Assembly: GCA_029553475.1 (NCBI GenBank)
Contig: JAKPKV010000030.1
Location: 1-64,000 of the forward strand
Length of the DNA: 64,000 nucleotides
From: Armatimonadota bacterium
Lineage (GTDB): Bacteria > Armatimonadota > Hebobacteria > CAIYQO01
Direction: 5' to 3'
This document shows positions 1 through 64,000 of this stretch, piece by piece. A program made the position numbers and the translations under genes. The notes below the pieces were generated by a model. That model did no database searches, was not told the DNA's origin, and saw only the letters and a program-made list of their open reading frames with translations. Each line of letters starts with the position of its first letter. Within the stretch, counting starts at the first letter, position 1.

Positions 1-396
1 GCGCGTGCGGACGTGGTATTCCAGCACGTTGCCCCAGTACGTGTTGCCGTCCGGCGTGCTGATGGACACGTTGCCCCGCGCGCGAATCAGTTGGGTATTG
101 TCGTCATACGTCGCTTCCGCGCAGCGAATGGTCGTGCCTTCGACCTCGATGGTGACGGTGCCGATGAACTGGTATAGCCCCTCTTCGGCGAGGATGAGAT
201 AGCGCTCGGCGCTGACGCGAAAACGCCGGACGCCAGGCGCCGGCGCCGGTGCTTCCCCCGGCGGGGGCGGCGTCGCGGCGGCGGGAGGTTCCGTCGGCAC
301 AGGCGCCGCCGGCGGCTCCTGCGCCAGGCCCCAAACGGGCAGGAGCAGCACGAGCAGCAGGCAGCGGATGAGCGTTCGTCCCGAGTTCATGTGCAT
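1..396 (-). CDS. LptA/OstA-like exported protein, N-terminal part (cut by window edge)
   Basis: The reading frame is open from ATG at 396 to base 1 (132 codons, no stop), so the C-terminus is missing. It begins with a basic/hydrophobic signal peptide (CLLVLLLPVWGLAQ), then a Pro/Ala/Glu-rich linker of about 35 residues, then a beta-rich segment (FRVSAERYLILAEEGLYQF, then VEGTTIRCAEATYDDN) typical of the OstA/LptA N-terminal repeat, which carries lipopolysaccharide across the periplasm or sits in related beta-jellyroll proteins. A second ATG at 390 is a possible start; GAGAG upstream fits the one at 396 best. It is divergently transcribed from the encapsulin gene. The family call rests on the visible repeat only; a general periplasmic jellyroll protein is the alternative. 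Confidence 0.6.
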   Translation of the reverse strand, partial: MHMNSGRTLIRCLLLVLLLPVWGLAQEPPAAPVPTEPPAAATPPPPGEAPAPAPGVRRFRVSAERYLILAEEGLYQFIGTVTIEVEGTTIRCAEATYDDNTQLIRARGNVSISTPDGNTYWGNVLEYHVRTR

Positions 397-462
397 TGTC
401 GGCTCTCAGTGTACGAATCCGCGGGAAAAAGGGCAAGACGATAGGCCAAACGCGCGGACAAG

Positions 463-481
463 CATGGGGATTTGTCCCATG
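463..481. promoter_or_regulatory. Small inverted repeat in the divergent LptA/encapsulin gap
   Basis: CATGGG and CCCATG face each other across 7 nt, between the two divergent starts at 396 and 557. It may be an operator or a leader hairpin; no convincing -35/-10 pair could be placed with it. Confidence 0.25.
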
Positions 482-556
482 TGTTTCCTACACACGCGCG
501 AGCAGGTGGGGTACGGTGATGCTGATACTGCCTGGGTGACGAGAGGAAAAAGAGCG

Positions 557-1438
557 ATGGGAAGCTTTCTGGCGCGGGAAGAAGCCCCGCTGTCCGCTGA
601 AGAATGGGCGCGGCTCGATGACACGGTCACCGCGGCCGCGCGGCGCGTATTGGTCGGCCGGCGGTTTCTCGATATCTATGGGCCGCTGGGAGCGGGGATG
701 CAAGACATTGACTACCAGGTTTACGGCCCGTTGGGAGAGGCGGTGATCAGCCTGCTCGGCGAAGAGGAAGCGCATCCGATCAGTCCGCTGCGGCGCGTGC
801 ACGAGCACCTCCCCATTATCTATAAGGATTTTTATCTCTTCTGGCGCGATATCGAGAATGCCCGGCGGCTGGGGGTGGCGATGGATACCGGCGCGGCCGC
901 CGCGGCCGCCACCTTCGTCGCCCAACGCGAGGATGATTTCCTCTTCAACGGCATGGAATCCTACGGATATCAGGGGTTGCTGACCGCCAACGGCACCCAC
1001 GCCGTGGATGCCGGCGACTGGTTCGAGGCGGGCAGCGCCTTCAAGTCAGTCGCGGCAGCGGTGCAGACGCTGCTGGCCGACGGCTTCTATCCGCCGTATG
1101 CCGTCATCGTCAATCCGGTGGCGTATGCGCAAATGCAGCGCGTGTATGCCTGCAGCGGCGTGCTGGAAGTGCAGCATATCCGTGAGTTGGTGCAGGGAGG
1201 CGTGTATCAAACCCAGGCGATACGCTCGATGCCCGGCCTGGTGCTGGCGCTTGGCCCACAAAATGTTGACCTGGCCGTGGCGCAGGATATCGTGACCGCC
1301 TTCCTCGGCCCGGAAGGCATGAACCACCCCTTCCGCGTGCTGGAGACAGTCGTGCTGCGGATCAAACGCCCACCGGCGATCTGCCTGCTGCATGGCCCCG
1401 CGCCCGATCCGGCGAAAATCGGCGGCGAGGCCACCTAG
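557..1438 (+). CDS. Encapsulin shell protein, family 1 (linocin M18/CFP29 type)
   Basis: The 293-residue product has the size and signature of HK97-fold encapsulin nanocompartment shells. It starts MGSFLAREEAPLSAEEW and continues VGRRFLDIYGPLG, matching the conserved N-terminal pattern (F..R..APL...W, then GR.F.D..GP.G). Mid-protein GMESYGYQGLL and the C-terminal VLRIKRPPAICLLHG also fit the family. Encapsulins self-assemble in the cytoplasm and enclose an enzyme or ferritin-like cargo recognised by a short C-terminal peptide. The frame is open upstream to 368, but ATG 557 is chosen because it follows GAGAGGAAAAAG and begins the conserved N-terminus. No DyP peroxidase, ferritin-like protein or hemerythrin gene is adjacent, and no cargo peptide was recognised in neighbouring C-termini, so the cargo is unknown. 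Confidence 0.88.
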   Translation: MGSFLAREEAPLSAEEWARLDDTVTAAARRVLVGRRFLDIYGPLGAGMQDIDYQVYGPLGEAVISLLGEEEAHPISPLRRVHEHLPIIYKDFYLFWRDIENARRLGVAMDTGAAAAAATFVAQREDDFLFNGMESYGYQGLLTANGTHAVDAGDWFEAGSAFKSVAAAVQTLLADGFYPPYAVIVNPVAYAQMQRVYACSGVLEVQHIRELVQGGVYQTQAIRSMPGLVLALGPQNVDLAVAQDIVTAFLGPEGMNHPFRVLETVVLRIKRPPAICLLHGPAPDPAKIGGEAT

Positions 1439-1470
1439 CGCGCCGCAACCTCTCATCCAGCCCCTTCGCA

Positions 1471-1492
1471 CCCGATAAGTGACATTATCGGG
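1471..1492 (+). terminator. Hairpin after the encapsulin gene
   Basis: CCCGATAA and TTATCGGG form an 8-bp stem over a 6-nt loop, 32 nt past the stop codon. There is no clear T-run, so it may be a weak terminator or an mRNA 3' stabiliser. Confidence 0.4.
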
Positions 1493-1642
1493 CAAAACGG
1501 GTACAGGTGACGCAATTACCCGCGCGAAAAAACCGATCCCGGCGATGATTCTCTCGCTCTAGAGAGAGGAATCACTCGGTCAAGCGCGAACAATACACGA
1601 TACCCGTCGCCTGGAGACGTGTGGATAAGGGGTGGATGACCA

Positions 1643-2803
1643 ATGACGATAGAGATTGGACGTAATCGTATTGCACGGCAGACGTTTGGCTTTGACGACG
1701 TGGCGATTGTCCCGAGCGCGCTGACGCTGGACGAAGAGTTGGTGGAGGTGGGCTGGCAGTTGGGCGACTTGACGCTGCCGCTGCCGGTTCTCGGCGCGGC
1801 GCTGGACGCCATCAGCAGCCCGGCCTTCTGCACCGCGCTGGGCAAGCTGGGCGCGCTGCCGGTGATGTTCATCGAAGGTGTGCAGACGAAATACGAGAAC
1901 CCGCAGGCGATCATTGATCAGATCATTGACGCCGACGAGCAGGACGTGGTGCGCGTCATCCAGGAGATTTACCGCGAGCCGGTGAAGGATGACCTCATCC
2001 TCAAGCGCATCAGCGAGGTGAAGGCGGGCGGCGCCCCCTGCGCGGTCTCCGTCACCCCGCGCAACGCCGAACGCATCGCCAGGCTCATCGGCCCCGGCGG
2101 GGTGGACGCCTACGCCGTCTTCGCCACGGTGACCACCGTGCGCCATCTCTCCGCGCGCTACGCGGCGCCGAACTTCCCGACCATCAAAGACGCCATTCGG
2201 GCGCCGCTGATCATCGGCAACTGCGTCACCTACGAGGCGGCCACCGAGCTGATGGAAGCGGGCGCCGACGCCATCACCGTGGGCGTGGGACCGGGCGCCA
2301 TCTGTACCACCCGTCGCGTGTGCGGGCTGGGCGTGCCGCAGATCACCGCCACCGCCGACTGCGCGGCCGCGCGCGACGACTTTGCGCGCCTCACCGGCCG
2401 CCGCGTCGCCATCATCACCGACGGCGGCATCCGCTCCGGCGGCGACCTCTGCAAGGCCATTGCCGCCGGCGCCGACGCCGTCATGCTCGGCTCGCGCCTC
2501 GCCACCAGCGTCGAGGCCCCGGCGAAGGGCTACTCCTGGGGCATGGCCACTTCCTCCCCCACCCTGCCGCGCGGCACGCGCATCCACGTGGGCGTCAGCG
2601 CCACGCTGGAGCAGCTCCTCCTCGGCCCCGCGCGCCGCGACGACGGCCTGATGAACTACATCGGCGCGCTGAAGCTCTGCATGAGCCAGTGCGGCGCCCG
2701 CACCCTCCGCGACATGCAGCAGGCCGAGCTCGTCATCGCCCCCAGCCTCCCCACCGAGGGCAAGGTGGAGCAGCGCGCCCAGCGCGTCGGCATGGGCCGG
2801 TAA
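1643..2803 (+). CDS. GuaB3-type IMP dehydrogenase family protein
   Basis: This 386-residue TIM-barrel protein belongs to the IMP dehydrogenase/GMP reductase superfamily and to the GuaB3 subgroup: it starts [17 protein letters not shown], lacks the CBS pair of classical GuaB and ends in the GuaB3-like region after [12 protein letters not shown]. The phosphate-binding and active loop [17 protein letters not shown] carries a Cys at residue 221 in the place of the IMPDH nucleophile; the GuaB3 proteins I remember best lack it. The reaction is probably NAD(P)-linked interconversion of IMP, XMP or GMP in purine metabolism; which direction cannot be told from sequence. AAGGGG lies upstream of the start. 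It follows the encapsulin gene by about 200 nt, in the same direction. Confidence 0.8.
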
Positions 2804-2830
2804 CGATCGCGAGAATTACGCAACCGGACG

Positions 2831-2849
2831 GGGCGCCCATCGGGCGCCC
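2831..2849 (+). terminator. Probable terminator of the GuaB3-type gene
   Basis: Two GGGCGCCC arms separated by 3 nt form an 8-bp GC stem 27 nt after the stop, followed by a short T-containing stretch. Confidence 0.5.
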
Positions 2850-2865
2850 TGCTGCTTTCACTGTT

Positions 2866-3051
2866 GCAACAGTTCAGTCCTGTCAGCATGTCGCCGATTG
2901 ATGGCAAACCTAACCCCCCAACCCCCTTCCCTGCGAGGGAAGGGGGAGTGATTGGTGTGCAGATCCGGTGCTCCCCTCCCCGCTCAGGGGAGGGGCGGGG
3001 GAGAGGTGTACGGGCAGACGCCACATCACGCTGACAAGACTGAACTGTTAC
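2866..3051. repeat. MITE-like element with ~22-bp terminal inverted repeats
   Basis: The left arm 2866-2887 (core CAACAGTTCAGTCCTGTCAG) and the right arm 3030-3051 are reverse complements at 20 of 22 positions. The 186-bp unit has no coding potential; inside are C-rich/G-rich complementary tracts (CCCCTTCCCT, AGGGAAGGGGG and related) that would fold. It fills most of the 344-nt gap between the GuaB3-type gene and leuD. No second copy was seen in this window. Confidence 0.6.
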
Positions 3052-3147
3052 TCACTATTCTCCGCCTTGCCATTCCCGCCCGAACCTGCTAGGCTAAGGG
3101 ACACATTTTCCCCCGCGGCGGCGGGGCATTTCAGCGGGAGAGCGATC

Positions 3148-3645
3148 ATGGCATTGCGCGGACACGTGTTGAGGTATGGCGACCACATTGATACCGACGT
3201 CATCATCCCGGCGCGGTATTTGAATACCACCGACCCGGCGGAGCTGGCGAAGCACTGCATGGAGGACGCCGAGGATGATTTCATCGGCCGCGTGCGGCCC
3301 GGCGACTTCATCGTGGCGGGCGAGAACTTTGGCTGCGGCAGCTCCCGCGAGCACGCGCCCATCGCCATCAAGGCGTGCGGCGTCTCCGCGGTGGTGGCCA
3401 AGAGTTTCGCGCGCATCTTCTTCCGCAACGCCATCAACGTCGGCCTGCCCATTCTGGAATCCCCGGAAGCCGCGGAAGCCGCCGCCAACGGCGACGAGCT
3501 GGAAATTGATCTCACCACCGGCGTCATCCGCAACCTGACGCGGGGCGCGAGCTACCAGGCGCAAGCCTTCCCCGGCTTCCTGCGCGACATCATTGACGCC
3601 GGCGGGCTGGTGCCCTACGTGCAACGGCAGCTCGCGGCGCGGTAG
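3148..3645 (+). CDS. leuD: 3-isopropylmalate dehydratase small subunit (LeuD)
   Basis: The 165-residue protein matches the short form of LeuD, the swivel-domain subunit that with LeuC isomerises 2- to 3-isopropylmalate in leucine synthesis. Diagnostic motifs are YGDHIDTDVIIPARYL near the N-terminus and GENFGCGSSREHAP, the substrate-recognition loop, near residues 60-75. ATG 3148 follows GGGAGAG and gives the family start; the frame is open further upstream but only into the repeat-bearing gap. LeuC is not next to it, so the large subunit must be encoded elsewhere. A homoaconitase small subunit is the main alternative for this short type. Confidence 0.9.
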   Translation: MALRGHVLRYGDHIDTDVIIPARYLNTTDPAELAKHCMEDAEDDFIGRVRPGDFIVAGENFGCGSSREHAPIAIKACGVSAVVAKSFARIFFRNAINVGLPILESPEAAEAAANGDELEIDLTTGVIRNLTRGASYQAQAFPGFLRDIIDAGGLVPYVQRQLAAR

Positions 3646-3665
3646 GGGCGAGGGCAGAAAAATGC

Positions 3666-3699
3666 GGAAAGCGGCAGGCCGCTCGGCCTGCCGCTTTCC
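3666..3699. terminator. Bidirectional terminator between leuD and the heparinase-like gene
   Basis: A perfect 15-bp stem (GGAAAGCGGCAGGCC and its complement) closes a GCTC loop. On the plus strand it is followed by GTTTGG, and on the minus strand by GCATTTTT, so it can end both convergent transcripts. Confidence 0.85.
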
Positions 3700-3705
3700 G
3701 TTTGG

Positions 3706-6700
3706 TTATCGCAGGGTCAGCGCCGTCTCTCCCGCTTTCAGCGTCAGCGTGATCACGCCTTTCTTCGGGGTGAGGCGTTTCCCGTTCAGGGTCAGGCCGC
3801 GGGTGAGACGGCGGCCGGAGAGGGTGATCGTCTGTTCGGCGGCGCTCGACAGAGTGAGGGCATTGCCGGCGAGGATGAGTGACGCCGCGGCGGGCGCTTC
3901 CAGGGTCAGATCGCCGATGGACACCACGCCGCCCTCACAGAGCTGCAATATCGTGCGTTCGGCGCCGAGGCGGATGCCGCCGGCGGCGCCGGTGAAGCTG
4001 ACCGCGCCGTCGGCGAAGCGCACGGGCTGGGGCGCGAGGAAGGCGTAGTCGGTGAAGCCGCCTTTTTCGGCGGGGGCGCTGATCTTCACGCCGTCGCCGT
4101 TGGCAATCGTCGTGATGGCGGGAACGGGCTGGTCCGGCGTGCGCGGGTAGAGCAGCGCCAGTACCGGCTTGCCCTCCGGCTGGGTGACGCGCAGGCAGAG
4201 CTGCCGTTCGCCGCCCCAGTTTTTATGCTCCCACTGCCAGCGACTCAGCGCGGGCGCCGCCGGCTGCGCGATAACGATGTCCAGATCCACCCCGAACTGC
4301 CCCTTCGCGAAGGCGCGGTTGCCCTCCCAGGTGAGTTCGTCAGCCATCAGCCAGTAGCTCACCGTCGGCGGCGGGCAGGGGGCGGTGAAGTCGTCGCGCA
4401 CGAGCAGGTAGCTGTCATCATGCGGCGCCTGCGCCTTCATCAGCAGCACACGGCGCTGCCAGGCGAAGGGGTCGGTGGGGCGGACATCGCGTTTTTGATT
4501 CGGGTCGGCCTTCAGCGCTTCCGGCGTGTCGGGATAGTAGGGCGTGATGAGCAGCGCCTGCACATCCACCTGGCCCATCAGGAAATCGGCGGCGGAGGTC
4601 GTGGCGAAGACGTTCACCGCGCCGTAATGGTCGAGGATGCCGGCGCCGGGCAGCGCGGCTTCCGTCTGCTCGGTGAAGGGTTCCACGGTATGGGGAAAAT
4701 GACTGTAGCCCTGGTAGAAGCAGCCCGCTTCGCCGTAGCCGGGACAGGGGCGCGGCTCCCCTTCCCGCACGTCCCAGGCCACGCGGTTGTGCAGCACGCC
4801 GGTGCCGCTCTCCGGCGAATACATCGAGCCGAAATCCAGCAGCATCGGCACGCCTTTCGCGAAGAAGGTGAACGCGCCCATGTCAGCCTGGAAATGGTCG
4901 AAGGCGAAGCGAGAATAGCGGATGGCGAGCCAGCTCTCCAGCGGCTGGCGGTCGCGCAGGATGGCCCCGTAATGGGGATACCAGCGCGTGCCCAGCTCCG
5001 GCGCGACCGGCGGCGCGGCGGCGTTGGAGAGCAGCGCGGCGGGCACAAAGCCGCCGGCGGCTTTTCCCATCTCCGCGCTGACGCCGTTCAGCGTGCCGGC
5101 CAGCCGGTCATCCACCCCCTGGTACCCGAGCGCCAGCATGTCGAGGATGGCGGTCGGCTCGGTGCGCGAGGTATGGCCCAGCGGCCAGAGATTGCGCCGG
5201 TTCTCCGCCGGGTTCAGCGTGTACGGCTTCCCCAGCGGCTGACCGTAATAGGGGCCGGTTTTCGGCGAGCGCGGGTCGGGCGGGGTGAGGATGTCCATCA
5301 TGAACTGCCCGAAGCGCGCCAGGCGGGGGTCGTGTTTGAAGGCGTCATAATCCCCGCCGTATTTCAGCGCCAGCGCCATGTACAGAATCGGGTCCATGCT
5401 GGCCCCGATATAGTGCGGGCAGGAGACCGCCGAGCCGTCCGCCGCCAACAGCGGCTGCAGGTTGCCGTCCAGATACCCGCGGCAGCGGCGCAAACGCGCC
5501 TCGTTGCCCGGCATGCCGGCCATGGCGGACGCGGTGAGCACCCGCGCGGTGCCCGCCAGCGTGCCCATATTCACCGATCCCCAGCCGTTATTCGTCTCCT
5601 TCGGCGGCCAGTAGTCGTCATCCCAACAGCGCTGGGCGATGAAGGCGCCGTACGCCTTGATGCGCGCGCGCGTCTGCGGGTCCATGCCCGGGGTGGCCAT
5701 CGCCGCCTCCCAGACGGGCATGGTGCTCATCATATGCAGGCTGGCGTGGAACCAGTTCACGCTGCCGTGGCCGCGGCCGGTCAGGGGGCCGTCCACGTAG
5801 GGCTTCAGCATCTGCAGCGCCTGCTTGCCCATTTGCTCCGGCGTCCCGCCCCTCTTATAGCCGGCGGGGATGCTGCCATGGCTCAACTGCGACGCGGGGG
5901 CCATCTGCACGCGCGCCTGCATGCCCGCCAGGTCGCCGGCGGTGCAGAAGAGGCGCGGCCAGGCGTCCTTCGGCTCCTCCCAGTCGAAGGACCAGTCCTT
6001 GATTTTGTCCAAGGGATAGCGCGCGTACTTCAGATGCGCGGTGAAGGCCGTCGGCCAGGCGTCGCTGGTCTTCGCCGGCAGCGCCGCCGGCGGCTCCACG
6101 GTCAGCAGCCACTGCCGCGCGCCCAGGCAGATGGGGCCGATGGCCTGCAGGTCCTTCGTCGCCGGCTTCGTCCAGATGGCCAGGTCATTGAAGCCGGTAA
6201 TCTGCTTGATCCACGGCTCCGGCGTGGGGAGGAGGTTCGGGTTCACGTTGCGGCTGGCGCGCCCGCTGGAGATGGAGACGGCGGGCAGGTTCGGGTCCGC
6301 GTCGTTATAAGCGGTGTATGCATGCGAGTAATTGCTGAACGAGTTGAGCCAGAAGCCGGCGATGCGGTTCACGCGCTCGTCCGCCTCGTAGGTGAGCGGC
6401 ACGAAGGCGCGGCCCGACTCCACGTGCATCAGTGGGTTGCCCTGGGCATCCAGCCCATATTTCGGCTGCGACACGCGGCCGCCCACCCACTCCGCCCGGT
6501 TCGGCTGCAGGCCGTCCTTCAGCGAGATGATGAGATTGGCGCGCGGATACTCGGCCTGCTTCACCCCCAGGTGCTCGCTGTCGGCAAGCGACCACCACTC
6601 CCAGGTGGAGGCGTCGGCGTGGTCGTCGTAGGTCAGCAGCGTATATTTGCCGCCGGGGTTCAGGTCCATCGTCTCGTCAATGATGGCGGTGGATTGCCCG

Positions 6701-7293
6701 ACAATCACCCGCGCGGACAAGCGATAATGCTTCCCCCCCTCGAAGGTGTAGTCCACGGTGGCTTCGGCGAAGAGCGGGCCGGTGGCGGTGACGGTCGTCT
6801 TCGCGCCGGTCACCTTCAGCGGCGCGTCCAGCCAGCTCCTCCCGATCCATGGCCCCTTCCCCAGTCGAATACCCTGCATCGGACCGGGAACACGGTCGGC
6901 GGGAGTACCCGCGAAATAGTCGGCAAACGCCAACGGCAATCGCACGGCCATCACACCGGAATCGAGCACCAGATGCTCAACAGTCTGCTCCGCAGATGCC
7001 ATCCGGTCAACAGGAAATTCGGCGTTTCCCGGCGCGATGGTAAAGGTCAATTCACCATCCGCCGGCAATGTCACCAGCAGGTAGATGCGCCCATCCTTCA
7101 CCTGGAACGGCACGGATGTCCCGGCGGCATCCGTCACGGCCAGCCCTTCCGCCTTCGCCAGCTCGGCGTCCAGCGGATAGCTGACCAACTCATCCGTCCA
7201 GGTGCGCCCCAGATACTCTTTCAGATGTATCTGTTGCGTGGCGGCGGCGAGGACGCAGCCGAGCGTCAACAGCAGGATCCAGCATACGCGCAT
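3706..7293 (-). CDS. Exported heparinase II/III-like protein, tandem copy C
   Basis: This 1,195-residue protein starts with a signal peptide (CWILLLTLGCVLAAATQQ) and the block HLKEYLGRTWTDELVSYPLD shared with the next two genes. Around residue 800 it has HFQADMGAFTFFAKG, then MLLDFGSMYSP, then HNRVAWD, which resembles the catalytic/metal-site region of heparinase II/III-type lyases (H..D..F, D.G, HN). The N-terminal part is beta-rich and the middle looks like an alpha/alpha-toroid. It probably acts outside the cytoplasm on a uronic-acid-containing polysaccharide; the substrate is unknown. It begins 16 nt after the stop of copy B and is probably cotranscribed with it. The family assignment is by motif reading only. 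Confidence 0.65.
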   Translation of the reverse strand: MRVCWILLLTLGCVLAAATQQIHLKEYLGRTWTDELVSYPLDAELAKAEGLAVTDAAGTSVPFQVKDGRIYLLVTLPADGELTFTIAPGNAEFPVDRMASAEQTVEHLVLDSGVMAVRLPLAFADYFAGTPADRVPGPMQGIRLGKGPWIGRSWLDAPLKVTGAKTTVTATGPLFAEATVDYTFEGGKHYRLSARVIVGQSTAIIDETMDLNPGGKYTLLTYDDHADASTWEWWSLADSEHLGVKQAEYPRANLIISLKDGLQPNRAEWVGGRVSQPKYGLDAQGNPLMHVESGRAFVPLTYEADERVNRIAGFWLNSFSNYSHAYTAYNDADPNLPAVSISSGRASRNVNPNLLPTPEPWIKQITGFNDLAIWTKPATKDLQAIGPICLGARQWLLTVEPPAALPAKTSDAWPTAFTAHLKYARYPLDKIKDWSFDWEEPKDAWPRLFCTAGDLAGMQARVQMAPASQLSHGSIPAGYKRGGTPEQMGKQALQMLKPYVDGPLTGRGHGSVNWFHASLHMMSTMPVWEAAMATPGMDPQTRARIKAYGAFIAQRCWDDDYWPPKETNNGWGSVNMGTLAGTARVLTASAMAGMPGNEARLRRCRGYLDGNLQPLLAADGSAVSCPHYIGASMDPILYMALALKYGGDYDAFKHDPRLARFGQFMMDILTPPDPRSPKTGPYYGQPLGKPYTLNPAENRRNLWPLGHTSRTEPTAILDMLALGYQGVDDRLAGTLNGVSAEMGKAAGGFVPAALLSNAAAPPVAPELGTRWYPHYGAILRDRQPLESWLAIRYSRFAFDHFQADMGAFTFFAKGVPMLLDFGSMYSPESGTGVLHNRVAWDVREGEPRPCPGYGEAGCFYQGYSHFPHTVEPFTEQTEAALPGAGILDHYGAVNVFATTSAADFLMGQVDVQALLITPYYPDTPEALKADPNQKRDVRPTDPFAWQRRVLLMKAQAPHDDSYLLVRDDFTAPCPPPTVSYWLMADELTWEGNRAFAKGQFGVDLDIVIAQPAAPALSRWQWEHKNWGGERQLCLRVTQPEGKPVLALLYPRTPDQPVPAITTIANGDGVKISAPAEKGGFTDYAFLAPQPVRFADGAVSFTGAAGGIRLGAERTILQLCEGGVVSIGDLTLEAPAAASLILAGNALTLSSAAEQTITLSGRRLTRGLTLNGKRLTPKKGVITLTLKAGETALTLR

Positions 7294-7309
7294 GGGATGC
7301 CCCTTTCGA

Positions 7310-10300
7310 TTATTCCAGTGTCAGCGTGTGCTCCCCGGCGGGGATAGCAATCGCCAGGATACCTTTGCGAAGCGTGGCCGAAATAACGTTGCCATCCAGG
7401 CGGACCTGCTTCTGCGGATAACGGCCGCTGACGGTCAGCGTCTGCGCGGCGCCGTCCGTCTGCACCTGGATGCCTTTGCCCGCGATATGCATGCTGGCAG
7501 CCGCCCCGGTCCGGAGTGTCACACCGTTTATCGTCACACTGCCCGCGTCGGAAAGCACGGCTAACGCATAATTCGGCGCCACGCGCAGATAGCCTGCCGT
7601 GCCGGCAAACGCGACCTTCCCTGAACGATAGTTCACCGGCTTCGGCGCCAGGAAGGCGTAGTCCGTGGAAGCCGGCAGGGTGATCTTCACGCCGTCGCCA
7701 TTCGCCAGCGTGGCGAACGCCGGCATCGGTTCCGCGGGACGGCGCGGGTAGAGCACGGTGAGGAATGGCTTGCCGTCCGGTTGGGAAACGCGCAGGCAAA
7801 GCTGCTTCTCGCCACCCCAGTTGGTATGTTCGAAGTGCCAGGTGCCGAGGATTGGCCTCGATGGTTGTGCGACATAGAGTTCCATATCCACGCCGAATTG
7901 CCCCGTCGCGTGCGCACGATTGCCAGCGGTCTTCAACTCCGACGCCATCACCCAGTAGCTGGCGGTCGGCGGCGGGCAACGACCCTGGAAATCGTCGCGG
8001 ATGAGGAAATAGACGGGATCGGCTTCCCCTCGCGCTTTCGCGAAGAGCACGCGCCGCTCCCAGGCGAAATTCGCCGGTTCCATATGCACGAGCTGGTTCG
8101 GGTCGCCCTTCTTCGCTTCGGCGGTATCCGGCAGATGTGGCTCGATGCTCAACGTCTGAATCTCACTGCGTCCCTGCAGGTAATCACCGGCGGGCAACGA
8201 GGCGTAACGCTGGATCGTCCCGAACGCCTCCTGCGGGCTCATGCCCGGACCGAAGAACTCCGCCTTACTCGTCCATGGCTCGTGGGTGTGCGCAAAGTAG
8301 GTCATGCCCTGGTAAAAGCAGCCGTCCGTGCCGTTGCCGGGACAGGGTTTGCGCGGGCCTTCCTGAAAATCCCACCCCACGCGATTATGGTAGACCACCT
8401 GGTCGGTGCTGGGCGAATACATCGAGCCCCAGTCCATCATCAACGGCACGCCTTTGCCGAAGAGGGTGAAGGCGCCCTGGTCGTACTGGAAGTGATCCAC
8501 CGCGTATTTCGTCTGACGGTAGGCGAACCACGTCTCTCGTGGCTGCCCATCGCGCAGGATGGCGCCATATCCGGGATACCAGCGGCTGCGCAGGTCCGGC
8601 GCAGCCGGAGGCGTCGCGCGGTTGCACAGCATCGCCGCTGGCACGAAAGCGCCGCCCGCGGGATTATCCATGCGCGCGGCCATCGTGCGCAGCGCTCCGG
8701 CCAGCGGATCATTCACCCCGGCGTAACCGAGCGCGAGGATGTCGAGAATGCCGGTGGTCTGCGTGCGCGAGGTATGTCCCAGCGGCCAGAGGTTGACGCG
8801 GTTCTTCGCGTTGGGATCGAGTTTCGCGCCCAGCGGCAAGCCCATGTAGGCGCTGCCCATCGGCGAGCGCGGGTCGGGCGGGGTGAGGATGTCTATCATG
8901 AACTGGCCGAAACGCGCCAGGCGGGGGTCGTCCTTGAAAGCGTCATACCCACCACCATATTTCAGCGCCAGCGCCATGTAGAGGATGGGCTCCAGGCTGG
9001 CGCCCAGGTAGCTGGGGCAGGAGATGCCAGCGCCGTCTTCAGAGATGAGCGGGCGCAGGTTGCCCTCCAGGTAGGCTTTGCTGCGCGCAGTCCAGGCGGC
9101 AAATCGCGGGTGCCCGGCCATGGCCATCGCCGCCATCACACGCCCGGTACAGGCGAGGGTGCCCATGTTGATGGACCCCCACCCCACGTTTGCCTCCTTC
9201 TCCGGCCAGTAGTCTTCGTCCCAGGACCGGTGCGCGATGAAGGCGCCATACGCTTTGATGCGCGCGCGGACTTGTGGGTCGAGGCCGGGAGTGGCCATCG
9301 CCGCCTCCCAGATGGGTATCATCTGGATGGTATCCAGGCTGATGCGGAACCAGTTCACGCCGTTGAAGCCATCCATCGCCAGCGCGGCCTTTACCTGCCG
9401 CCCCAGCGTGTCGGCGGCGTATTTCGCCTCCTGTTCCACCGTGCCACCGGGCTTGTAGATGGGCGACAGCATCCAGTGGTCCTGCATCGCCTTGCTGGCG
9501 GATGCCACGCGCGCCTGCATGCCGGCCAACTCGCCGGCGGTGCAAAACAGGCGCGGCCAGGCGTCCTTCGGCTCCGGCCAGTCAAAGGTCCAGTCCTTGA
9601 CCTTGTCCAGCGGATACCGGCCGTATTTCAATATCGTCAGAAAGGCGGTGGGCATACGCGGATCGCCCTTCGGGTAGAGCGCCGCCTGTGGCTCGATGGT
9701 GAGCAGCCACTGGCGCGAGCCCAGACAGATGGGCGCCACCACCTGCAGATCCTTCTGCGTGCTGGTGCAGAGGCGCAGATCATTGGTGGCGGTGACCATC
9801 GTCACCCAGGGCTGCGGCGGAGTCACCAGCGTGGGATTGATATTGCGACTGGGGCGGCCGGTGGTGAACGTAATCACCGGCTTCGCGGGATCGCCTTCGC
9901 GCAGGATCGCGAAATACTGCGAGTAATCGGCAAACGAATTCACCCACCAGCCGGTGAGACGGTTAAATTCCTCGTTCACTGCGTAGGTGAGCGGCGCGTA
10001 GGCTTCAGTCTCATAATTGCCCCAGGCCGTCCACGGCTTTCCTTGCGCATCCACACCCTTGCGTGGCTGGGAGGCTTGCGAGCCGCGCCAGCGGCACTGG
10101 TTCGGTTCCAATCCGTCGTAGAAGGAGAAGACGGCGTTCGCCGGGTGGCCGCGGCGCGTTTCCACCCCCAGGTGGTCGGTATCGTCCTGCGCCCACCACT
10201 CCCAGGTCGAGCGCTCGACATCGTCCGTGTAGGTGAGGAGTGTATACGCCCCGCCGGGGTTCAGGTCCATCGTCTCGTCAATGATGGCGGTGGATTGCCC

Positions 10301-10912
10301 GGCGATGACGCGGGCGGTGAGGGTGTAGTGTTTGCCGCCCTCGAAGACATAGCCCACCACCGCTTCCGCGAAAAGGGGACCACGCGCGGTGACGGTCGTC
10401 TTCGCGCCGGTCACGTTCAGCGGCGCATCCAGCCAGCTCCTCCCGATCCACCCACCCTGTCCCAGGCGCACGCCTTGCAGCGGGCCGGGCACGGCCGCGG
10501 CGGAGACGCCGGCATCATACCGGGGAAAAGCCGCCGGCAGGCGAAGCGCAATGGCGCCGGAGTCGAGGATGAGCGCGGCGCCATCCGGCGAGAATAGCGC
10601 CCGCGCGCCATCGGCGGGCGACGGCGGGGCGGCCTGCGGCTGCACGGTGAAGGCTAACTCGCCATCGGCGGGCAGTGTCACGAGGAGGAAGATGCGCCCC
10701 TGGTACACCTGGAACGGCACCGCTTTGCCGGCAGCATCGGTCACGGCCAGCGCTGGCGCCTTCTCCAGCTCGGCATCCAGCGGATAGCTGACCAGATCAT
10801 CCGCCCAGGTGCGCCCCAGATATTCTTTCAGATGTATCTGTTGCGTGGCGACGGCCATCGCCATGACGCTCGCCCAAAGCGCCAGCAGCATCAGCGGCAA
10901 ACAGCATCGCAT
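7310..10912 (-). CDS. Exported heparinase II/III-like protein, tandem copy B
   Basis: A 1,200-residue paralogue of its two neighbours. The signal peptide is LPLMLLALWASVMAMAVA, followed by HLKEYLGRTWADDLVSYPLD. The lyase-like block HFQYDQGAFTLFGKG, then MMDWGSMYSPSTD, then HNRVGWD lies near residue 807, and CFYQGMTYFAHTHEPW follows. GAGGAG upstream of the ATG supports this start. Copies B and C are separated by only 16 nt, copies A and B by 209 nt, so B may have its own promoter. Long stretches are nearly identical to copy C at DNA level (for example around the 'AGATCGGTATATCT'-free N-terminal codons for LGRTW), suggesting recent duplication; exact identity was not computed. Confidence 0.65.
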   Translation of the reverse strand: MRCCLPLMLLALWASVMAMAVATQQIHLKEYLGRTWADDLVSYPLDAELEKAPALAVTDAAGKAVPFQVYQGRIFLLVTLPADGELAFTVQPQAAPPSPADGARALFSPDGAALILDSGAIALRLPAAFPRYDAGVSAAAVPGPLQGVRLGQGGWIGRSWLDAPLNVTGAKTTVTARGPLFAEAVVGYVFEGGKHYTLTARVIAGQSTAIIDETMDLNPGGAYTLLTYTDDVERSTWEWWAQDDTDHLGVETRRGHPANAVFSFYDGLEPNQCRWRGSQASQPRKGVDAQGKPWTAWGNYETEAYAPLTYAVNEEFNRLTGWWVNSFADYSQYFAILREGDPAKPVITFTTGRPSRNINPTLVTPPQPWVTMVTATNDLRLCTSTQKDLQVVAPICLGSRQWLLTIEPQAALYPKGDPRMPTAFLTILKYGRYPLDKVKDWTFDWPEPKDAWPRLFCTAGELAGMQARVASASKAMQDHWMLSPIYKPGGTVEQEAKYAADTLGRQVKAALAMDGFNGVNWFRISLDTIQMIPIWEAAMATPGLDPQVRARIKAYGAFIAHRSWDEDYWPEKEANVGWGSINMGTLACTGRVMAAMAMAGHPRFAAWTARSKAYLEGNLRPLISEDGAGISCPSYLGASLEPILYMALALKYGGGYDAFKDDPRLARFGQFMIDILTPPDPRSPMGSAYMGLPLGAKLDPNAKNRVNLWPLGHTSRTQTTGILDILALGYAGVNDPLAGALRTMAARMDNPAGGAFVPAAMLCNRATPPAAPDLRSRWYPGYGAILRDGQPRETWFAYRQTKYAVDHFQYDQGAFTLFGKGVPLMMDWGSMYSPSTDQVVYHNRVGWDFQEGPRKPCPGNGTDGCFYQGMTYFAHTHEPWTSKAEFFGPGMSPQEAFGTIQRYASLPAGDYLQGRSEIQTLSIEPHLPDTAEAKKGDPNQLVHMEPANFAWERRVLFAKARGEADPVYFLIRDDFQGRCPPPTASYWVMASELKTAGNRAHATGQFGVDMELYVAQPSRPILGTWHFEHTNWGGEKQLCLRVSQPDGKPFLTVLYPRRPAEPMPAFATLANGDGVKITLPASTDYAFLAPKPVNYRSGKVAFAGTAGYLRVAPNYALAVLSDAGSVTINGVTLRTGAAASMHIAGKGIQVQTDGAAQTLTVSGRYPQKQVRLDGNVISATLRKGILAIAIPAGEHTLTLE

Positions 10913-11121
10913 GTTATACTCCTCACGTTAGCGGTCTGACTGTTGACGGGTGACGATCATGCGCGATCCGCTGCGCGCATGACGTGCCCGGCGCGAGCGC
11001 GCGCCGCGCGGATCACGAAAAGGCGAGATTCGCGTGCACCATCGGGTGCCCCCGGGGTCGAGCGCCATGCTGTGGATCTGCGCGACGGCGACGTGTCGGT
11101 GACGCATACCGCTGCTCCTGT

Positions 11122-14100
11122 TCATTCGTCGAAGGTCAGGGTGTGGTTCCGCTGATCCAGCTTCAGTTGTCCGGCGGTCACCGGCCGGCCATTCAGCAGC
11201 ATGGCGCGCCGCCGCGCCCCCTGCTGGATCTGCACGGTTTGCGCGCCGGCGGTCTGCAGCGTCCAGCGCGCGCCGGTCCTGCGCGCTTCGGCTGGCCCGT
11301 CCGTGACGATCGTCATGTCGGCGAGGGCCAGGGTGCCCCCGGCGCTCAAGACCGCGCACACATCGCCGCCCGCCACCTGCAGCATGCCGGCAGTGCCGCG
11401 GATGGTGATCCCACCCTCCGCGGCGGTGACCGGCGCGGGCGCGAGGAACGCATACGCCGTGGCGTCGGGCCGGGTGATCTTCACCCCGTTTCCCCCGGCC
11501 ATCGTCGCGAAGGCCGGCGCCGGCTCGCCCGTCCGGCGCGGATACAGCAGCGTGAGGAACGGTTTCCCCTCCGGCTGGGTCACGCGCGCGCACACCTGGC
11601 GCTCCCCGCCCCAGTTCTTATGCTCGTAATACCACTGGCCGATCCGCGCCTGCGCCGGCTGGGCGACGTAGAGATCGAGATCCACGCCGAAGAGGCCGGC
11701 GGCCCGGGCATGGTTGCCCTCGACCCGCAGCGCGCTCGCCAGCATCCAGAAGCTGGCGGTGGGAGGCGGGCAGTGTCCCAGGAAATCATCGCGCACCAGC
11801 AGGAACTCCACCGGCGCCTTCACAAACAGCAGCCGGCGCTGCCAGGAAAACGGCGCCACCGGCTCCACCTTGCGCTGCTGCGTCGGATCGTCGGCCTGCC
11901 CGACGGCGGAGTCCTTGAAATACGCCTCCGTCTCCAGCGCGCGCACGTCGCTCTGCCCGCAGAGGAAGTCGGCGCCGGGCAGGAACGCGTGCGCGATCAC
12001 CGTCCCCTGCGCGTCGGCCACCGCCATCCGGTCGGTGAAACTCTCGGCTTTGGCCGTCCACGGCTCATGCGTATGCTCGAACCAGGTCATCCCCTGGTAG
12101 AAGCAGCCCCCCTGCCCGCTGCCCGGACACGGCCGCGGCTCGCCCTCGCGCACGTCCCAGGCGATGCGATTGTGATAAATCGCCTGCGCGGTGCGCGGGG
12201 AATACATCGAGCCGAAATCCAGCATCAACGGCACGCCTTTCGCGAACCAGGTGAAGGACCCCTGGTCGCTGTGAAAATGCTGGAAGGTGGTCTTCGTCTG
12301 CCGGTAGGCCAGGTAGCTCTCGGCCCCCGGCGCCCCGCCGTGCAGGAACGCCGCGTAATCAGGATACAGCACGCTTCGGCGCGCGATGGGCCGCGTCGGC
12401 GAGGTGGTATTCACGAAGAGCCAGGCCGGCAGCAGGCCGTCGGTGTTGCCCCCCTGTTCGTCAATGGCCGTGCGCAGCATGCCCGCCAGCTCCTCATCGA
12501 GACCCGCATAGGCCACCGCCAGGGGATTGAGCAGCGGGCATGTTTGCGTGCGCGAGGTGTCGCCGATGGGCGGGAGATTGCGCCGGTTTCGCGCCGCCGG
12601 ATCCGGTCTGGCCGCCATCGGCAGGCCCATCACCGGCCCGCCGAGCGGCGAGCGCGGGTCCGGCGGGGTGAGCATATCGAGCACAAAGCGGCCGTAGGCT
12701 TTCAGCGCCGGGTCGTCGCGGAAGGGCGTAATCACACCCGCCTGCTGCAGCGCCAGCGCCATGTAGAGGGTGCGCGCCTCGCCCGTGCCCATGTAGTGCG
12801 GGCAGGAGACACTGGAGCCGTCGGCATTGAAACAGAAGGCGCGCGACCCCTGATAGTAGGGCACGGCGCGCGCGAGCCACTCCCGCTGCCGGGGATGACC
12901 GGCCAGCACGCAGGCGCCCATGGCGCGCGCCAGCGCCGGCACGGTGGGCATGGTGGCCGACCCCCACCCTTCCCCGTGCTCTTTCCGCGGCCAGAAATCC
13001 TCTTCCCAGGCGTGGTGGATGAGGAAGGCGCCGATGGCCTTCACGCGCCCGCGCGCCGTCGGGTCGAGCCCCGGCATCCCCATCGCCGCTTCCCACATCG
13101 GCAGCGCGGTGTAGATCGCCATCCCGGCGTGGAACCAGTTGATGCTGCCAAAACCGGTGCCGGTGAGCAGATTCGTCTTGCACCGCTCCAGCATCTCCAG
13201 CGCCTGCTTCGCCATCGCCTCCGGCGCCTGTCCGGGGAAATAGGCCAGCGGCACCCCATGCGCACCCGGTTTCAGCCCGCAGGCGGCGACCCGCGCCCGC
13301 ATCGCCGCCAGCTCCCCCGGCGGGCAGAAGAGGCGCGGCCAGGCGCGCGCCGGCTCCGGCCACTCCAGCGTCCAGTCTTTCACCTTGTCCAGCGGGAAAT
13401 AGGCGTACTTCAGCATGGCGGTGAACGCGCTGGTGCGCGCCTTCGTGCCCGGCGGCGACAACGTGCGCTGCGGCTCGACGGAGAGCAGCCACTGGCGCGA
13501 GCCCAGGCAGATGGGCGCCACCACCTGCAGGTCTTTCGCCGGCCGCGTCCAGATGCGCAGATCGTTGATCGAGGTGGTGAGGCGAAAATGCGGATTCGGC
13601 GGCGGCACGAGGAGGGGATTCACCGTGCGGCTCGGCCGCCCCCGGCTGAAGGAGATGACCGGCGTCTCCGGCCGCCGATCGTTATAGATGAGGAAATCGT
13701 TCGCGCGGTCGCCGAAGGAGTTGACCCACCAGCCGGCAATGCGGTTGAACACCTCGTCCCGCTCGTAGGTGAGCGGCGCATAGGCGAGCTCGCCCCCCTC
13801 CTCGGAACCGGTGAAGATCGCGCCGGCCGCGGTCATCCCCTTGCGCGGCTGCGTGGCGCGCGCCCCGCTCCAGCGGCACTGATTCGGTTCCAGGCCCGCG
13901 TAGAACGAAAAGACCGCGCTGGCGGGATGGCGGCGGTCGGCCTCATCAATCCACCACCACTCCCACTGCGCGCGGTCCACGTCGTCCGCGGGCCGCAGCA
14001 GCGCGTACGCGCCGCCCGGGTTCACGTCCATCTGCTCATCAATGATCGCCGTCGGCTGCCCGGCGATGACGCGGACGGAGAAGCGGTAGCGTTTGCCCCC

Positions 14101-14661
14101 CGCAAAGGCATACTCCACGGCGGCATCGGCGAAAAGCGGTCCCGCGGCGGTCAGCGTCGCGGCATACCCCGTCACCGGCATGGGCGCCTGCAGCCAACTC
14201 GTCCCGATCCAGCCGCCCGCGCCCAGCCGCACGCCCTGCAGGGGCCCGGGCACCGTCGCGGGGTCGGCGGAGGGCCGGTACCGCGCGCCCCCGTCGGGCA
14301 GGCGCAACGCCATGACGCCGCTGTCCAGCGTGAGCATCCCCCCGGCGTCCGTCACGCGCACCCGGCGCTCCGCCGGCGTCGCGCGGCCCGGTCGAATCGT
14401 ATACACCAGTTCGCCATCGGCCGGCAGCGTCACCAGGAAGTAAATGCGATGACCGGCGCGCTGATACGGCACCGGCGCCCCGGCGGCATCGGTCACCGCC
14501 AGGCTGCGCGCCCGCCGCAACGCGGGGTCCAGCGGAAAACTGATTAACTCATCGGTCCAGGTGCGGCCCAGATACTCCTGAACGCGTACGCGTTGCTGAG
14601 CAGCGGCTGCAGTCATCAGCACGGCAAGCCCCAGCAGCACAAGCAAGCAATGGACGCGCAT
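11122..14661 (-). CDS. Exported heparinase II/III-like protein, tandem copy A
   Basis: A 1,179-residue paralogue, first of the three in transcription order. ATG 14661 follows GAGAGGGGACGT and starts a signal peptide (MRVHCLLVLLGLAVLMTAAA); the frame stays open upstream but that extension is poor. The shared block is VQEYLGRTWTDELISFPLD. Lyase-like motifs HFHSDQGSFTWFAKG, MLDFGSMYSP and HNRIAWD lie at residues ~790-835. It is more diverged from B and C than they seem to be from each other. The role is probably degradation of an extracellular acidic polysaccharide. An alternative is a non-catalytic, glycan-binding relative, since catalytic residues were not individually confirmed. Confidence 0.65.
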   Translation of the reverse strand: MRVHCLLVLLGLAVLMTAAAAQQRVRVQEYLGRTWTDELISFPLDPALRRARSLAVTDAAGAPVPYQRAGHRIYFLVTLPADGELVYTIRPGRATPAERRVRVTDAGGMLTLDSGVMALRLPDGGARYRPSADPATVPGPLQGVRLGAGGWIGTSWLQAPMPVTGYAATLTAAGPLFADAAVEYAFAGGKRYRFSVRVIAGQPTAIIDEQMDVNPGGAYALLRPADDVDRAQWEWWWIDEADRRHPASAVFSFYAGLEPNQCRWSGARATQPRKGMTAAGAIFTGSEEGGELAYAPLTYERDEVFNRIAGWWVNSFGDRANDFLIYNDRRPETPVISFSRGRPSRTVNPLLVPPPNPHFRLTTSINDLRIWTRPAKDLQVVAPICLGSRQWLLSVEPQRTLSPPGTKARTSAFTAMLKYAYFPLDKVKDWTLEWPEPARAWPRLFCPPGELAAMRARVAACGLKPGAHGVPLAYFPGQAPEAMAKQALEMLERCKTNLLTGTGFGSINWFHAGMAIYTALPMWEAAMGMPGLDPTARGRVKAIGAFLIHHAWEEDFWPRKEHGEGWGSATMPTVPALARAMGACVLAGHPRQREWLARAVPYYQGSRAFCFNADGSSVSCPHYMGTGEARTLYMALALQQAGVITPFRDDPALKAYGRFVLDMLTPPDPRSPLGGPVMGLPMAARPDPAARNRRNLPPIGDTSRTQTCPLLNPLAVAYAGLDEELAGMLRTAIDEQGGNTDGLLPAWLFVNTTSPTRPIARRSVLYPDYAAFLHGGAPGAESYLAYRQTKTTFQHFHSDQGSFTWFAKGVPLMLDFGSMYSPRTAQAIYHNRIAWDVREGEPRPCPGSGQGGCFYQGMTWFEHTHEPWTAKAESFTDRMAVADAQGTVIAHAFLPGADFLCGQSDVRALETEAYFKDSAVGQADDPTQQRKVEPVAPFSWQRRLLFVKAPVEFLLVRDDFLGHCPPPTASFWMLASALRVEGNHARAAGLFGVDLDLYVAQPAQARIGQWYYEHKNWGGERQVCARVTQPEGKPFLTLLYPRRTGEPAPAFATMAGGNGVKITRPDATAYAFLAPAPVTAAEGGITIRGTAGMLQVAGGDVCAVLSAGGTLALADMTIVTDGPAEARRTGARWTLQTAGAQTVQIQQGARRRAMLLNGRPVTAGQLKLDQRNHTLTFDE

Positions 14662-14771
14662 ACGTCCCCTCTCGGCATGGGATGCAATCGCCGTCATCTT
14701 CGACACCCGGCGACGAGGAACGTTGCCGCTGCGGACGACGATGGGGGAGGTCCCGCGCCATCCGCTGACGT

Positions 14772-14866
14772 TAGAAATTGTCCGAGCCGTCAGGGCGAGG
14801 ACGGCCAACGCCGAGCCTGCGGCAAGCCACCGGCAGGCACGCGCCGAGACTTGTTGGACAGTTTCT
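14772..14866. repeat. MITE family 1, short copy
   Basis: The unit begins TAGAAATTGTCCGAG and ends TTGGACAGTTTCT, inverted ends shared with the copy at 29927-30095. The interior GGACGGCCAACGCCGAGCC and GGCACGCGCCGAGAC is common to all family-1 copies. At 95 bp it is an internally deleted version. A family-2 element abuts it directly. Confidence 0.65.
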
Positions 14867-14868
14867 GC

Positions 14869-15033
14869 GAGACTGTTGTCAACGTGCTCGCCGCCGTCTC
14901 ACGGGTCCGGGCCGCGCCTGGCCGCGTTGGATGGCCTGGCCTATACTCCCCAGTACACGCGCGGCCCTCCGCCGTGCCAGGCGCGGCCCATCCACCGCGA
15001 GCCAACGCCGATCCCGTTGACAACAGCCTCTTA
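14869..15033. repeat. MITE family 2, copy overlapping the L25 stop codon
   Basis: Ends GAGACTGTTGTCAACG and CGTTGACAACAGCCTCTTA are inverted repeats about 165 bp apart. Its interior (CGCCGCCGTCTCACGGGTC, then CTGGCCGCG, GATGGCCTGGC, CGGCCCTCCGCC) is shared with the element at 48969-49135. The terminal TTA is the complement of the TAA stop of the L25 gene. With the family-1 copy it explains most of the 369-nt gap 14662-15030. Confidence 0.65.
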
Positions 15034-15684
15034 GGTCGCCAGCTGTGAATCCTCCTGCTGTTTCTCGCCGGTCAGCTCCGGCCCGGTCACGCCGTCGGGA
15101 ATCTCGACCGGCCCCTCAACCGTCGCCACGGTGGGCGCGGCGAGGAGCACGATGAGCTGTTCGGGGTTTTCCAGCAGCTCACAGTTGGCCGGCAGCGCCA
15201 GTTCGCCGGCGTGCACGGCGTCGCCGATGCCCAGCGCGGAGACATCATAGCTGATGTTGGCCGGCACGTCGGACGCGCGGCAGCGCAGCGTCACGGAATG
15301 CACCATTTGCTCTAGCACCCCGCCGCGGCGGGCGTCCGCCGGCTCGCCCAGCAGCACAACCGGCACGCTCACCTGTACGTGCTCATCCATCGAGACGCGC
15401 TGCAGGTCCACGCTGTAGACCGTCCGCGACAGCGGATGTGTCTGCACCGCCTTCACCAACGCCGCGCCGGCATCCGTGCCGTCCAGCACCAGGCGGACCA
15501 ACAGCGACCCATACTGCGACACCGGCACGGCATGCGTGAATTCCGCGGTGGAGAGCGCCACCGCTTGCGGCGCGCCATGACCGTAGAGCACGGCGGGAAT
15601 CTGGCCCTGCCGGCGGAGCCGGCGGGCGGGGCAGGAGCCCACGTGGGCACGCGACCGCACGGACAGGGTCGGGTGTTCGGACAT
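15031..15684 (-). CDS. rplY: 50S ribosomal protein L25 (TL5/CTC family)
   Basis: The 217-residue protein has the two-domain TL5/CTC layout: an N-terminal 5S-rRNA-binding beta-barrel (residues ~1-90, with LRRQGQIPAVLYGHG) and a C-terminal beta domain (GGVLEQMVHSVTLRCRASDVP, then ISYDVSALGIGD). It binds 5S rRNA in the large ribosomal subunit; CTC-type members are often general-stress proteins. GAGAGGAG fits ATG 15684 better than the in-frame ATG at 15690. The acidic C-terminal tail ends on a TAA that lies in the terminal repeat of a MITE, so the natural tail may have been changed. The usual partner gene pth is not adjacent. Confidence 0.9.
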   Translation of the reverse strand: MSEHPTLSVRSRAHVGSCPARRLRRQGQIPAVLYGHGAPQAVALSTAEFTHAVPVSQYGSLLVRLVLDGTDAGAALVKAVQTHPLSRTVYSVDLQRVSMDEHVQVSVPVVLLGEPADARRGGVLEQMVHSVTLRCRASDVPANISYDVSALGIGDAVHAGELALPANCELLENPEQLIVLLAAPTVATVEGPVEIPDGVTGPELTGEKQQEDSQLAT

Positions 15685-15736
15685 CAGCATCTCCTCTCAT
15701 TGCGCCAGTATACGAATCCGGACACGGCCGGGGGGA

Positions 15737-16723
15737 CTATACGAGTTCCAGCGTCAGGCTATCCGCCCCCATCAGTTTTCTCACGGCCTTCACGCTGCGT
15801 TTCAGGCGATCATCTTCCCACTTCAACACTTCGCGTTCCGTCGCCCCCGATTCGTGGGGGAAGCGCAGCGCTGTTTCATCATACACCAATGTGCCCCGGC
15901 GCAACAGGCCGGCCAGCGCACGCGCGGTGATGCGCGGGTAGCGTTGGAGGAAGGCATCCTCCAGCACCGGCACGGCACAACGCTCGGCCGCCGTTTGCAA
16001 GAAAACGGTCAGCTCCGGTTTGCGCGCCTTCAGCGCTTTCAGCACCGCGACGATCTCCAGCGCGCCGTCATTCACCGGGCAGTTCACCAGCATGACGCCG
16101 GTGTTGGTCCGGTAGACGGCCAGGTCTTTCACATGCGCGCCGTGGCAGTACGGGCCGAGGATCTCGGCGGCGTCCACCGGGTCTTCCGGCACGGTAAGGG
16201 CGTTGCCCATATCATAACAGGCGCCGACGTAATCGCTCTGGGCGGCCTGGATGAACGCGGCGAGATCCGCGGACGCGGTATGGCGACCGTTTTCGAAAAC
16301 CAGCGGGATCTTGTAGCGTTCCGCGCGCTTGATCGCCACGTCGAGGTCGGCGAGCAGCGCCTCCAGCCGTCGCTGGCGCTCCTTCACGTTGCCCTGCAAA
16401 CAGCAGAGGCCGACGACCACCTGCGCCGCGCCCAGCGTGTGCGCGGTGTGGATCATGGTGACCAGGTGCTCGCCCGCCAACTGGTTAGTGGAGAGCGTGA
16501 GCGCCAGTCCCAGATCGCGCGCCTTCTTCCCCAGGTTCGCCAGCGCGACCAGGTCGTCAGTCGCCACCTGCGCGCGCGCGAGCTGCACCGCGCTCAATCC
16601 GAGCTTCTTCGCCGTGTCCAGCATGTCGGCGGCGGTCATCACCCCGCGGCCCACCGGGCGATACTCGCGCAGCCCCGCGGCAAGGACCAGCGAATAGGCA
16701 TGTAATCCCAGCGTCATCTTCAT
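15737..16723 (-). CDS. Sugar phosphate isomerase/epimerase (xylose isomerase-like TIM barrel)
   Basis: A 328-residue member of the AP-endonuclease-2/xylose isomerase-like superfamily: starts GLHAYSLVLAAG, then LGLSAVQLARAQ, VVVGLCCLQG, FENGRH (metal-ligand Glu), YDMGNAL (Asp) and HGAHVKDLAVY (His). These are the expected divalent-metal ligands on barrel strands. Members isomerise or epimerise ketoses and inositol derivatives in the cytoplasm. GAGGAGG lies 13 nt upstream of the ATG. It sits between the large HEAT protein (67 nt upstream) and L25, on the same strand. Substrate is unknown; it is only distantly similar to the two isomerases at 34911 and 43088. Confidence 0.75.
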   Translation of the reverse strand: MKMTLGLHAYSLVLAAGLREYRPVGRGVMTAADMLDTAKKLGLSAVQLARAQVATDDLVALANLGKKARDLGLALTLSTNQLAGEHLVTMIHTAHTLGAAQVVVGLCCLQGNVKERQRRLEALLADLDVAIKRAERYKIPLVFENGRHTASADLAAFIQAAQSDYVGACYDMGNALTVPEDPVDAAEILGPYCHGAHVKDLAVYRTNTGVMLVNCPVNDGALEIVAVLKALKARKPELTVFLQTAAERCAVPVLEDAFLQRYPRITARALAGLLRRGTLVYDETALRFPHESGATEREVLKWEDDRLKRSVKAVRKLMGADSLTLELV

Positions 16724-16791
16724 GGACGGTCGTATCCTCCTCTACAGGATACACGATTCGGGGAGAAGCGGCCAGGGCGCACACCAGGGCG

Positions 16792-19700
16792 TCATCCGGT
16801 TGGCGTGCCGCCCTCGCGTACATATTGCTGCCAGATGCGCTGCGCGGTCTGCCGGATGGGGATGGCGCGGTCGCGCAGCGCCGCCTGCAGCACCGCCACC
16901 ACGCCGGGGCGGTCCAGGTGGTTCGCCAGCGCGGACACCGCGGCGCTGCGCACTTCCTCGCTCTTGCGGCGGAATGGCGAAAAGAGACGAGGGTGGATGA
17001 TCTCCGCCAGCGCGCGGAACGCCTCCTCGGCGTCAAATTGCCCGAGCGCCAGCACCGCCGCCAGTTGCACGCCGTCCGGTTCATCTTTCCCAAGGCGCGG
17101 CGGCATCAGCAGACGCAGCACTTGCTCCAGCACGCGCGGCGACGGGCAGAAGCCGACGAGGGAGAGCGAGCGGGCGCGCACGTCCGCGTCGGCATCCTGC
17201 ATACCGGTCAACAGGTAGGACGTCGCCTGGTCCTTCGCGATACGCACCGCCGCGGAGATGGCCTCCGCCCGCACCCGCGCGTCGTCGTGGTGGAGCTTGT
17301 CGGCGATGGCCGCCAGCGCATCCGGCGTCCCGATCTCTTCCAACACCTGCAGGAGGTTGCGATAGACGTACCAGGCATTCGGCGCGCGCAGCTCGTCCAG
17401 CAGCAGCGGCTGCTGGATGTCGCCGAACTCGCGCAGCAGCTGCATCACCCGCACGCGCTCCTGCATGGCGGTCGTCTGCTTCAGCGCATTCACCAGCGGG
17501 CGCATGGCGCGCTCGCCCAGCAGCACCACCACGCGGCGCACGCGATCCAGGCTGCCCGGGCTCTGCACGCTCTGATCAATCAATCCGCGCAGCGCGGTCC
17601 CTTCGCCGATGCGGTCAAGCACCCCGCCAAGCTGGCGCTGCACGTCGGTGCTCCGGTCGCGCGCCAGTCGCGCGCGAATCGGCTCCAGCAGCGCGATCAT
17701 TTCGTCCCACGCCCGCCCCAGCATCAACTGCTCCAGCCGCTTTTCCGCGGTGAGCGCGGTTTCGCGCAGCGCGATCAGGTCCGTCTCCGTGTGCATGCGC
17801 TCGATCAGCAGGTGATCCAATCCCGGTGGGGACGCCGGCGGCCCGGCCCCCCGCGCCTCCTGCTCGCGCAGCCACCGGGTCAGGTTCGCCATCAGCAAAC
17901 GGCGGGCGGGCGCCGGCACACGGTCAATCATGCCGGCGAGGCGGTCCCACCCCGCGGTATCTACCGCCGCGGGGTTCGCCAGCAGCGCGGCCGGGTCCAT
18001 CGGTGGCTCGGCAGCCTCCGCGGGCGGCACGTGGCTCGCGGTGCCGGCGAGGAGGGTGTTCAGGTCAAATCCTCCCCCCTCGCTCTCGCCGGCATGCGCG
18101 TGCGGGGTGTCGCTTCCCGGCATGCCCGGCGGCGGACCGCCGGCCACCAAGCCGTGCGGCACGCCGGCGCCGCCGTCAGGTGGGGAGACGGTCGCGGTGG
18201 CGTCGGCCTGCATGTCACGCGACAGCACCTTGATATTCACCAGTGGCAGTGTCAATACCACCTCGGGCAGCGTGGCGTGCTGATCGTTCAGCTCGAAGAG
18301 TACCAACGCTTTGAGGAATTCCGTCAATTCGTCTTCCGCCACGCCGGGGGCAAAGCCGATGGCGCGGAGGCGTCCCTCGGTCATCCAGACGTGAAAATCT
18401 TTCACCGCGACCTGCACGTCGCGCCGGCTGAAGATCTGCCCGTCGAAGGCGACGTGCTGTCCGTCGAACGCAATGACCAGGCTCGGCCGCCCCGAGAGCA
18501 GGCGTTTGAGCGCGGCAACGGCGTCACGCACCGCGCGCTGCACGAGAGGGCTATTGGCGGGATAGAGGCGCAGCTTCACCCCGGCCATGCGGATGAGCAG
18601 GATCGCCTCCAGCAGCATTGGCGTATCCGCCGCCGTCACCGGTGCCGGCGCGGGAATATCCCAGCGCTCCATGTCGGCGCCCACGGTCGCCGCGGCGGTC
18701 GGCGTCGCCAGGATGGTCGGCTGCACCGCCTGGTAGTAGGGCTGCGCCCGCTCGCTTTGCCCGGACGCGTCAAAGTGATAGGCCAGCTCGCGATAAAAGC
18801 CCTCGGATTGTCCGGCGGACTGCATTTCCATCATCGCCGCAATGGCGGCATGGGCGGCGATACGCTGCGGTTCTGCAAGCGCCTGGGCAAAAGCGGAGGC
18901 TTCATCCGCATCGTGGAACTGCACCCGGTCGGGATCATGCAGATCGAGCGGGCTGAGAAACCCCAGCGCCCGCGCGCGATCAACCAGCAGCCGTGCACGC
19001 TCCTCCGGGACGTTCCACAGGGCAGAGAGGAAGTGCAGCGAGCAGGGACCGGCGATGGCGGCCTGGCCGAGCGCCGCACGATCTTCGGCGCTCAAGCCAA
19101 CTTCCTCTGCCGATGGCGCCTTTTCCGGGAAAAATTCCCACCGGTTGCCGTCCAGGGTGAGCAGGCCGTCTTCGACCCAGGCCCGCAAGGTCGCTTCGAC
19201 GGAAAGCTGCAATCCAGCGGTTTCCTGATAGAGGCGCGCGGCAATGGAGGGCAGCGCGACGGTGGGCGCCACCTCGCGCAGGAGATCGAGCACCTGCGTT
19301 TCGGTGAGCGGCGGCAGCGCGATGACGGTGCCTTTCTGGCGAATGAATCGCCGCAACACCGCCGGCATCTCTTCATCTTCCGCATCGGCGCCGGCGATGA
19401 TGCGCAAGCCATGCCCCGCCATCGTCTGCAGCGCGGTGAGTGCGGCGAGCGATTCCGGGTCGGCGAGATTGATGCTGTGAATGACCGCCACGTGGGGGAT
19501 GTGGCGCACCAGCTCCATCAAGACGCCTTCCAGCCCGTGCCGAAGTTGGCTCTCCTCGCGTGGCGGGGGCGGCGGCTCGCCGAAGCCGCGCAGCACCGGG
19601 AATAATCCCGCCAACCAGGGACAGGTGACGATCAGCGTCCCCATCCGCTGCTGCAGCAGCTCGCTGGGGTACGCGGTGAGAAAGCGGTCAATGATGCCGA

Positions 19701-20466
19701 CGATCACGGTGAAGGGCACGTGCTGGTCGCTGGGGCGGCAGATGACCTCGGCCAACGGCAGATGCTGGCCATCCAGCAGGCTGAGGATATTGCCCAACAG
19801 CCGCGTCTTGCCCGCTTGCGGCGGGGCCACGATGATCACCGTCTCCGGCTGCACGGCGGGGAGCTTCAACTCCGCGAGCATGCGCTCGATGAGCGCGTCA
19901 CGGCCGAACAGGCGCACGGCTTCCAGCCGTCGGTTCAATTCGTCCAGCGCGGAGGCCGCGCGCGGCATGCCGTCCGGCGCGCCGCCGTCATCCGGTTGCC
20001 GCACCAGCGTGCGCTCCAGCGCCACCACCGCCTCCAGCACCGGGGTGTTGTTCACCACCGGCTGCACCACGGTGAGCAGCCTGGGGTAGATCTGCTCGCC
20101 GCCGGGCAGCGCCAACGGCACGCCGCAGACCCCCTGGCGCAGGTGACTGACGAAGGCGTCAACCACCATGCCGGAGAGATCCGGAAGGAAGGCGAACAGG
20201 GTGTTATCGCGACCACGTATCAGCACGGCGGTGGGGGGGAGCGCTTTCCGCGCGCGCACCACCACTTCCCGGAGCAGCAGGTCGCCGGCGGCATGGCCGA
20301 ACGCCTGGTTCACGCTGCCGACCCCCGCCACCTCACACGCAATCAGGCTTCCGTCTGCGGGAAAGACGCTGCCGAGCAGCTCTTTCACCCATCCCTGGAC
20401 GGTGGGCAGACCGGTAAGGCTATCCTGATACAGCGCCGCGCGCGATGACGGCTTGGACGAATCCAT
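16792..20466 (-). CDS. Large signalling protein: degenerate GGDEF, P-loop ATPase, HEAT repeats
   Basis: The 1,224-residue product combines parts rarely seen together. Residues ~15-155 resemble a diguanylate cyclase fold (DSLTGLPTVQGW; FGHAAGDLLLREVV), but the GGDEF signature is replaced by GRDNT at 85-89, so cyclase activity is unlikely. Residues ~185-480 look like an AAA/STAND-type ATPase with APPQAGKT at ~214-221 as Walker A. A TPR-like middle (~580-650) follows, then a Pro/Ala linker, and the last ~350 residues carry HEAT repeats (for example PDALAAIADKLHHDDARVRA). No membrane segments. ATG 20466 follows GGAAGGAC and starts just before the GGDEF-like domain. It likely senses and scaffolds other proteins; partners are unknown. 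The upstream rhomboid and kinase genes run the same way. Confidence 0.6.
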   Translation of the reverse strand: MDSSKPSSRAALYQDSLTGLPTVQGWVKELLGSVFPADGSLIACEVAGVGSVNQAFGHAAGDLLLREVVVRARKALPPTAVLIRGRDNTLFAFLPDLSGMVVDAFVSHLRQGVCGVPLALPGGEQIYPRLLTVVQPVVNNTPVLEAVVALERTLVRQPDDGGAPDGMPRAASALDELNRRLEAVRLFGRDALIERMLAELKLPAVQPETVIIVAPPQAGKTRLLGNILSLLDGQHLPLAEVICRPSDQHVPFTVIVGIIDRFLTAYPSELLQQRMGTLIVTCPWLAGLFPVLRGFGEPPPPPREESQLRHGLEGVLMELVRHIPHVAVIHSINLADPESLAALTALQTMAGHGLRIIAGADAEDEEMPAVLRRFIRQKGTVIALPPLTETQVLDLLREVAPTVALPSIAARLYQETAGLQLSVEATLRAWVEDGLLTLDGNRWEFFPEKAPSAEEVGLSAEDRAALGQAAIAGPCSLHFLSALWNVPEERARLLVDRARALGFLSPLDLHDPDRVQFHDADEASAFAQALAEPQRIAAHAAIAAMMEMQSAGQSEGFYRELAYHFDASGQSERAQPYYQAVQPTILATPTAAATVGADMERWDIPAPAPVTAADTPMLLEAILLIRMAGVKLRLYPANSPLVQRAVRDAVAALKRLLSGRPSLVIAFDGQHVAFDGQIFSRRDVQVAVKDFHVWMTEGRLRAIGFAPGVAEDELTEFLKALVLFELNDQHATLPEVVLTLPLVNIKVLSRDMQADATATVSPPDGGAGVPHGLVAGGPPPGMPGSDTPHAHAGESEGGGFDLNTLLAGTASHVPPAEAAEPPMDPAALLANPAAVDTAGWDRLAGMIDRVPAPARRLLMANLTRWLREQEARGAGPPASPPGLDHLLIERMHTETDLIALRETALTAEKRLEQLMLGRAWDEMIALLEPIRARLARDRSTDVQRQLGGVLDRIGEGTALRGLIDQSVQSPGSLDRVRRVVVLLGERAMRPLVNALKQTTAMQERVRVMQLLREFGDIQQPLLLDELRAPNAWYVYRNLLQVLEEIGTPDALAAIADKLHHDDARVRAEAISAAVRIAKDQATSYLLTGMQDADADVRARSLSLVGFCPSPRVLEQVLRLLMPPRLGKDEPDGVQLAAVLALGQFDAEEAFRALAEIIHPRLFSPFRRKSEEVRSAAVSALANHLDRPGVVAVLQAALRDRAIPIRQTAQRIWQQYVREGGTPTG

Positions 20467-20529
20467 CGGCGAAAGTCCTTCCGGTGGATGATGCTGGCTG
20501 CGATGACATATTGGGAGGCACGTTGCCAA

Positions 20530-21231
20530 TTAATGCCAGTTATTATACCGCACCGCGGGCCGTTTCGCAAACAGATTAATGAACAACATACCCGCGACGA
20601 ACCCGCCGATATGCGCCCACCACGCGACACCGCCGTCTGGATCGGCGCCACTCAGGGCCGCCACCCCTTGGGTGAACTGCAGGAGGAACCAAAAACCCAG
20701 CACGATGAGCGCCGGCAAGCGGATGACGGTGATGAAGAAGAAAAAGACGCAGGTTTCGACCTGCGCGGCGGGGAACCGCACCACATAGGCGCCGAGCACG
20801 CCGGCCACCGCGCCGCTGGCGCCGAGCATGGGAACGGCGGAATCCGGTCCGGTGGCGATCTGCGCGGCGGCGGCGGCGACGCCGCAGAGGAGATAGAAGA
20901 GGAGGAAACGCCCCGAGCCCATGGCGTCTTCCACGTTGTTGCCGAAGATCCACAGATAGAGCATATTCCCACCGACGTGCAGCGGACCGCCGTGCAGGAA
21001 CATGGAGGTGAAGACCGTGAGCCAGACGGGCTGCAGCACGGCATGGGGGACATCGTTCCCGAGGAGCGCGGCGGGGGTGAGCGCCGCGCGCTCGACAAAG
21101 GCGCGCAGCACGTCCGAGCCGAGCGTCTCCAGCCGGAACATGTAGAAGAAGACGAGCACGTTGACGATGATGAGCGACAGCGTCACCACCGGAAAGGTGC
21201 GCGTGGGATTGATGTCCCGAAACGGCAGCAT
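20530..21231 (-). CDS. Rhomboid family intramembrane serine protease
   Basis: A 233-residue, six-helix membrane protein with the rhomboid signatures: HGGPLHVGGNMLYLWIFGNN (loop 1/TM2), the catalytic serine in GASGAVAGVLGAY (Ser139) and the catalytic His in WAHIGGFVAGM (His207). Rhomboids cleave single-pass membrane proteins within the membrane. ATG 21231 (MLPFRDINPTRTFP) is the usual family start; a longer in-frame extension exists but lacks a convincing ribosome site. It lies between the PASTA kinase and the HEAT-repeat protein on one strand, probably cotranscribed. The substrate is unknown. Confidence 0.88.
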   Translation of the reverse strand: MLPFRDINPTRTFPVVTLSLIIVNVLVFFYMFRLETLGSDVLRAFVERAALTPAALLGNDVPHAVLQPVWLTVFTSMFLHGGPLHVGGNMLYLWIFGNNVEDAMGSGRFLLFYLLCGVAAAAAQIATGPDSAVPMLGASGAVAGVLGAYVVRFPAAQVETCVFFFFITVIRLPALIVLGFWFLLQFTQGVAALSGADPDGGVAWWAHIGGFVAGMLFINLFAKRPAVRYNNWH

Positions 21232-21269
21232 GCCGTTAGCATACCATAAAATGCGCCCGGCGGGCAGCA

Positions 21270-22991
21270 TCAGGGTGCCGGCGGGCCGTAGAATTTCTCT
21301 TCGTATTGCTCCAGGTCGCCCATCTCGTCGGGGCCAACGAGCATGCGCACCAGCACCCGCTTCCCGGCGGTGTAGTCGAAGTGCTGATCGGGAATCGGAT
21401 CGCCCGACTTTAACGTGTCGTACCACATCGCCACCGGCTCACTGCCGACGGGGTTTTCAATCTCGATACGCACGTAGACGTGCTCGGCGCCCGGCAGCAG
21501 CGGCGCGGAGCCGGGCCGGTAGACGCCGTGCATCTTCTGCTGTGCGCCGTCCGACAGCACCAGCGTGACGGTGGCGGCGCGCTGGACCATCGCGCCCCCT
21601 TCCGGCTCGGTGCGGATCACCGTACCCTTCGGCACGTCATCCGACTGCTCCTTCTTCATGGCGAACGCGCCTTTGTAGCCTTCTTCGCGGATGCGGCGTT
21701 TGGCGGCATCTTGCGACATCTGCGTCACGTCCGGCATGGCGAAGATAGACGGGCCGTCGCTGATCCAGTAGAGGATCGGCGTCTCGTCGGAGAGCACGGT
21801 GCGCGCCGCCGGCTCCTGCCGGCACACCTGGCCTTCCGGTATGTCGTCATTGGACTCGCGCATCTCGGTGGCGGTCAAGTCACGACTGGCCAGCAGCGCT
21901 TTCGCCTGCACCGCCTCCATGCCGAGCAAATCGGGCATCACTTTCTTCCCCGGCGGGGGCGGCGTCACCTCGTGCCCGCCGTAGAAGACCTGGTAGCCGC
22001 CATACCCGACCACGCCGGCGAAGATGAGGAACAGAATGACGATGATCCAGCTGCCCGCGCTGCTGCCGCGCGGGGGGGGGGGCTCCGCGGGCGGGCGTTC
22101 ACGGCGTACCGGCCGCTGCACGGCCACGGTGGCGTCGGCCGGCGCCGGCGGCGCCGGCAGCAGCACGGTGGATTCGGTATCCGGCAGCAACAGGTGCGAG
22201 AGCACGCTCAACAGCTCGGCGGCGGATTGGTAGCGGGCCTGCGGATCCTTCTCCAGGCAGCGCAGGACCACCGCTTCCAGCGCGGGCGAGATCTCCGGGC
22301 GGAGCGCGCGGGGCGCGGGCGGCTGCTCGTACACCTGTTTATGCGCGATGGCGAGCGCGCTGTCTCCGTCGAAGACGGTGTGCCCGGTGAGCATCTCGTA
22401 GAGCACGCAGCCCAGCGAATAGAGGTCGGAGCAGGGGGTGGTGGTTTCGCCGCGCACGTGCTCGGGAGAGACGTAATGCACGGAGGCGAGAATCACGCCG
22501 GTGTCTTCACCGTCGGTCACCAGCTTGGCGATGCCGAAATCGGTCACCTTCACCGTGCCGTCGCGGGTGAGGAGAATATTGTGCGGCTTGATGTCGCGGT
22601 GGATGAGCCCGCTTTTATGGGACGCTTCCAGCGCGGCGGTGATCTGTCGGGCGATTTCGATGGCGGTGGGGATGGGCAGCGCACCGTCACGGCGCACGCG
22701 CTGCTTCAGGTCGGTGCCTTCGACGAACTCCATCACGATGAAATATTGCCCGTCGGCGAGGCCGGTATCGTAGATGCCGGCGATGTGCGGGTGGGATAGG
22801 CGCGCGGCGGCCTGCGCCTCGCGCCGAAAACGTTCGACGAAGTGCGGGTCCGTGGTGTATTGGTCCCGCATGATCTTCACAGCGACGGTCCGGTTGAGCA
22901 GCAGGTCGCGGGCGCGGTAGGTCACCGCCATCCCGCCTTCACCGACGCGTTCTTCCACTACGTAGCGTTCGTTCAATACCTGATGAGTCAT
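21270..22991 (-). CDS. Ser/Thr protein kinase with PASTA domains (PknB/StkP type)
   Basis: The 573-residue protein has a Hanks-type kinase domain (residues 1-270: GEGGMAVTYRA glycine loop, Lys39 in VAVKIM, catalytic HRDIKPHN at 131, DFG at 151), a Pro-rich juxtamembrane stretch, one membrane helix at ~315-336 and two extracytoplasmic PASTA domains (~350-415 and ~418-486, each starting MPD). A C-terminal beta domain of ~85 residues follows. PASTA domains bind muropeptides, so it probably couples cell-wall state to cytoplasmic phosphorylation. No PP2C phosphatase gene is next to it. The start ATG is at the conserved distance from the glycine loop. Confidence 0.92.
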   Translation of the reverse strand: MTHQVLNERYVVEERVGEGGMAVTYRARDLLLNRTVAVKIMRDQYTTDPHFVERFRREAQAAARLSHPHIAGIYDTGLADGQYFIVMEFVEGTDLKQRVRRDGALPIPTAIEIARQITAALEASHKSGLIHRDIKPHNILLTRDGTVKVTDFGIAKLVTDGEDTGVILASVHYVSPEHVRGETTTPCSDLYSLGCVLYEMLTGHTVFDGDSALAIAHKQVYEQPPAPRALRPEISPALEAVVLRCLEKDPQARYQSAAELLSVLSHLLLPDTESTVLLPAPPAPADATVAVQRPVRRERPPAEPPPPRGSSAGSWIIVILFLIFAGVVGYGGYQVFYGGHEVTPPPPGKKVMPDLLGMEAVQAKALLASRDLTATEMRESNDDIPEGQVCRQEPAARTVLSDETPILYWISDGPSIFAMPDVTQMSQDAAKRRIREEGYKGAFAMKKEQSDDVPKGTVIRTEPEGGAMVQRAATVTLVLSDGAQQKMHGVYRPGSAPLLPGAEHVYVRIEIENPVGSEPVAMWYDTLKSGDPIPDQHFDYTAGKRVLVRMLVGPDEMGDLEQYEEKFYGPPAP

Positions 22992-23213
22992 GGCATCCGT
23001 GATTCTGGTCCGATGTCTGCTGTCTCAGCATACCCGCACGGGTACTGGGTGTCAAGGAAGGGGCCGACGCCCACGATCACGCCGACGGGCTGTGCGCCTC
23101 ATGCGCGGAATTGGCCGCTGCCAGTGTCAGCCGTGTTTCCACCCGGGCGCGTCTGCAGGTGCGCGTGATTCCACAGTATAACGATGCCGGTGCGCTGTCA
23201 AATGCCGGCGGCA

Positions 23214-24053
23214 TCACCCGGGACGGACCTGCGTCAGCACCTCGGCCAACGCCTCCTGCCAGGGACGAAAGGGCGGCATCCCCGCCAGCGCCCACGCTTC
23301 CGCGCGCAGCGCGGAGTAGTCCGGACGCGGCGCGCCGCCGAACTCCGTCACCGACACTTCATCCAGCGTCACTTCGACGCCGAGCAGGCGAAACATCTCC
23401 GCCGCCAGCTCGCGCCGGCTGCACTGCCCGGCATTCACCATGTGGTAGATGCCGCCGGGCGGCCGCGCCTGTATCATGCGCGCCAGCGCCTCCACCAGGT
23501 CCGTCAGCCCGGTGGGCGAGCTGGTCTGCCGCGCCACGCGCGCCCGGCCGCTCGGCGCCGCCGCCAGCATCGCCGCCAGAAACCCCGGCCGCGCGAGATT
23601 CATCACCCAGGCCGTGCGGACGATGTAGGCGCGCTGGCAGCCCGCCAGCGCCGCGCGCTCGCCGGCGATTTTCGACTGGCCGTAGACGCCGCGGGCGGCG
23701 GTGGGGTCCGTTTCGACGTACGGCTCCCCTTTGCGGCCGTCGAACACGTAGTCGGTGCTGAGGTGGATGAACCGCGCGCCGGCGCGCTCAGCGGCGGCGG
23801 CCAGCGTGCCGGGCGCTTCCGCGTTCACTGTCCAGGCGAGGTCGGGCTGCCGCTCGCACCGGTCCACGTTCGTGATCGCCGCGGGGTTGATGATGACGTC
23901 CGGCTTGAACGCGAGCACGCATGACCAGACCGCCCGGGCATCGGTGATGTCGAGCATGGCGTGGTCGCAGGGCAGCACGGCATGCGTCCCGTCCAGGCGG
24001 GCGGCCAGCGCGCCCCCCACCCCGCCGCCGGCGCCGGTGATCAACACGCGCAT
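23214..24053 (-). CDS. rfbD: dTDP-4-dehydrorhamnose reductase (RmlD-like)
   Basis: A 279-residue extended short-chain dehydrogenase: Rossmann motif TGAGGGVGGALA at the N-terminus, NPAAITNVDRCE, STDYVFDG with the catalytic Ser/Thr-Asp-Tyr region, and the active-site YGQSKIAGE (Tyr-x-x-x-Lys). RmlD reduces dTDP-4-keto-L-rhamnose to dTDP-L-rhamnose for cell-surface glycans. It starts 6 nt after the stop of the membrane protein gene and is the last gene of a four-gene minus-strand operon. The other rml genes are not nearby. A related NAD-dependent sugar epimerase/reductase is the alternative. Confidence 0.85.
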   Translation of the reverse strand: MRVLITGAGGGVGGALAARLDGTHAVLPCDHAMLDITDARAVWSCVLAFKPDVIINPAAITNVDRCERQPDLAWTVNAEAPGTLAAAAERAGARFIHLSTDYVFDGRKGEPYVETDPTAARGVYGQSKIAGERAALAGCQRAYIVRTAWVMNLARPGFLAAMLAAAPSGRARVARQTSSPTGLTDLVEALARMIQARPPGGIYHMVNAGQCSRRELAAEMFRLLGVEVTLDEVSVTEFGGAPRPDYSALRAEAWALAGMPPFRPWQEALAEVLTQVRPG

Positions 24054-24059
24054 CGCGAA

Positions 24060-24566
24060 TTACCTCGGGAGATACGGATACGCCAGCGAATACAGGCTGG
24101 CAGCGACGAAGACGAAGAAAAACGTGATGGGGATCACCTGCTTCGGCGCCTGTTCAACGTACAGGAAGCGCCCGAAGGTCAGGCCGGCCAGCGCCGCCCC
24201 CACGGTGAGCCCCAGCAGCGTGGCGAAACCGTCCACCGATGCCCAGGCCGCCTGGTAAAACACCGTTGCCGGCATACCATACCACATCGCCAGGATCGCG
24301 CCGCAGATACACACCGTCAGCAGATGGATGCGCGGGCGGAGAATCGTCAGCACCAGATAGCTGCCGAGCATGGCAATAATCGTCAGGTTGAAACGCAGCC
24401 AGAGCTTGAGGGTTTCGCCCAGCAGCGGCAATACCAGCAGCAGCGCCAGCCCGACAAAAATGGCGAGATATCCATACGGCTGCCAGGCGTCCGGCGCGTC
24501 GTCCTCGAAAAGGACGGGCTTCGGCTGCTCGTCATCCGGCATCAACGGAATCGGCTGATCGGACAT
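24060..24566 (-). CDS. Small integral membrane protein of unknown function
   Basis: I do not recognise the family. The 168-residue protein has an acidic N-terminal tail of about 28 residues, then four predicted membrane helices (for example GYLAIFVGLALLLVLPLLG, LTVCICGAILAMWYGMPA, ATLLGLTVGAALAGLTFG, PITFFFVFVAASLYSLAYP). There are no catalytic motifs. It lies between the DUF4127 gene (39 nt upstream) and rfbD (6 nt downstream), so it probably belongs to the same transcript. Confidence 0.7.
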   Translation of the reverse strand: MSDQPIPLMPDDEQPKPVLFEDDAPDAWQPYGYLAIFVGLALLLVLPLLGETLKLWLRFNLTIIAMLGSYLVLTILRPRIHLLTVCICGAILAMWYGMPATVFYQAAWASVDGFATLLGLTVGAALAGLTFGRFLYVEQAPKQVIPITFFFVFVAASLYSLAYPYLPR

Positions 24567-24605
24567 GATGATCCTTTATCGCTCTGGACGTGCCCGCCGG
24601 TGGTC

Positions 24606-26111
24606 TCACGTGCCCGGCGCAATGCCCACTTCAAACAGGCGGCCCCACGGCAGCACGGCGCGGAAGGGCCGGTCGAGCTGCGCCGCCGCCGGGTAGCGCG
24701 CGCACAGCGACCGCCACAGCGCCTGCATGGCCGCGTTCACCCACGCTTCGACGCGCGGGGCGTCATCCCTCAGGTTCAACGGCGAGGCGCCGATCTCCTG
24801 CGCGCGCGCCGCCGCCCATCCGCGGACAATCGGCTGGTAGAGCCCGTCGTCCAGCAGGCGCGTGAATAGCGCGTCGCGATGCGCGGCCTCCATCGCCAGC
24901 GTCACCCCGCCCGCCAGCGCCGCCGCGCGCAGCGCGGCGTGCGCCAGTGCCGTGCCCAGCGTATTACCGGCGGTATTCCAGCCGGCGTAGCCGTGCAGTA
25001 CGGTATAGCGCCCGCCGTCCAGCAGCGCGTGCAGCAGGTGCGGATCGCCGCCGTTGCAATACGCGACATCCGCCACCGCGAGAGGGGCGGGCAGGCGCGC
25101 CAGCCACGCGCCGTCGCGCGGCGGATACGCGGCCAGCGCCGCCTCCCAGGTGGGGTCAGGCAACGGGGCCATCTCGAACAGATCCGGCTGCGGCGGCGCG
25201 AAGGTATGCACGGCCAGCGTCGTCCCCGCGCCGGCCCGCGCCCCCACGGCATCCACGTGCCGGCGCACCGTCTCCGCCAATGGCACGTCCTCAAACCGCG
25301 CGGGGTGCGCGGCGGCGGCAGGGTCTTCATGCACGGGATGGGCGCGCCAATCCAGCCCGCGCTCCCGCAGCACCGCCCGCGCCAGCAGCGTCTGCGCCGC
25401 CTCGTCGGTGCCGGCATACAGCCGCCAGCAGGCATCCGCCACCCGTTCACGGGCATATGCCGCCAGCGCCGCCTGCTCGGCCACGTGCAGCCCGGCGGGC
25501 GCGGTATCTTCCTGCACCAGCGCCAGGAAATCGAGCACGCCCGCGGCGAGCAGGTCCAGCGCCGCGCGGTTCACCGCGTGGTTGCGCGCCCGCGCCGCCA
25601 GGTATGCCGCCAGCAGCGCCGGCGGGATGCGCGCCTCCACCGCCGGCAGCTCCGCCGCCGCGTCCGCCTCGCCCAGGCGCTCCGCCCGGTCGCGCAGCAC
25701 GGAGTAGCGGAAAATGTCGCGGCCCGCCGCGCGCGTCTCCGCGTCGTGCCCGGTGATGGTCAGGCGCATGATGACGCTGAAGGCGGAGAGCCGCAGCTCC
25801 GGCCGTCGCGCTTTGGCCCGCCGCAGCACCGCCAGCCGCGCCAGCGCCTCGTCCACCGGCGTCACCGGCGTGCGCGACGCCACCAGCCCGCCATACGCGA
25901 GCATATCCAGCGCGAGGATGCCGCCGCGCGCCGCGTCGAGATGGCTGGAAAGCCACGCGGCGAGGGCGTCGGCGTCGCCCGGCCGTAAAAAACGCCCGAG
26001 CAGCGCCGGCGGCGGCAAGACGAGCGCCTCGCCGGCCACCGCCCCCAGTTGCCGCGGCACGGCGCAATTCACCGGGCGGTCATCCAGCGGCAAGAGGAGC
26101 AGCGCGGTCAT
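24606..26111 (-). CDS. DUF4127 family protein
   Basis: The 501-residue protein begins TALLLLPLDDRPVNCAVPRQ, the hallmark of DUF4127, and keeps further family blocks: ILALDMLAYGGLVASRTP, FSVIMRLTITG, LVQEDTAP and HGYAGWNTAGNTLGTALAH. The biochemical function of this family is unknown to me; conserved Asp, Glu and His residues suggest an enzyme. The start ATG overlaps the stop of the upstream SRPBCC gene by 4 nt (ATGA), so translation is probably coupled. It has no signal peptide. Confidence 0.85.
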   Translation of the reverse strand: MTALLLLPLDDRPVNCAVPRQLGAVAGEALVLPPPALLGRFLRPGDADALAAWLSSHLDAARGGILALDMLAYGGLVASRTPVTPVDEALARLAVLRRAKARRPELRLSAFSVIMRLTITGHDAETRAAGRDIFRYSVLRDRAERLGEADAAAELPAVEARIPPALLAAYLAARARNHAVNRAALDLLAAGVLDFLALVQEDTAPAGLHVAEQAALAAYARERVADACWRLYAGTDEAAQTLLARAVLRERGLDWRAHPVHEDPAAAAHPARFEDVPLAETVRRHVDAVGARAGAGTTLAVHTFAPPQPDLFEMAPLPDPTWEAALAAYPPRDGAWLARLPAPLAVADVAYCNGGDPHLLHALLDGGRYTVLHGYAGWNTAGNTLGTALAHAALRAAALAGGVTLAMEAAHRDALFTRLLDDGLYQPIVRGWAAARAQEIGASPLNLRDDAPRVEAWVNAAMQALWRSLCARYPAAAQLDRPFRAVLPWGRLFEVGIAPGT

Positions 26112-26557
26112 GCCTGCCCGCCCTCCACCGCCTCTTTCACCCGCGCGCAAATCGTCGCGAACACCTGGTTCATCACCCCGTAGGCCACGAACTCCGGCAC
26201 CGCCGGCCCGATCCCGTCGGGGATGAGGTAGTGGATCGAGAGGGTGAGCTGCGCGGCCGCAGCGTCGCCGTCCACCTGCCACCGGCCGTGAAACGTCTCC
26301 AGGTCGCCGGCGAGCGCGCGAAAGGCCAGCAGACCTTCCCCCTCCAGCAGCGCTTCCTCCTCCCACCGCAGCTCCGCCAGCGTGGGGATGCGCAGCCGGC
26401 GCCGATACCGCCAGCGGTCCGGCGCCGCCTCAAGAAAATCCTCGATGGCGACGTAGGGGAACAACCCCGCCACCCAGCGCACGTCGCGCACGCGCGCCCA
26501 CAGCGCCGCCCGCGACGCCGCCACCGCCACCGTGTGGGAAAAATCCGCCACCGTCAC
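26108..26557 (-). CDS. SRPBCC/polyketide-cyclase-like protein (START-like fold)
   Basis: The 149-residue protein has the length and pattern of the SRPBCC superfamily: an N-terminal strand (FSHTVAVAASRAALWARVRD), WVAGLFPYVAIED, a beta-rich middle and a long C-terminal helix (FVAYGVMNQVFATICARVKE). Such proteins bind hydrophobic ligands in a cavity or act as cyclases or hydratases. It is the first gene of the operon with DUF4127 (4-nt overlap), a membrane protein and rfbD. No ligand can be inferred. Confidence 0.65.
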   Translation of the reverse strand: MTVADFSHTVAVAASRAALWARVRDVRWVAGLFPYVAIEDFLEAAPDRWRYRRRLRIPTLAELRWEEEALLEGEGLLAFRALAGDLETFHGRWQVDGDAAAAQLTLSIHYLIPDGIGPAVPEFVAYGVMNQVFATICARVKEAVEGGQA

Positions 26558-26772
26558 CGCCTCCGCCGTTCAGTGTACCCATTCGGCCGCGCACGTGTCC
26601 AGCAGAGACAACGCGACCGCGTTGCTGAAAGGCGCCGTGCCTCCGCCATTCGCCCTGCGTGATGTGTATTACTCCGTTATGTGTGTGCTCCCGAATGCGG
26701 TGACGGCCTCCTTTGCAGGAGTGCGGCCGCGCGGAACGGAAGAAAAAGGCCGGCTCCTCCGAACATGCCCTG

Positions 26773-26870
26773 ACTGGGGCCGTGGAGTTGCACTCCGCAC
26801 GAATGCCCTCACCCTGTCGTTGAACACAGAGCGTGCCAACGCGTGCGGAGTGCAACTCCGCGGCCCCAGT
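26773..26870. repeat. Paired palindromic repeat, 29-bp arms
   Basis: Arms 26773-26801 (ACTGGGGCCGTGGAGTTGCA...) and 26842-26870 are reverse complements with one mismatch. Each arm contains the small hairpin GGAGTTGCACTCC. A single arm also occurs at 45025-45050, so this is a dispersed palindromic unit. Confidence 0.65.
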
Positions 26871-26896
26871 GGTGGGCGGGGCGTCCCCCGGATTGG

Positions 26897-27062
26897 TGCT
26901 CTTTGACACATTGTTTCCGCTCTGGTGGGCTGTTCATCGAGAGGCTTCCGTCCCCCGGATTCAAATCCGGGGCTGGAGCCACGAAGTCCACCGGCGTGGA
27001 CTGGCCGGATTGGGCCGACGGACCGGATACCGGGCAGCGCGGAAGGAATTTGGCAAAGAGCA
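26897..27062. repeat. MITE family 3, copy 1
   Basis: Ends TGCTCTTTGACACATTG and CAATTTGG-type complement near 27039-27062 (GGAATTTGGCAAAGAGCA) form inverted repeats. The interior has a hairpin CCCCGGAT-TCAA-ATCCGGGG and the sequence GACGGACCGGATACC. The reverse complement matches the element at 46772-46947 along most of its length, including the hairpin with a changed loop. Confidence 0.65.
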
Positions 27063-27148
27063 TGTACTCCGCCCACCCATTATTCGGCCCTCGCCGGCCC
27101 GGCCAACGGCCTGCCGAGCAATATCTCCACGTAGCGCGCGATGCCATA

Positions 27149-27348
27149 TGTAGTGGGTCGTCACGTTGCACCGTGCGCTGTAGTCCGCGCCCTCTTGCCT
27201 GCCCCGATGGCATCGTGGGCGGCGCGTGGTGACGCATTGCTACATCGTGCCCGATGATGGTAGTGTCGGACACCGTTGCGCATGTTGGTCACACGCGCCA
27301 CGGAGGGCGCGGACTACAGCGCACGGTGCAACGTGACAACCCGCTACA
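27149..27348. repeat. MITE family 4, copy 1, with 46-bp terminal inverted repeats
   Basis: Arm 27149-27194 (TGTAGTGGGTCGTCACGTTG, then CACCGTGCGCTGTAGTCC, GCGCCCTC) and arm 27303-27348 are reverse complements at 44 of 46 positions. The ~108-bp interior has no ORF and matches, in the opposite orientation, the element at 56755-56945. It ends 14 nt from the stop codon of the GAF-GGDEF gene. Together with the two preceding elements it fills the gap 26558-27361; bases 26558-26772 hold nothing recognisable. Confidence 0.75.
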
Positions 27349-27361
27349 GCCGCACGTCGCC

Positions 27362-28474
27362 TCACTGCTCTCCCGTCGTCTCCAGCGCCTCGTCCCAATC
27401 GAAAAACACCTGGTTGCCGCCGAGCGCTTTGCTCTGCAGCAGGCAGCGCTGGGATTTGGCGAGCAGCTCGTCCGCGGAGACGACGCGGTTGGACAGGCAG
27501 GCGACGCCGACGCTGGCGGTGAGGTGCCAGCTACCTTCCGGCACCTCAAAACTCAACCCCGACAGGCGGTCGCGGAGGCGCTCCGCCACCACCACCGCGC
27601 CGATGCCCGGCGTCACCGGCAGCAGCACGAAGAAGAGGTCGTCGGACAGGCGTACCGCGACGTCCCGCCCGCGGATGCTGTGCGTCAGCGTCTGCGCCAC
27701 CTGCCGCACGACGTTGGAGGCGAAAGAGATGCCGTACGCCTCGCAGACCGCCTTGTACCGGTCAATTTCGATGCGGAGCAGCGAGACGTTGCCGCCGGTC
27801 TGGACGCCTTCGGACACCACGCGCTCCAGCTCGAGGTCGAAGTACGCGGCATTCGCCAGCCCGGTGAGGGCGTCGGTGTATTCGTCATGTCCCTGCCAGT
27901 CGCCGCGCTCATCCAGCTTGCGGTGCGCGAGATCCAGGCGCGCTTGCAGGCGGCGTTCGCGCAGGGCGGAGGCGAGCAGATAGCCGATCAGCCGCAGCGT
28001 CTCGGCGACCAGCGGCGCCGGCGCCGCGGGCAGGTCCAGCGCAATCGCCCCCATCGGCGCCCCGCGGGTCACCAGCGGGATGAGGAGCAGGCCCTGCATG
28101 TCCGCCGCCCCCGGCGTGCCGGAGCCGCCGTCGCGGGTCTCGCCGGATTCCAGCGCGGCATCCGAGCCCAGGCGCTGCGCCGCGCCGCCGATTTCCGGCA
28201 GCAATCGCTCGATGAGCGGGGTGAGGCCCGCCAGGCGGGACGGGTCTTGCCCGCGACCGTGCAGGTGGGCGGCGATGGTGAATTGCTCGCCGTCGTGCAT
28301 GAAGATGGCGCCGGCACGCGGGCGCATCACCTCGCTCAAGCGGGTGAGCACCATGTCCAGCAAGGGCCCTTCGTCACGGATGGTCAGCGTCGCCCCGGCG
28401 ATGGCATTCGCCGCGAGCGCCAGCGATGCGGTGAGGGGAGAAGCTTCATCGAGGTAGGGAGATTGGGATGACAT
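27362..28474 (-). CDS. GAF-GGDEF protein with degenerate GGDEF motif
   Basis: The 370-residue cytoplasmic protein has a GAF-type sensor region (~35-170, PLLDMVLTRLSEVMRPRAG to LLLIPLVTRGAPMGAIALDL) and a diguanylate-cyclase fold (~198-365, YTDALTGLANAAYFDLELE). The GGDEF signature reads SDDLF (277-281), so catalysis is doubtful; it may bind c-di-GMP or GTP or be an inactive regulator. The C-terminal SVGVACLSN and helix are otherwise normal. ATG 28474 follows GAGGATAGATACC; an in-frame ATG at 28489 is less well placed. It is divergent from the NagA-like gene. Confidence 0.75.
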   Translation of the reverse strand: MSSQSPYLDEASPLTASLALAANAIAGATLTIRDEGPLLDMVLTRLSEVMRPRAGAIFMHDGEQFTIAAHLHGRGQDPSRLAGLTPLIERLLPEIGGAAQRLGSDAALESGETRDGGSGTPGAADMQGLLLIPLVTRGAPMGAIALDLPAAPAPLVAETLRLIGYLLASALRERRLQARLDLAHRKLDERGDWQGHDEYTDALTGLANAAYFDLELERVVSEGVQTGGNVSLLRIEIDRYKAVCEAYGISFASNVVRQVAQTLTHSIRGRDVAVRLSDDLFFVLLPVTPGIGAVVVAERLRDRLSGLSFEVPEGSWHLTASVGVACLSNRVVSADELLAKSQRCLLQSKALGGNQVFFDWDEALETTGEQ

Positions 28475-28637
28475 GGTATCTATCCTCATGATTGATGACG
28501 GACGATAGAATTTTCGGCTACGTCTGCCGACAACTGAAGGCCCTTCTTAAGCGGCATGTGCGAGAGGAATTCCTCCGGATAACTGTAATTAAAGTATACC
28601 AGACACGCGCCAGACTGACTATTCCATGAGGTAGATT

Positions 28638-29846
28638 ATGCGAAAATGCCCGGCCTGTGATGCCCCCTACACCGTGCTCGATGCCCTGTGCCCGCAATGC
28701 GGCCGCGAGCTGCCTGCGCCCTATGAAGGGTATGACGGCGCTCCCGCCCACCCCGAGAGCGACGCCATCAACGCCGACGCGGTGCTCGCCGCCATCGTCA
28801 ATGATGATATGCCGGAGAGTACCGTCATCCTCTCCGGCGCCGAGGTGATGCTGGGCGACGCCACCTATCCCCGTGGGGCGGTGGTGGTGGCCGACGGGAA
28901 AATCACCGAGGTGCTGAATTTCCCCATCACCGACCCGGACAGCAGCGCCACCTTCGTGGACCTGTCGGGCATGCTCCTCGCCGCCGGCTTCGTGAACATG
29001 AGTCCGGCGCTGCCCGCCGCGCCAGTGACCCCGGCCGCCTTCACCGCGATGGCCGTGAACGCGGCCGCCGGCGGGGTGACCACGCTGATGCCGCGCATCG
29101 CCCCGCGGTCGACCGCGGAGTTGGCGGCGGCGCTGGACGCCTTCCGCGCCGCGCTGTCCACGCCCGCGCCCGGCGCGCGCCTTGCCGGCCTGCGCGTCGA
29201 AACGCCCTTCCACGCGCCGGCGCTGGGCGGGCTCGCGCTGGACGATCCCGCCGCGCGGGAGATGCTGCCGCTCATCATCGAGCACAGCGACATCGTCCGC
29301 ATCGTGACGCTGGCGCCGGAGCTGCCCAGCGCGTACGAGCTGCTGCATCGCCTGCGTGAGGCGGGCATCCTGGTCTCGCTGGGCGCCTCCGAGGCCGAGT
29401 ATGAGGACGCGCTGGAGGCGCTGGAAGCGGGCGCCACCCACGTGACGCGCCTCTTTGAGCAGATGCCGCCGCTGCAGCCGCTGGCGCCCGGCCTGGCCGG
29501 CGCGGCGCTGGAACGTGATGAGTTGTTCGTCGAGTTCACCTGTGACGCGGCGGTCATCCATCCGGCCATCATCTCGACCGTCATTTCGGCCAAGGGCGCC
29601 GAGCGCGCGCTGCCCGCCGCGCCCGACGGCGAACCGCTCACCGCCGTGCGCATGCTGGTGGAGGACGTCGGCTGGGATGTGGGAGAAGCGCTCTCCATGC
29701 TCGCCGCCACCCCCGCGCTCTGCCTGGGCGGCGCGAATTTCGGCGCCCTGCAGGTCGGCGCGGTGGCCGATCTCGTCATCCTCGATCCGGAGCTGCATCC
29801 CGTCGCCACCCTCGTCGGCGGCGGCACGGTCTGGCAGCGCGGGTGA
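28638..29846 (+). CDS. Zinc-ribbon protein with NagA-like amidohydrolase domain, probably inactive
   Basis: The 402-residue protein begins with a zinc ribbon (C4PAC7 and C18PQC21), then an amidohydrolase-superfamily domain closest to N-acetylglucosamine-6-phosphate deacetylase: VVVADGKITEVLNF, MLLAAGFVNMSPAL, GVTTLMPRIAP, RVETPF, THVTRLFEQMPPL, VEFTCDAAVIHPAI and the C-terminal LAATPALCLGGANFGALQVG...ADLVILD. The GF(I/V)D-x-H-x-H site is GFVNMSPA and the catalytic TDA loop seems to be VISAKGAE, so key residues are missing. It may bind a sugar or act as a regulator. It was placed in NagA by the order of blocks; a different amidohydrolase is possible. The start at 28638 precedes the ribbon directly. 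Confidence 0.65.
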   Translation: MRKCPACDAPYTVLDALCPQCGRELPAPYEGYDGAPAHPESDAINADAVLAAIVNDDMPESTVILSGAEVMLGDATYPRGAVVVADGKITEVLNFPITDPDSSATFVDLSGMLLAAGFVNMSPALPAAPVTPAAFTAMAVNAAAGGVTTLMPRIAPRSTAELAAALDAFRAALSTPAPGARLAGLRVETPFHAPALGGLALDDPAAREMLPLIIEHSDIVRIVTLAPELPSAYELLHRLREAGILVSLGASEAEYEDALEALEAGATHVTRLFEQMPPLQPLAPGLAGAALERDELFVEFTCDAAVIHPAIISTVISAKGAERALPAAPDGEPLTAVRMLVEDVGWDVGEALSMLAATPALCLGGANFGALQVGAVADLVILDPELHPVATLVGGGTVWQRG

Positions 29847-29926
29847 CGGCGGCGCCGCGCGTCGCGCCTGATTTTCGCAAGCGTGCCACCGTCTCACCAA
29901 CGATCCGCCCACCTACGGCATCTCTC

Positions 29927-30095
29927 TAAGAAATTGTCCGAGCAGTCTCGGTGTGGGACTGCCGAGGGGATGCCGGCCGGGATCACGGCGGACGGCCGAG
30001 GTGCTACCGAGAGAGATAGGGTGAGGACGGCCAACGCCGAGCCAGGCCGGAAGCCACCAGCAGGCACGCGCCGAGACTGCTCGGACAGTTTCTCA
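29927..30095. repeat. MITE family 1, full copy
   Basis: The ends TAAGAAATTGTCCGAGCAGT and ACTGCTCGGACAGTTTCT are 24-bp inverted repeats (AGAAAYTGTCCGAGCAGTCTCGG). The interior contains GGACGGCCAACGCCGAGCCAG and GGCACGCGCCGAGAC, shared with copies at 14772 and 33146. It ends about 15 nt before the likely original start of the sigma factor gene and occupies most of the gap 29847-30109. Confidence 0.75.
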
Positions 30096-30109
30096 GTGAG
30101 GATAGCGGG

Positions 30110-31795
30110 ATGGCTGACAGAGAAGTGCACGGATTGGATGCCATGTAGGCAGCGCACCAGCAGGCCATTCGGCGCCTGTTGATCGGCCTCACGCGGGACA
30201 TTGATCTGGCCGATGACCTGGCGCAGGAGACGTATCTGCACGCGCGCCGAGGCTTTGCCGGTTATCGCGGCGGAGAGGCGTGCGCGTGGTTCGCGGCCAT
30301 CGCCCGCCAGGTATTTTTTCACTATCTCCGGCGGCGCCGTGCGCATCGCGAATTGCCCATCGAGGAGGCTACCGACGCCACCGCGACTTTCCCCGCGGAT
30401 CATGCCATCCTGCTCGACCTGCGCCAGGCGATCGCCGCCCTCCCCGCCACGTTACGCGAGGCGCTGTTGCTGAAGCATTACGGCGGTTTCTCGTACCAGG
30501 AGATCGCCCAACGGCAACACTCCCCGGAAGGCACCGCCAAATGGCGCGTCTCCGCTGCCATCACCCGTCTGAAAGCCGCGTTACGCACCACGGAGGAACA
30601 GACCATGGCCTGCCGTACGCTGCGGGGAATCCGCCTGGTGGATTATTTGAGCGGTGTCCTGCCCGAAAAAGACGCACGCCGCATCCGCGCCCACCTGGAA
30701 CGCTGTGCCGCCTGCAAGCGGGACGCCGAGACGCTGCGCAGACTCGTCGCCACCCTTGATGCCGTCGAAGGGGACTTCTGCGCGACGCAGATCATTGAGT
30801 TGGATACGCGGGGAGTGCCCACCAAATACTGCTGGTCGAGTACGGCGAACGTTTTCCCGTTCCCCATGCCCACCGAATGGTGGATGCTGGAAAAAGAATT
30901 TGTCGCCGATTACGCGATGGTCGAGGGGCACGAGGTGGTGTTGGAGCAATTGCCGGGCAACCCGCGGCAATATCAGTATGAGGCCGTACGCCCGACCGTC
31001 GCACCACCCGGCGGACGGATGAACGCGCTTTTCGTCTTTCACCCCATCGGCCGCGACGGCTGCGCGGAACAACTGGATGAGGGCCGCTGGCGCTTCACCG
31101 TCGAGACCTCGCCCAACACTGGTCAGGACTGGGTTTTCACCCATGCCATCCGCCTGCCTCCGGGGGCACGGCTCTCGCACGCCAGCCCGCAACCCACGGA
31201 TGTGCACGAGGGGTGCGGCGTCACCGTCATCTGGCGAACCCTGCTGCGCCGCATCACCACGGCGCCGCCTCCGGGGCAGTCGCCGATCCAGTTCCGGTGT
31301 ACCATTGCCTATGCGCAAACCATCACCGCGGCTCCCGCCGAACCGGTGCCACATCCCACTGGCATGGTGATCCGCGCCCCGGACATCGTCTTTACGATCC
31401 TCGAGGATCCTCGTACCGCGACTACGGAAGAAGCGCTGGCCCGCTACCGCGCCGCACTGGCCGCCGCGATGGTCACGCCGAAAGCGTGGCTTGTGCTCGG
31501 GATCGAGCTGTACCGCCACCGCCGCTGGTCGGAAGCTCTCGACGCCGTGGCCCGCGCCGCCGCCCATCCCGAGCGCGTCTTTCCCCCCTATCATCTCTGC
31601 GCGCTCACCTGGCAAGGTCAACTGCTCGATCTGCTCAACCGCCGTGATGAGGCCGTGACATGCTATAGACAAGCCTTGGCACGCTATCCACACGATAGCG
31701 AGTATGCGTTTCGCCAGCGGCAGTACGGCATTGACATGAACCGCCGGGTGATCGAGCACCGCCTGCACAGGCCGTTCAGCGGAGAAGAGCTGTGA
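30110..31795 (+). CDS. ECF sigma factor fused to anti-sigma-type zinc finger and TPR region; in-frame amber codon at 30146
   Basis: ATG 30110 follows GAGGATAGCGGG and reads 12 codons to a TAG at 30146-30148, then stays open to 31795; a TTG at 30179 would restart translation for 538 residues. The TTG-numbered product has sigma region 2 (DIDLADDLAQETYLHARRG), region 4 (~75-140: LPATLREALLLKHYGGFSYQ, QEIAQ), a zf-HC2 motif H172-x3-C176-x2-C179 in AHLERCAACK as in anti-sigma factors, a ~230-residue beta-rich part I do not recognise, and C-terminal TPR-like helices. No membrane helix. It may be a nonsense-mutated, suppressed or restarted gene. The internal ATG 30605 has its own ribosome site and could yield an anti-sigma form. 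Confidence 0.65.
30592..30607 (+). promoter_or_regulatory. Internal ribosome-binding site and start inside the sigma fusion
   Basis: GGAGGA (30592-30597) lies 7 nt before ATG 30605, in the same frame as the sigma fusion. Starting here would give a ~396-residue protein that begins just before the anti-sigma-type zinc finger (MACRTLRGIRLVDYLSG). Confidence 0.5.
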
Positions 31796-31879
31796 GATAG
31801 GGGCTCGCGTATCACCCGCGGCGGCGGCACGGCCGGGCAGCGCGGCGCCGTGCTGTGCGCTGACTCGCCCACACGCCTG

Positions 31880-31908
31880 TTGACAGCCGGACAACACCGG
31901 AGTACAAT
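31880..31908 (+). promoter_or_regulatory. Strong sigma-70-type promoter for the leader/methyltransferase unit
   Basis: TTGACA (31880-31885), a 17-bp spacer and TACAAT (31903-31908). This is a perfect -35 and a 5-of-6 -10, predicting transcription from about 31915. Confidence 0.7.
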
Positions 31909-31940
31909 ATATGTATATTCTTACTCGGGAGCAGGGCGCG

Positions 31941-32024
31941 GTGATCCATAGCACCAATGGCGGATTCTGGTATTACTTTACGTGCGACATACCGCGTGCC
32001 GCCTGGGTGACGCCGGCTCCGTGA
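31941..32024 (+). CDS. Putative 27-codon leader peptide with FWYYF cluster
   Basis: A GTG start at 31941 follows GGGAG by 9 nt on the predicted transcript. The peptide contains Phe-Trp-Tyr-Tyr-Phe at codons 9-13 (31965-31979) and another Trp before the TGA at 32022. An in-frame ATG at 31911 would give 37 residues but lies upstream of the predicted transcription start. The codons for Ala-Ala-Trp-Val overlap a sequence that can pair with the downstream terminator, as in transcription attenuators. It is short, so coding is inferred from start signals and geometry. Confidence 0.5.
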   Translation: MIHSTNGGFWYYFTCDIPRAAWVTPAP

Positions 32025-32065
32025 TGTCGGCGCAATAACGGAAAAACCCTCCACACCGCAGGCGG
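31999..32065 (+). promoter_or_regulatory. Predicted antiterminator pairing
   Basis: CCGCCTGGGTG (31999-32009, inside the leader peptide frame) is complementary to the terminator's left arm CACCGCAGGCGG (32054-32065) over 11 bp with one bulged G. Formation would block the terminator. Confidence 0.5.
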
Positions 32066-32082
32066 ACCGCCTGCGGTGTTTT
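32053..32082 (+). terminator. Intrinsic terminator upstream of the methyltransferase gene
   Basis: ACACCGCAGGC and GCCTGCGGTGT form an 11-bp GC-rich stem over a short GGACC loop, followed by TTTT. It lies 33 nt before the methyltransferase start, so it either ends a small RNA of ~165 nt or works as an attenuator. Confidence 0.75.
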
Positions 32083-32114
32083 CGTATATCCGGTGTCTGA
32101 GAAGGAGTGCTGCC

Positions 32115-32885
32115 ATGAACGCGTTGGCTGTTGCGGAACGCACGATGTCCCTCCCCCGGCTGCCGTTGGAGCCGGATCTGTTCGGCCGTGTGCTGGACGA
32201 CTGCCACCGGGGCATCTCGACGGAGTATTTTCTTCGTCGGGACGACAACCTGCTGGAGCGCGACAGCAGCCTGCGCTATTTCCGCGCCTGGCACGAGATG
32301 CCCGCGCATCATCGCTGCCTGCTCACCCATGCCCGCGGGCGCGTGCTGGACGTGGGCGCCGGCGCCGGGCAGCATACCCTCGTCCTGCAGGAGCGCGGGC
32401 TGGCGGTCACCGCCATTGACGCCTCACCGCTGGCGGTGGAGGTCTGCCGCCGGCGCGGGGTGCGCGACGCCCGCGAGATGGACGCCCACGTGCTGCGCTT
32501 CCCCGCCGGCTCGTTCGATACCGTGCTCTTCATGCAGCAGACGCTGGGGCTGGCCGGCACGCCGGAGGGGCTGCGCTACCTGCTGCGGCGCCTGCATCGC
32601 CTCGTCGCCGACGGCGGGCAGTTGCTCGCCGACATCGCCACCCCTGCCGACGCCCTCCAGCCCGGCCATCGCCGCTACCAGCATCAGAACCGCGCCCTCG
32701 GCCGCTATCCCGGCACCGTGCGCCAGCGCATCGAATACCAGGGCATGCGCGGCCTCGATTTCGACTGGCTGCTCCTCCCCCTCGACGACCTGCGCGCCCT
32801 CTGCGCCGATACCGGCTGGAAAATCACCCGCTGCGTGCAGGTGGACGCCAACGCCACCTATGCCATCGCGCTGGGCAAGGTGTGA
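32115..32885 (+). CDS. Class I SAM-dependent methyltransferase
   Basis: The 256-residue protein has the Rossmann methyltransferase core: motif I VLDVGAGAGQHTLVL, the acidic strand-2 end AVTAIDAS, DAHVLRFPAGSFDTVLFMQQ (motifs II/III region) and HRLVADGGQLLADI. The N-terminal ~75 residues (with LFGRVLDDCHRGI) may form a lid for the substrate. GAAGGAG before ATG 32115 sets the start. The substrate is unknown: a small molecule is most likely from the methyltransferase-11/25 type core. It is separated from the sigma fusion by a promoter, a leader peptide and a terminator, so it is probably regulated by attenuation. Confidence 0.8.
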   Translation: MNALAVAERTMSLPRLPLEPDLFGRVLDDCHRGISTEYFLRRDDNLLERDSSLRYFRAWHEMPAHHRCLLTHARGRVLDVGAGAGQHTLVLQERGLAVTAIDASPLAVEVCRRRGVRDAREMDAHVLRFPAGSFDTVLFMQQTLGLAGTPEGLRYLLRRLHRLVADGGQLLADIATPADALQPGHRRYQHQNRALGRYPGTVRQRIEYQGMRGLDFDWLLLPLDDLRALCADTGWKITRCVQVDANATYAIALGKV

Positions 32886-33145
32886 CGACAGCCGAACCGC
32901 GTGCGGAATTGCGGCACGCGGCGGGACGGGTATCCCATGCGCATGCAGATCAGGTGACCAATCCATCCCGTTCGTCGTGAGGCACGCAGCGGAGCGGCGT
33001 GTCCCCCGTCGCATCCCCCATCGCTTGAGCGTGCGGAGTTGCTGACGGTTGCAGACACGCACAGTGGGGACAGTCCCGGTGCAGCCCCATTGCCGCCATC
33101 GAGCAGATGCTCCGCGGCACCCCCATGTTTCCCGCCTCCGCATAG
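32886..33145. other. Intergenic gap after the methyltransferase gene
   Basis: The gap contains a hairpin near 32897-32921 (CCGCGTG and CACGCGG) that may end the methyltransferase transcript, and a 27-bp sequence at 32980-33006 that recurs inverted at 34771-34797. Nothing else is recognisable. Confidence 0.4.
32980..33006. repeat. 27-bp repeat, left member of an inverted pair flanking the FAD oxidoreductase gene
   Basis: AGGCACGCAGCGGAGCGGCG and the following TGTCCCC match the reverse complement of 34771-34797 at 26 of 27 positions. Confidence 0.55.
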
Positions 33146-33213
33146 CGGCCAACGCCGAGCCAGGCCGGAAGGCACCAGCTGGCACGCGCCGAGACCTTTC
33201 GGACAGTTTCTTA
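33146..33213. repeat. MITE family 1, right-end fragment
   Basis: CGGCCAACGCCGAGCCAGGC and GGCACGCGCCGAGACC match the right half of the 29927 copy and end GGACAGTTTCTTA. The left end is missing. It lies 40 nt past the stop of the FAD oxidoreductase gene. Confidence 0.6.
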
Positions 33214-33252
33214 CTGATCCTTGCCGTAGCTTGGCGCCTGTGCGTGCGATCG

Positions 33253-34590
33253 CTACACCCGTTCCACCGGCGCTGCCAGGATCGCTCCCTGCGCCAGCAG
33301 CGCGTCGCGCACCGCCGGGTAACCGACGTCCACGAGATTGCCGCCGGCCTGCGCGCCCAGCGCTGCGCTGACGCCGGCGGCCTGGCCGATCGTCATACAG
33401 CGGGCCATCAAGCGGAAGGTGTCGAGCACGCGGGGCTCGCAGGAGATCGCCCGACCGGCTGCGGCGACATTGCGGAAGCTGGCCGACAGCAGCGCGCGCC
33501 ACGGAATCGGCCGAATGCCGGGGTGCGATTTGGCCCAGGGGGCGACGAACCCCTTCAGGCTGTGCCCGCCATAACCGCGCGTGCCCAGCGCGACAGGTTC
33601 CGCCACCGGGGTATCCGTGTCGACGTCCGCCATGGTGATGGTCTCCAGCCCGACGATGTTGCGCCCGGCGCGCACGCCGACGCCCACCCCCGTATCCACC
33701 AGGAAGCACGCCTCGAAGCCGGGAATATGCGCGCGGAACCACTCCACCGTCACCAGCACCTGCTCGCGCAGCTCGCCATCCATGCGCGTCAGCGCGCGCG
33801 AGGTGAGCGCGCTTCCCGCCGTCAGGGTGAAGTTGATCTGCGCCTCGCCGGGGTTGAGCATCGCCATGCCCATGAAGCGGTCCTGTTCGGGATAGGGCAC
33901 GTTGCCTTCCGCGACCAGTTGATCGAATACCTTCGCCATGTCCGGGCGGTAATAATTCTTCACCCCGCCGACGCGGAAGAGGATGGTTTTCGTCATCGAA
34001 TCCTCCACCGGCGCTTCACGCGTCGCGCCGCCCGCGCGCCAGACGAGCTGGGCGTCGCCGGAGGCATCGACGAACGTCGTCGCGTGCAACAGCCCCGGCC
34101 CCTCCACGCCATCCACGGCGATCGCCCGGATGGCGCCGTTCTCCGCCACCGCGCCGAGGCAGGAGGTGTAATACAAGCGCTCGACGCCCGCCCGCTCCAG
34201 CAAGCGATTCGCCGCCACGCGCAGGCCCTCGATGGTGACGATGACGTTGGCGCGTAGCGGGCGATCGCCGATCGGCGCGTCCTCCGGCGCGTGGGCCGGG
34301 TCCGCGATCATCCTGGCGTGCCCCATGCGGTCCATCTCGCGGACCAGATCGTCGGCGATGCCCCCGGCGATCTGTTGGCCGTGCGCGCCGAACCCCATCA
34401 GGTACGGGCAGCAGGCCATCGTCGCCACCCCGCCGGGGAAGCCGTACTTTTCCACGATCAACGTGCGCGCGCCCAGCCGGCCCGCGGCGGCGGCGGCGCA
34501 GATGCCGCCCGGACCCGCGCCGACCACGATCACATCATATCGGCCGAATACGGGCCAGGTTGATGCCGGTTGAAACAGAGGGGTTGCCAT
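33253..34590 (-). CDS. FAD-dependent oxidoreductase
   Basis: The 445-residue protein has an N-terminal FAD-binding Rossmann fold: YDVIVVGAGPGGICAAAAAG followed by LIVEKYGFPGGVATMACC, and TFVDASGDAQLVWRAGG plus the C-terminal GQAAGVSAALGAQAGGN. This is the FAD_oxidored family, often found next to catabolic genes and exported or cytoplasmic depending on the member; no signal peptide is seen. The reaction is unknown. ATG 34590 is chosen because it gives the family N-terminus and AGAAAGG lies upstream; an in-frame extension to 34629 is possible. It is flanked by 27-bp inverted repeats. Confidence 0.8.
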   Translation of the reverse strand: MATPLFQPASTWPVFGRYDVIVVGAGPGGICAAAAAGRLGARTLIVEKYGFPGGVATMACCPYLMGFGAHGQQIAGGIADDLVREMDRMGHARMIADPAHAPEDAPIGDRPLRANVIVTIEGLRVAANRLLERAGVERLYYTSCLGAVAENGAIRAIAVDGVEGPGLLHATTFVDASGDAQLVWRAGGATREAPVEDSMTKTILFRVGGVKNYYRPDMAKVFDQLVAEGNVPYPEQDRFMGMAMLNPGEAQINFTLTAGSALTSRALTRMDGELREQVLVTVEWFRAHIPGFEACFLVDTGVGVGVRAGRNIVGLETITMADVDTDTPVAEPVALGTRGYGGHSLKGFVAPWAKSHPGIRPIPWRALLSASFRNVAAAGRAISCEPRVLDTFRLMARCMTIGQAAGVSAALGAQAGGNLVDVGYPAVRDALLAQGAILAAPVERV

Positions 34591-34910
34591 ATGAAAAACC
34601 TTTCTGGAGATGATGTGTGCTTCACGCACGGGCGCGAAGAGAGTTCGCGATCAATTTGCCGTTCACAAAATTATTCCCGCCCGCCGGTGCGCGTTGCACC
34701 GGATGTTCACGGCGCGTGGACGCGACCGGCGGCAGGCTCGCACGGCACTCCCCCCTTCGCTAAAGCTACAGGGGACACGCCGCTCCGTTGCGTGCCTGAC
34801 TACCGAGTTCTGGTGTTACCGGGGGCAAATGCGACCGCGGCAACGCCTCGCATGGGTGAACAAGCACACCATGCGGGGGAGTCATGGCCGGGCAGCGGGC
34901 AGCTTCCGTC
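34591..34910. other. Intergenic gap upstream of the FAD oxidoreductase gene
   Basis: The only recognisable element is the 27-bp inverted-pair member at 34771-34797 (GGGGACACGCCGCTCCGTTG...). The regulatory region of the minus-strand oxidoreductase must lie here, but no promoter was clear. Confidence 0.35.
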
Positions 34911-35678
34911 TTACCGGTCTTCGATGCCCCAGGCGCGCAGGTGCCGCAGGCTGATGGCCAGGCTTTCGAAGGGATCGCGGCGACAGACGTCCTGCTCGAC
35001 GGCGTACCACTGCACCCCGGTGGCCCGGCAGGCTTGCAGGATGCGCGGCCAGTTGAGGTTCCCCTCGCCCACTTCCGCCATCACCGGGGCGCCTTCCACC
35101 ACCGCCATATCCTTGAAGTGGACGATCACCATGCGGTCTTGCATGCGGGCACACCAATCCGCCGGGTCGGCCCCGCCGTGCTGAATCCAGTAGGTGTCAA
35201 TTTCCGCGAGCAGATCGGGACCGCTGTTTTGGTAGATGAGCTCCAGCGCCGTCGGCCCGCCAAAACGCTCTAACTCGAAAGAGTGATTGTGATAGCTGAA
35301 GGTGAGACCTTCCGCCCGCAGCGCGCGCGCGACCTCGGTCGCCTCCTGCGCGAAGCGGACATACCCCTCGGCGGTGCGGTATTCGCCCGGCAGGCCGCCG
35401 ATGGCGACGTGCTGGCAGCCCCACAGCGTATGCTCGGCAATGAGCGCGGGGAGGTCGGTGCGCAGCCGGTCCCACCCGACGTGCGTGGCGGCGGCGGCCA
35501 TCCCCTCGCCCCGCAGGATGGCGGCCAGCTCGTGCGGATCAATGGGCCCGAGCGCGGACAGCTGCACCCCGTTATAGCCCATCGCCTTCAACCGCGTGAT
35601 GGTCGCGGCGATGTCGGCGGGCGTGCGCGTGAACTCGCGCAGGGTGTACAGTTGGGCGGCGACGCCGGAGGTAATCAT
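34911..35678 (-). CDS. Sugar phosphate isomerase/epimerase (TIM barrel)
   Basis: The 255-residue protein is of the xylose isomerase-like/IolE-like type: AAQLYTLREFTRTP at the start, MGYNGVQLSALG, FSYHNHSFELERFGG (metal-site His), LLAEIDTYWIQHGGADP (Glu-Asp pair), IVHFKDMAVVEG (His) and WYAVEQDVCRRDP (Glu). These are the expected divalent-metal ligands. It is paralogous to the protein at 43088 (shared order VQ.S or EFAW, SYHNH/TYHNH, TYWI/TFWI, VEQD). It probably interconverts keto and aldo sugars or inositol derivatives. Substrate unknown. Confidence 0.8.
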   Translation of the reverse strand: MITSGVAAQLYTLREFTRTPADIAATITRLKAMGYNGVQLSALGPIDPHELAAILRGEGMAAAATHVGWDRLRTDLPALIAEHTLWGCQHVAIGGLPGEYRTAEGYVRFAQEATEVARALRAEGLTFSYHNHSFELERFGGPTALELIYQNSGPDLLAEIDTYWIQHGGADPADWCARMQDRMVIVHFKDMAVVEGAPVMAEVGEGNLNWPRILQACRATGVQWYAVEQDVCRRDPFESLAISLRHLRAWGIEDR

Positions 35679-35819
35679 AACGTGTGCTCCTTGTTTCGAT
35701 CAGGGGGAGAGGTGACCCCCGATCCGTCTGATTGTTTCAGGTTTCGGGTGATTAGTTTCGGGCTGGAGGGGAGGGTTCCTGCCGCCCGCCAGCGATTCAC
35801 CACGAGCGCACGTCCCCTC

Positions 35820-36233
35820 CTACTCTCCCATCACTTTCACAATGACGCGCTTGCGGCGCTGGCCGTCGAACTCGGCATAAAAAATCTCCTGCCAGGGTCC
35901 GAGGTCGAGCTTGCCGTCGGTGATGGGCACGATGACCTCGTGATGCACCAGCATACTCTTCAGATGGGCGTCGCCGTTATCCTCGCCCGTCTGATGGTGG
36001 CGGTAGCGGGGGTCGGCGGGCGCCAAGCGCTCCAGCCACGCGTCAAGATCCTGGATCAGGCCGCTCTCGTTGTCATTCACGTAGACGCCGGCGGTGATGT
36101 GCATCGCGGACACCAGCACCATCCCCTCGCGCACGCCGGATTTCCGCACCGCCTCCGCCACCTGGTCGGTGATGCGCACGTATTCGCGCCGCTGGCGCGT
36201 GGTGAACCAGAGATATTCGGTGCGCGTCGTCAT
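35820..36233 (-). CDS. yjbQ: YjbQ/UPF0047 family protein
   Basis: The 137-residue protein has all the hallmarks of the family: [55 protein letters not shown] and [17 protein letters not shown]. The conserved His/Asp cluster is intact. Family members have weak thiamine-phosphate synthase activity in genetic tests, but the native role is unsettled. It starts 3 nt after the stop of the hybrid histidine kinase gene, so the two are probably one transcript. Confidence 0.92.
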
Positions 36234-36236
36234 CCC

Positions 36237-39200
36237 TCATCCTTCCGCCACCGGGTCGTCGCGCTCGGCGATCACCCGGCGCACCACGTCGCTGAGTTCG
36301 CTGACCTTGTACGGCTTGGCGATGCCGGTGCGAAAACCGTACTCGCGGCAATCCGCCATGATGGGGTCGTTGGAGTAGCCGCTGGAGACGATGGCGCGCA
36401 CCCGCGGGTCAACCTGCCGCAGCCGCGCCATCACCTCCTGCCCGCCGATGCCGCCGCGCATCGTCAGGTCCAGCAGCACCGCGTCGAACGGCATGCCGGT
36501 GCGCAGCGCTTCGTCGTATTCGGCGATCGCCGCCTCGCCGTCGGTGACGCCCACCACCTCGTAGCCGAGCACCTCGAGCATGGATTCCACCGTCTCCAGC
36601 ACCAGCGGCTCGTCGTCCATCACCAGGATGCGCCCGAAGCTGATCACCGGCACCGCCGCCTCCGTCACCGGCTGCGGCACGACGGCGCCGGGCGCCGCCG
36701 GCAGGTACACGGTGAAGGTCGTGCCGATGTCCACCTCCGACTCCACCGTGATGTAGCCGTGATGGTTGCGCACGATGGAATACGCCGTCGCCAGCCCCAG
36801 CCCGCTGCCGTCCGGCTTGGTGCTGAAAAAGGGGTCGAAAATTTTCGGCAGGTCCTCCGGCTCGATGCCGATCCCCTGGTCTTCCACCTCGATGCGGACG
36901 TAACTGCCCGGATCGAGGGGGAGCATGTCCCCGCGCGGCACGACGCAGTTACAGGCCCGCACGCAGACGCTGCCGCCGAACGAGGTGGCCTGGTCGGCGT
37001 TCACCACCAGGTTATGGATCACCTGCGTCACCTGGCCGGGATCCACTTCCGCCGGCCACAGGTCGTCGGCAATGGCGAGGTCGCAGGCCACGCTGGAGCC
37101 GGGCAGCGCGAAGGCCACCGTTTCGCGCAGCAGCTCGGCCAGCGAGATGATGCGCTTCACCGGCGTGCCGCCGCGCGAGAAGGTGAGGATCTGCTGGGTG
37201 AGCGCCTTCGCGTGCAGCGCGGCCTTTTCCGCCTCCTGCAGCTTCGGGTACACGGCGTCGGAGGGCGCCGCCAGCACCCGCGCCAGCGAGAGATTGCCGA
37301 GAATGGCGGTGAGCACGTTGTTGAAGTCGTGCGCGATGCCGCCGGCGAGGATCCCCAGCGATTCCAGCTTCGCCGCGCGCTGCAATTCCGCCTCCAGCCA
37401 GCGTTTCTCGGTCACGTCGCGGAACACCAGCACCACGCCGACGATCTCCCCGCCGGGATCGGTAATCGGCGCGCCGCTGTCGTTGAGGATATACTCGGCG
37501 CCGTGGCGGGAGACGAGGACGGTGTGGCTGTTCAGCCCGACGATCGTCCCGCTCTGCAGCACCTGGTCCACCGGGCTCTCGCAGCGTTCGCCGGAATATT
37601 CGTCAATGATGCGGAACACCTCGGTCAGCGGGCGGCTGTCGGCCTCCTGCTGCGTCCAGCCGGTCAGCTCTTCCGCCACCCGGTTCATCAACACCACGCG
37701 GCCGTCGCGGTCGGTGGTAATCACCCCATCGCCGATGCTGCGTAGGGTGATCGCCAGACGTTCAGTTTCCGCGTACAACTGCTCCTGGAACCGGTGCCGT
37801 TCCGTCACGTCGCGCCAGGACACGATGAAGCCGTCGTGCAGTTTCACCGCCTGGATATCGAAGACCCGCGGCGCGACGCGCCGCGCCACGTCGCCCGGGT
37901 CCACGTACGAGAGCAGGATCAGCGGCTCGCCGGTGTCAACGACCTGGCAATAGTCCGGGAACAGCGCCCGGTCGCGCTGCGCGCTGATCACGTCGGAGAA
38001 ATGCCGCTCCAGCGCCGCGTCCTGCGCGATGCCGTTCAGCGCGCAGGCGGCGGCGTTCAAATACTCGATGCGGAAATCGGTGATCCGCCCCTCGCGGTCG
38101 CGCACGGCGGAGAAGATGCCGAAAGCGTCGAGCATGGTATCCACCGAGGTGCGGAAGCGTTCTTCGCTCGTGCGCAATTCCGCCTCCACCTGTTTTCGCT
38201 CGGTGATGTCGCGGACGAAGCCGCACACGTATTCCCGCGCCTGATAGCGGAGGAAATTGCCGGTGATCTCCACCGGGATCATGCGGCCATCCCGCGTCCG
38301 GTAGCGCGACTCGTAGGTGAGCGCGCCCCCCGCGGTGAACGCCTCCCACCGCGCGGCCCACGTCTCCGGCACGAAGTCGCCCTCGAAATCCTGCACCCGC
38401 ATCGCCAGCAGCGCGTCACGGCTGTACCCCAGGATCGCGCAGGCGGCATCATTCACGTAGACCACCCGGGCGCCGGCATCAATGAGGAACATCGCGTCGG
38501 AGGCGCGGTCCAGCGCGAACTGCGCGAAGCGCAGCGCCTCCTCGGATTTCACCCGTTCGGTGATATCCTCGACGATGGTGGCAAATTGTCCGGGCGCCGG
38601 CGAAAAGACCGAGATGTTGAGATGTTTATCCATCGGGGCGAAAAACGTCTCGAAGGTGACGGGGTCGTGCGTCTCCAGCGCGCGCGCATACTCCGCCAGA
38701 TACGGCGCCGCGCCGGTGCCGTACAGCTCACTGGCGAGAGCGCCTTCCGCCGTTTCGCTGGTGAAGCCGGTGATGGCGGTGAAGGCCGGGTTGACGGCGA
38801 GGATGCGGTAATCTACCGGCGTCCCCTCCTCGCCGGTGATGATTTCATGCAGCGCGACCCCTTCCTGCATGGAATTGATCAGGGTGCGGTAGCGCGTTTC
38901 GGATTCCTGGCGCGCCTGTTCCGAGCGCTGATACGAGGTGAGGATCGGGGAGATATAGTACAGACCAGCCAGCAACAGCAGGGAGGTGACGAGAATGCCC
39001 AGGGCGACCAGCAGGTTGGAGCTGAATTCCAGATACGCGTACTGCCGGGGCAGGAGATCCATCACCATGCGCAGGGCCAGGAGCAGCAGGGCGCCGCTGA
39101 TCATGCCCCAGGCCAGGCGGTTCCGCGTCAGCCGCATCAGGTGGATGGCGCGCAACGCCGCGAGAATCTGGAGCGCAATCGCGATGACGAGGCACAGTCG

Positions 39201-39242
39201 TTCAGGCAAAGCACACTCCCGGATCAGGCAACAGGCCGCCAT
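36237..39242 (-). CDS. Hybrid sensor histidine kinase/response regulator with PAS domains
   Basis: The 1,001-residue protein starts with three membrane helices (residues ~12-105), then four PAS domains (~115-230, ~235-350, ~355-490, ~495-615), a histidine-kinase core with the phospho-acceptor in GGIAHDFNNVLTAILGN (His ~637), the ATPase boxes (NLVVNADQAT; VEDQGIGIEPEDLPKIF; GSGLGLATAYSIVRNH), and a C-terminal receiver (MDDEPLVLE; Asp ~922 in DAVLLDLTM; KPYKVSEL). It autophosphorylates and relays phosphate to its own receiver. The sensed signal is unknown. It lies inside the catabolic region, with no separate DNA-binding partner, and is followed by yjbQ. Confidence 0.88.
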   Translation of the reverse strand: MAACCLIRECALPERLCLVIAIALQILAALRAIHLMRLTRNRLAWGMISGALLLLALRMVMDLLPRQYAYLEFSSNLLVALGILVTSLLLLAGLYYISPILTSYQRSEQARQESETRYRTLINSMQEGVALHEIITGEEGTPVDYRILAVNPAFTAITGFTSETAEGALASELYGTGAAPYLAEYARALETHDPVTFETFFAPMDKHLNISVFSPAPGQFATIVEDITERVKSEEALRFAQFALDRASDAMFLIDAGARVVYVNDAACAILGYSRDALLAMRVQDFEGDFVPETWAARWEAFTAGGALTYESRYRTRDGRMIPVEITGNFLRYQAREYVCGFVRDITERKQVEAELRTSEERFRTSVDTMLDAFGIFSAVRDREGRITDFRIEYLNAAACALNGIAQDAALERHFSDVISAQRDRALFPDYCQVVDTGEPLILLSYVDPGDVARRVAPRVFDIQAVKLHDGFIVSWRDVTERHRFQEQLYAETERLAITLRSIGDGVITTDRDGRVVLMNRVAEELTGWTQQEADSRPLTEVFRIIDEYSGERCESPVDQVLQSGTIVGLNSHTVLVSRHGAEYILNDSGAPITDPGGEIVGVVLVFRDVTEKRWLEAELQRAAKLESLGILAGGIAHDFNNVLTAILGNLSLARVLAAPSDAVYPKLQEAEKAALHAKALTQQILTFSRGGTPVKRIISLAELLRETVAFALPGSSVACDLAIADDLWPAEVDPGQVTQVIHNLVVNADQATSFGGSVCVRACNCVVPRGDMLPLDPGSYVRIEVEDQGIGIEPEDLPKIFDPFFSTKPDGSGLGLATAYSIVRNHHGYITVESEVDIGTTFTVYLPAAPGAVVPQPVTEAAVPVISFGRILVMDDEPLVLETVESMLEVLGYEVVGVTDGEAAIAEYDEALRTGMPFDAVLLDLTMRGGIGGQEVMARLRQVDPRVRAIVSSGYSNDPIMADCREYGFRTGIAKPYKVSELSDVVRRVIAERDDPVAEG

Positions 39243-39413
39243 CCCGCCGATGGCAATGAGGACCGGGGGAGTCCATCGTCGTTACACATTACCATGCGAC
39301 GCCGTTGTACGCAACCCCTGGGCGCCACGGCGTCATCATCTCCAGGCCGCCGGCGCAGAGCATGGACCCGGTGCAGGGGGACGCGCCCCCGTCGGCGATG
39401 AACGCATATGCGT
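39243..39413. other. Intergenic gap with hairpins after the UroD-family gene
   Basis: A GGGGG-ACGCG-CCCCC hairpin lies at 39376-39390 and an 18-bp perfect palindrome (TGAACGCATATGCGTTCA) covers 39399-39416, overlapping the TGA stop of the UroD-family gene. Either may end that minus-strand transcript. Confidence 0.45.
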
Positions 39414-40541
39414 TCACTTCGCCGCCTGCCGCCGGCATCCTTGGCAGCACGCGACGAGAAACGCCGTCTCATCCATCGTTTTTTCCGGATCGGCGGCGAG
39501 GCTGAAGATGACCTGATCGCCCGGCGCCGCCTCCGCGAACATCTGCGCCACGCTCTCCGCCACCGCGCCGCGGTCATCCATGTTGCCGAACATCTGGATC
39601 ATCCCGGCGATGATGCTGATGCGCGGGCCGAGCCGCGTCCGATCCGCGATGGTCACGTCGCCCAGCGGCCGGCAGGTGTAGGCATGCACGGCATCCATCT
39701 TCGTCTGCCGGTAGAGCGGCAGCAGATCGCGGATCAACCCGCAGGAATGGTGGAAGTAGAACTTCCCCGCCGCGTGCACCACGTCGGCCAGCCGGTCGGT
39801 ATATCCCAGGCAAAACTCCGCGAACATCGCCGGCGAGATGGCGGTGGTGGAGGTATCGTCCATGGTGAGCAGGCAGTCGGCGAATTCCAGCGCCGCCGTC
39901 AGGGCGAACTGCCGCACGTGCGCCTCTTCCATCACCGCGAACAGCGCGTGCAGCTCCGCGCGGGCATCCGCCCAGAGCAGCGCCGTCGTCTCCACCCCGG
40001 CATGCACGCGAATCATCTGCCCCAGCGGCGTGCCGGGCAGCGCGAACTGCAGCAGGCCATCGTCGCCGATGAGCGCCTGGCGCGCCCGCAGCATCGCCAC
40101 GCCGTCGGGATTGTAGGCGTATTCCTGGTCGGCGAAGAGCTCCGCCAGCCGCGGCAGGTCGTCCGCGTCTTTCACCATGTGTTCTTCGGTGTACCACATG
40201 CCGGTGTCGGGCGCGTAGCGCTTCACCTCGCGCAGCTCGCCGTTCCGCGTCCGCCAGCGGGTGATCAGGCGGCCGTCATGGTGCGCCGTTTCGACCGTCA
40301 CCGCGCGCTGCGTCGTCACCAGCGGCGGCATGCAGAAATCCATGATGTCCAGCCCGAAGTAGCGCGAGAAGGTCACGGTGGCTTCGTCGCCCCAGCGCAC
40401 CTCGCCCAGCTTCGCGGCCAGCGCCGGGTCCATGCCGGAGCGGTTCGGCTGGTTGTAAGGGTCAACGTGGGCGACGATGGGGATCCATGCCGGCGTCTCG
40501 CGCCGGAGGAGACGGAGGAGGTTCTCGCGGGGGGTCATCAT
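39414..40541 (-). CDS. Uroporphyrinogen decarboxylase-family protein (UroD/MtaA type)
   Basis: The 375-residue protein is a UroD-superfamily TIM barrel: MMTPRENLLRLLRRETPAWI at the start, RYFGLDIMDFCMPPL, MDDTSTTAISPAMFAEFCLG, FYFHHSCGLIRDLLPLY and C-terminal DPEKTMDETAFLVACC. In this superfamily such proteins more often act as methyltransferases on cobalamin or as degradative enzymes than in haem synthesis. The first ATG overlaps the stop of the sialidase-like gene (ATGATGA), so translation is coupled. Substrate unknown; the surrounding sugar genes suggest catabolism. Confidence 0.75.
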   Translation of the reverse strand: MMTPRENLLRLLRRETPAWIPIVAHVDPYNQPNRSGMDPALAAKLGEVRWGDEATVTFSRYFGLDIMDFCMPPLVTTQRAVTVETAHHDGRLITRWRTRNGELREVKRYAPDTGMWYTEEHMVKDADDLPRLAELFADQEYAYNPDGVAMLRARQALIGDDGLLQFALPGTPLGQMIRVHAGVETTALLWADARAELHALFAVMEEAHVRQFALTAALEFADCLLTMDDTSTTAISPAMFAEFCLGYTDRLADVVHAAGKFYFHHSCGLIRDLLPLYRQTKMDAVHAYTCRPLGDVTIADRTRLGPRISIIAGMIQMFGNMDDRGAVAESVAQMFAEAAPGDQVIFSLAADPEKTMDETAFLVACCQGCRRQAAK

Positions 40542-41758
40542 GCGGCGCCTCCCGGATTCAACGTCAGGTGATAGACCAGCGCGTCGGCCGTCCAATCGCC
40601 GGCCGACCGCGCGAAGAGGCGCGAGAGATGCAGGGCGATTCCGCCCGTCTCGCGCTCCTCGCGCGCGTAAAAGTTGGAGAGGGTGAGCGCCGCGTCCTCG
40701 CCGGGGCGGCGGTCATCAATGGCGCGCACGCCGTCGCGGATGAGCCGCCCCGTCCGCTGGTCCACCTCGGCGATGACCAGCGGGTAGCGCGGGCTGTTGC
40801 TGTTCGGGTTGCGCGGGGCGATATTGCCGATCCAGTAGAGGGCGCCGTCAGTGTGCCGCAGCAGTTGCGCGCAGGCGCTGGGCGAATAGAACAACTCGCC
40901 ATCGGCGTAGGTCCAGGGTTCCGGCGGCGTCCAGCGCAGGCCGCCGTCTTCCGAAAACGAGACCCAGCGATATCCGGGCAGGTGCGGGGCGCCGTGGTTC
41001 GAGCCGCGCATGGCCATCAGCACGCGGCCGTCCGGCAGCAGCGCCAACGTGGGCTCGATCATCCCGCGGGTGGAGCGCGCCGGGTCGCCCGCCACCCGCG
41101 CCGCGCCCGTCCAGACGAGCCGCCCCCCGCGCCACTGGCCGCGGATGATGAAGGCGTCGGTGTAGGTGAAGCCGCCGGGGGGCGCGTAGAGCGCGCCATC
41201 CTCGCCGAGCACGCTGCTCTGCGCGGGCACGAGCAGGCTGCCGTCCGGCAGGCTGAGCGGCACACAGGTGAGGTCGCCGAGCATCACGCAGTTCCGCCCC
41301 CGGTACACGTCGGGAAAGGGATGGTCGGCGGTGTAGCCGTCCTGGATGATCTGCGCATCCGCCAGCGCCGAGGCGCCGCCATCCGCGGACACGGTATAGT
41401 GAAGCTGCCACTGGCGCATGCCTTCCAGCGGATCATCGGTGGGCAGGATACCCTCGGTGCGGAAAGCGAGATACCGGCCGGAGACCGGGTCGGCGTAGCC
41501 GGCGCGCAGGTGCCGGCGGAAGGTGCCCTCCGGCCGGCGTTCGCCGGTGACGATTTCCACAGGCGCCGACCAGGTGCGGCCGTTATCGGGCGAGAGGCGC
41601 TGATACGCCACGTCGCAGGTATCGCTGCGGCTCATGTGCGCGTGGATGCTCACCAGCTCCGGGCCGGACGGCGTCGCGTAAAAACTGCCCGCGTGGGCGG
41701 CGATGCCAGGCCCAGGCGAGGGAACGAAGGTTTCGCGAGTGATCGCGCGTATCAGCAT
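40538..41758 (-). CDS. BNR/sialidase-like beta-propeller protein
   Basis: The 406-residue protein has repeated Asp-box-like motifs of six-bladed propellers: SPDNGRTWSAPVEIV, SADGGAS, SEDGGLRWTPPEPW, and blocks such as FRRHLRAGYADPVSGRYLAF. These folds include sialidases and related glycan hydrolases. The Arg triad and the Tyr/Glu pair were not confirmed. There is no signal peptide, so it is probably cytoplasmic. It sits 8 nt after the upstream UroD-like gene and overlaps the downstream one by 4 nt, so the three form a tightly coupled operon. A non-catalytic sugar-binding propeller is the alternative. Confidence 0.65.
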   Translation of the reverse strand: MLIRAITRETFVPSPGPGIAAHAGSFYATPSGPELVSIHAHMSRSDTCDVAYQRLSPDNGRTWSAPVEIVTGERRPEGTFRRHLRAGYADPVSGRYLAFRTEGILPTDDPLEGMRQWQLHYTVSADGGASALADAQIIQDGYTADHPFPDVYRGRNCVMLGDLTCVPLSLPDGSLLVPAQSSVLGEDGALYAPPGGFTYTDAFIIRGQWRGGRLVWTGAARVAGDPARSTRGMIEPTLALLPDGRVLMAMRGSNHGAPHLPGYRWVSFSEDGGLRWTPPEPWTYADGELFYSPSACAQLLRHTDGALYWIGNIAPRNPNSNSPRYPLVIAEVDQRTGRLIRDGVRAIDDRRPGEDAALTLSNFYAREERETGGIALHLSRLFARSAGDWTADALVYHLTLNPGGAA

Positions 41759-41766
41759 AGCGTCCT

Positions 41767-42828
41767 TTATCCGCGCGTCCAGCGCGCGACATCCGCGAGC
41801 AACTCTTCCGCCGCCCCCGCGTCATCGCACCAGGTATCCAGGCAGAGCAGCGCCGGGTCGAGCGCCTTCACCAGCGGCTCGATATCGGCGGGAGCGACCT
41901 GCACGTGCACGATAACGCCGGCGGCCTGAATGCGCCGGTAGAGCTGCAGCCACTCCGGGCCATTCGGCGGCATGTCCGGCTCCGGCACGAACTGCATCAC
42001 CCGCAGGTAGGGGCGCGAGAGCAGCGTGGGCAGGTGCTGCAGGGCGCGGGCGCCGTCCAGGTGATACCAGAGCGCGCCGAATGCCTCGCCGTAGACCTCC
42101 AGCTCCGGCAGGATGCAGGCGTCGAACATCGCCGGCGAGAGCATGCAGGAGACGTCGGATTGCGTGGCGAGATACCGCTCCGGCGCCCAGAAGGGCATCC
42201 ACTGCGCGTTGCCGTAGGGGAAAGCGTGTACCGGCGCCGCCAGCTCGTAAAAGTGGTTGAAGAGCGCCACCCGCTGCCGCGCCATCGCGATGATCGCCTC
42301 GCGCACCCACTCCGCCCGCTCGACCAGCGCGAGCATGAACTCGTCCGGGCCGAGGAGGGCGATGAGCAGGTCGTTGCCCGGCAGCAGGCAGGGCTTGCCG
42401 ACGAGGAAATCATCCCAGCCCGCCAGCTCCAGCACGGCCTGGTACAGGCGCCGGTACTTCACTAGCCAGGGGTCATCCCAATCCAGGTCAAAGGTCGGGG
42501 GGCTGTCCCAGTCCACGGTGGTCGGCCCCAACCAGATGGTGCGGTCCTGGAACTCGACCGGTGAGCCGAATCCGACCGCCCATCCTCCCATCAGCAGGTA
42601 GGAGGGGATGGCCTCGCCGAGATAGTGGGTATGCGCCAGCGTCGCGCGAATCGCCGCGGTGACGAACTCCGGTCCGAGCCAGCGTTCCTCGCCATCGGCG
42701 GGCGTCGGCCAGGGCACGTCGCTCGCGCGCGGCGCCGTCACGCTGACGCAGGGGCGGTCGAGACACCGCCCCTGCCAGAGCGCCGTCAATCGTTCCGCGG
42801 CCCGCTCCCAGTCGGGTTTGTATTTCAT
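41767..42828 (-). CDS. UroD-like protein of unknown function
   Basis: The 353-residue protein resembles distant members of the UroD-like TIM-barrel group: MKYKPDWERAAERLTALWQG, NDLLIALLGPDEFMLALVER, FYELAAPVHAFPYG, SCMLSPAMFDACILPELEVY, GALWYHLDGARALQHLP and a final barrel strand before LDTWCDDAGAAEELL. A corrinoid- or zinc-linked methyltransferase is possible. GGAGGGCGGGG before ATG 42828 sets the start; the in-frame ATG at 42849 is poorer. It is the first gene of the operon with the sialidase-like and UroD-family genes. Confidence 0.6.
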   Translation of the reverse strand: MKYKPDWERAAERLTALWQGRCLDRPCVSVTAPRASDVPWPTPADGEERWLGPEFVTAAIRATLAHTHYLGEAIPSYLLMGGWAVGFGSPVEFQDRTIWLGPTTVDWDSPPTFDLDWDDPWLVKYRRLYQAVLELAGWDDFLVGKPCLLPGNDLLIALLGPDEFMLALVERAEWVREAIIAMARQRVALFNHFYELAAPVHAFPYGNAQWMPFWAPERYLATQSDVSCMLSPAMFDACILPELEVYGEAFGALWYHLDGARALQHLPTLLSRPYLRVMQFVPEPDMPPNGPEWLQLYRRIQAAGVIVHVQVAPADIEPLVKALDPALLCLDTWCDDAGAAEELLADVARWTRG

Positions 42829-43087
42829 CCCCGCCCTCCGCTCCTTCACACAATGCTAGCGGTCGGCGAGACGCCGTCGAGCCGCGCGCGGAGGGGACGC
42901 TGCCGAACCTCCCCACCCCCCGCGCGCGTCACCTCACGCCTTCCGCACCAACCTTCGCGTCTTCCCATCTTCCAGACTTCGTGTTGCCCCCCCCCACAGC
43001 TCTGCTCCCGTCAACCGGGGGCATCTCCGGCAGGGGTTCGAGTACGAGTACGAGCACGGTGCTGATGGGCGGAGGGAGGGGCGGCCG

Positions 43088-43834
43088 TTACGCCAGCCCC
43101 ATCCGCTTGAGGTTCTCGATGCTCATCCGCGCGCTGTCCAGGCTGTTGCCGGGGCAGGCATCCTGCTCGACGATCACCCACTCGGCGCCGCCCTCCCGCG
43201 CCGCGGCGAAGATCGCCGGCCAATCCAGGACGCCGTTGCCCACTTCGGTGAAGCTGCCCGTCTCCGCGTCCATGTCTTTCGCGTGAATCTCCGGCGCGCG
43301 GCCGGCGTGCTTGCGGATATACGGCACCACCTCGGCGCCCCCTTTGGCGATCCAGAAGGTGTCCAGCTCGGCCTGCACCAGCGCGGGATCGGTGGCGGCA
43401 TAGAGCAGGTCCAGCGCGTGCTCGCCATCAATCAGCGCCAGCTCCTGCGCGTGGTTGTGGTAGGTGAAGGTGAAGCCCTGCGCCTGCACCACCTGCGCGG
43501 CGGCGGCGCAGCGCGCGATGGCGCCGGGCCAGTCGCGCTCCACGTCGCCCGGCAGGCCGGTGGTGAGATACGCGCCGCCCAGCGCGCGGGCGTAGGCGTA
43601 GGTGGCGCTCTCCGGGTTCAGCATCTCCTCCAGCGAGGTGTGAAAGCCGATGGCGCGCAGGCCCGCCGACCGCAGGAACGCCGCCATCTCGTCCGGCGCC
43701 AAGCCGCCGTAGTGCCAGGCGAACTCGACGCCCTGATACCCCATCGCCGCCAGCGCGGAGAGCGTGCCAGTGAAATCCTCGTCCAGCAAATCGCGAACCG
43801 TATACAACTGAATCCCCACCGGGATGGCTGCCAT
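43088..43834 (-). CDS. Sugar phosphate isomerase/epimerase (TIM barrel)
   Basis: The 248-residue protein is the closer twin of the isomerase at 34911: VGIQLYTVRDLLDEDF, MGYQGVEFAWHYGGLAP, FTYHNHAQELALIDG, QAELDTFWIAKGGAEVV, PEIHAKDMDAETG and WVIVEQDACPGNS. The metal ligands (His, Glu/Asp, His, Glu) are in the expected places. It probably acts on a keto-sugar acid or inositol derivative. It lies just downstream of a Gfo/Idh gene on the same strand, a pairing common in inositol and uronate pathways. Substrate unknown. Confidence 0.82.
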   Translation of the reverse strand: MAAIPVGIQLYTVRDLLDEDFTGTLSALAAMGYQGVEFAWHYGGLAPDEMAAFLRSAGLRAIGFHTSLEEMLNPESATYAYARALGGAYLTTGLPGDVERDWPGAIARCAAAAQVVQAQGFTFTYHNHAQELALIDGEHALDLLYAATDPALVQAELDTFWIAKGGAEVVPYIRKHAGRAPEIHAKDMDAETGSFTEVGNGVLDWPAIFAAAREGGAEWVIVEQDACPGNSLDSARMSIENLKRMGLA

Positions 43835-43963
43835 GACTGACTCCTCGTTTCCGTGTGAAATGTGCTCCCGCTCAATTTGCCGGGCGATGCCGATTCCCTC
43901 TCCGCCTCGCGGTGATTTTCGCGATTTTTTTCCACGGCGTCCCCACCCGGCGAGACGCCGTCA

Positions 43964-44989
43964 TCACCACCCCGCGCAGGCGCGAAAGGCGCCGAGCAGG
44001 CGCATCACCTCGCGAGTTTCCTCCACCGGCACGAAGGGCGGTTTGTCTTCGGCGTAGTAGGCGTAGCAGTGGTCGTAAAAATCGGCGCCGGGGTAGTCGG
44101 CGAGGGGGAGTTCTTCGGTGCGCCAGGGGATGACGTCCTCGTTGCCGTATTTGCGGTTGGCGGCGGCGAGGCCGTCCTGCAGGCCGAGGTGGGCGAGCTC
44201 GTCATCGCGATAATAGCGCACGATGAATCTGTCGCCCTGGTGGATGGCGGTGCCGCGCCGGCCGCAGATGGTCCAGTTGGGAATGCTCACGCCGCAGGCC
44301 ATGTTGATCTCGATATCCACGATGGCGCCGTTCTCCAGCTCGACCAGCGCCTTCACCACGTCGTCGGCATCGCCCAGGCTGGCGATTTTGCGCAGGTGGC
44401 AGTCACAGCGGCGCACGCCGAAGCCGAAGAGGTGCAGCACCTGGTCCAGGCAGTGGGCGCCAAAATTGTTCAGCATGCCGCCGCCGTACTCGGTGAAGGC
44501 CTGCCAGTCGTTGCGGCGGGTGTAGCTGCACAGCGTGCGCCGCACCATGAAGATCTCGCCGAGCCAATCCCGCGCCAGGATATGCCGGATGGCCGCCGCC
44601 TCGTTCGTCACCCGGTGCGGCTGGAAGACCATCAGCTTGCGGCCGTGGGCGCGCATGGCGGCGATCATCGCGTCCACTTCCGCCAGCGAGCGCGCCATCG
44701 GCTTGTCGCAGAAGACGTCAATGCCCCGCGCCATCGCCTGTATCGCCTGCTCGGCGTGCAGGTGCGTCGGGGAGGCGAGGACGATCAGGTCGGGCGTCTC
44801 GCGCTCCAGCAGCTCGGCGTAGTCGGCATACCCCTGCACGCCGAAGGTCTGCCGCGCTTCCGCGCGCCGCTCGTCCAGCGGGTCCACGACGGCGGTCAAC
44901 TGAAAGCCGTCGTGCGCGAGGATATGCGGGATGTGGAACTGCCAGCCGACGCGGCCCAGGCCGATGACGGCGGTGGAAAGGGTGTTCAT
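43964..44989 (-). CDS. Gfo/Idh/MocA-family NAD(P)-dependent oxidoreductase
   Basis: The 341-residue protein has the N-terminal Rossmann fold STAVIGLGRVGWQFHIPHIL, the DVFCDKPMARSLAEVDAM block with the conserved Lys after Cys-Asp, and the C-terminal beta domain with YGGGMLNNFGAHCLDQVLHL, in which His is a likely catalytic residue. Members oxidise sugars, inositols and related alcohols at C1 or C2. AAGGA before ATG 44989 sets the start. It precedes the isomerase at 43088 by 129 nt and probably shares its transcript. Confidence 0.85.
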   Translation of the reverse strand: MNTLSTAVIGLGRVGWQFHIPHILAHDGFQLTAVVDPLDERRAEARQTFGVQGYADYAELLERETPDLIVLASPTHLHAEQAIQAMARGIDVFCDKPMARSLAEVDAMIAAMRAHGRKLMVFQPHRVTNEAAAIRHILARDWLGEIFMVRRTLCSYTRRNDWQAFTEYGGGMLNNFGAHCLDQVLHLFGFGVRRCDCHLRKIASLGDADDVVKALVELENGAIVDIEINMACGVSIPNWTICGRRGTAIHQGDRFIVRYYRDDELAHLGLQDGLAAANRKYGNEDVIPWRTEELPLADYPGADFYDHCYAYYAEDKPPFVPVEETREVMRLLGAFRACAGW

Positions 44990-45024
44990 ACGGATTCCTT
45001 CATTCTCCTCTGCAAATGCCTTTA

Positions 45025-45050
45025 CCGGGGCCGCGGAGTTGCACTCCGCA
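45025..45050. repeat. Palindromic unit, single arm
   Basis: CCGGGGCCGCGGAGTTGCAC followed by TCCGCA contains the hairpin GCGGAGT-TGC-ACTCCGC. It matches either arm of the paired repeat at 26773-26870. It lies between the Gfo/Idh start and the amidohydrolase stop. Confidence 0.55.
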
Positions 45051-45054
45051 ATAT

Positions 45055-46683
45055 TCATATCGTGACGGCGTCCCCGTCCGGACGGCAGAGAGGCATTGGA
45101 TGCCTGCCGCGAATGTCAGCGATGATGCGCAGGGCATTTTCGCCGAGGATTTTCTTCTTCTCCGCAAGACTCAACCGCGCATAGACCACCCAACCGAGCT
45201 GCTGGCGGGGGTCGCGCATGGGGAGGTCACTGCCGTAGAGGACGCGGTCGGCGCCGACGGCGTTGACGAAGTACTCGACGATGCCGCCGGTCACCGGGGT
45301 GAGGGTGAGCTCGGCGTAGACGTTGGCGTGGGCCGCCATGCAGGCGATGGCCAGGTCGGCGACGGCGAAACTCTCGCCGCAGTGGGCGACCACCCAGGTG
45401 ATGTTCGGGTAGCGGCCGGCGAGGTTGTCCACCTCGCTGAAGTCGCCCGCGGTGCGGTGGATGAGGGCGTAGAAGCCGCGCTCGTCGGCGAACTCCCACA
45501 TGGGGGCGCAGCGCTCGTCATCGTAGCGCATGCCGAAGACGGGGTACGGCTTCACGCCGATGAAGCGCGGGTCGGCGTAGACCTCCGCCATCTGCCGGCG
45601 CACGTCCTCGGCGGAATAGTGCGAGACATCGAAGGAGGCCAGCCCCCACCAGCCGGCGGGGAAGACATCCAGCGCCGCCGCCGTCGCCTCGTTGCAGCCG
45701 ACGGAATCCGCGTTGACGATCCAGCCCATCGCGCCGCCGATGTCGTAGCCCAGGCGCGCCATGAGCGGCAGGCAGCCTTTCGGGTCGCCGTCGCGCATCA
45801 CGCAGGTGCCCCCCGCGCCCTGCAGGCCCTCGTGCAGCACGTGGACGTGAAAATCCACCAGCGTGGTCGGCTGCGGCTGTCCGAGGCGAGCGGCGCGCAT
45901 CAGCGCGTCCTCGTCGGGATTCGGCATCGTTTCGGGGAGCGGCACGCCGAGCAGCCGCGCCAGATTGCCGCCGGCGATCTTCGCCGTCGTCGCCTCCGGC
46001 AGGTCGGCGTAATCTACCGCCGTGCGGTGGGCGCCCATCGCCATCTCCGGCGCGCTGCTGCTGTAGAGCACCTGGTCCTCGCAGCCGAGCGCGACCAGCG
46101 TCTCCAGCCCATAGTGCGCCTGGTAGTGGCTGGTCATGATGTGCAGGTTTTTATAGGCCTGCAGCAACGGCGTGTAGTAGCGCTGATGCGTCCAGTACGC
46201 CTGCGCGATGGCCACCGGCAGGTCGGGATAGCGGGCGAGCAGCGTCTCCAGATCGGGGAAGCCGCCGAACTGGTCGGCGCGCAGGATGGTGAGCCTGCGC
46301 GCCGCCTGGAGCATCTCCAGCAGCGGGGCGTTGACGGCGGAGAGGAGATCCCACTGGTTCGCCGCCGGGCAGAGCATCACCGCGCGCACGTCCCGCTCGC
46401 GCAAGCGCGCGGCCAGCGCCGCCGGCTCCGGGCATTCCCCGGTGTGCCAGGGCAGCAGATTCCAGATGGGGTAGAGGTGCGGATAGGGCGCCAGCGCTTC
46501 CGAGAGGCGCGTATTCGCCCACATCGGGTCGTAGAGGATGCTCTGGTGCGTCATCACCAGCGCCCCGGCGATGGAGCAGTGGCGCATCTCGTCGCGGATA
46601 TCCGCCAGCCGCCAGCGGTACGCCGGGTGTTTTTGCGCCCGCGGCCCCAGGCAGGTGAAGGCGTCGAAAAAGTGCAGGGTCAT
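45055..46683 (-). CDS. Double amidohydrolase (two Amidohydro_2 domains in one chain)
   Basis: The 542-residue protein holds two tandem metallo-amidohydrolase barrels. The first (residues ~1-250) starts TLHFFDAFTCLGP, where the usual D-x-H-x-H is missing, and ends VLYSSSAPEMAMGAHRT, TTAKIAGGNLARLLG. The second (~275-520) has an intact VDFHVH (276-281), a VVAHCGES His, and YGSDLPMRDPRQQLGWV (catalytic Asp), ending ILGENALRII. So one active and one degraded copy are likely. GGAG before ATG 46683 sets the start. Substrate unknown; family members hydrolyse or decarboxylate ring compounds and lactones. Confidence 0.75.
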   Translation of the reverse strand: MTLHFFDAFTCLGPRAQKHPAYRWRLADIRDEMRHCSIAGALVMTHQSILYDPMWANTRLSEALAPYPHLYPIWNLLPWHTGECPEPAALAARLRERDVRAVMLCPAANQWDLLSAVNAPLLEMLQAARRLTILRADQFGGFPDLETLLARYPDLPVAIAQAYWTHQRYYTPLLQAYKNLHIMTSHYQAHYGLETLVALGCEDQVLYSSSAPEMAMGAHRTAVDYADLPEATTAKIAGGNLARLLGVPLPETMPNPDEDALMRAARLGQPQPTTLVDFHVHVLHEGLQGAGGTCVMRDGDPKGCLPLMARLGYDIGGAMGWIVNADSVGCNEATAAALDVFPAGWWGLASFDVSHYSAEDVRRQMAEVYADPRFIGVKPYPVFGMRYDDERCAPMWEFADERGFYALIHRTAGDFSEVDNLAGRYPNITWVVAHCGESFAVADLAIACMAAHANVYAELTLTPVTGGIVEYFVNAVGADRVLYGSDLPMRDPRQQLGWVVYARLSLAEKKKILGENALRIIADIRGRHPMPLCRPDGDAVTI

Positions 46684-46771
46684 AACGGCTCCATCTTGAC
46701 GGGTGAACATTCACAGTATATCATGCGCATGAACCCGTTGGCTAATCGCCAATTCTCGCGGGCGCGCTGGC

Positions 46772-46947
46772 AATAATGCTCGTTGATAAATTACTCCCGC
46801 TCTGCGCGGTATCCGGTCCGTCGGCCCGCTCCGGGGGGTCCATGACGGTGGACGTCGTGGCTCCAGCCCCGGATGTCAATCCGGGGGACGGCAGCCTGCC
46901 GATGCCCAACCCACCAGCGCGAGAGCAATGTGCCAACGAGCATTATT
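46772..46947. repeat. MITE family 3, copy 2
   Basis: The ends AATAATGCTCGTTG and CAACGAGCATTATT are perfect 14-bp inverted repeats; they extend with mismatches to ~29 bp. The interior GGTATCCGGTCCGTCGGCCC and the hairpin CCCCGGAT-GTCA-ATCCGGGG match, in the other orientation, the element at 26897-27062. It fills most of the gap 46684-47004. Confidence 0.75.
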
Positions 46948-47004
46948 ACGCGGCGCCCCCGCGGAATCCTTGCGGTTCCCCACCCTTTTTCCACAGAGGA
47001 TCAG

Positions 47005-48924
47005 ATGGACGTTCACATGCATGCGATCGCCGAGCGATTTCGGCGGATGTGGTTGGACGCGCGTCCCGACAACGTGGCGGCGCTGGACGCGCGGGTCGCG
47101 GACCTGCTGGCGCGGCAGCTTCTCGACCCCGCGCACGCGTGCTGCGGCGGCTGGGGCGACGTGACGTCGGTGGAGAGCCCGCCGCTCTCCTTCGGCGGCG
47201 AGACGTTTGCGCAAGTGCTCGCGCTGGCGCAGGCGTGGGCGCTGCCCGCCTCCCGCTATCACCGAGACGCGGAGGTCGCGCGGCGCCTGACGCTGGCCTG
47301 GCGGTTTTACCACCAGTTCGTCTACGCCGGCTGCCCGTTCCCGAATAACTGGTGGGCGTGGCAGATCGGCATCCCGGAGCTGTTGAACGCCACGCTGCTC
47401 GTCGCCGCCGACGCCTTCCCGGCGGAGGAGCGCGCGACGCTGCTGGCCGCCATCCGCCACCTGGTGGATCACATCTGGGATTTTCACCCCGGCGCCAACG
47501 CCATGTGGGCGGCGATGGTTTTCGCCGGCTACGGGCTGGTCGCCGGCGACGCGCGCTACCTGGCGCTGGCGGCGACCACCGTGGACCGCGCCTGCGAGCT
47601 CACCGACACCCAGGGCATCCTCCAAGACTACTCCTACTCCTTCCACGGGCGCGGGCTGAACATGGGCTACGGCACGCTGCACTTCAACTACATCGGGCGT
47701 TTCACCTACCTGATGGGCGACTCCCCCTGGCGAATGCGCGACCGCACGCTGTCCAACGCGGTGAACCTGCTGCTGGACTTCGTCCGCTGGACCATCGTCG
47801 GCGGGCAGATGGACCCGTTCATCATTGACCGCGGCATCTCGGGGGGCGAGGCGACCATGACCGGGAAGACGGATGAGGTTCTCGCCGGCGCGCTGCTGCT
47901 CTCCACCGGCCCCATCCCCCGCCGCGAGGAGGTGCTGGACTGCTGCCGCTGGCTGCTGGCGCAGCGCCCGGAGGTGCAGAACCCCTTGGCGGCGGAGATT
48001 GCCGCCGCGCTGCCGCCCGGCGCCATCACGCCGCTCCTCGGCATGCGCTACTGGCCGGAGAGCGAACACTTCGTCTGCCGCCAACCGGGGTGGACGGCGG
48101 CGGTGAAGATGGCCTCCGAGAAGAACAAGTGCTACTTCGGCATCAATAAAACGAACCTGAAAGGCTGGCACATCAGCGACGGCCACCTGGTGCTGCGCCT
48201 GCGCGGCGACGAGTACCTGGAGGGCGTCATCCCCACCATGGACTGGGAGCGCTTGACCGGCATCACCCGCGCGGACCGCTACAAGGCGGCGGAGGAGACG
48301 CACGGGCATGCCTGGTTCGCCGGCGGCGCCACGAACGCGGACGGCACGCTGGGGTGCGTCGGCATTGACTTCATGCTGCGCCACCTCGACCGCACCATGC
48401 TCACCGCGCGCAAAAGCTGGTTTTTCCTCGGCGACGCCATCGTGGCGCTGGCCACCGAGATCGGCTGCGATGGCGACGACCCGGTAGAGACGATCATCCG
48501 CCATATGCCGCTGCCCGCGGATCAGGACATCATCGAAGGAGAGCAGGAGCTGCGGACGGAGTTCCTGGAGAGCGCCGATTGCGCCTACATCCTCCCCGGC
48601 GCGCCGAAAATCCTCGTGCGCACGGAGCGGCGCGCCGGCTGCTGGAGCGACCTGCGCGCGGAGACGCCGCTCACCCCACTCCTCACGAAACCGTACTGGA
48701 CGGCGCTCATCCCCCACGGCCGCAAGCCGAACAAGCAGAGCTACGTGATCGTCTATCTGCCGGGCATGACCGCCGCGCAGGCCCGCGCCTGGCGGGCGAC
48801 CGACCCCTTCACCATCCTCCAGCAGGACGACCTGGCCCACCGGGTGCGCGACAACCGCACCGGCGCCGTGCTGACGATCCGGCAGTGGGTCGGCGGATCG
48901 GTAGAGATGCCGGCGGAAGCGTAA
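47005..48924 (+). CDS. Polysaccharide lyase family 8-like protein (hyaluronate/chondroitin/xanthan lyase type), no signal peptide
   Basis: The 639-residue protein has the alpha-toroid of PL8 lyases with the expected active-site pieces: NNWWAWQIGIP (114-124), HPGANAMW (Asn165), YSFHGRGLNMGYG (His214 and Tyr222) and IIDRGISGG (Arg276), then the beta domain with KMASEKNKCYFGINKTN and LKGWHISDGHL. Spacing of Asn, His, Tyr and Arg is close to that I recall for PL8 enzymes, which cleave uronate-containing chains by beta-elimination. No signal peptide is seen, unlike secreted relatives, so it may act on imported oligosaccharides. AGAGGA before ATG 47005 sets the start. Confidence 0.75.
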   Translation: MDVHMHAIAERFRRMWLDARPDNVAALDARVADLLARQLLDPAHACCGGWGDVTSVESPPLSFGGETFAQVLALAQAWALPASRYHRDAEVARRLTLAWRFYHQFVYAGCPFPNNWWAWQIGIPELLNATLLVAADAFPAEERATLLAAIRHLVDHIWDFHPGANAMWAAMVFAGYGLVAGDARYLALAATTVDRACELTDTQGILQDYSYSFHGRGLNMGYGTLHFNYIGRFTYLMGDSPWRMRDRTLSNAVNLLLDFVRWTIVGGQMDPFIIDRGISGGEATMTGKTDEVLAGALLLSTGPIPRREEVLDCCRWLLAQRPEVQNPLAAEIAAALPPGAITPLLGMRYWPESEHFVCRQPGWTAAVKMASEKNKCYFGINKTNLKGWHISDGHLVLRLRGDEYLEGVIPTMDWERLTGITRADRYKAAEETHGHAWFAGGATNADGTLGCVGIDFMLRHLDRTMLTARKSWFFLGDAIVALATEIGCDGDDPVETIIRHMPLPADQDIIEGEQELRTEFLESADCAYILPGAPKILVRTERRAGCWSDLRAETPLTPLLTKPYWTALIPHGRKPNKQSYVIVYLPGMTAAQARAWRATDPFTILQQDDLAHRVRDNRTGAVLTIRQWVGGSVEMPAEA

Positions 48925-48968
48925 ATGGCGGCAGAGCGCGAGAGGAAACAGGGCAAGGGGTGCGAAGT

Positions 48969-49135
48969 TAAGAAACGGTTTCGAAAGTATTCGCCGCCGC
49001 CTCGCGGGTCTCGCGCGCGCCTGGCCGCGGCGGATGGCCTGGCATCCCGATGTATCGGGACTCTCGGCCCTCCGCCTTGCCAGCCACGAGCGATCCTCCA
49101 CGATCCGACGACGCCGACTTCCGAAACAGTTTCTA
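48969..49135. repeat. MITE family 2, second copy
   Basis: The ends TAAGAAACGGTTTCG and CCGAAACAGTTTCTA are imperfect inverted repeats. The interior GCCGCCGCCTCGCGGGTC, CTGGCCGCG, GATGGCCTGGC and CGGCCCTCCGCC match the copy at 14869-15033. At 167 bp the length agrees too. Confidence 0.7.
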
Positions 49136-49211
49136 AGGGGTGTCAGCAACTTCACCCGCTGCGGGTGACGCTGGCACTGATGACGACGAACTCCGACACA
49201 GGGGGGTGCTC

Positions 49212-50456
49212 ATGGCAAAGTTGGCAATGCACGGCGGCGCGCCGGTGCGCACGCAAGGGTTTCACCCCTGGCCGGTGCACGGCGAGGCGGAACGGCAGGG
49301 GCTGCTGGAGGTGCTGGAGAGCGGCGAGTGGTGGTACGGCGCGAAGGTGCGCGCCTTTGAAGAGCAGTTCGCCGCCTTTCAGGACGCGCGCTACGGCGTC
49401 TCCTGCATGAACGGCTCGATGTCGCTGGAGATGGGACTGTACGCGTGCGGCATGCAGGCGGGCGACGAAGTCATCACCACCCCGTATACCTTCATCGCCA
49501 CCCCGATCTCCATCCTGCGCATGAACGCGGTGCCGGTCTTCGCCGACGTGGATCTCGACACCTGGAACCTCGATATCGCCGCGGTGAAAGCCGCGACGAC
49601 CGAGAAGACGCGCGCGATCATGCCGGTGCATTTCGGCGGCGTGCCGGTGGACATGGACGCCTTCAGCGCCTTCGCCGGCGAGCGCCAGCTCGCCATCATC
49701 GAGGACGCCTGCCATAGCTGGGGCACGCAGTGGAACGGCAAGGGCACCGGCGCGCTGGGCGCCTGCGGCGGCTTCAGCTTCCAGGTGAGCAAGAACATCA
49801 CCGCGGGCGAAGGCGGCATCCTCCTCACCGATGACGCGGAGATCGCTGAAATGGCGCGCGCGTTCTCCAACTACGGGCGCGGCAAGGGCGGCATCTGGTA
49901 TCGCCACTACCTGCCGGGCACGAATCTGCGCATGACGGAGTTCCAGGCGGCGGTGCTGCTGGGGCAGTTGTCGCGGCTGGAGGAGCAAACGCTGCATCGC
50001 GAACGCAACGCCGCCTGGCTGGACCGGGCGCTGTCCGCCATTCCCGGCATCCGCGTGCAGCAGTGCGATCCGCGCGTCACCCGGCGCTCGATCCACGTCT
50101 ATCTGTTCCGCTTCATTTCCGAGGAGTGGGACGGCGTCACCCGCGACCAGTTTTTACAGGCGCTGCAGGCGGAGGGCATCGCCGGCTCCGGCGGGTATCC
50201 CGTGCCGCTGTACCGCATGCCCGTCTTCAGCAAAGAAGCCGACGAGCACGGCTTCACCCCGGAAGCGCGCCCGTACTATGCCCAGGACGTGGACTACGCC
50301 CGGGTCCACTGCCCCAACGCCGAGCGCCTCTGCCGGGAAGCGGTCTGGTTCTTCCAGCCGTGGTTCCTCGGCGAGCAGGCGGATATGCAGGACATCGCGG
50401 ACGCGGTGGCAAAGATCTGGGAGCATCGCCGCGAGTTACTGCAAACGCGCGTATAA
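49212..50456 (+). CDS. DegT/DnrJ/EryC1/StrS-family PLP aminotransferase
   Basis: The 414-residue protein has the fold-type-I aminotransferase motifs of this family: GEWWYGAKVRAFEEQFAAF, DEVITTPYTFIATPISIL, IMPVHFGGVPVDMDAF, LAIIEDACHSWGTQWNG (Asp-Ala-Cys-His) and FSFQVSKNITAGEGG, whose Lys would bind PLP. Members transfer amino groups to keto sugars for amino-sugar synthesis, or dehydrate them. GGGGGG lies upstream of ATG 49212; the open frame upstream is not conserved. It follows the PL8-like gene, separated by a MITE, and precedes an exported protein. Confidence 0.88.
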   Translation: MAKLAMHGGAPVRTQGFHPWPVHGEAERQGLLEVLESGEWWYGAKVRAFEEQFAAFQDARYGVSCMNGSMSLEMGLYACGMQAGDEVITTPYTFIATPISILRMNAVPVFADVDLDTWNLDIAAVKAATTEKTRAIMPVHFGGVPVDMDAFSAFAGERQLAIIEDACHSWGTQWNGKGTGALGACGGFSFQVSKNITAGEGGILLTDDAEIAEMARAFSNYGRGKGGIWYRHYLPGTNLRMTEFQAAVLLGQLSRLEEQTLHRERNAAWLDRALSAIPGIRVQQCDPRVTRRSIHVYLFRFISEEWDGVTRDQFLQALQAEGIAGSGGYPVPLYRMPVFSKEADEHGFTPEARPYYAQDVDYARVHCPNAERLCREAVWFFQPWFLGEQADMQDIADAVAKIWEHRRELLQTRV

Positions 50457-50476
50457 CACGATACAGGAGGTATGCC

Positions 50477-52099
50477 ATGAAACTGTCCCTCTGCCTGCTG
50501 GCGCTGCTGGTGGCGCTGGGCTGCGCCGTCGCTCAGGAGACGGTGACCGTGTCCCGCAAGATTCTGCTGCCGGACGGCAAGCCGGCGGCGGGGGTGAAGG
50601 TCATCATCCGCTCGTTCGCGCAGGTGAAACTGCTGCAGGAAGTAGAGGCAACCACCGGGCAGGACGGCGTCGTCACCGCCACCGTGCAGTACCGTTCCTT
50701 CAACACCGGCGGACCGCAGGGACCGGGCGGACCAACCTCATACGGCTATCTGGTGGTGGATGTGCCCGGCTGCGCGCTGGCGTTTGGCAAGCTGCTTGCT
50801 CCCAAACCGGCGGCGGCCGCCGGCGCGCCCGCCGTCGGACCGATGCCGGGCTTTGGCGCCCCCACCACGGGCGGGGGGAATAAAGCCGACGAGAACGTGC
50901 TGAAGCTGGCGCCGGCGTACACGCAGACTGGCCTGGTGGTAGACGCGGCCACCAAGCAGCCGGTGCCGAACGCCTCCGTCTTTGTCGGCAGCCTGGCGCG
51001 GTCGGTTCCCGTCAATATTTACTGGGCGGGACACACCTGCAAGGAACTGGTGACCACGACCAACGCGGAGGGCATCTTCACGCTGCGCGGCGTAACCGCC
51101 GAGACGTTGAGCAGCAGTTGGGACAGCATGCCGAGCGTGGGTGGGAGCACGCAGGCCGGGATGATCGCCTACGCCACGGCGGACGGCAACGTGCTGGGGG
51201 GCGAGAACGCGCGCTTCAGCTTCTCCCCGACACCACAGGCCACGCCGCAGCGCATTGAAATCGGCCCCACGACCACGCTCACCGGCAAAGTGGTGGACCA
51301 TGCCGGCAAGCCGGTGGCGGGTGTGAAGGTGCGGCTGGACGGCGTGCCGCAGGGCTGGATTACCTGCCTACCGTATGCGACGACCGATGCGGAAGGTATC
51401 TATATCTACCAGGCCATCACCGCCACGGAGCGCATTTACGCCTTCGCCGAAAAGGAGCAGTACATCAACGGCCGCGTGCAGGCGTATGCGAGGGGCCGGC
51501 GCATGGGGCAAGGCGATCCGCTGCCGCCCATCGCGGCGCCGAATCTCACCATCCGCGCACTGGGGCCGATGGTGACGGTGCGCGCGATCGATGCGACGAC
51601 CGGCAAGGCGCCCGCGGTGCCGATGAAGCTCTCCGTCACGCTCACCGAGGGGATCAGAGATGAGAGCATGGGCTGGATTCTCGGTGAGAGTACCTCCGCG
51701 CCGATGGCCGCGAACGGCACGGCGACGATTCGCATGCCATACGGCCGCAACGAGATTCGGTTTATTGGCCCGGGCTACACCGGCAGCGGCAGCGTTGACA
51801 TTCCCTGCAAAGACACCCCGACGCTGACGATGACGCGGCGCACCGGCATACTCGTGCACTTCGTGACCGATAATCCCCTCGGCATGAAGAACGTCATCAA
51901 GCGCATGCGCACCGTTGATGGGAAGGCCATGCCCTTCTCCACGGATCCCTTCGGCCCGGATGACTACTGGTTCGTCGAGATTCACCGGCAGTCGCCGCCC
52001 GGCCCCTACGAAGTGTCCGCCACGCGCGGCGGCGTGGAAGTCTGCCCCTGGACGCGAGTAGACCCGGCGGTCTGGCCGAACGAGATCCGCGTGAAGTAG
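50477..52099 (+). CDS. Exported protein with carboxypeptidase-regulatory-like (Ig-like) repeats
   Basis: The 540-residue protein begins with a signal peptide (MKLSLCLLALLVALGCAVA) after AGGAGG. It contains several beta-sandwich repeats of the carboxypeptidase regulatory-like type: VTVSRKILLPDGKPAAGVKV, GLVVDAATKQPVPNASVFVG, TLTGKVVDHAGKPVAGVKVR, each followed by a TT-AEG-like turn (TTNAEGIFTLRG, TTDAEGIYIYQ). No catalytic domain is seen. Such proteins often bind substrates or decorate the cell surface. It is 20 nt after the aminotransferase and probably cotranscribed. The remaining region is unassigned. Confidence 0.7.
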   Translation: MKLSLCLLALLVALGCAVAQETVTVSRKILLPDGKPAAGVKVIIRSFAQVKLLQEVEATTGQDGVVTATVQYRSFNTGGPQGPGGPTSYGYLVVDVPGCALAFGKLLAPKPAAAAGAPAVGPMPGFGAPTTGGGNKADENVLKLAPAYTQTGLVVDAATKQPVPNASVFVGSLARSVPVNIYWAGHTCKELVTTTNAEGIFTLRGVTAETLSSSWDSMPSVGGSTQAGMIAYATADGNVLGGENARFSFSPTPQATPQRIEIGPTTTLTGKVVDHAGKPVAGVKVRLDGVPQGWITCLPYATTDAEGIYIYQAITATERIYAFAEKEQYINGRVQAYARGRRMGQGDPLPPIAAPNLTIRALGPMVTVRAIDATTGKAPAVPMKLSVTLTEGIRDESMGWILGESTSAPMAANGTATIRMPYGRNEIRFIGPGYTGSGSVDIPCKDTPTLTMTRRTGILVHFVTDNPLGMKNVIKRMRTVDGKAMPFSTDPFGPDDYWFVEIHRQSPPGPYEVSATRGGVEVCPWTRVDPAVWPNEIRVK

Positions 52100-52987
52100 C
52101 CCCTAGATGTCGCGGTTCGTCACGCTATACCGTGCCTCGTCCATCGTAGGGATTAGGGATTAGGGATTAGGGATTGGGCGCGCGCTACAGGCGGTTATCC
52201 TGATACGCACACGACAACGTAACGACCCCCTCACCCCTAATCCCTAATTGTAGCGGGTCGTCACGCTGTGCCTCGCTTCGCCATCTTGACCGGGGGCGCC
52301 CCACGGGAATCGGCCGGCGCCGACGCGGGGGGCGCGCCAGCGGACCCCGCGCGCAGCACCGGTCGCATCCCACCCCCATGTCCCGCAGGGACCGAAGCCG
52401 TTAGCCACGGGTGGAGCGTCAGCGGAACCCGTGGACCCCGGCCCGCAAAACATCCACAGCCCCGCAGGGGCGACAGCGGGAGGAGATCCTGGCCGATTCA
52501 TTCGCCGCCCCGACCGGAGATGGCCCCGCGCCTCCTCGAGCAGCGTGAGCGGATGGGACGCGGTGAAGCGGTAGCGCGAGCCGCAGGCCGAGCAGTAGCG
52601 GACGGTGACGTTGCAGGAGGAGGATTCCGGATGCTCCGCGGTAGCGATGGGACGGGACGCTGTCGCCCCGGCGGGGCTGTGGATGTTTGCGAGGCCGGGG
52701 TCCACGGGTTCCGCTGACGCTCCACCCGTGGCAAACGGCTTCGGTCCCTGCGGGACATGGGGATGGGGGGCGACCGGGTGCTGCCTGTGGGGTCCGCTGA
52801 TGCGCCGCCCGTGGCCGGCAGGGGTGATCCCTTCGGGATGACATCATATCCTCTACCTCGTACTCCTATCTCCTATCCCCTATCTGTAGCGGGTTGTCAG
52901 GTCATCGTGTGCGTATCAGCGCAACCGTCTGCCGCGCGCGCCCGCCTGCCCGCCGCCGATGACCGGCCTCCGGTCATCGGCGGCGCA
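52100..52987. repeat. Repeat-rich gap, nested inverted repeats (no gene)
   Basis: There is no supportable gene here. Bases 52148-52175 are four AGGGATT heptamers, with the complement (CCCTAATCCCTAATT) near 52236-52250. A family-4-like end TGTAGCGGGTCGTCACG starts near 52250 and another TGTAGCGGGTTGTCAGG near 52881. Two ~100-bp arms, 52374-52472 and 52658-52763, are near-complete reverse complements (GGGACCGAAGCCGTTAGCC versus its complement). An outer pair TGATACGCACACGAC (52199) and GTGTGCGTATCA (52906) encloses them. The core 52473-52657 is short and has no convincing ORF. Confidence 0.6.
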
Positions 52988-55900
52988 TTATCGCATCAGC
53001 ATCGTCACCGCCGTGCCCGGCCAGCCGTTCCATGTCCAGAAGGGGGTCTCGCCTTTCGCCAGCGGTTCGCCCATGGTGGTGCCGGTGAAGACGCGGACGG
53101 TGCCTTTTTCACAGGTCCACTCGTACAGGATGGGCAGATCGCCGGCTTTGAGCAGCACGTTCGCGCCCGGCTTCGGCGTCACCGCGTGGAAGAAATACAG
53201 CAGCGGATTGCCGGGCAAGAGTTTTTTTCCGTCGTTGAGCATCAACGGTTTCGGCGCCTGATAGACATCGCGCGCCTGGCGCACTTCCACCGGCAGGACC
53301 GCCTCCAGCGCGGTGCCTTTGAAGAAGCCCTGACCGAGGGTGAACTGCCCGCCGAAGATCACCAGCCGCCCGCCCGCCCGCACGTAATCAGCCAGCCGCT
53401 GGTGGCCGTCGGCGTTCCAGTATTCCGCGCCCATATTGATGAGCGCCACCACGTCGTACTGGTAGAGGTCGGCGTAATCCTTCGGCAGGTCGCGGCTGGT
53501 GCACTCCGTCACCCGCGCGTCCGGCGCCAGCGCCTTCAGCGCCTCCGGCAGGCGGTAGGTGTAGTGGTAAAAGCCTTTCACCAGCAGGATGTCGGTGCCC
53601 GGCTCCCCGCCCACCGTCAGGCCGGCCGGCGGCGTCACCTTCGCCGCGCCGAAATCGCGCAGCTTCGCCTGCTCCGAATTGAATCGCGGCGTCGGGTTCA
53701 GCAGGTTATCCGCCACCGGCACGTTGCCGGTCGGCTTGCACTGCTCCATCTCCGCCAGTTCGGCCTCGCTCAGCGGCTCGGTGAAGGCCGGCGGAGCGGG
53801 CGGTACGGCGTAGTTACCTTCCAACTCGGCGACGACCATGCCCCAGATGTCGAGGCGCGGGACGCTGATCTCCGCCACGCCGGCCTCGCCATTCCGCCAG
53901 CCCAGTGCCTCCGCGCGGTTCGGCGCGCCGGGGGCGATGAAGAGCACGCGCTTCAGCGTCTCCTTGCCGGCCAGCAGCGACAGGTGCATGCCCTCGATCG
54001 GCGCCGGCACTTCGTCTTTCGTCTTCGCGCACTCGTCGTTCACCGGCGGGTTCAGCAGGTGGATGATGACGTAGCGTTTCGTCGGGCTCACCACCAGCTC
54101 ATTGCTGAAGCCCGTATACCAGACCGGACGATCACTGCGCACGGTGAAGGCGCCGTCGTCCGGCAGCGCGCGCAGGCGGTGATCCCAGAGAAAACTCGAC
54201 CAGCGGGTGAGGAAACGGCCCCAGTTCTCCGAGCCTTTCGCCTGCAGGTGCTCGCCCATGTAATCGTGCGCGCCGATCATGGTGCCGATCATGAATTTGT
54301 ACAGCTCGGTATCGCCGTAGGAGAAGCAGACGTGGCCGCCGTAGCCCTTGATGGTGCGGATGGCCTGCACCATATCAGCGGCATAATCGCTCCACGTCTT
54401 GTAGGGGCGGCGGCCCCAGAAATTCGGCTTGTCGCGCATCCCCTCGAACATCCACAGCCCGCCGCCCGCCAGCATCTCGCGAAATTCGTGCCCGCAGGCA
54501 TCCGTCGGCTTCAACGGGCTCACGCCGCCGACGCTGTACGGGTCGTTCGTGTTCACCCCGAAGAGGAAGCCCGGCAGCTCTTTCCACACGCGCTCCTTCG
54601 TGTAGCGCATGTTGCGGGCGTTGTAGCTGTCCACGCCGTCGAAGAGCACCTTGCCGTCTTTCGGCACATAATGCGCGCGGAAACCGCCGGAATCGTAGCG
54701 CACGCCGTCCCAGCCGAACTGCTTCGCGCTGGCGATGAGCTGGTCAATGCCGTGGTCGAGGGGCGCCATCTGCCGCAGGTCCACCCAGCGATACGTCCAG
54801 ACGTACTTGTAGTCGCTGTACTTGTACTTGTCCGCTTCCTGCCAGTGCTCCATGTCCCACACGTCCGCCGGGCGGCCCATGGTGCGGCCGTGGGCGTCCA
54901 CGGTGAACCACTGCGGCTTCGTGCGCGCCAGCTCCCATCCCGGCAGGCCGCCGGCCATGCATTTGCCGTAAGTGATGGCTTTGATGCCGTGCGCATGGGC
55001 GGCCTGCACCTGCTGTTGCAGCCGCTCGGTGTTCTCATGCCGCCGCGCCTGCCCGCTGAACCAGGTGGCGCCCGGCGGGGTGACCATCAGCCCCCAGTCA
55101 TCCGGCGCCCAGAAATCCTTCTCCACCCAGTTGCCGTAGCCGGCGCGCACCCGCAGCATCTCCCTCGCATACGTCTCCGCGCTGGTGGCGCCCGTCTGCG
55201 CGATCTGCCGGCTGCCGATGGCCACTTTCCAGAGGTTGTCGGCGACGCTGTAGGCATCGCGCTTTGCTTCCACCACCTTGCCGTCGCGCACGATCTCCAC
55301 CAGCAGGTCGCGCCCGTATTCGATGGCGCCGACGTTGAACGGCAGCGATACCGCCGCCTCGCCCCCCGCCGGCACCACCACCGGCTTCACTCCGAGGACG
55401 CGGCGGTCATCGAGACCGGTAACCTCCGTGAAGCGGATGTCGGCCTTCAGCGGTTCGGCGGCGTAGTTCTGAATCGTCGCGCTGGCGGCCGCGTCCTGCC
55501 TGGGCGAATAGAGGATTTTGTCCACGGACAGGTCTTTGACGGTGAGGGGGGAGAGGCGTTGGATATGCAGGCCATCAATCATGACGGTCGCTTCCTGCTC
55601 CGGAATGGCCGCGCCTTCCCAGGTGATGCGCGCCAGCGCAGGCTCGGCAGCAGCCGCGGGCGGCACGATGAAATCATAATCGTTGCCCTTCAACGGCGTA
55701 ACGTGATCATTGATGCGTACGCTGTAGGGTTGCTCACCCTTATACATCGCTTGCATGAGGAAATGGAAGCGGTAGCGACCCGTGGGGAGCGGCTTCTCTG
55801 TGATACCCTGCGCCACGACTTTTCCCGGGCGATCCAGTTTTGCCATGTGCAGAATGCGCGTGGTCACGAATTGCTGCGGGCCAGGATCATCCGATACCGG

Positions 55901-56638
55901 GATCGTCATCAATGCCGGCCATCCCAGGTACTTCCCCTCCAGATACTCCTCGATTTTCAACCGTTCCGCCGCCGACAGCGCGCGATCATACACCAGCACC
56001 TCGGCGATTTCGCCGTCGAAGCGGTTCTCCGGCACGTTGTTCAGCTCGTTTTTGCCCAGGTGCTTCAGCCTTTCGTTCGGCTGGGGGTTGTCGGTGATGG
56101 CGTAAACGTTCCATTGCAGCAGGCTGCGCAGGTCATTATGGAAAATCTGCCGGCCGTCGCCGGCGGTGTATCCCACCTTCGGCGAGGGGATGCTGTTCTG
56201 GTAGAGCATGGGGTAGCGGCCGCCAACGAGCAACCGCGTGGCGTTGCTCATGCGCAGGTACCCGTCGGTGCCGGCGTCGAGGCCGAGGGCGAAGCTGTAG
56301 GTCTTCGCCTTGTTCCACTTCACCGCCGCGAAGACGGATTTGCCCGTCACCGGGAGCGCCGTCGCCAGCGAGAGCACGTCGTCCACGCCGTCGAAGCGCA
56401 GCGCGGGCTGGCCGTTATCGGCGGTGACCAGCAGCGGCTGCAGCGCGGGATCGGCCTGGATGAAGTCGTTCCCCGTGCCGGATTGGTCCTTCACCGCGGC
56501 GACGCGCCCCTCGGCATCTTTCGTCACCCCGGCGTCGGCGCGCATCCACAGCATCAGCCCCGGCACCTCGGCCGGCGCCTCCGCCATCGCCATCCCACAC
56601 ACCGCGAGCAGCATCGCCACATAGAGCCAGTATCGCAT
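52988..56638 (-). CDS. Exported LamG/TIM-barrel/GATase-like protein
   Basis: The 1,216-residue protein starts with a signal peptide (MRYWLYVAMLLAVCGMAMA). Residues ~28-235 are a LamG/concanavalin-like domain (VPGLMLWMRADAG, LDAGTDGYLRMSN, FDGEIAEVLVYDRALSAAE). A beta-rich linker follows, then a TIM-barrel hydrolase-like domain (~460-800), with GWDGVRYDSGG near residue 648 in the place of a nucleophile Asp. The last ~200 residues (~1015-1215) look like a GATase/ThuA-type alpha/beta domain (LLVKGFYHYTYRLPEALKAL, ADYVRAGGRLVIFGG). AAGGGGG before ATG 56638 sets the start. It probably binds and degrades an extracellular polysaccharide; the substrate is unknown. Confidence 0.6.
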   Translation of the reverse strand: MRYWLYVAMLLAVCGMAMAEAPAEVPGLMLWMRADAGVTKDAEGRVAAVKDQSGTGNDFIQADPALQPLLVTADNGQPALRFDGVDDVLSLATALPVTGKSVFAAVKWNKAKTYSFALGLDAGTDGYLRMSNATRLLVGGRYPMLYQNSIPSPKVGYTAGDGRQIFHNDLRSLLQWNVYAITDNPQPNERLKHLGKNELNNVPENRFDGEIAEVLVYDRALSAAERLKIEEYLEGKYLGWPALMTIPVSDDPGPQQFVTTRILHMAKLDRPGKVVAQGITEKPLPTGRYRFHFLMQAMYKGEQPYSVRINDHVTPLKGNDYDFIVPPAAAAEPALARITWEGAAIPEQEATVMIDGLHIQRLSPLTVKDLSVDKILYSPRQDAAASATIQNYAAEPLKADIRFTEVTGLDDRRVLGVKPVVVPAGGEAAVSLPFNVGAIEYGRDLLVEIVRDGKVVEAKRDAYSVADNLWKVAIGSRQIAQTGATSAETYAREMLRVRAGYGNWVEKDFWAPDDWGLMVTPPGATWFSGQARRHENTERLQQQVQAAHAHGIKAITYGKCMAGGLPGWELARTKPQWFTVDAHGRTMGRPADVWDMEHWQEADKYKYSDYKYVWTYRWVDLRQMAPLDHGIDQLIASAKQFGWDGVRYDSGGFRAHYVPKDGKVLFDGVDSYNARNMRYTKERVWKELPGFLFGVNTNDPYSVGGVSPLKPTDACGHEFREMLAGGGLWMFEGMRDKPNFWGRRPYKTWSDYAADMVQAIRTIKGYGGHVCFSYGDTELYKFMIGTMIGAHDYMGEHLQAKGSENWGRFLTRWSSFLWDHRLRALPDDGAFTVRSDRPVWYTGFSNELVVSPTKRYVIIHLLNPPVNDECAKTKDEVPAPIEGMHLSLLAGKETLKRVLFIAPGAPNRAEALGWRNGEAGVAEISVPRLDIWGMVVAELEGNYAVPPAPPAFTEPLSEAELAEMEQCKPTGNVPVADNLLNPTPRFNSEQAKLRDFGAAKVTPPAGLTVGGEPGTDILLVKGFYHYTYRLPEALKALAPDARVTECTSRDLPKDYADLYQYDVVALINMGAEYWNADGHQRLADYVRAGGRLVIFGGQFTLGQGFFKGTALEAVLPVEVRQARDVYQAPKPLMLNDGKKLLPGNPLLYFFHAVTPKPGANVLLKAGDLPILYEWTCEKGTVRVFTGTTMGEPLAKGETPFWTWNGWPGTAVTMLMR

Positions 56639-56754
56639 GACACGCCCCCTTGCCGTATGTCCGACCGGATACAGGAACCCTTCCCCATTACCAGTCCATA
56701 AATTCATCAATTCATCGGGAAGGGGATGATTACCTGCCAATGATAGAGACTACC

Positions 56755-56945
56755 TGTAGCGGGTCGTCACGTTGTACCGTGCTCTGTAGTCCGCGCCCTC
56801 CGCGGCGCGTGTGACCAAAAGGCGACACCGTGTCCGACAACACCAGCATCGGGCGCGGTGGAGCAATGCGTCACCACGCGCCGCGGAGGGCGCGGACTAC
56901 CGGTGGCGTGTTTGAACACAAGGTACAGCGTGACGGCCCACTACA
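56755..56945. repeat. MITE family 4, second copy
   Basis: The left end TGTAGCGGGTCGTCACGTTG, CCGTGCTCTGTAGTCC, GCGCCCTC and the right end (GAGGGCGCGGACTAC ... CTACA) form partly degraded inverted repeats. The interior (TGTCCGACAACACCAGCATC, GCAATGCGTCACCACGCG) matches the reverse complement of the copy at 27149-27348. It fills most of the gap 56639-56996. Confidence 0.7.
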
Positions 56946-56996
56946 ACTACCTGCGTGCAGATTGCGCCCCCATACCTGGCGCTTGCCCAGTTTCGT

Positions 56997-58007
56997 TCAA
57001 TACAGCGGCGGCAGTGTTGCCGTCTCGTGGAAATCAGCAACGGACCGAGGGAGGTTACCAATGGTCGCATCGAAGGTGGTGTAGGTGAGCACGACCAGGG
57101 TCAGCGGGTCACGCGAGTCTTCCGATATGTTATCGGGGAAAGGCGCGATGATGGGGTATTCGGCCTTAACAGTCTTGCGTGTTCCCTGCAATATTCCGAG
57201 GAGGATGCTCCGCTTTTCGGGTATGAACAGACAGCGCTGGGTGCTCCGCCCCCCACCATCCATGAATGCATCACAGAGCAGCAGGCGGTCGAGTCCGAGG
57301 CCGCGCGTGGTGTGAAACGACAGACGGGCCGCGCTGTCCCGGAAAGCATGCTCCACCGCCAGAGACGAGGAGAGAGGACAGACGTAACAATCGCGCGCGC
57401 GAACGTCACCGCGGGCGTGCTCAGGCAAGCCGGCAAGGTACTCTGCCATCACGCCTTTCGCCAGCCGGACTCCGGGATTGCGGCGAATCTCCGGGGAACC
57501 GGTGCTATCCTGGGTGAGCTCCGAAGCACCATCAGGCGCCCAGCGCGTGAGCAGCTCAGCGACCTGTTCCCTGGCCATTGACACCAGCGTCACTTCCAGC
57601 ATGCCGGCGCCACCGGCCACATCCAGGCGTTTCATCTGTGCGGCGAACGTTGCGGCGGCCTTTTCCGCGTCGGCTCGCGTCTTAGCGGACGGCTTCACCA
57701 GGAGCGCGCGCAAGCCTATCAGGCCAAGACAGTGTTCCGGGGTTATCTCCGCGGGTATCCGCGCAAAGGCCTGGGGAGCCGTCGGATCATTGGGCAACCA
57801 GCAGTACGCATCCCTGGTGCACTGTAGCATTTGCGTCACCGATTGCGGCGAGAGATGCTGCACGTCTATCCGCTGGATAACCGGCGGCTCGCCTGGGGCT
57901 GGTGGCGGTGCCGGTTTCTGGGGCGGAGGGGCGTTCGGGTCCGGTTGGGCCAGGGCCGCGAGGGCGTGCAGCAGCAGGATCATGAGGAGCGGCCAGCGTG
58001 ACGTCAT
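56997..58007 (-). CDS. Exported secretin-like protein, paralogue 1
   Basis: The 336-residue protein has a signal peptide (MTSRWPLLMILLLHALAALA), a Pro-rich linker, then a region with short beta-alpha units (VIQRIDVQHLSPQSVTQML, LRALLVKPSAKTRADAEKAA, GMLEVTLVSMAREQVAELL) reminiscent of secretin N-domains and the beginning of the secretin barrel. The order (N-domain helix, then E(V/A)(T/A)L(V/I)) resembles the neighbour at 58128. No full pore motif is visible and the protein is shorter than known secretins. It is probably an outer-membrane or periplasmic part of a secretion-like system. Neighbour evidence only; other functions are possible. Confidence 0.45.
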   Translation of the reverse strand: MTSRWPLLMILLLHALAALAQPDPNAPPPQKPAPPPAPGEPPVIQRIDVQHLSPQSVTQMLQCTRDAYCWLPNDPTAPQAFARIPAEITPEHCLGLIGLRALLVKPSAKTRADAEKAAATFAAQMKRLDVAGGAGMLEVTLVSMAREQVAELLTRWAPDGASELTQDSTGSPEIRRNPGVRLAKGVMAEYLAGLPEHARGDVRARDCYVCPLSSSLAVEHAFRDSAARLSFHTTRGLGLDRLLLCDAFMDGGGRSTQRCLFIPEKRSILLGILQGTRKTVKAEYPIIAPFPDNISEDSRDPLTLVVLTYTTFDATIGNLPRSVADFHETATLPPLY

Positions 58008-58127
58008 GGATGGACCTCCATGCGATGGGTCGTATTACCGGTTAGATACCCGGCGGGGGGTGGGGTGAAACAGTGTTTTGGGATATCCGCCGCGCGCCTG
58101 ACGACGAACGGAATGGTTCGGGGGCGC

Positions 58128-59072
58128 TCAAAAGAGCGGCGGCAGCGGTTTGAAGACCGGGAAGGGATCCTGGAGCTCTTCGGGGATGATGGTGGGGGTG
58201 GCGAGGAGGAGGATGACGGGGTCGGTGACGCTGAGGTTCAGGCGGCGGGGGAGTTTGAGCGCGGGAGGCGGATCCATGGTGGTTTTGGTGATGGCGGGGC
58301 CGCCGAGCATGCCGAGCAAAAGCGCTTCGCCGTCTTGTCCGCGCACGACCGGGGTATCGAGGTAGACGCCGGTGAGGGTGTAGACCGGCTCGATCTGCAG
58401 GGTGATCTGGCCGTTGGGCAGCGCGGTCGCCTTGCGCACGGCGAGGGTATCGATCGGGAGGCCGGCGCCGGCGAGGCTGATATAGCCGCCGCCGTTCTGC
58501 ATCACCATCACCTTCGCGGTGCTGAAGACTTTCGCTTTCTCGTGGACCATCATCGAGGAGAGGCCGGCGCGGAGCTGGCCGTCCATGTAGCGCAGGTGAA
58601 AATTCCCCTCGCCGCCGCCGGGGTTGACGGTGACGGCGGCAGAGCCGCTGGCCGCGGTGCCGCCGATGGTGAGCGCGCGGGCCTCGCCGTAGGTGGTCTC
58701 GATGAGCGCCACCTCGATGATGAGGCGCGGGGCGGGCTTGTCGAGCATGCGCACCAGTTGCGTGAAGGCATCGAGGGCGGCATTGGCGGCGGCGCGGGTG
58801 GGCGCGGTGGCGCGCACGAGGATGGCGTTCGCCTGCACCAGCCCGAGGAGGTTGTCAATCTCTTTCGGCACGAGGTCGGCCATCGGCGAGTACGGGAAGG
58901 CTCCCCCGCGTCCGGCATTGGTGAAGAGCGGCATCCCCAGCAGCGGCTGCAGCGCGGCCACCTCCAGGTTCTCCAGCACCACCACGCGGGTGACGGAGGC
59001 CGGCGGCGCCGACTGCTGGGCGACGGCGAGCGCGCCCAGCAGCATCAGCAGCACCATACAGCGGATGCGCAT
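58128..59072 (-). CDS. Exported secretin-like protein, paralogue 2
   Basis: The 314-residue protein begins with a signal peptide (MRIRCMVLLMLLGALAVAQ). It has an N-domain-like part (VVLENLEVAALQPLLG, AILVRATAPTRAAANAALDA) and then LIIEVALIETTYGEARALTIGG, VMQNGGGYISLAGAGLPI and LPNGQITLQIEPVYTLTGVY, which fit the secretin beta domain (a strand with E-x-x-x-E(V/T), then G-rich strands). ATG 59072 is chosen for the signal peptide; the frame is open upstream. It is smaller than GspD/PilQ and may be a partial or divergent member. Gap to the next gene is 146 nt. Confidence 0.5.
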   Translation of the reverse strand: MRIRCMVLLMLLGALAVAQQSAPPASVTRVVVLENLEVAALQPLLGMPLFTNAGRGGAFPYSPMADLVPKEIDNLLGLVQANAILVRATAPTRAAANAALDAFTQLVRMLDKPAPRLIIEVALIETTYGEARALTIGGTAASGSAAVTVNPGGGEGNFHLRYMDGQLRAGLSSMMVHEKAKVFSTAKVMVMQNGGGYISLAGAGLPIDTLAVRKATALPNGQITLQIEPVYTLTGVYLDTPVVRGQDGEALLLGMLGGPAITKTTMDPPPALKLPRRLNLSVTDPVILLLATPTIIPEELQDPFPVFKPLPPLF

Positions 59073-59158
59073 GGAGATAGTATAGCATAGGATGCGGGAT
59101 GGCGGAGGGAGGGAGCACATCAGTCGAGGAGGGTCCCCATTGTATCGGTGAGCCGACT

Positions 59159-59218
59159 GATCGGGCGGAGACGCGTCCTCGCGAGCCACAATGGGCGAGG
59201 ACGCGTCTCCGGCCCCGA
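59159..59218 (-). terminator. Large hairpin after citrate synthase
   Basis: GGAGACGCGTCCTCGC (59167-59182) and its perfect 16-bp complement (59195-59210) lie 12 nt apart, and outer GATCGGG / CCCCGATC pairing extends the stem. It directly follows the citrate synthase stop on the minus strand, without a clear T-run. Confidence 0.55.
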
Positions 59219-60370
59219 TCAAGCTCGCCGTTCCTCGATGGGCACGTATGCCAGATCCACGTCGCCGGTATAGTCGGCGCGGGGGCGGATGAGGCGGTTG
59301 TTCGCCCACTGTTCGAGAATATGCGCGGTCCAGCCGGTGATGCGACTGACGGCGAAGATGGGCGTGAAGAGCTCGGTGGGGATGCCCATGAGCGTGTAGA
59401 CCGTCGCCGAGTAAAAATCTACGTTCGGATAGACCTTGCTGTGGGCGCGCATGGTGCGCTCCACCTCGCGCGAAATCTCGTAGAAGCGGGTATCGCCGGC
59501 CTTCCGCGAGAGCGATTCGGCGTAGCGGCGCAGCACGCTGGCGCGCGGGTCTTCGGTGCGATACACGCGATGGCCGAACCCCGGCACCTTGTATTTCACC
59601 GCCAGCTTGTCGAGCACCCACTGCTCGGCCTGCGCCGGGTCGCCGATCTCCGCCAGCATCTTCGCCACCTGCTCGTTGGCGCCGCCGTGCAGCGGGCCTT
59701 TGAGCGCGCCGATGGCGCTGGTGACGGAGGAATACATATCCGACATGGTGCCGGCGGTGACGCGCGCGGCGAAGGTGGAGGCGTTCAACTCGTGGTCGGC
59801 GTGGAGAATCAGCGCCACGTCGAAGGCGCGCACCATATCCGGGTCGGGCTCGCTGCCGTGCAGCGTATACAGGAAATTATACGCGATGCTCTTGCCGGGG
59901 ATGGGCTGGATCGGCTCCAGGCCCAGCCGCAGGCGCTGGTGCGAGGTGACGAGCAACGGCAGGCGCTCGGTGAGGCGCACGGCCTTGCGCAGGCAGGCGT
60001 CCAGGCGGGTGTTGCCGCTGTCGGGATCCCAATGCCCCAGCGACGAGACGGCGGTGCGCAGCACTTCCATGGGGGTGGCGGCTTTGGGGAACATGCGCAG
60101 GATCATCACCGTCTCCAGCGGCAGCTCGGTGCTGCCGGTGAAGCCGGCGAGGAAGGCGTCGAACTCGATCTCGCCCGGCAGCCGGCCATACCAGAGCAGA
60201 TAGGCCACCTCCTCGAAGGTGCTGTGCTCCGCCAGGTCGGCGATATCGTAGCCGCGATAGAGCAGGCGCCCCTGTTTGCCGTCAATGAAGCAGATCTCCG
60301 ACGTGCAGGCGATGACATCTTCCAACCCGGCTTTAAAACCCTGCGGTGCGGTCGCGTCGGACGATCCCAT
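59219..60370 (-). CDS. gltA: Citrate synthase
   Basis: The 383-residue protein has the short type-I/CitZ-like length. Motifs: LLYRGYDIADLAEHSTFEEV, ALILHADHELNAST (catalytic His), LKGPLHGGANE (His) and NVDFYSATVYTLMGIP (catalytic Asp), plus GFGHRVYRTEDPRA. It condenses oxaloacetate and acetyl-CoA in the first step of the TCA cycle. AAGGAGGCACC before the ATG sets the start. A 2-methylcitrate synthase is the closest alternative and cannot be excluded by sequence alone. Confidence 0.92.
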   Translation of the reverse strand: MGSSDATAPQGFKAGLEDVIACTSEICFIDGKQGRLLYRGYDIADLAEHSTFEEVAYLLWYGRLPGEIEFDAFLAGFTGSTELPLETVMILRMFPKAATPMEVLRTAVSSLGHWDPDSGNTRLDACLRKAVRLTERLPLLVTSHQRLRLGLEPIQPIPGKSIAYNFLYTLHGSEPDPDMVRAFDVALILHADHELNASTFAARVTAGTMSDMYSSVTSAIGALKGPLHGGANEQVAKMLAEIGDPAQAEQWVLDKLAVKYKVPGFGHRVYRTEDPRASVLRRYAESLSRKAGDTRFYEISREVERTMRAHSKVYPNVDFYSATVYTLMGIPTELFTPIFAVSRITGWTAHILEQWANNRLIRPRADYTGDVDLAYVPIEERRA

Positions 60371-60449
60371 GGTGCCTCCTTCAAGCGTGCGCTCTCCCCG
60401 CGCGGGGGCGGTCAGTATCGGAGATGTATCTTACCATGAAGCGAGGGAG

Positions 60450-60495
60450 GAGGTGAAGAGGTGAAGAGGTGAAGAGGTGAAGAGGTGAAGAGGTG
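60450..60495. repeat. 8-bp tandem repeat, ~5.75 copies of GAGGTGAA
   Basis: GAGGTGAA repeats from 60450 to 60495. It lies in the promoter-side gap 60371-60715 between citrate synthase and the divergent large exported gene. Nothing else coding is seen in this gap. Confidence 0.8.
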
Positions 60496-60652
60496 GCGGG
60501 GTCTACGCTATGGTTGGCGTGTACGCGTCTCGCCCGCCCGCCTGTACTGCTCCGGATTTTTGCAACATTCAGCGCTAGCCATGCGACACACCCGCCGCGA
60601 AGCCTCTTTTGCGCAGTTCCCCTCGCGCCCGCGCCCCAAAGGCGAAGTGCTC

Positions 60653-60682
60653 TTGTCTGGTGATTGAGCCAAGCGCTATACT
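60653..60682 (+). promoter_or_regulatory. Possible sigma-70 promoter of the large exported gene
   Basis: TTGTCT (60653-60658), an 18-bp spacer and TATACT (60677-60682); the ATG is 34 nt downstream. Confidence 0.45.
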
Positions 60683-60715
60683 TGCACTGAGGAAACCAGG
60701 GAAGAGGAGTCTCCG

Positions 60716-63700
60716 ATGCGGCGTGGGCTGACGAGGGGCTGTCTGGCAGCGCTCCTGGGGGTGCTGTGTCTGCTCGGCGGGCAGACGGGTGTGGGGTCCA
60801 TGCTGGCGCGCCAAACCGTTATCACCACCCCGGTGCAAACTCCGGCATGCCCGGTCGCACACTTAGCGAGCGTGCCGCAAACTTCCCGTACGGGCTTCAC
60901 CCTGACGGCGGAGATTGATCTGGACTTTACCGAGTCGGTCTACTGGGTCGGGGAAGCGACTGCCACCGCGACGCTCGCCCTTAGCGGTGGAGACTTGGAG
61001 CCGGGCGGCGCAGGCGATGTCTCCATTGTCTGTGTGGATGGCCCAGATAACAAAGTTGGTCCGGGTTGGTCGGGCACCATCAATGATAATCCCATCACGA
61101 TTCCGCTGCCCATGGAACCCGGCGAATATACCTACCAAGCCGTCTTCAACGTACATACCGACCCCGATGATCCCGACCAGCACGATCCCCATGCGACGCG
61201 GGAGTCGAATGCTGTCACGATTACGGTGGTCGATGTGAGCCTCGCGCCTGATCCGGTCGTGGTGACGAATGGGCAACCGGCGTCGCTTCAAGTGATGGTG
61301 CTGCCGGACACCAGCACGGCACGCAATGCTATCGAAGTGATCTCGAGCCATACCGCGATTGCGACGGTGACCGGAACGCTGACGGATCTCATTTCGACTT
61401 TATCTGTTCAGCGGGGCACACAGTCGGGGCGGACGACCGCGATTGCCCGCTTGCGTGACCGTCCGAGTGTCGAGTGCGCAGCAACCGATATTCTCGTGAC
61501 GAATCTCGCGCTTTCTGTGTCCCAGGAGTATATCCTCGCGGATGCCCAAGATACCACAACGGTCACGGTGCAACTCGGTGATGGGCAGGGGGGAGATGTT
61601 CCAGCAACGGATGTCATCTTGCACACGACCGGTGGAACGTTTGCCGGTGGGTTAAGCACGATTACCGTGCAAACGAATCAGGATGGGGAAGCATCAGCGA
61701 CACTCACCTCGTCAGATATTCCCGGAGAGGTGGCCGTATCGGCCGAAGAAGGTACGAGTCAAGCCTCGGTGACAGTAACCTTCTTTACGGCGACAGTTTC
61801 TGTGTCTCCGGCGACGTATGTACCCAACACAACCCCGGCGGTATGGGGTATCCCGCTCGGAGAGGCAGGCGAGTATGTTGACCTGATGGTGCGCACGACG
61901 CCGGATATTCCTACCGAAGTGCTGACCCCGCGCGTGACATGGACGAACGGGGAAGCCTACCCCATTCCAGAGACCGACCCGCAGGAATACGATCCCCTGA
62001 TGCGCCGCGTCAGCCGCCGAACGTCGGGCATGACGGAAGTGACGGCGACGGTCGCTGGAAACGTCACGACCCAGGATGTCGTTACTCAAATTGTTGTCGT
62101 TGCTGTCACCGACCTCCAGGTTGAAACGGGGTTGACGGCGATTGACAGCGCCACGGCCGCGGCAGCGGTGAATGCGACGCCCGATACCTATGGGGTACTG
62201 CGAGCGACGGTCTCACCGGCAACCCCGAACGTCAGCGCAATCTATTCCTCCTTGTTGACATGGACAGGAGGGGACAACGGCAGCAGTGTGGACCGACGGC
62301 GGGTATCGCTCAATGAACCGTCGAAACAGACGATCACTGCGCATTGCGGCACATCGAGCGCCAGTAAAGAGGTGTTCATCATCCAGGTGAACGTGGCACT
62401 GCCCGGCGTCAAGGAAGAAGATGAGACGGACCCCACGAAAGTGCCGGACATTGTGATCAACGATGATGACGACGATGATTCAGATGAGAGCGATATGGTC
62501 GAATCGCCGGTAACAGGCGAAGACGACCTGCTGCCGTTGCGACTGTACGTCCTCCCCGATGGGCTCGGTGGGGAAGTGACGCTTTCAAAAGGGGCGCACA
62601 CCAAGCTGTATACGAAGGATACGAAAGAGCATGGGGAAAGCGTGCAATTGTGGACCCTTGATGTCGGAGAGGTCGTGCCGCGGCAACTCTATGTCGAAGG
62701 CACCGGGCTGAGCACGACGGCCGGCGACCAGGAGTTCACACTGGCGTATAGCTGGGGCACGCTGACGCTTTCCGATACCGTGAAGGCCACGGTCGTCCCC
62801 CAGAAAGTGTCGTCATGTCATCTGAAAATCTGCAAAGCCAGTACGTTGAACGGCCAGCCCTTCCCCGGCGAATCGTCGTACGGGGCAATCGGGGGCACCC
62901 AGATGGGGGTGGCGGTATCGTTCACCATCGGGATTGGAGAACGGCTTGACCCGGCGATGGTCGAGGCGGAGCTGCGCATTCGCGATGACCTGGATCCCGA
63001 GGGCACCTACACCGACCTGTCGCTGGGATTGAACGACGGGGCCGGTTGGTGGCATAAAGAGACGAACGGTTGGGTGTATGGCGGAGTGGCGCCCTCTGCC
63101 GCAAACCTGAATGGGGATCGCGCACTGCGGTTCATCAAGTTCATCCCCTGGAACACTCAGACGACGCCATCGAAGCGATATGAGGTGGATGATGACGATG
63201 ATGGCGTATTTGACCGCGAGGTTGAGTTTGGGGTGAGCCATAATGGTGATCATTCCGTAGGGTTGCTGCTGGACGGAGTATTCGGATGCCAGATGGTATT
63301 TCAGACGCAACTGCTTGGCGGAGAGTGGCCGACTGAGGGGTATGAATCAGGGCCGCAGGTGCAGACGGCGTGCGTGAAGAATCTGGTGATCAAGAATGTG
63401 AGCTCGTCGAATGGGACGGTGGATTATCTGAAGTATGATATAGATTATGATAGTGAAAATAACCGGCCATCTGTGACGTTTACGTTTGAAGATGATGGTG
63501 AAACACATCAGCGTTATCGGTGCTCTCTCATGTTACAGCCGACAAGCGATTCTGGGTTTGATTTTATACAATCTGGAGATGTCTTTGCGCTTTCTCAATC
63601 AATTGTCGTTAGCGAGGAGGATAATCCGAAGACGGTTACACTAGTATGGGACGGTAGCACGAGGCAATATCCCATAGTTGATACTGCAACGACAAGTACT

Positions 63701-64000
63701 TATGCTTATGATGTTATGGTAGAAGAACTAGATGAAGAGGATAATCTCATTGATGCATTCTCATATAAGTGGCCGTATTGTCTCACAGCTGGAGAACATG
63801 ATGTATGGTTGGATGATAAAAAAATTATGTTTAAGTATCGATTGCATGATAATGCTTTTGGTAGTGGTACCTTTCAAGACAATAGTAACCATCAAGAGTC
63901 AGATGAGATTGAAATTAAAGCTTTCAATGAGTACCTTGAGGAATATCCTATTGAAGAATTTATCACGGATACGGGTGCGATAAATGTATTACATAACGGC
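60716..64000 (+). CDS. Very large exported Ig-like (Big_1/invasin-type) surface protein, 3' end beyond window
   Basis: The frame is open for 1,095 codons from ATG 60716 to the window edge. GAAGAGGAG lies upstream. A signal-peptide-like N-terminus (LAALLGVLCLLGG) precedes beta-rich Ig-like domains; one (ALSVSQEYILADAQDTTTVT, then TVQTNQDGEASATLTS) reads like a Big_1 invasin-type repeat. An acidic stretch (INDDDDDDSDESD, near residue 580) may bind calcium. Later blocks (for example VDDDDDGVFDREVEFGVSHN) are also acidic. It is probably a cell-surface or secreted adhesin/repeat protein. Bases after ~63400 are strikingly AT-rich, yet the frame stays open, so it is one gene with a composition shift. 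Confidence 0.7.
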   Translation, partial: MRRGLTRGCLAALLGVLCLLGGQTGVGSMLARQTVITTPVQTPACPVAHLASVPQTSRTGFTLTAEIDLDFTESVYWVGEATATATLALSGGDLEPGGAGDVSIVCVDGPDNKVGPGWSGTINDNPITIPLPMEPGEYTYQAVFNVHTDPDDPDQHDPHATRESNAVTITVVDVSLAPDPVVVTNGQPASLQVMVLPDTSTARNAIEVISSHTAIATVTGTLTDLISTLSVQRGTQSGRTTAIARLRDRPSVECAATDILVTNLALSVSQEYILADAQDTTTVTVQLGDGQGGDVPATDVILHTTGGTFAGGLSTITVQTNQDGEASATLTSSDIPGEVAVSAEEGTSQASVTVTFFTATVSVSPATYVPNTTPAVWGIPLGEAGEYVDLMVRTTPDIPTEVLTPRVTWTNGEAYPIPETDPQEYDPLMRRVSRRTSGMTEVTATVAGNVTTQDVVTQIVVVAVTDLQVETGLTAIDSATAAAAVNATPDTYGVLRATVSPATPNVSAIYSSLLTWTGGDNGSSVDRRRVSLNEPSKQTITAHCGTSSASKEVFIIQVNVALPGVKEEDETDPTKVPDIVINDDDDDDSDESDMVESPVTGEDDLLPLRLYVLPDGLGGEVTLSKGAHTKLYTKDTKEHGESVQLWTLDVGEVVPRQLYVEGTGLSTTAGDQEFTLAYSWGTLTLSDTVKATVVPQKVSSCHLKICKASTLNGQPFPGESSYGAIGGTQMGVAVSFTIGIGERLDPAMVEAELRIRDDLDPEGTYTDLSLGLNDGAGWWHKETNGWVYGGVAPSAANLNGDRALRFIKFIPWNTQTTPSKRYEVDDDDDGVFDREVEFGVSHNGDHSVGLLLDGVFGCQMVFQTQLLGGEWPTEGYESGPQVQTACVKNLVIKNVSSSNGTVDYLKYDIDYDSENNRPSVTFTFEDDGETHQRYRCSLMLQPTSDSGFDFIQSGDVFALSQSIVVSEEDNPKTVTLVWDGSTRQYPIVDTATTSTYAYDVMVEELDEEDNLIDAFSYKWPYCLTAGEHDVWLDDKKIMFKYRLHDNAFGSGTFQDNSNHQESDEIEIKAFNEYLEEYPIEEFITDTGAINVLHNG

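Follow-up and report, generated by a model that had tools for sequence, protein, structure and literature searches.

A 64,000-nucleotide stretch of DNA from an uncultured Armatimonadota bacterium, hereafter the window, raises the question of how a solitary methyltransferase gene comes to lie behind a short aromatic-rich reading frame and a terminator, and of what signal such a leader might convey. The site is situated between a sigma-factor/TPR gene and the methyltransferase gene, on the same (+) strand. It begins with a near-consensus sigma-70-type promoter at 31880-31908, composed of a −35 element TTGACA (31880-31885), a 17-nt spacer, and a −10 element TACAAT (31903-31908); in a promoter scan this was the sole promoter-like site between 31700 and 32200, where shuffled sequences give an expectation of 0.1. 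A Shine-Dalgarno-like GGGAG (31927-31931) precedes a 27-codon open reading frame (31941-32024; GTG at 31941-31943, TGA at 32022-32024) that reads MIHSTNGGFWYYFTCDIPRAAWVTPAP, and the codons TTC TGG TAT TAC TTT at 31965-31979 specify F-W-Y-Y-F and are the presumed stall codons. The TTGACA-17-TACAAT promoter, the GGGAG, the GTG start at 31941, the stop at 32022, and the FWYYF codons had been described in a first-pass annotation of this DNA, and each was recovered at its place or within one base of it. Further along, at 31988-31997, the leader carries the conserved CATACCGCGT, which includes a rare Ile codon, ATA (1% of the Ile codons used locally), that is retained in the orthologous leader discussed below. 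We consider it probable that the methyltransferase leader works by ribosome-mediated transcription attenuation in its classic form.

Between the leader and the gene lies an intrinsic terminator hairpin of 12 bp with a 3-nt loop (32053-32079, + strand), for which 0.2 occurrences are expected in shuffles. It had earlier been drawn as a terminator with a T-run at 32053-32082; the hairpin holds, whereas the U-tract is short (TTTTCG in the window, six U in the orthologue). The left arm of the hairpin (32054-32065) doubles as the right strand of an antiterminator, the left strand of which, CCGCCTGGGTG, occupies 31999-32009. As the first-pass annotation had proposed, these strands can form 11 bp with one bulge, a G. 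The duplex is predicted at −20.9 kcal/mol, a value matched by 8 of 1000 dinucleotide shuffles, and its orthologous counterpart at −18.0 kcal/mol, reached by 36 of 1000. Pairing strength was nonetheless dropped as proof after a synonymous-recoding control, since recodings of the same peptide that reach it are not rare (158 of 500 for the window and 44 of 500 for the orthologue). Thus, pairing strength alone is weak evidence, because it is common among synonymous recodings; conservation is strong evidence.

Folding and comparison also revealed elements that the first-pass annotation did not contain, namely, a hairpin at the stop codon, a pairing between the 5′ UTR and the antiterminator strand, and the conservation of the leader. 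The hairpin (CGCCGGC/GTCGGCG, 32011-32032) holds the stop codon in its loop, is nested in the antiterminator, and is conserved in the orthologue. The 5′ UTR strand UUACUCGGG (31921-31929), which overlaps the leader Shine-Dalgarno sequence and appears in the folds and in the RNAalifold consensus, can pair over 9 bp with 32002-32010 and may act as an anti-antiterminator; the orthologous pairing, CACUCAGG with CCUGGGUG, is predicted at 8 bp. The segment at 31988-31997 likewise has alternative partners: when untranslated, it can pair with the start-codon region (31936-31943), and when a ribosome is stalled upstream, it can pair instead with the right arm of the terminator.

In the sequence of events that we infer at this leader, involving its translation, ribosome stalling, and termination, RNA polymerase would start near 31915 and transcribe the 27-codon leader. 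When aromatic aminoacyl-tRNAs (Trp, Tyr, and Phe) are scarce, the first ribosome would stall on F-W-Y-Y-F, freeing 31999-32009 to pair with the emerging left arm of the terminator; the terminator would be blocked and the methyltransferase gene transcribed. A ribosome that runs on would cover 31999-32009 and open the stop-codon hairpin, the terminator would form, and transcription would end. If the leader is untranslated, the antiterminator strand may be taken up by the 5′ UTR, and the terminator would again be favoured in the completed transcript.

To model the ribosome footprint, we took the toeprint distance quoted in PMC6851288 (15-16 nt). A ribosome whose A site held any of the aromatic codons covered 0 of the 11 antiterminator-strand nucleotides, in the window as well as in the orthologue; with the A site anywhere from GCC 31998 to GCT 32016, all 11 were covered, and the orthologue gave the same map. 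The attenuation geometry originally noted is reproduced by the model, which leaves 31999-32009 free upon an aromatic stall and covers the strand further on. When the left arm alone of the terminator has emerged, aromatic-codon stalls give a predicted value of 0.99 for the antiterminator, and positions from Arg in the A site onward give 0, in both genomes. At full-length equilibrium, the antiterminator is favoured in the window only with TAT (0.73), TAC (0.94), or TTT (0.66) in the A site; pairing of CATACCGC with the terminator right arm accounts for this preference. In the orthologue, the completed terminator is the stabler of the two structures wherever the ribosome stands, so that antitermination in that genome has to be kinetic. 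Terminator and antiterminator are thus predicted to be mutually exclusive and gated by ribosome position, with an equilibrium preference in the window only. In the finished leader without translation, the terminator is favoured in both genomes, aided by pairing of the 5′ UTR (UUACUCGGG or CACUCAGG) with CCUGGGUG. While the left arm is emerging, however, the 5′ UTR pairing of the untranslated window leader yields to the antiterminator (0.99), which makes the OFF state without translation less certain, and the least certain part of the model.

Orthologues of the methyltransferase gene occur in two other genomes of the family, G001 (same genus) and G002 (another genus). The contig of G001 ends inside the gene (residue 32), and the leader comparison was made with G002 alone. 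The closest named relative is the MAG UR.bin144, the methyltransferase of which is 90% identical over residues 32-256; the G002 enzyme (locus L003) is 63% identical to that of the window. The G002 locus contains a TTGACA-17-TAGAAT promoter, a good ribosome site, the peptide MSHVATYYWYYFTTSIPRLAWVAPAG, the antiterminator strand, the stop-codon hairpin, and the terminator. Hence, a promoter and a translatable leader frame with its own ribosome site precede the gene in both genomes. The two leaders align without insertion or deletion between the Trp codon and the stop; in each, 31 nt separate the Trp codon from the antiterminator strand, and 13 nt separate that strand from the stop. Orthologous upstream regions lacking peptide or pairing had been named as a check on the first proposal; the sole testable orthologue keeps peptide, pairing, spacing, hairpins, and terminator. 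The neighbours differ on both the upstream and downstream sides, so that, as judged from sequence, promoter, leader, and methyltransferase gene are retained as a single unit.

The conserved part of the peptide reads W-Y-Y-F-T-x-x-I-P-R-x-A-W-V-x-P-A, and its aromatic run is conserved in kind rather than by letter (G-F-W-Y-Y-F in the window versus Y-Y-W-Y-Y-F in G002); a regulatory codon run is therefore present in both leaders. From the Trp codon on, the two leaders agree at 16 of 17 third codon positions, compared to 51% of those in the methyltransferase gene, the best 17-codon stretch of which reaches 14 of 17. This difference points to a constraint acting on the RNA besides the peptide. Moreover, the C-G that forms the outermost antiterminator pair of the window corresponds to U-A in the orthologue, a compensatory change. 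The comparative support thus comes from one orthologue, and its covariation component from very few pairs. These data bear directly on coincidence, that is, a chance reading frame and an ordinary terminator or hairpin ahead of a constitutive gene. The short U-tract and the commonness of such pairing strength among synonymous recodings in GC-rich DNA would fit it, yet all elements and spacings are conserved between genera with different neighbours, and a run of five aromatic codons within 26 would arise by chance with a probability of about 4e-5, given a local aromatic frequency of 7%. Coincidence is largely refuted by the orthologue, and we regard it as extremely unlikely.

We searched 291 genomes of the phylum for the leader peptide with a pattern allowing ≤3 mismatches and with a profile. 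It was found at two loci only, and the next profile matches (E values of 2e-4 and 7e-4) were unrelated sequence; none was found in the viral contigs and plasmids searched. The methyltransferase gene itself is present in 12 of the 291 genomes, with a patchy distribution, and is absent from the rest of its class. Upstream of nine distant homologues (32-41% identical), there was neither a terminator-like site nor a similarly arranged aromatic-rich leader. Among the phylum genomes searched, the leader appears to be confined to this Armatimonadota family. Separately, a riboswitch or a known leader family was considered and rejected, as no Rfam covariance model matched at the gathering score or at E values up to 5.

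The controlled gene (32115-32885, + strand, with an AAGGAG ribosome site at 32102-32107) encodes a class I SAM-dependent methyltransferase of 256 residues that matches Pfam Methyltransf_11/25, in agreement with its initial description as a SAM methyltransferase rather than an amino-acid biosynthesis gene. It falls below the cut-off of every NCBIfam model and far below those for Erm, Erm55, and RlmM, and it has zero matches to resistance families; the closest solved structures (5bp9, 9khp, and 9klx) are all uncharacterised. The target is accordingly neither a gene that makes, charges, or transports the sensed amino acid, as in leaders of amino-acid biosynthetic operons, nor a recognisable rRNA resistance methyltransferase of the tlrB/erm type. 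Distant similarity to daptide and cypemycin methyltransferases would suit a different role for the leader, in which the small peptide itself is the functional product, either the precursor of a modified peptide or a leader that acts in trans, and the terminator only lowers the methyltransferase relative to the peptide. Trans action is known for leader peptides (peTrpL; PMC7298713), and the peptide sequence is conserved between genera. Nonetheless, the daptide and cypemycin matches lie far below the cut-offs, the next gene is convergent, and the unit contains no other modification, protease, or transport gene. Together with synonymous sites whose conservation exceeds that of every stretch of the neighbouring gene, these findings make a functional peptide very unlikely.

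Which signal an attenuator at this position would read was addressed by comparison with tlrB (yxjB) of Bacillus subtilis, in which tylosin stalls the ribosome at RYR of a 9-aa peptide and the stalled ribosome itself blocks the terminator and frees the Shine-Dalgarno sequence of a 23S rRNA methyltransferase gene, RlmA(II) (PMC6851288). The leader studied here resembles tlrB in having a leader peptide and a terminator ahead of a methyltransferase gene, and it differs in the features specific to tlrB (the 9-aa RYR peptide, tylosin, and RlmA(II)). By analogy with tlrB/yxjB and erm, the nascent peptide together with an antibiotic or other small molecule could stall the ribosome in the same attenuator, the methyltransferase being a resistance or detoxification enzyme and the arrest motif lying within WYYFTxxIPRxAW. 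The tlrB-like arrangement (PMC6851288), peptide conservation beyond the aromatic run, and a solitary gene of patchy occurrence that is missing from the rest of its class are consistent with such a stall. However, the conserved I-P-R, A-W-V, and P-A codons all fall within predicted RNA helices, and RNA pairing explains their conservation with no need for a peptide-level explanation. In addition, a ribosome stalled at IPR or beyond would sit over the antiterminator, blocking rather than allowing it; the identity of the aromatic residues is loosely kept (F-W versus Y-Y-W), as in codon sensing; and the protein scores far below the cut-offs of the Erm and RlmM models and matches no resistance family. 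We therefore judge a drug-induced stall to be unlikely.

Other aromatic leaders in the lineage are also informative on this point. In the genome of the window (G000) and in G002, trpE is preceded by a short reading frame with the conserved CTGGTGCTGGCGA (Trp-Cys-Trp-Arg) and then by a strong GC-rich terminator (L068, G000:C131:57892-59283, − strand; L067, G002:C304:162-1553, − strand). Considered by itself, this trpE leader is a classic-looking trp attenuator in Armatimonadota. G000 also has a tRNA-Tyr gene and tyrS behind a leader peptide, MSNMSRYYYYASSLCFTCGLKVG, with four Tyr codons (L085, G000:C159, upstream of tyrS at 139698, locus positions ~1080-1373). The order there is a TTGACA promoter, the four-Tyr peptide, a terminator with nine T, the tRNA-Tyr(GTA) gene, and tyrS, which is likely a Tyr attenuator ahead of a tRNA gene and its synthetase. 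No Tyr-codon leader was seen upstream of tyrS in two related genomes, and none of this kind was seen upstream of pheS, trpS, and the DAHP synthase and prephenate dehydratase genes. The Trp leaders at trpE and the Tyr leader at tRNA-Tyr/tyrS make tRNA charging a likelier signal than a drug. Hence, of the two signals first suggested, aromatic tRNA charging is favoured and the stalling drug less so; if the leader is an attenuator, charged aromatic tRNA (Trp, Tyr, and Phe) is fairly likely to be what it senses.

The methyltransferase leader shares with the trpE and tRNA-Tyr/tyrS leaders a TTGACA promoter, a short reading frame with aromatic regulatory codons, and a GC-rich terminator; those leaders, in contrast, carry codons for a single amino acid (Trp-Cys-Trp or four Tyr) and precede matching amino-acid genes. 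Its likeness to the classic trp, phe, and his attenuators extends to a short leader frame with a regulatory codon run, an antiterminator and a terminator that share one strand, and a stop codon sited where a ribosome completing the peptide blocks the antiterminator. It differs from them in its lone methyltransferase target, its mixed Trp/Tyr/Phe codons, its occurrence in Armatimonadota, and the lack of an Rfam leader match. Some features count against an attenuator: with one Trp, two Tyr, and two Phe codons, the leader would sense any one amino acid only weakly, the U-tract is short, the target is not an amino-acid gene, the pheS, trpS, DAHP synthase, and prephenate dehydratase genes lack such leaders, and only one orthologue was testable. 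A further idea, possible and at present doubtful, is that WYYFTxxIPRxAW is a previously undescribed sensor peptide and the methyltransferase a matching detoxification or salvage enzyme. We would say the same of its variants, a small-molecule arrest peptide or a joint sensor of the three aromatic tRNAs, the last of which, if true, would signal a lost shikimate pathway or a poisoned aromatic tRNA synthetase.

Ribosome-mediated attenuators have been described for trp, trpS, and leuS in Actinobacteria (PMC1262725); our literature searches for this mechanism in Armatimonadota found no description. The methyltransferase, trpE, and tyrS leaders suggest that ribosome-mediated attenuation is in regular use in this little-studied phylum. 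The methyltransferase is an unexpected target for this well-known form of control, and the signal of its sensor, readable from the codons, offers a direct clue that the role of the enzyme may be linked with aromatic amino acids or with compounds that prevent their use.

On the upstream side of the leader, the open reading frame at 30179-31795 (+ strand) combines sigma-70 regions 2 and 4, a putative zinc finger (zf-HC2), and a TPR repeat. Domains of the zf-HC2 type are common in anti-sigma factors, and the product is apparently a sigma factor fused to an anti-sigma-like domain.
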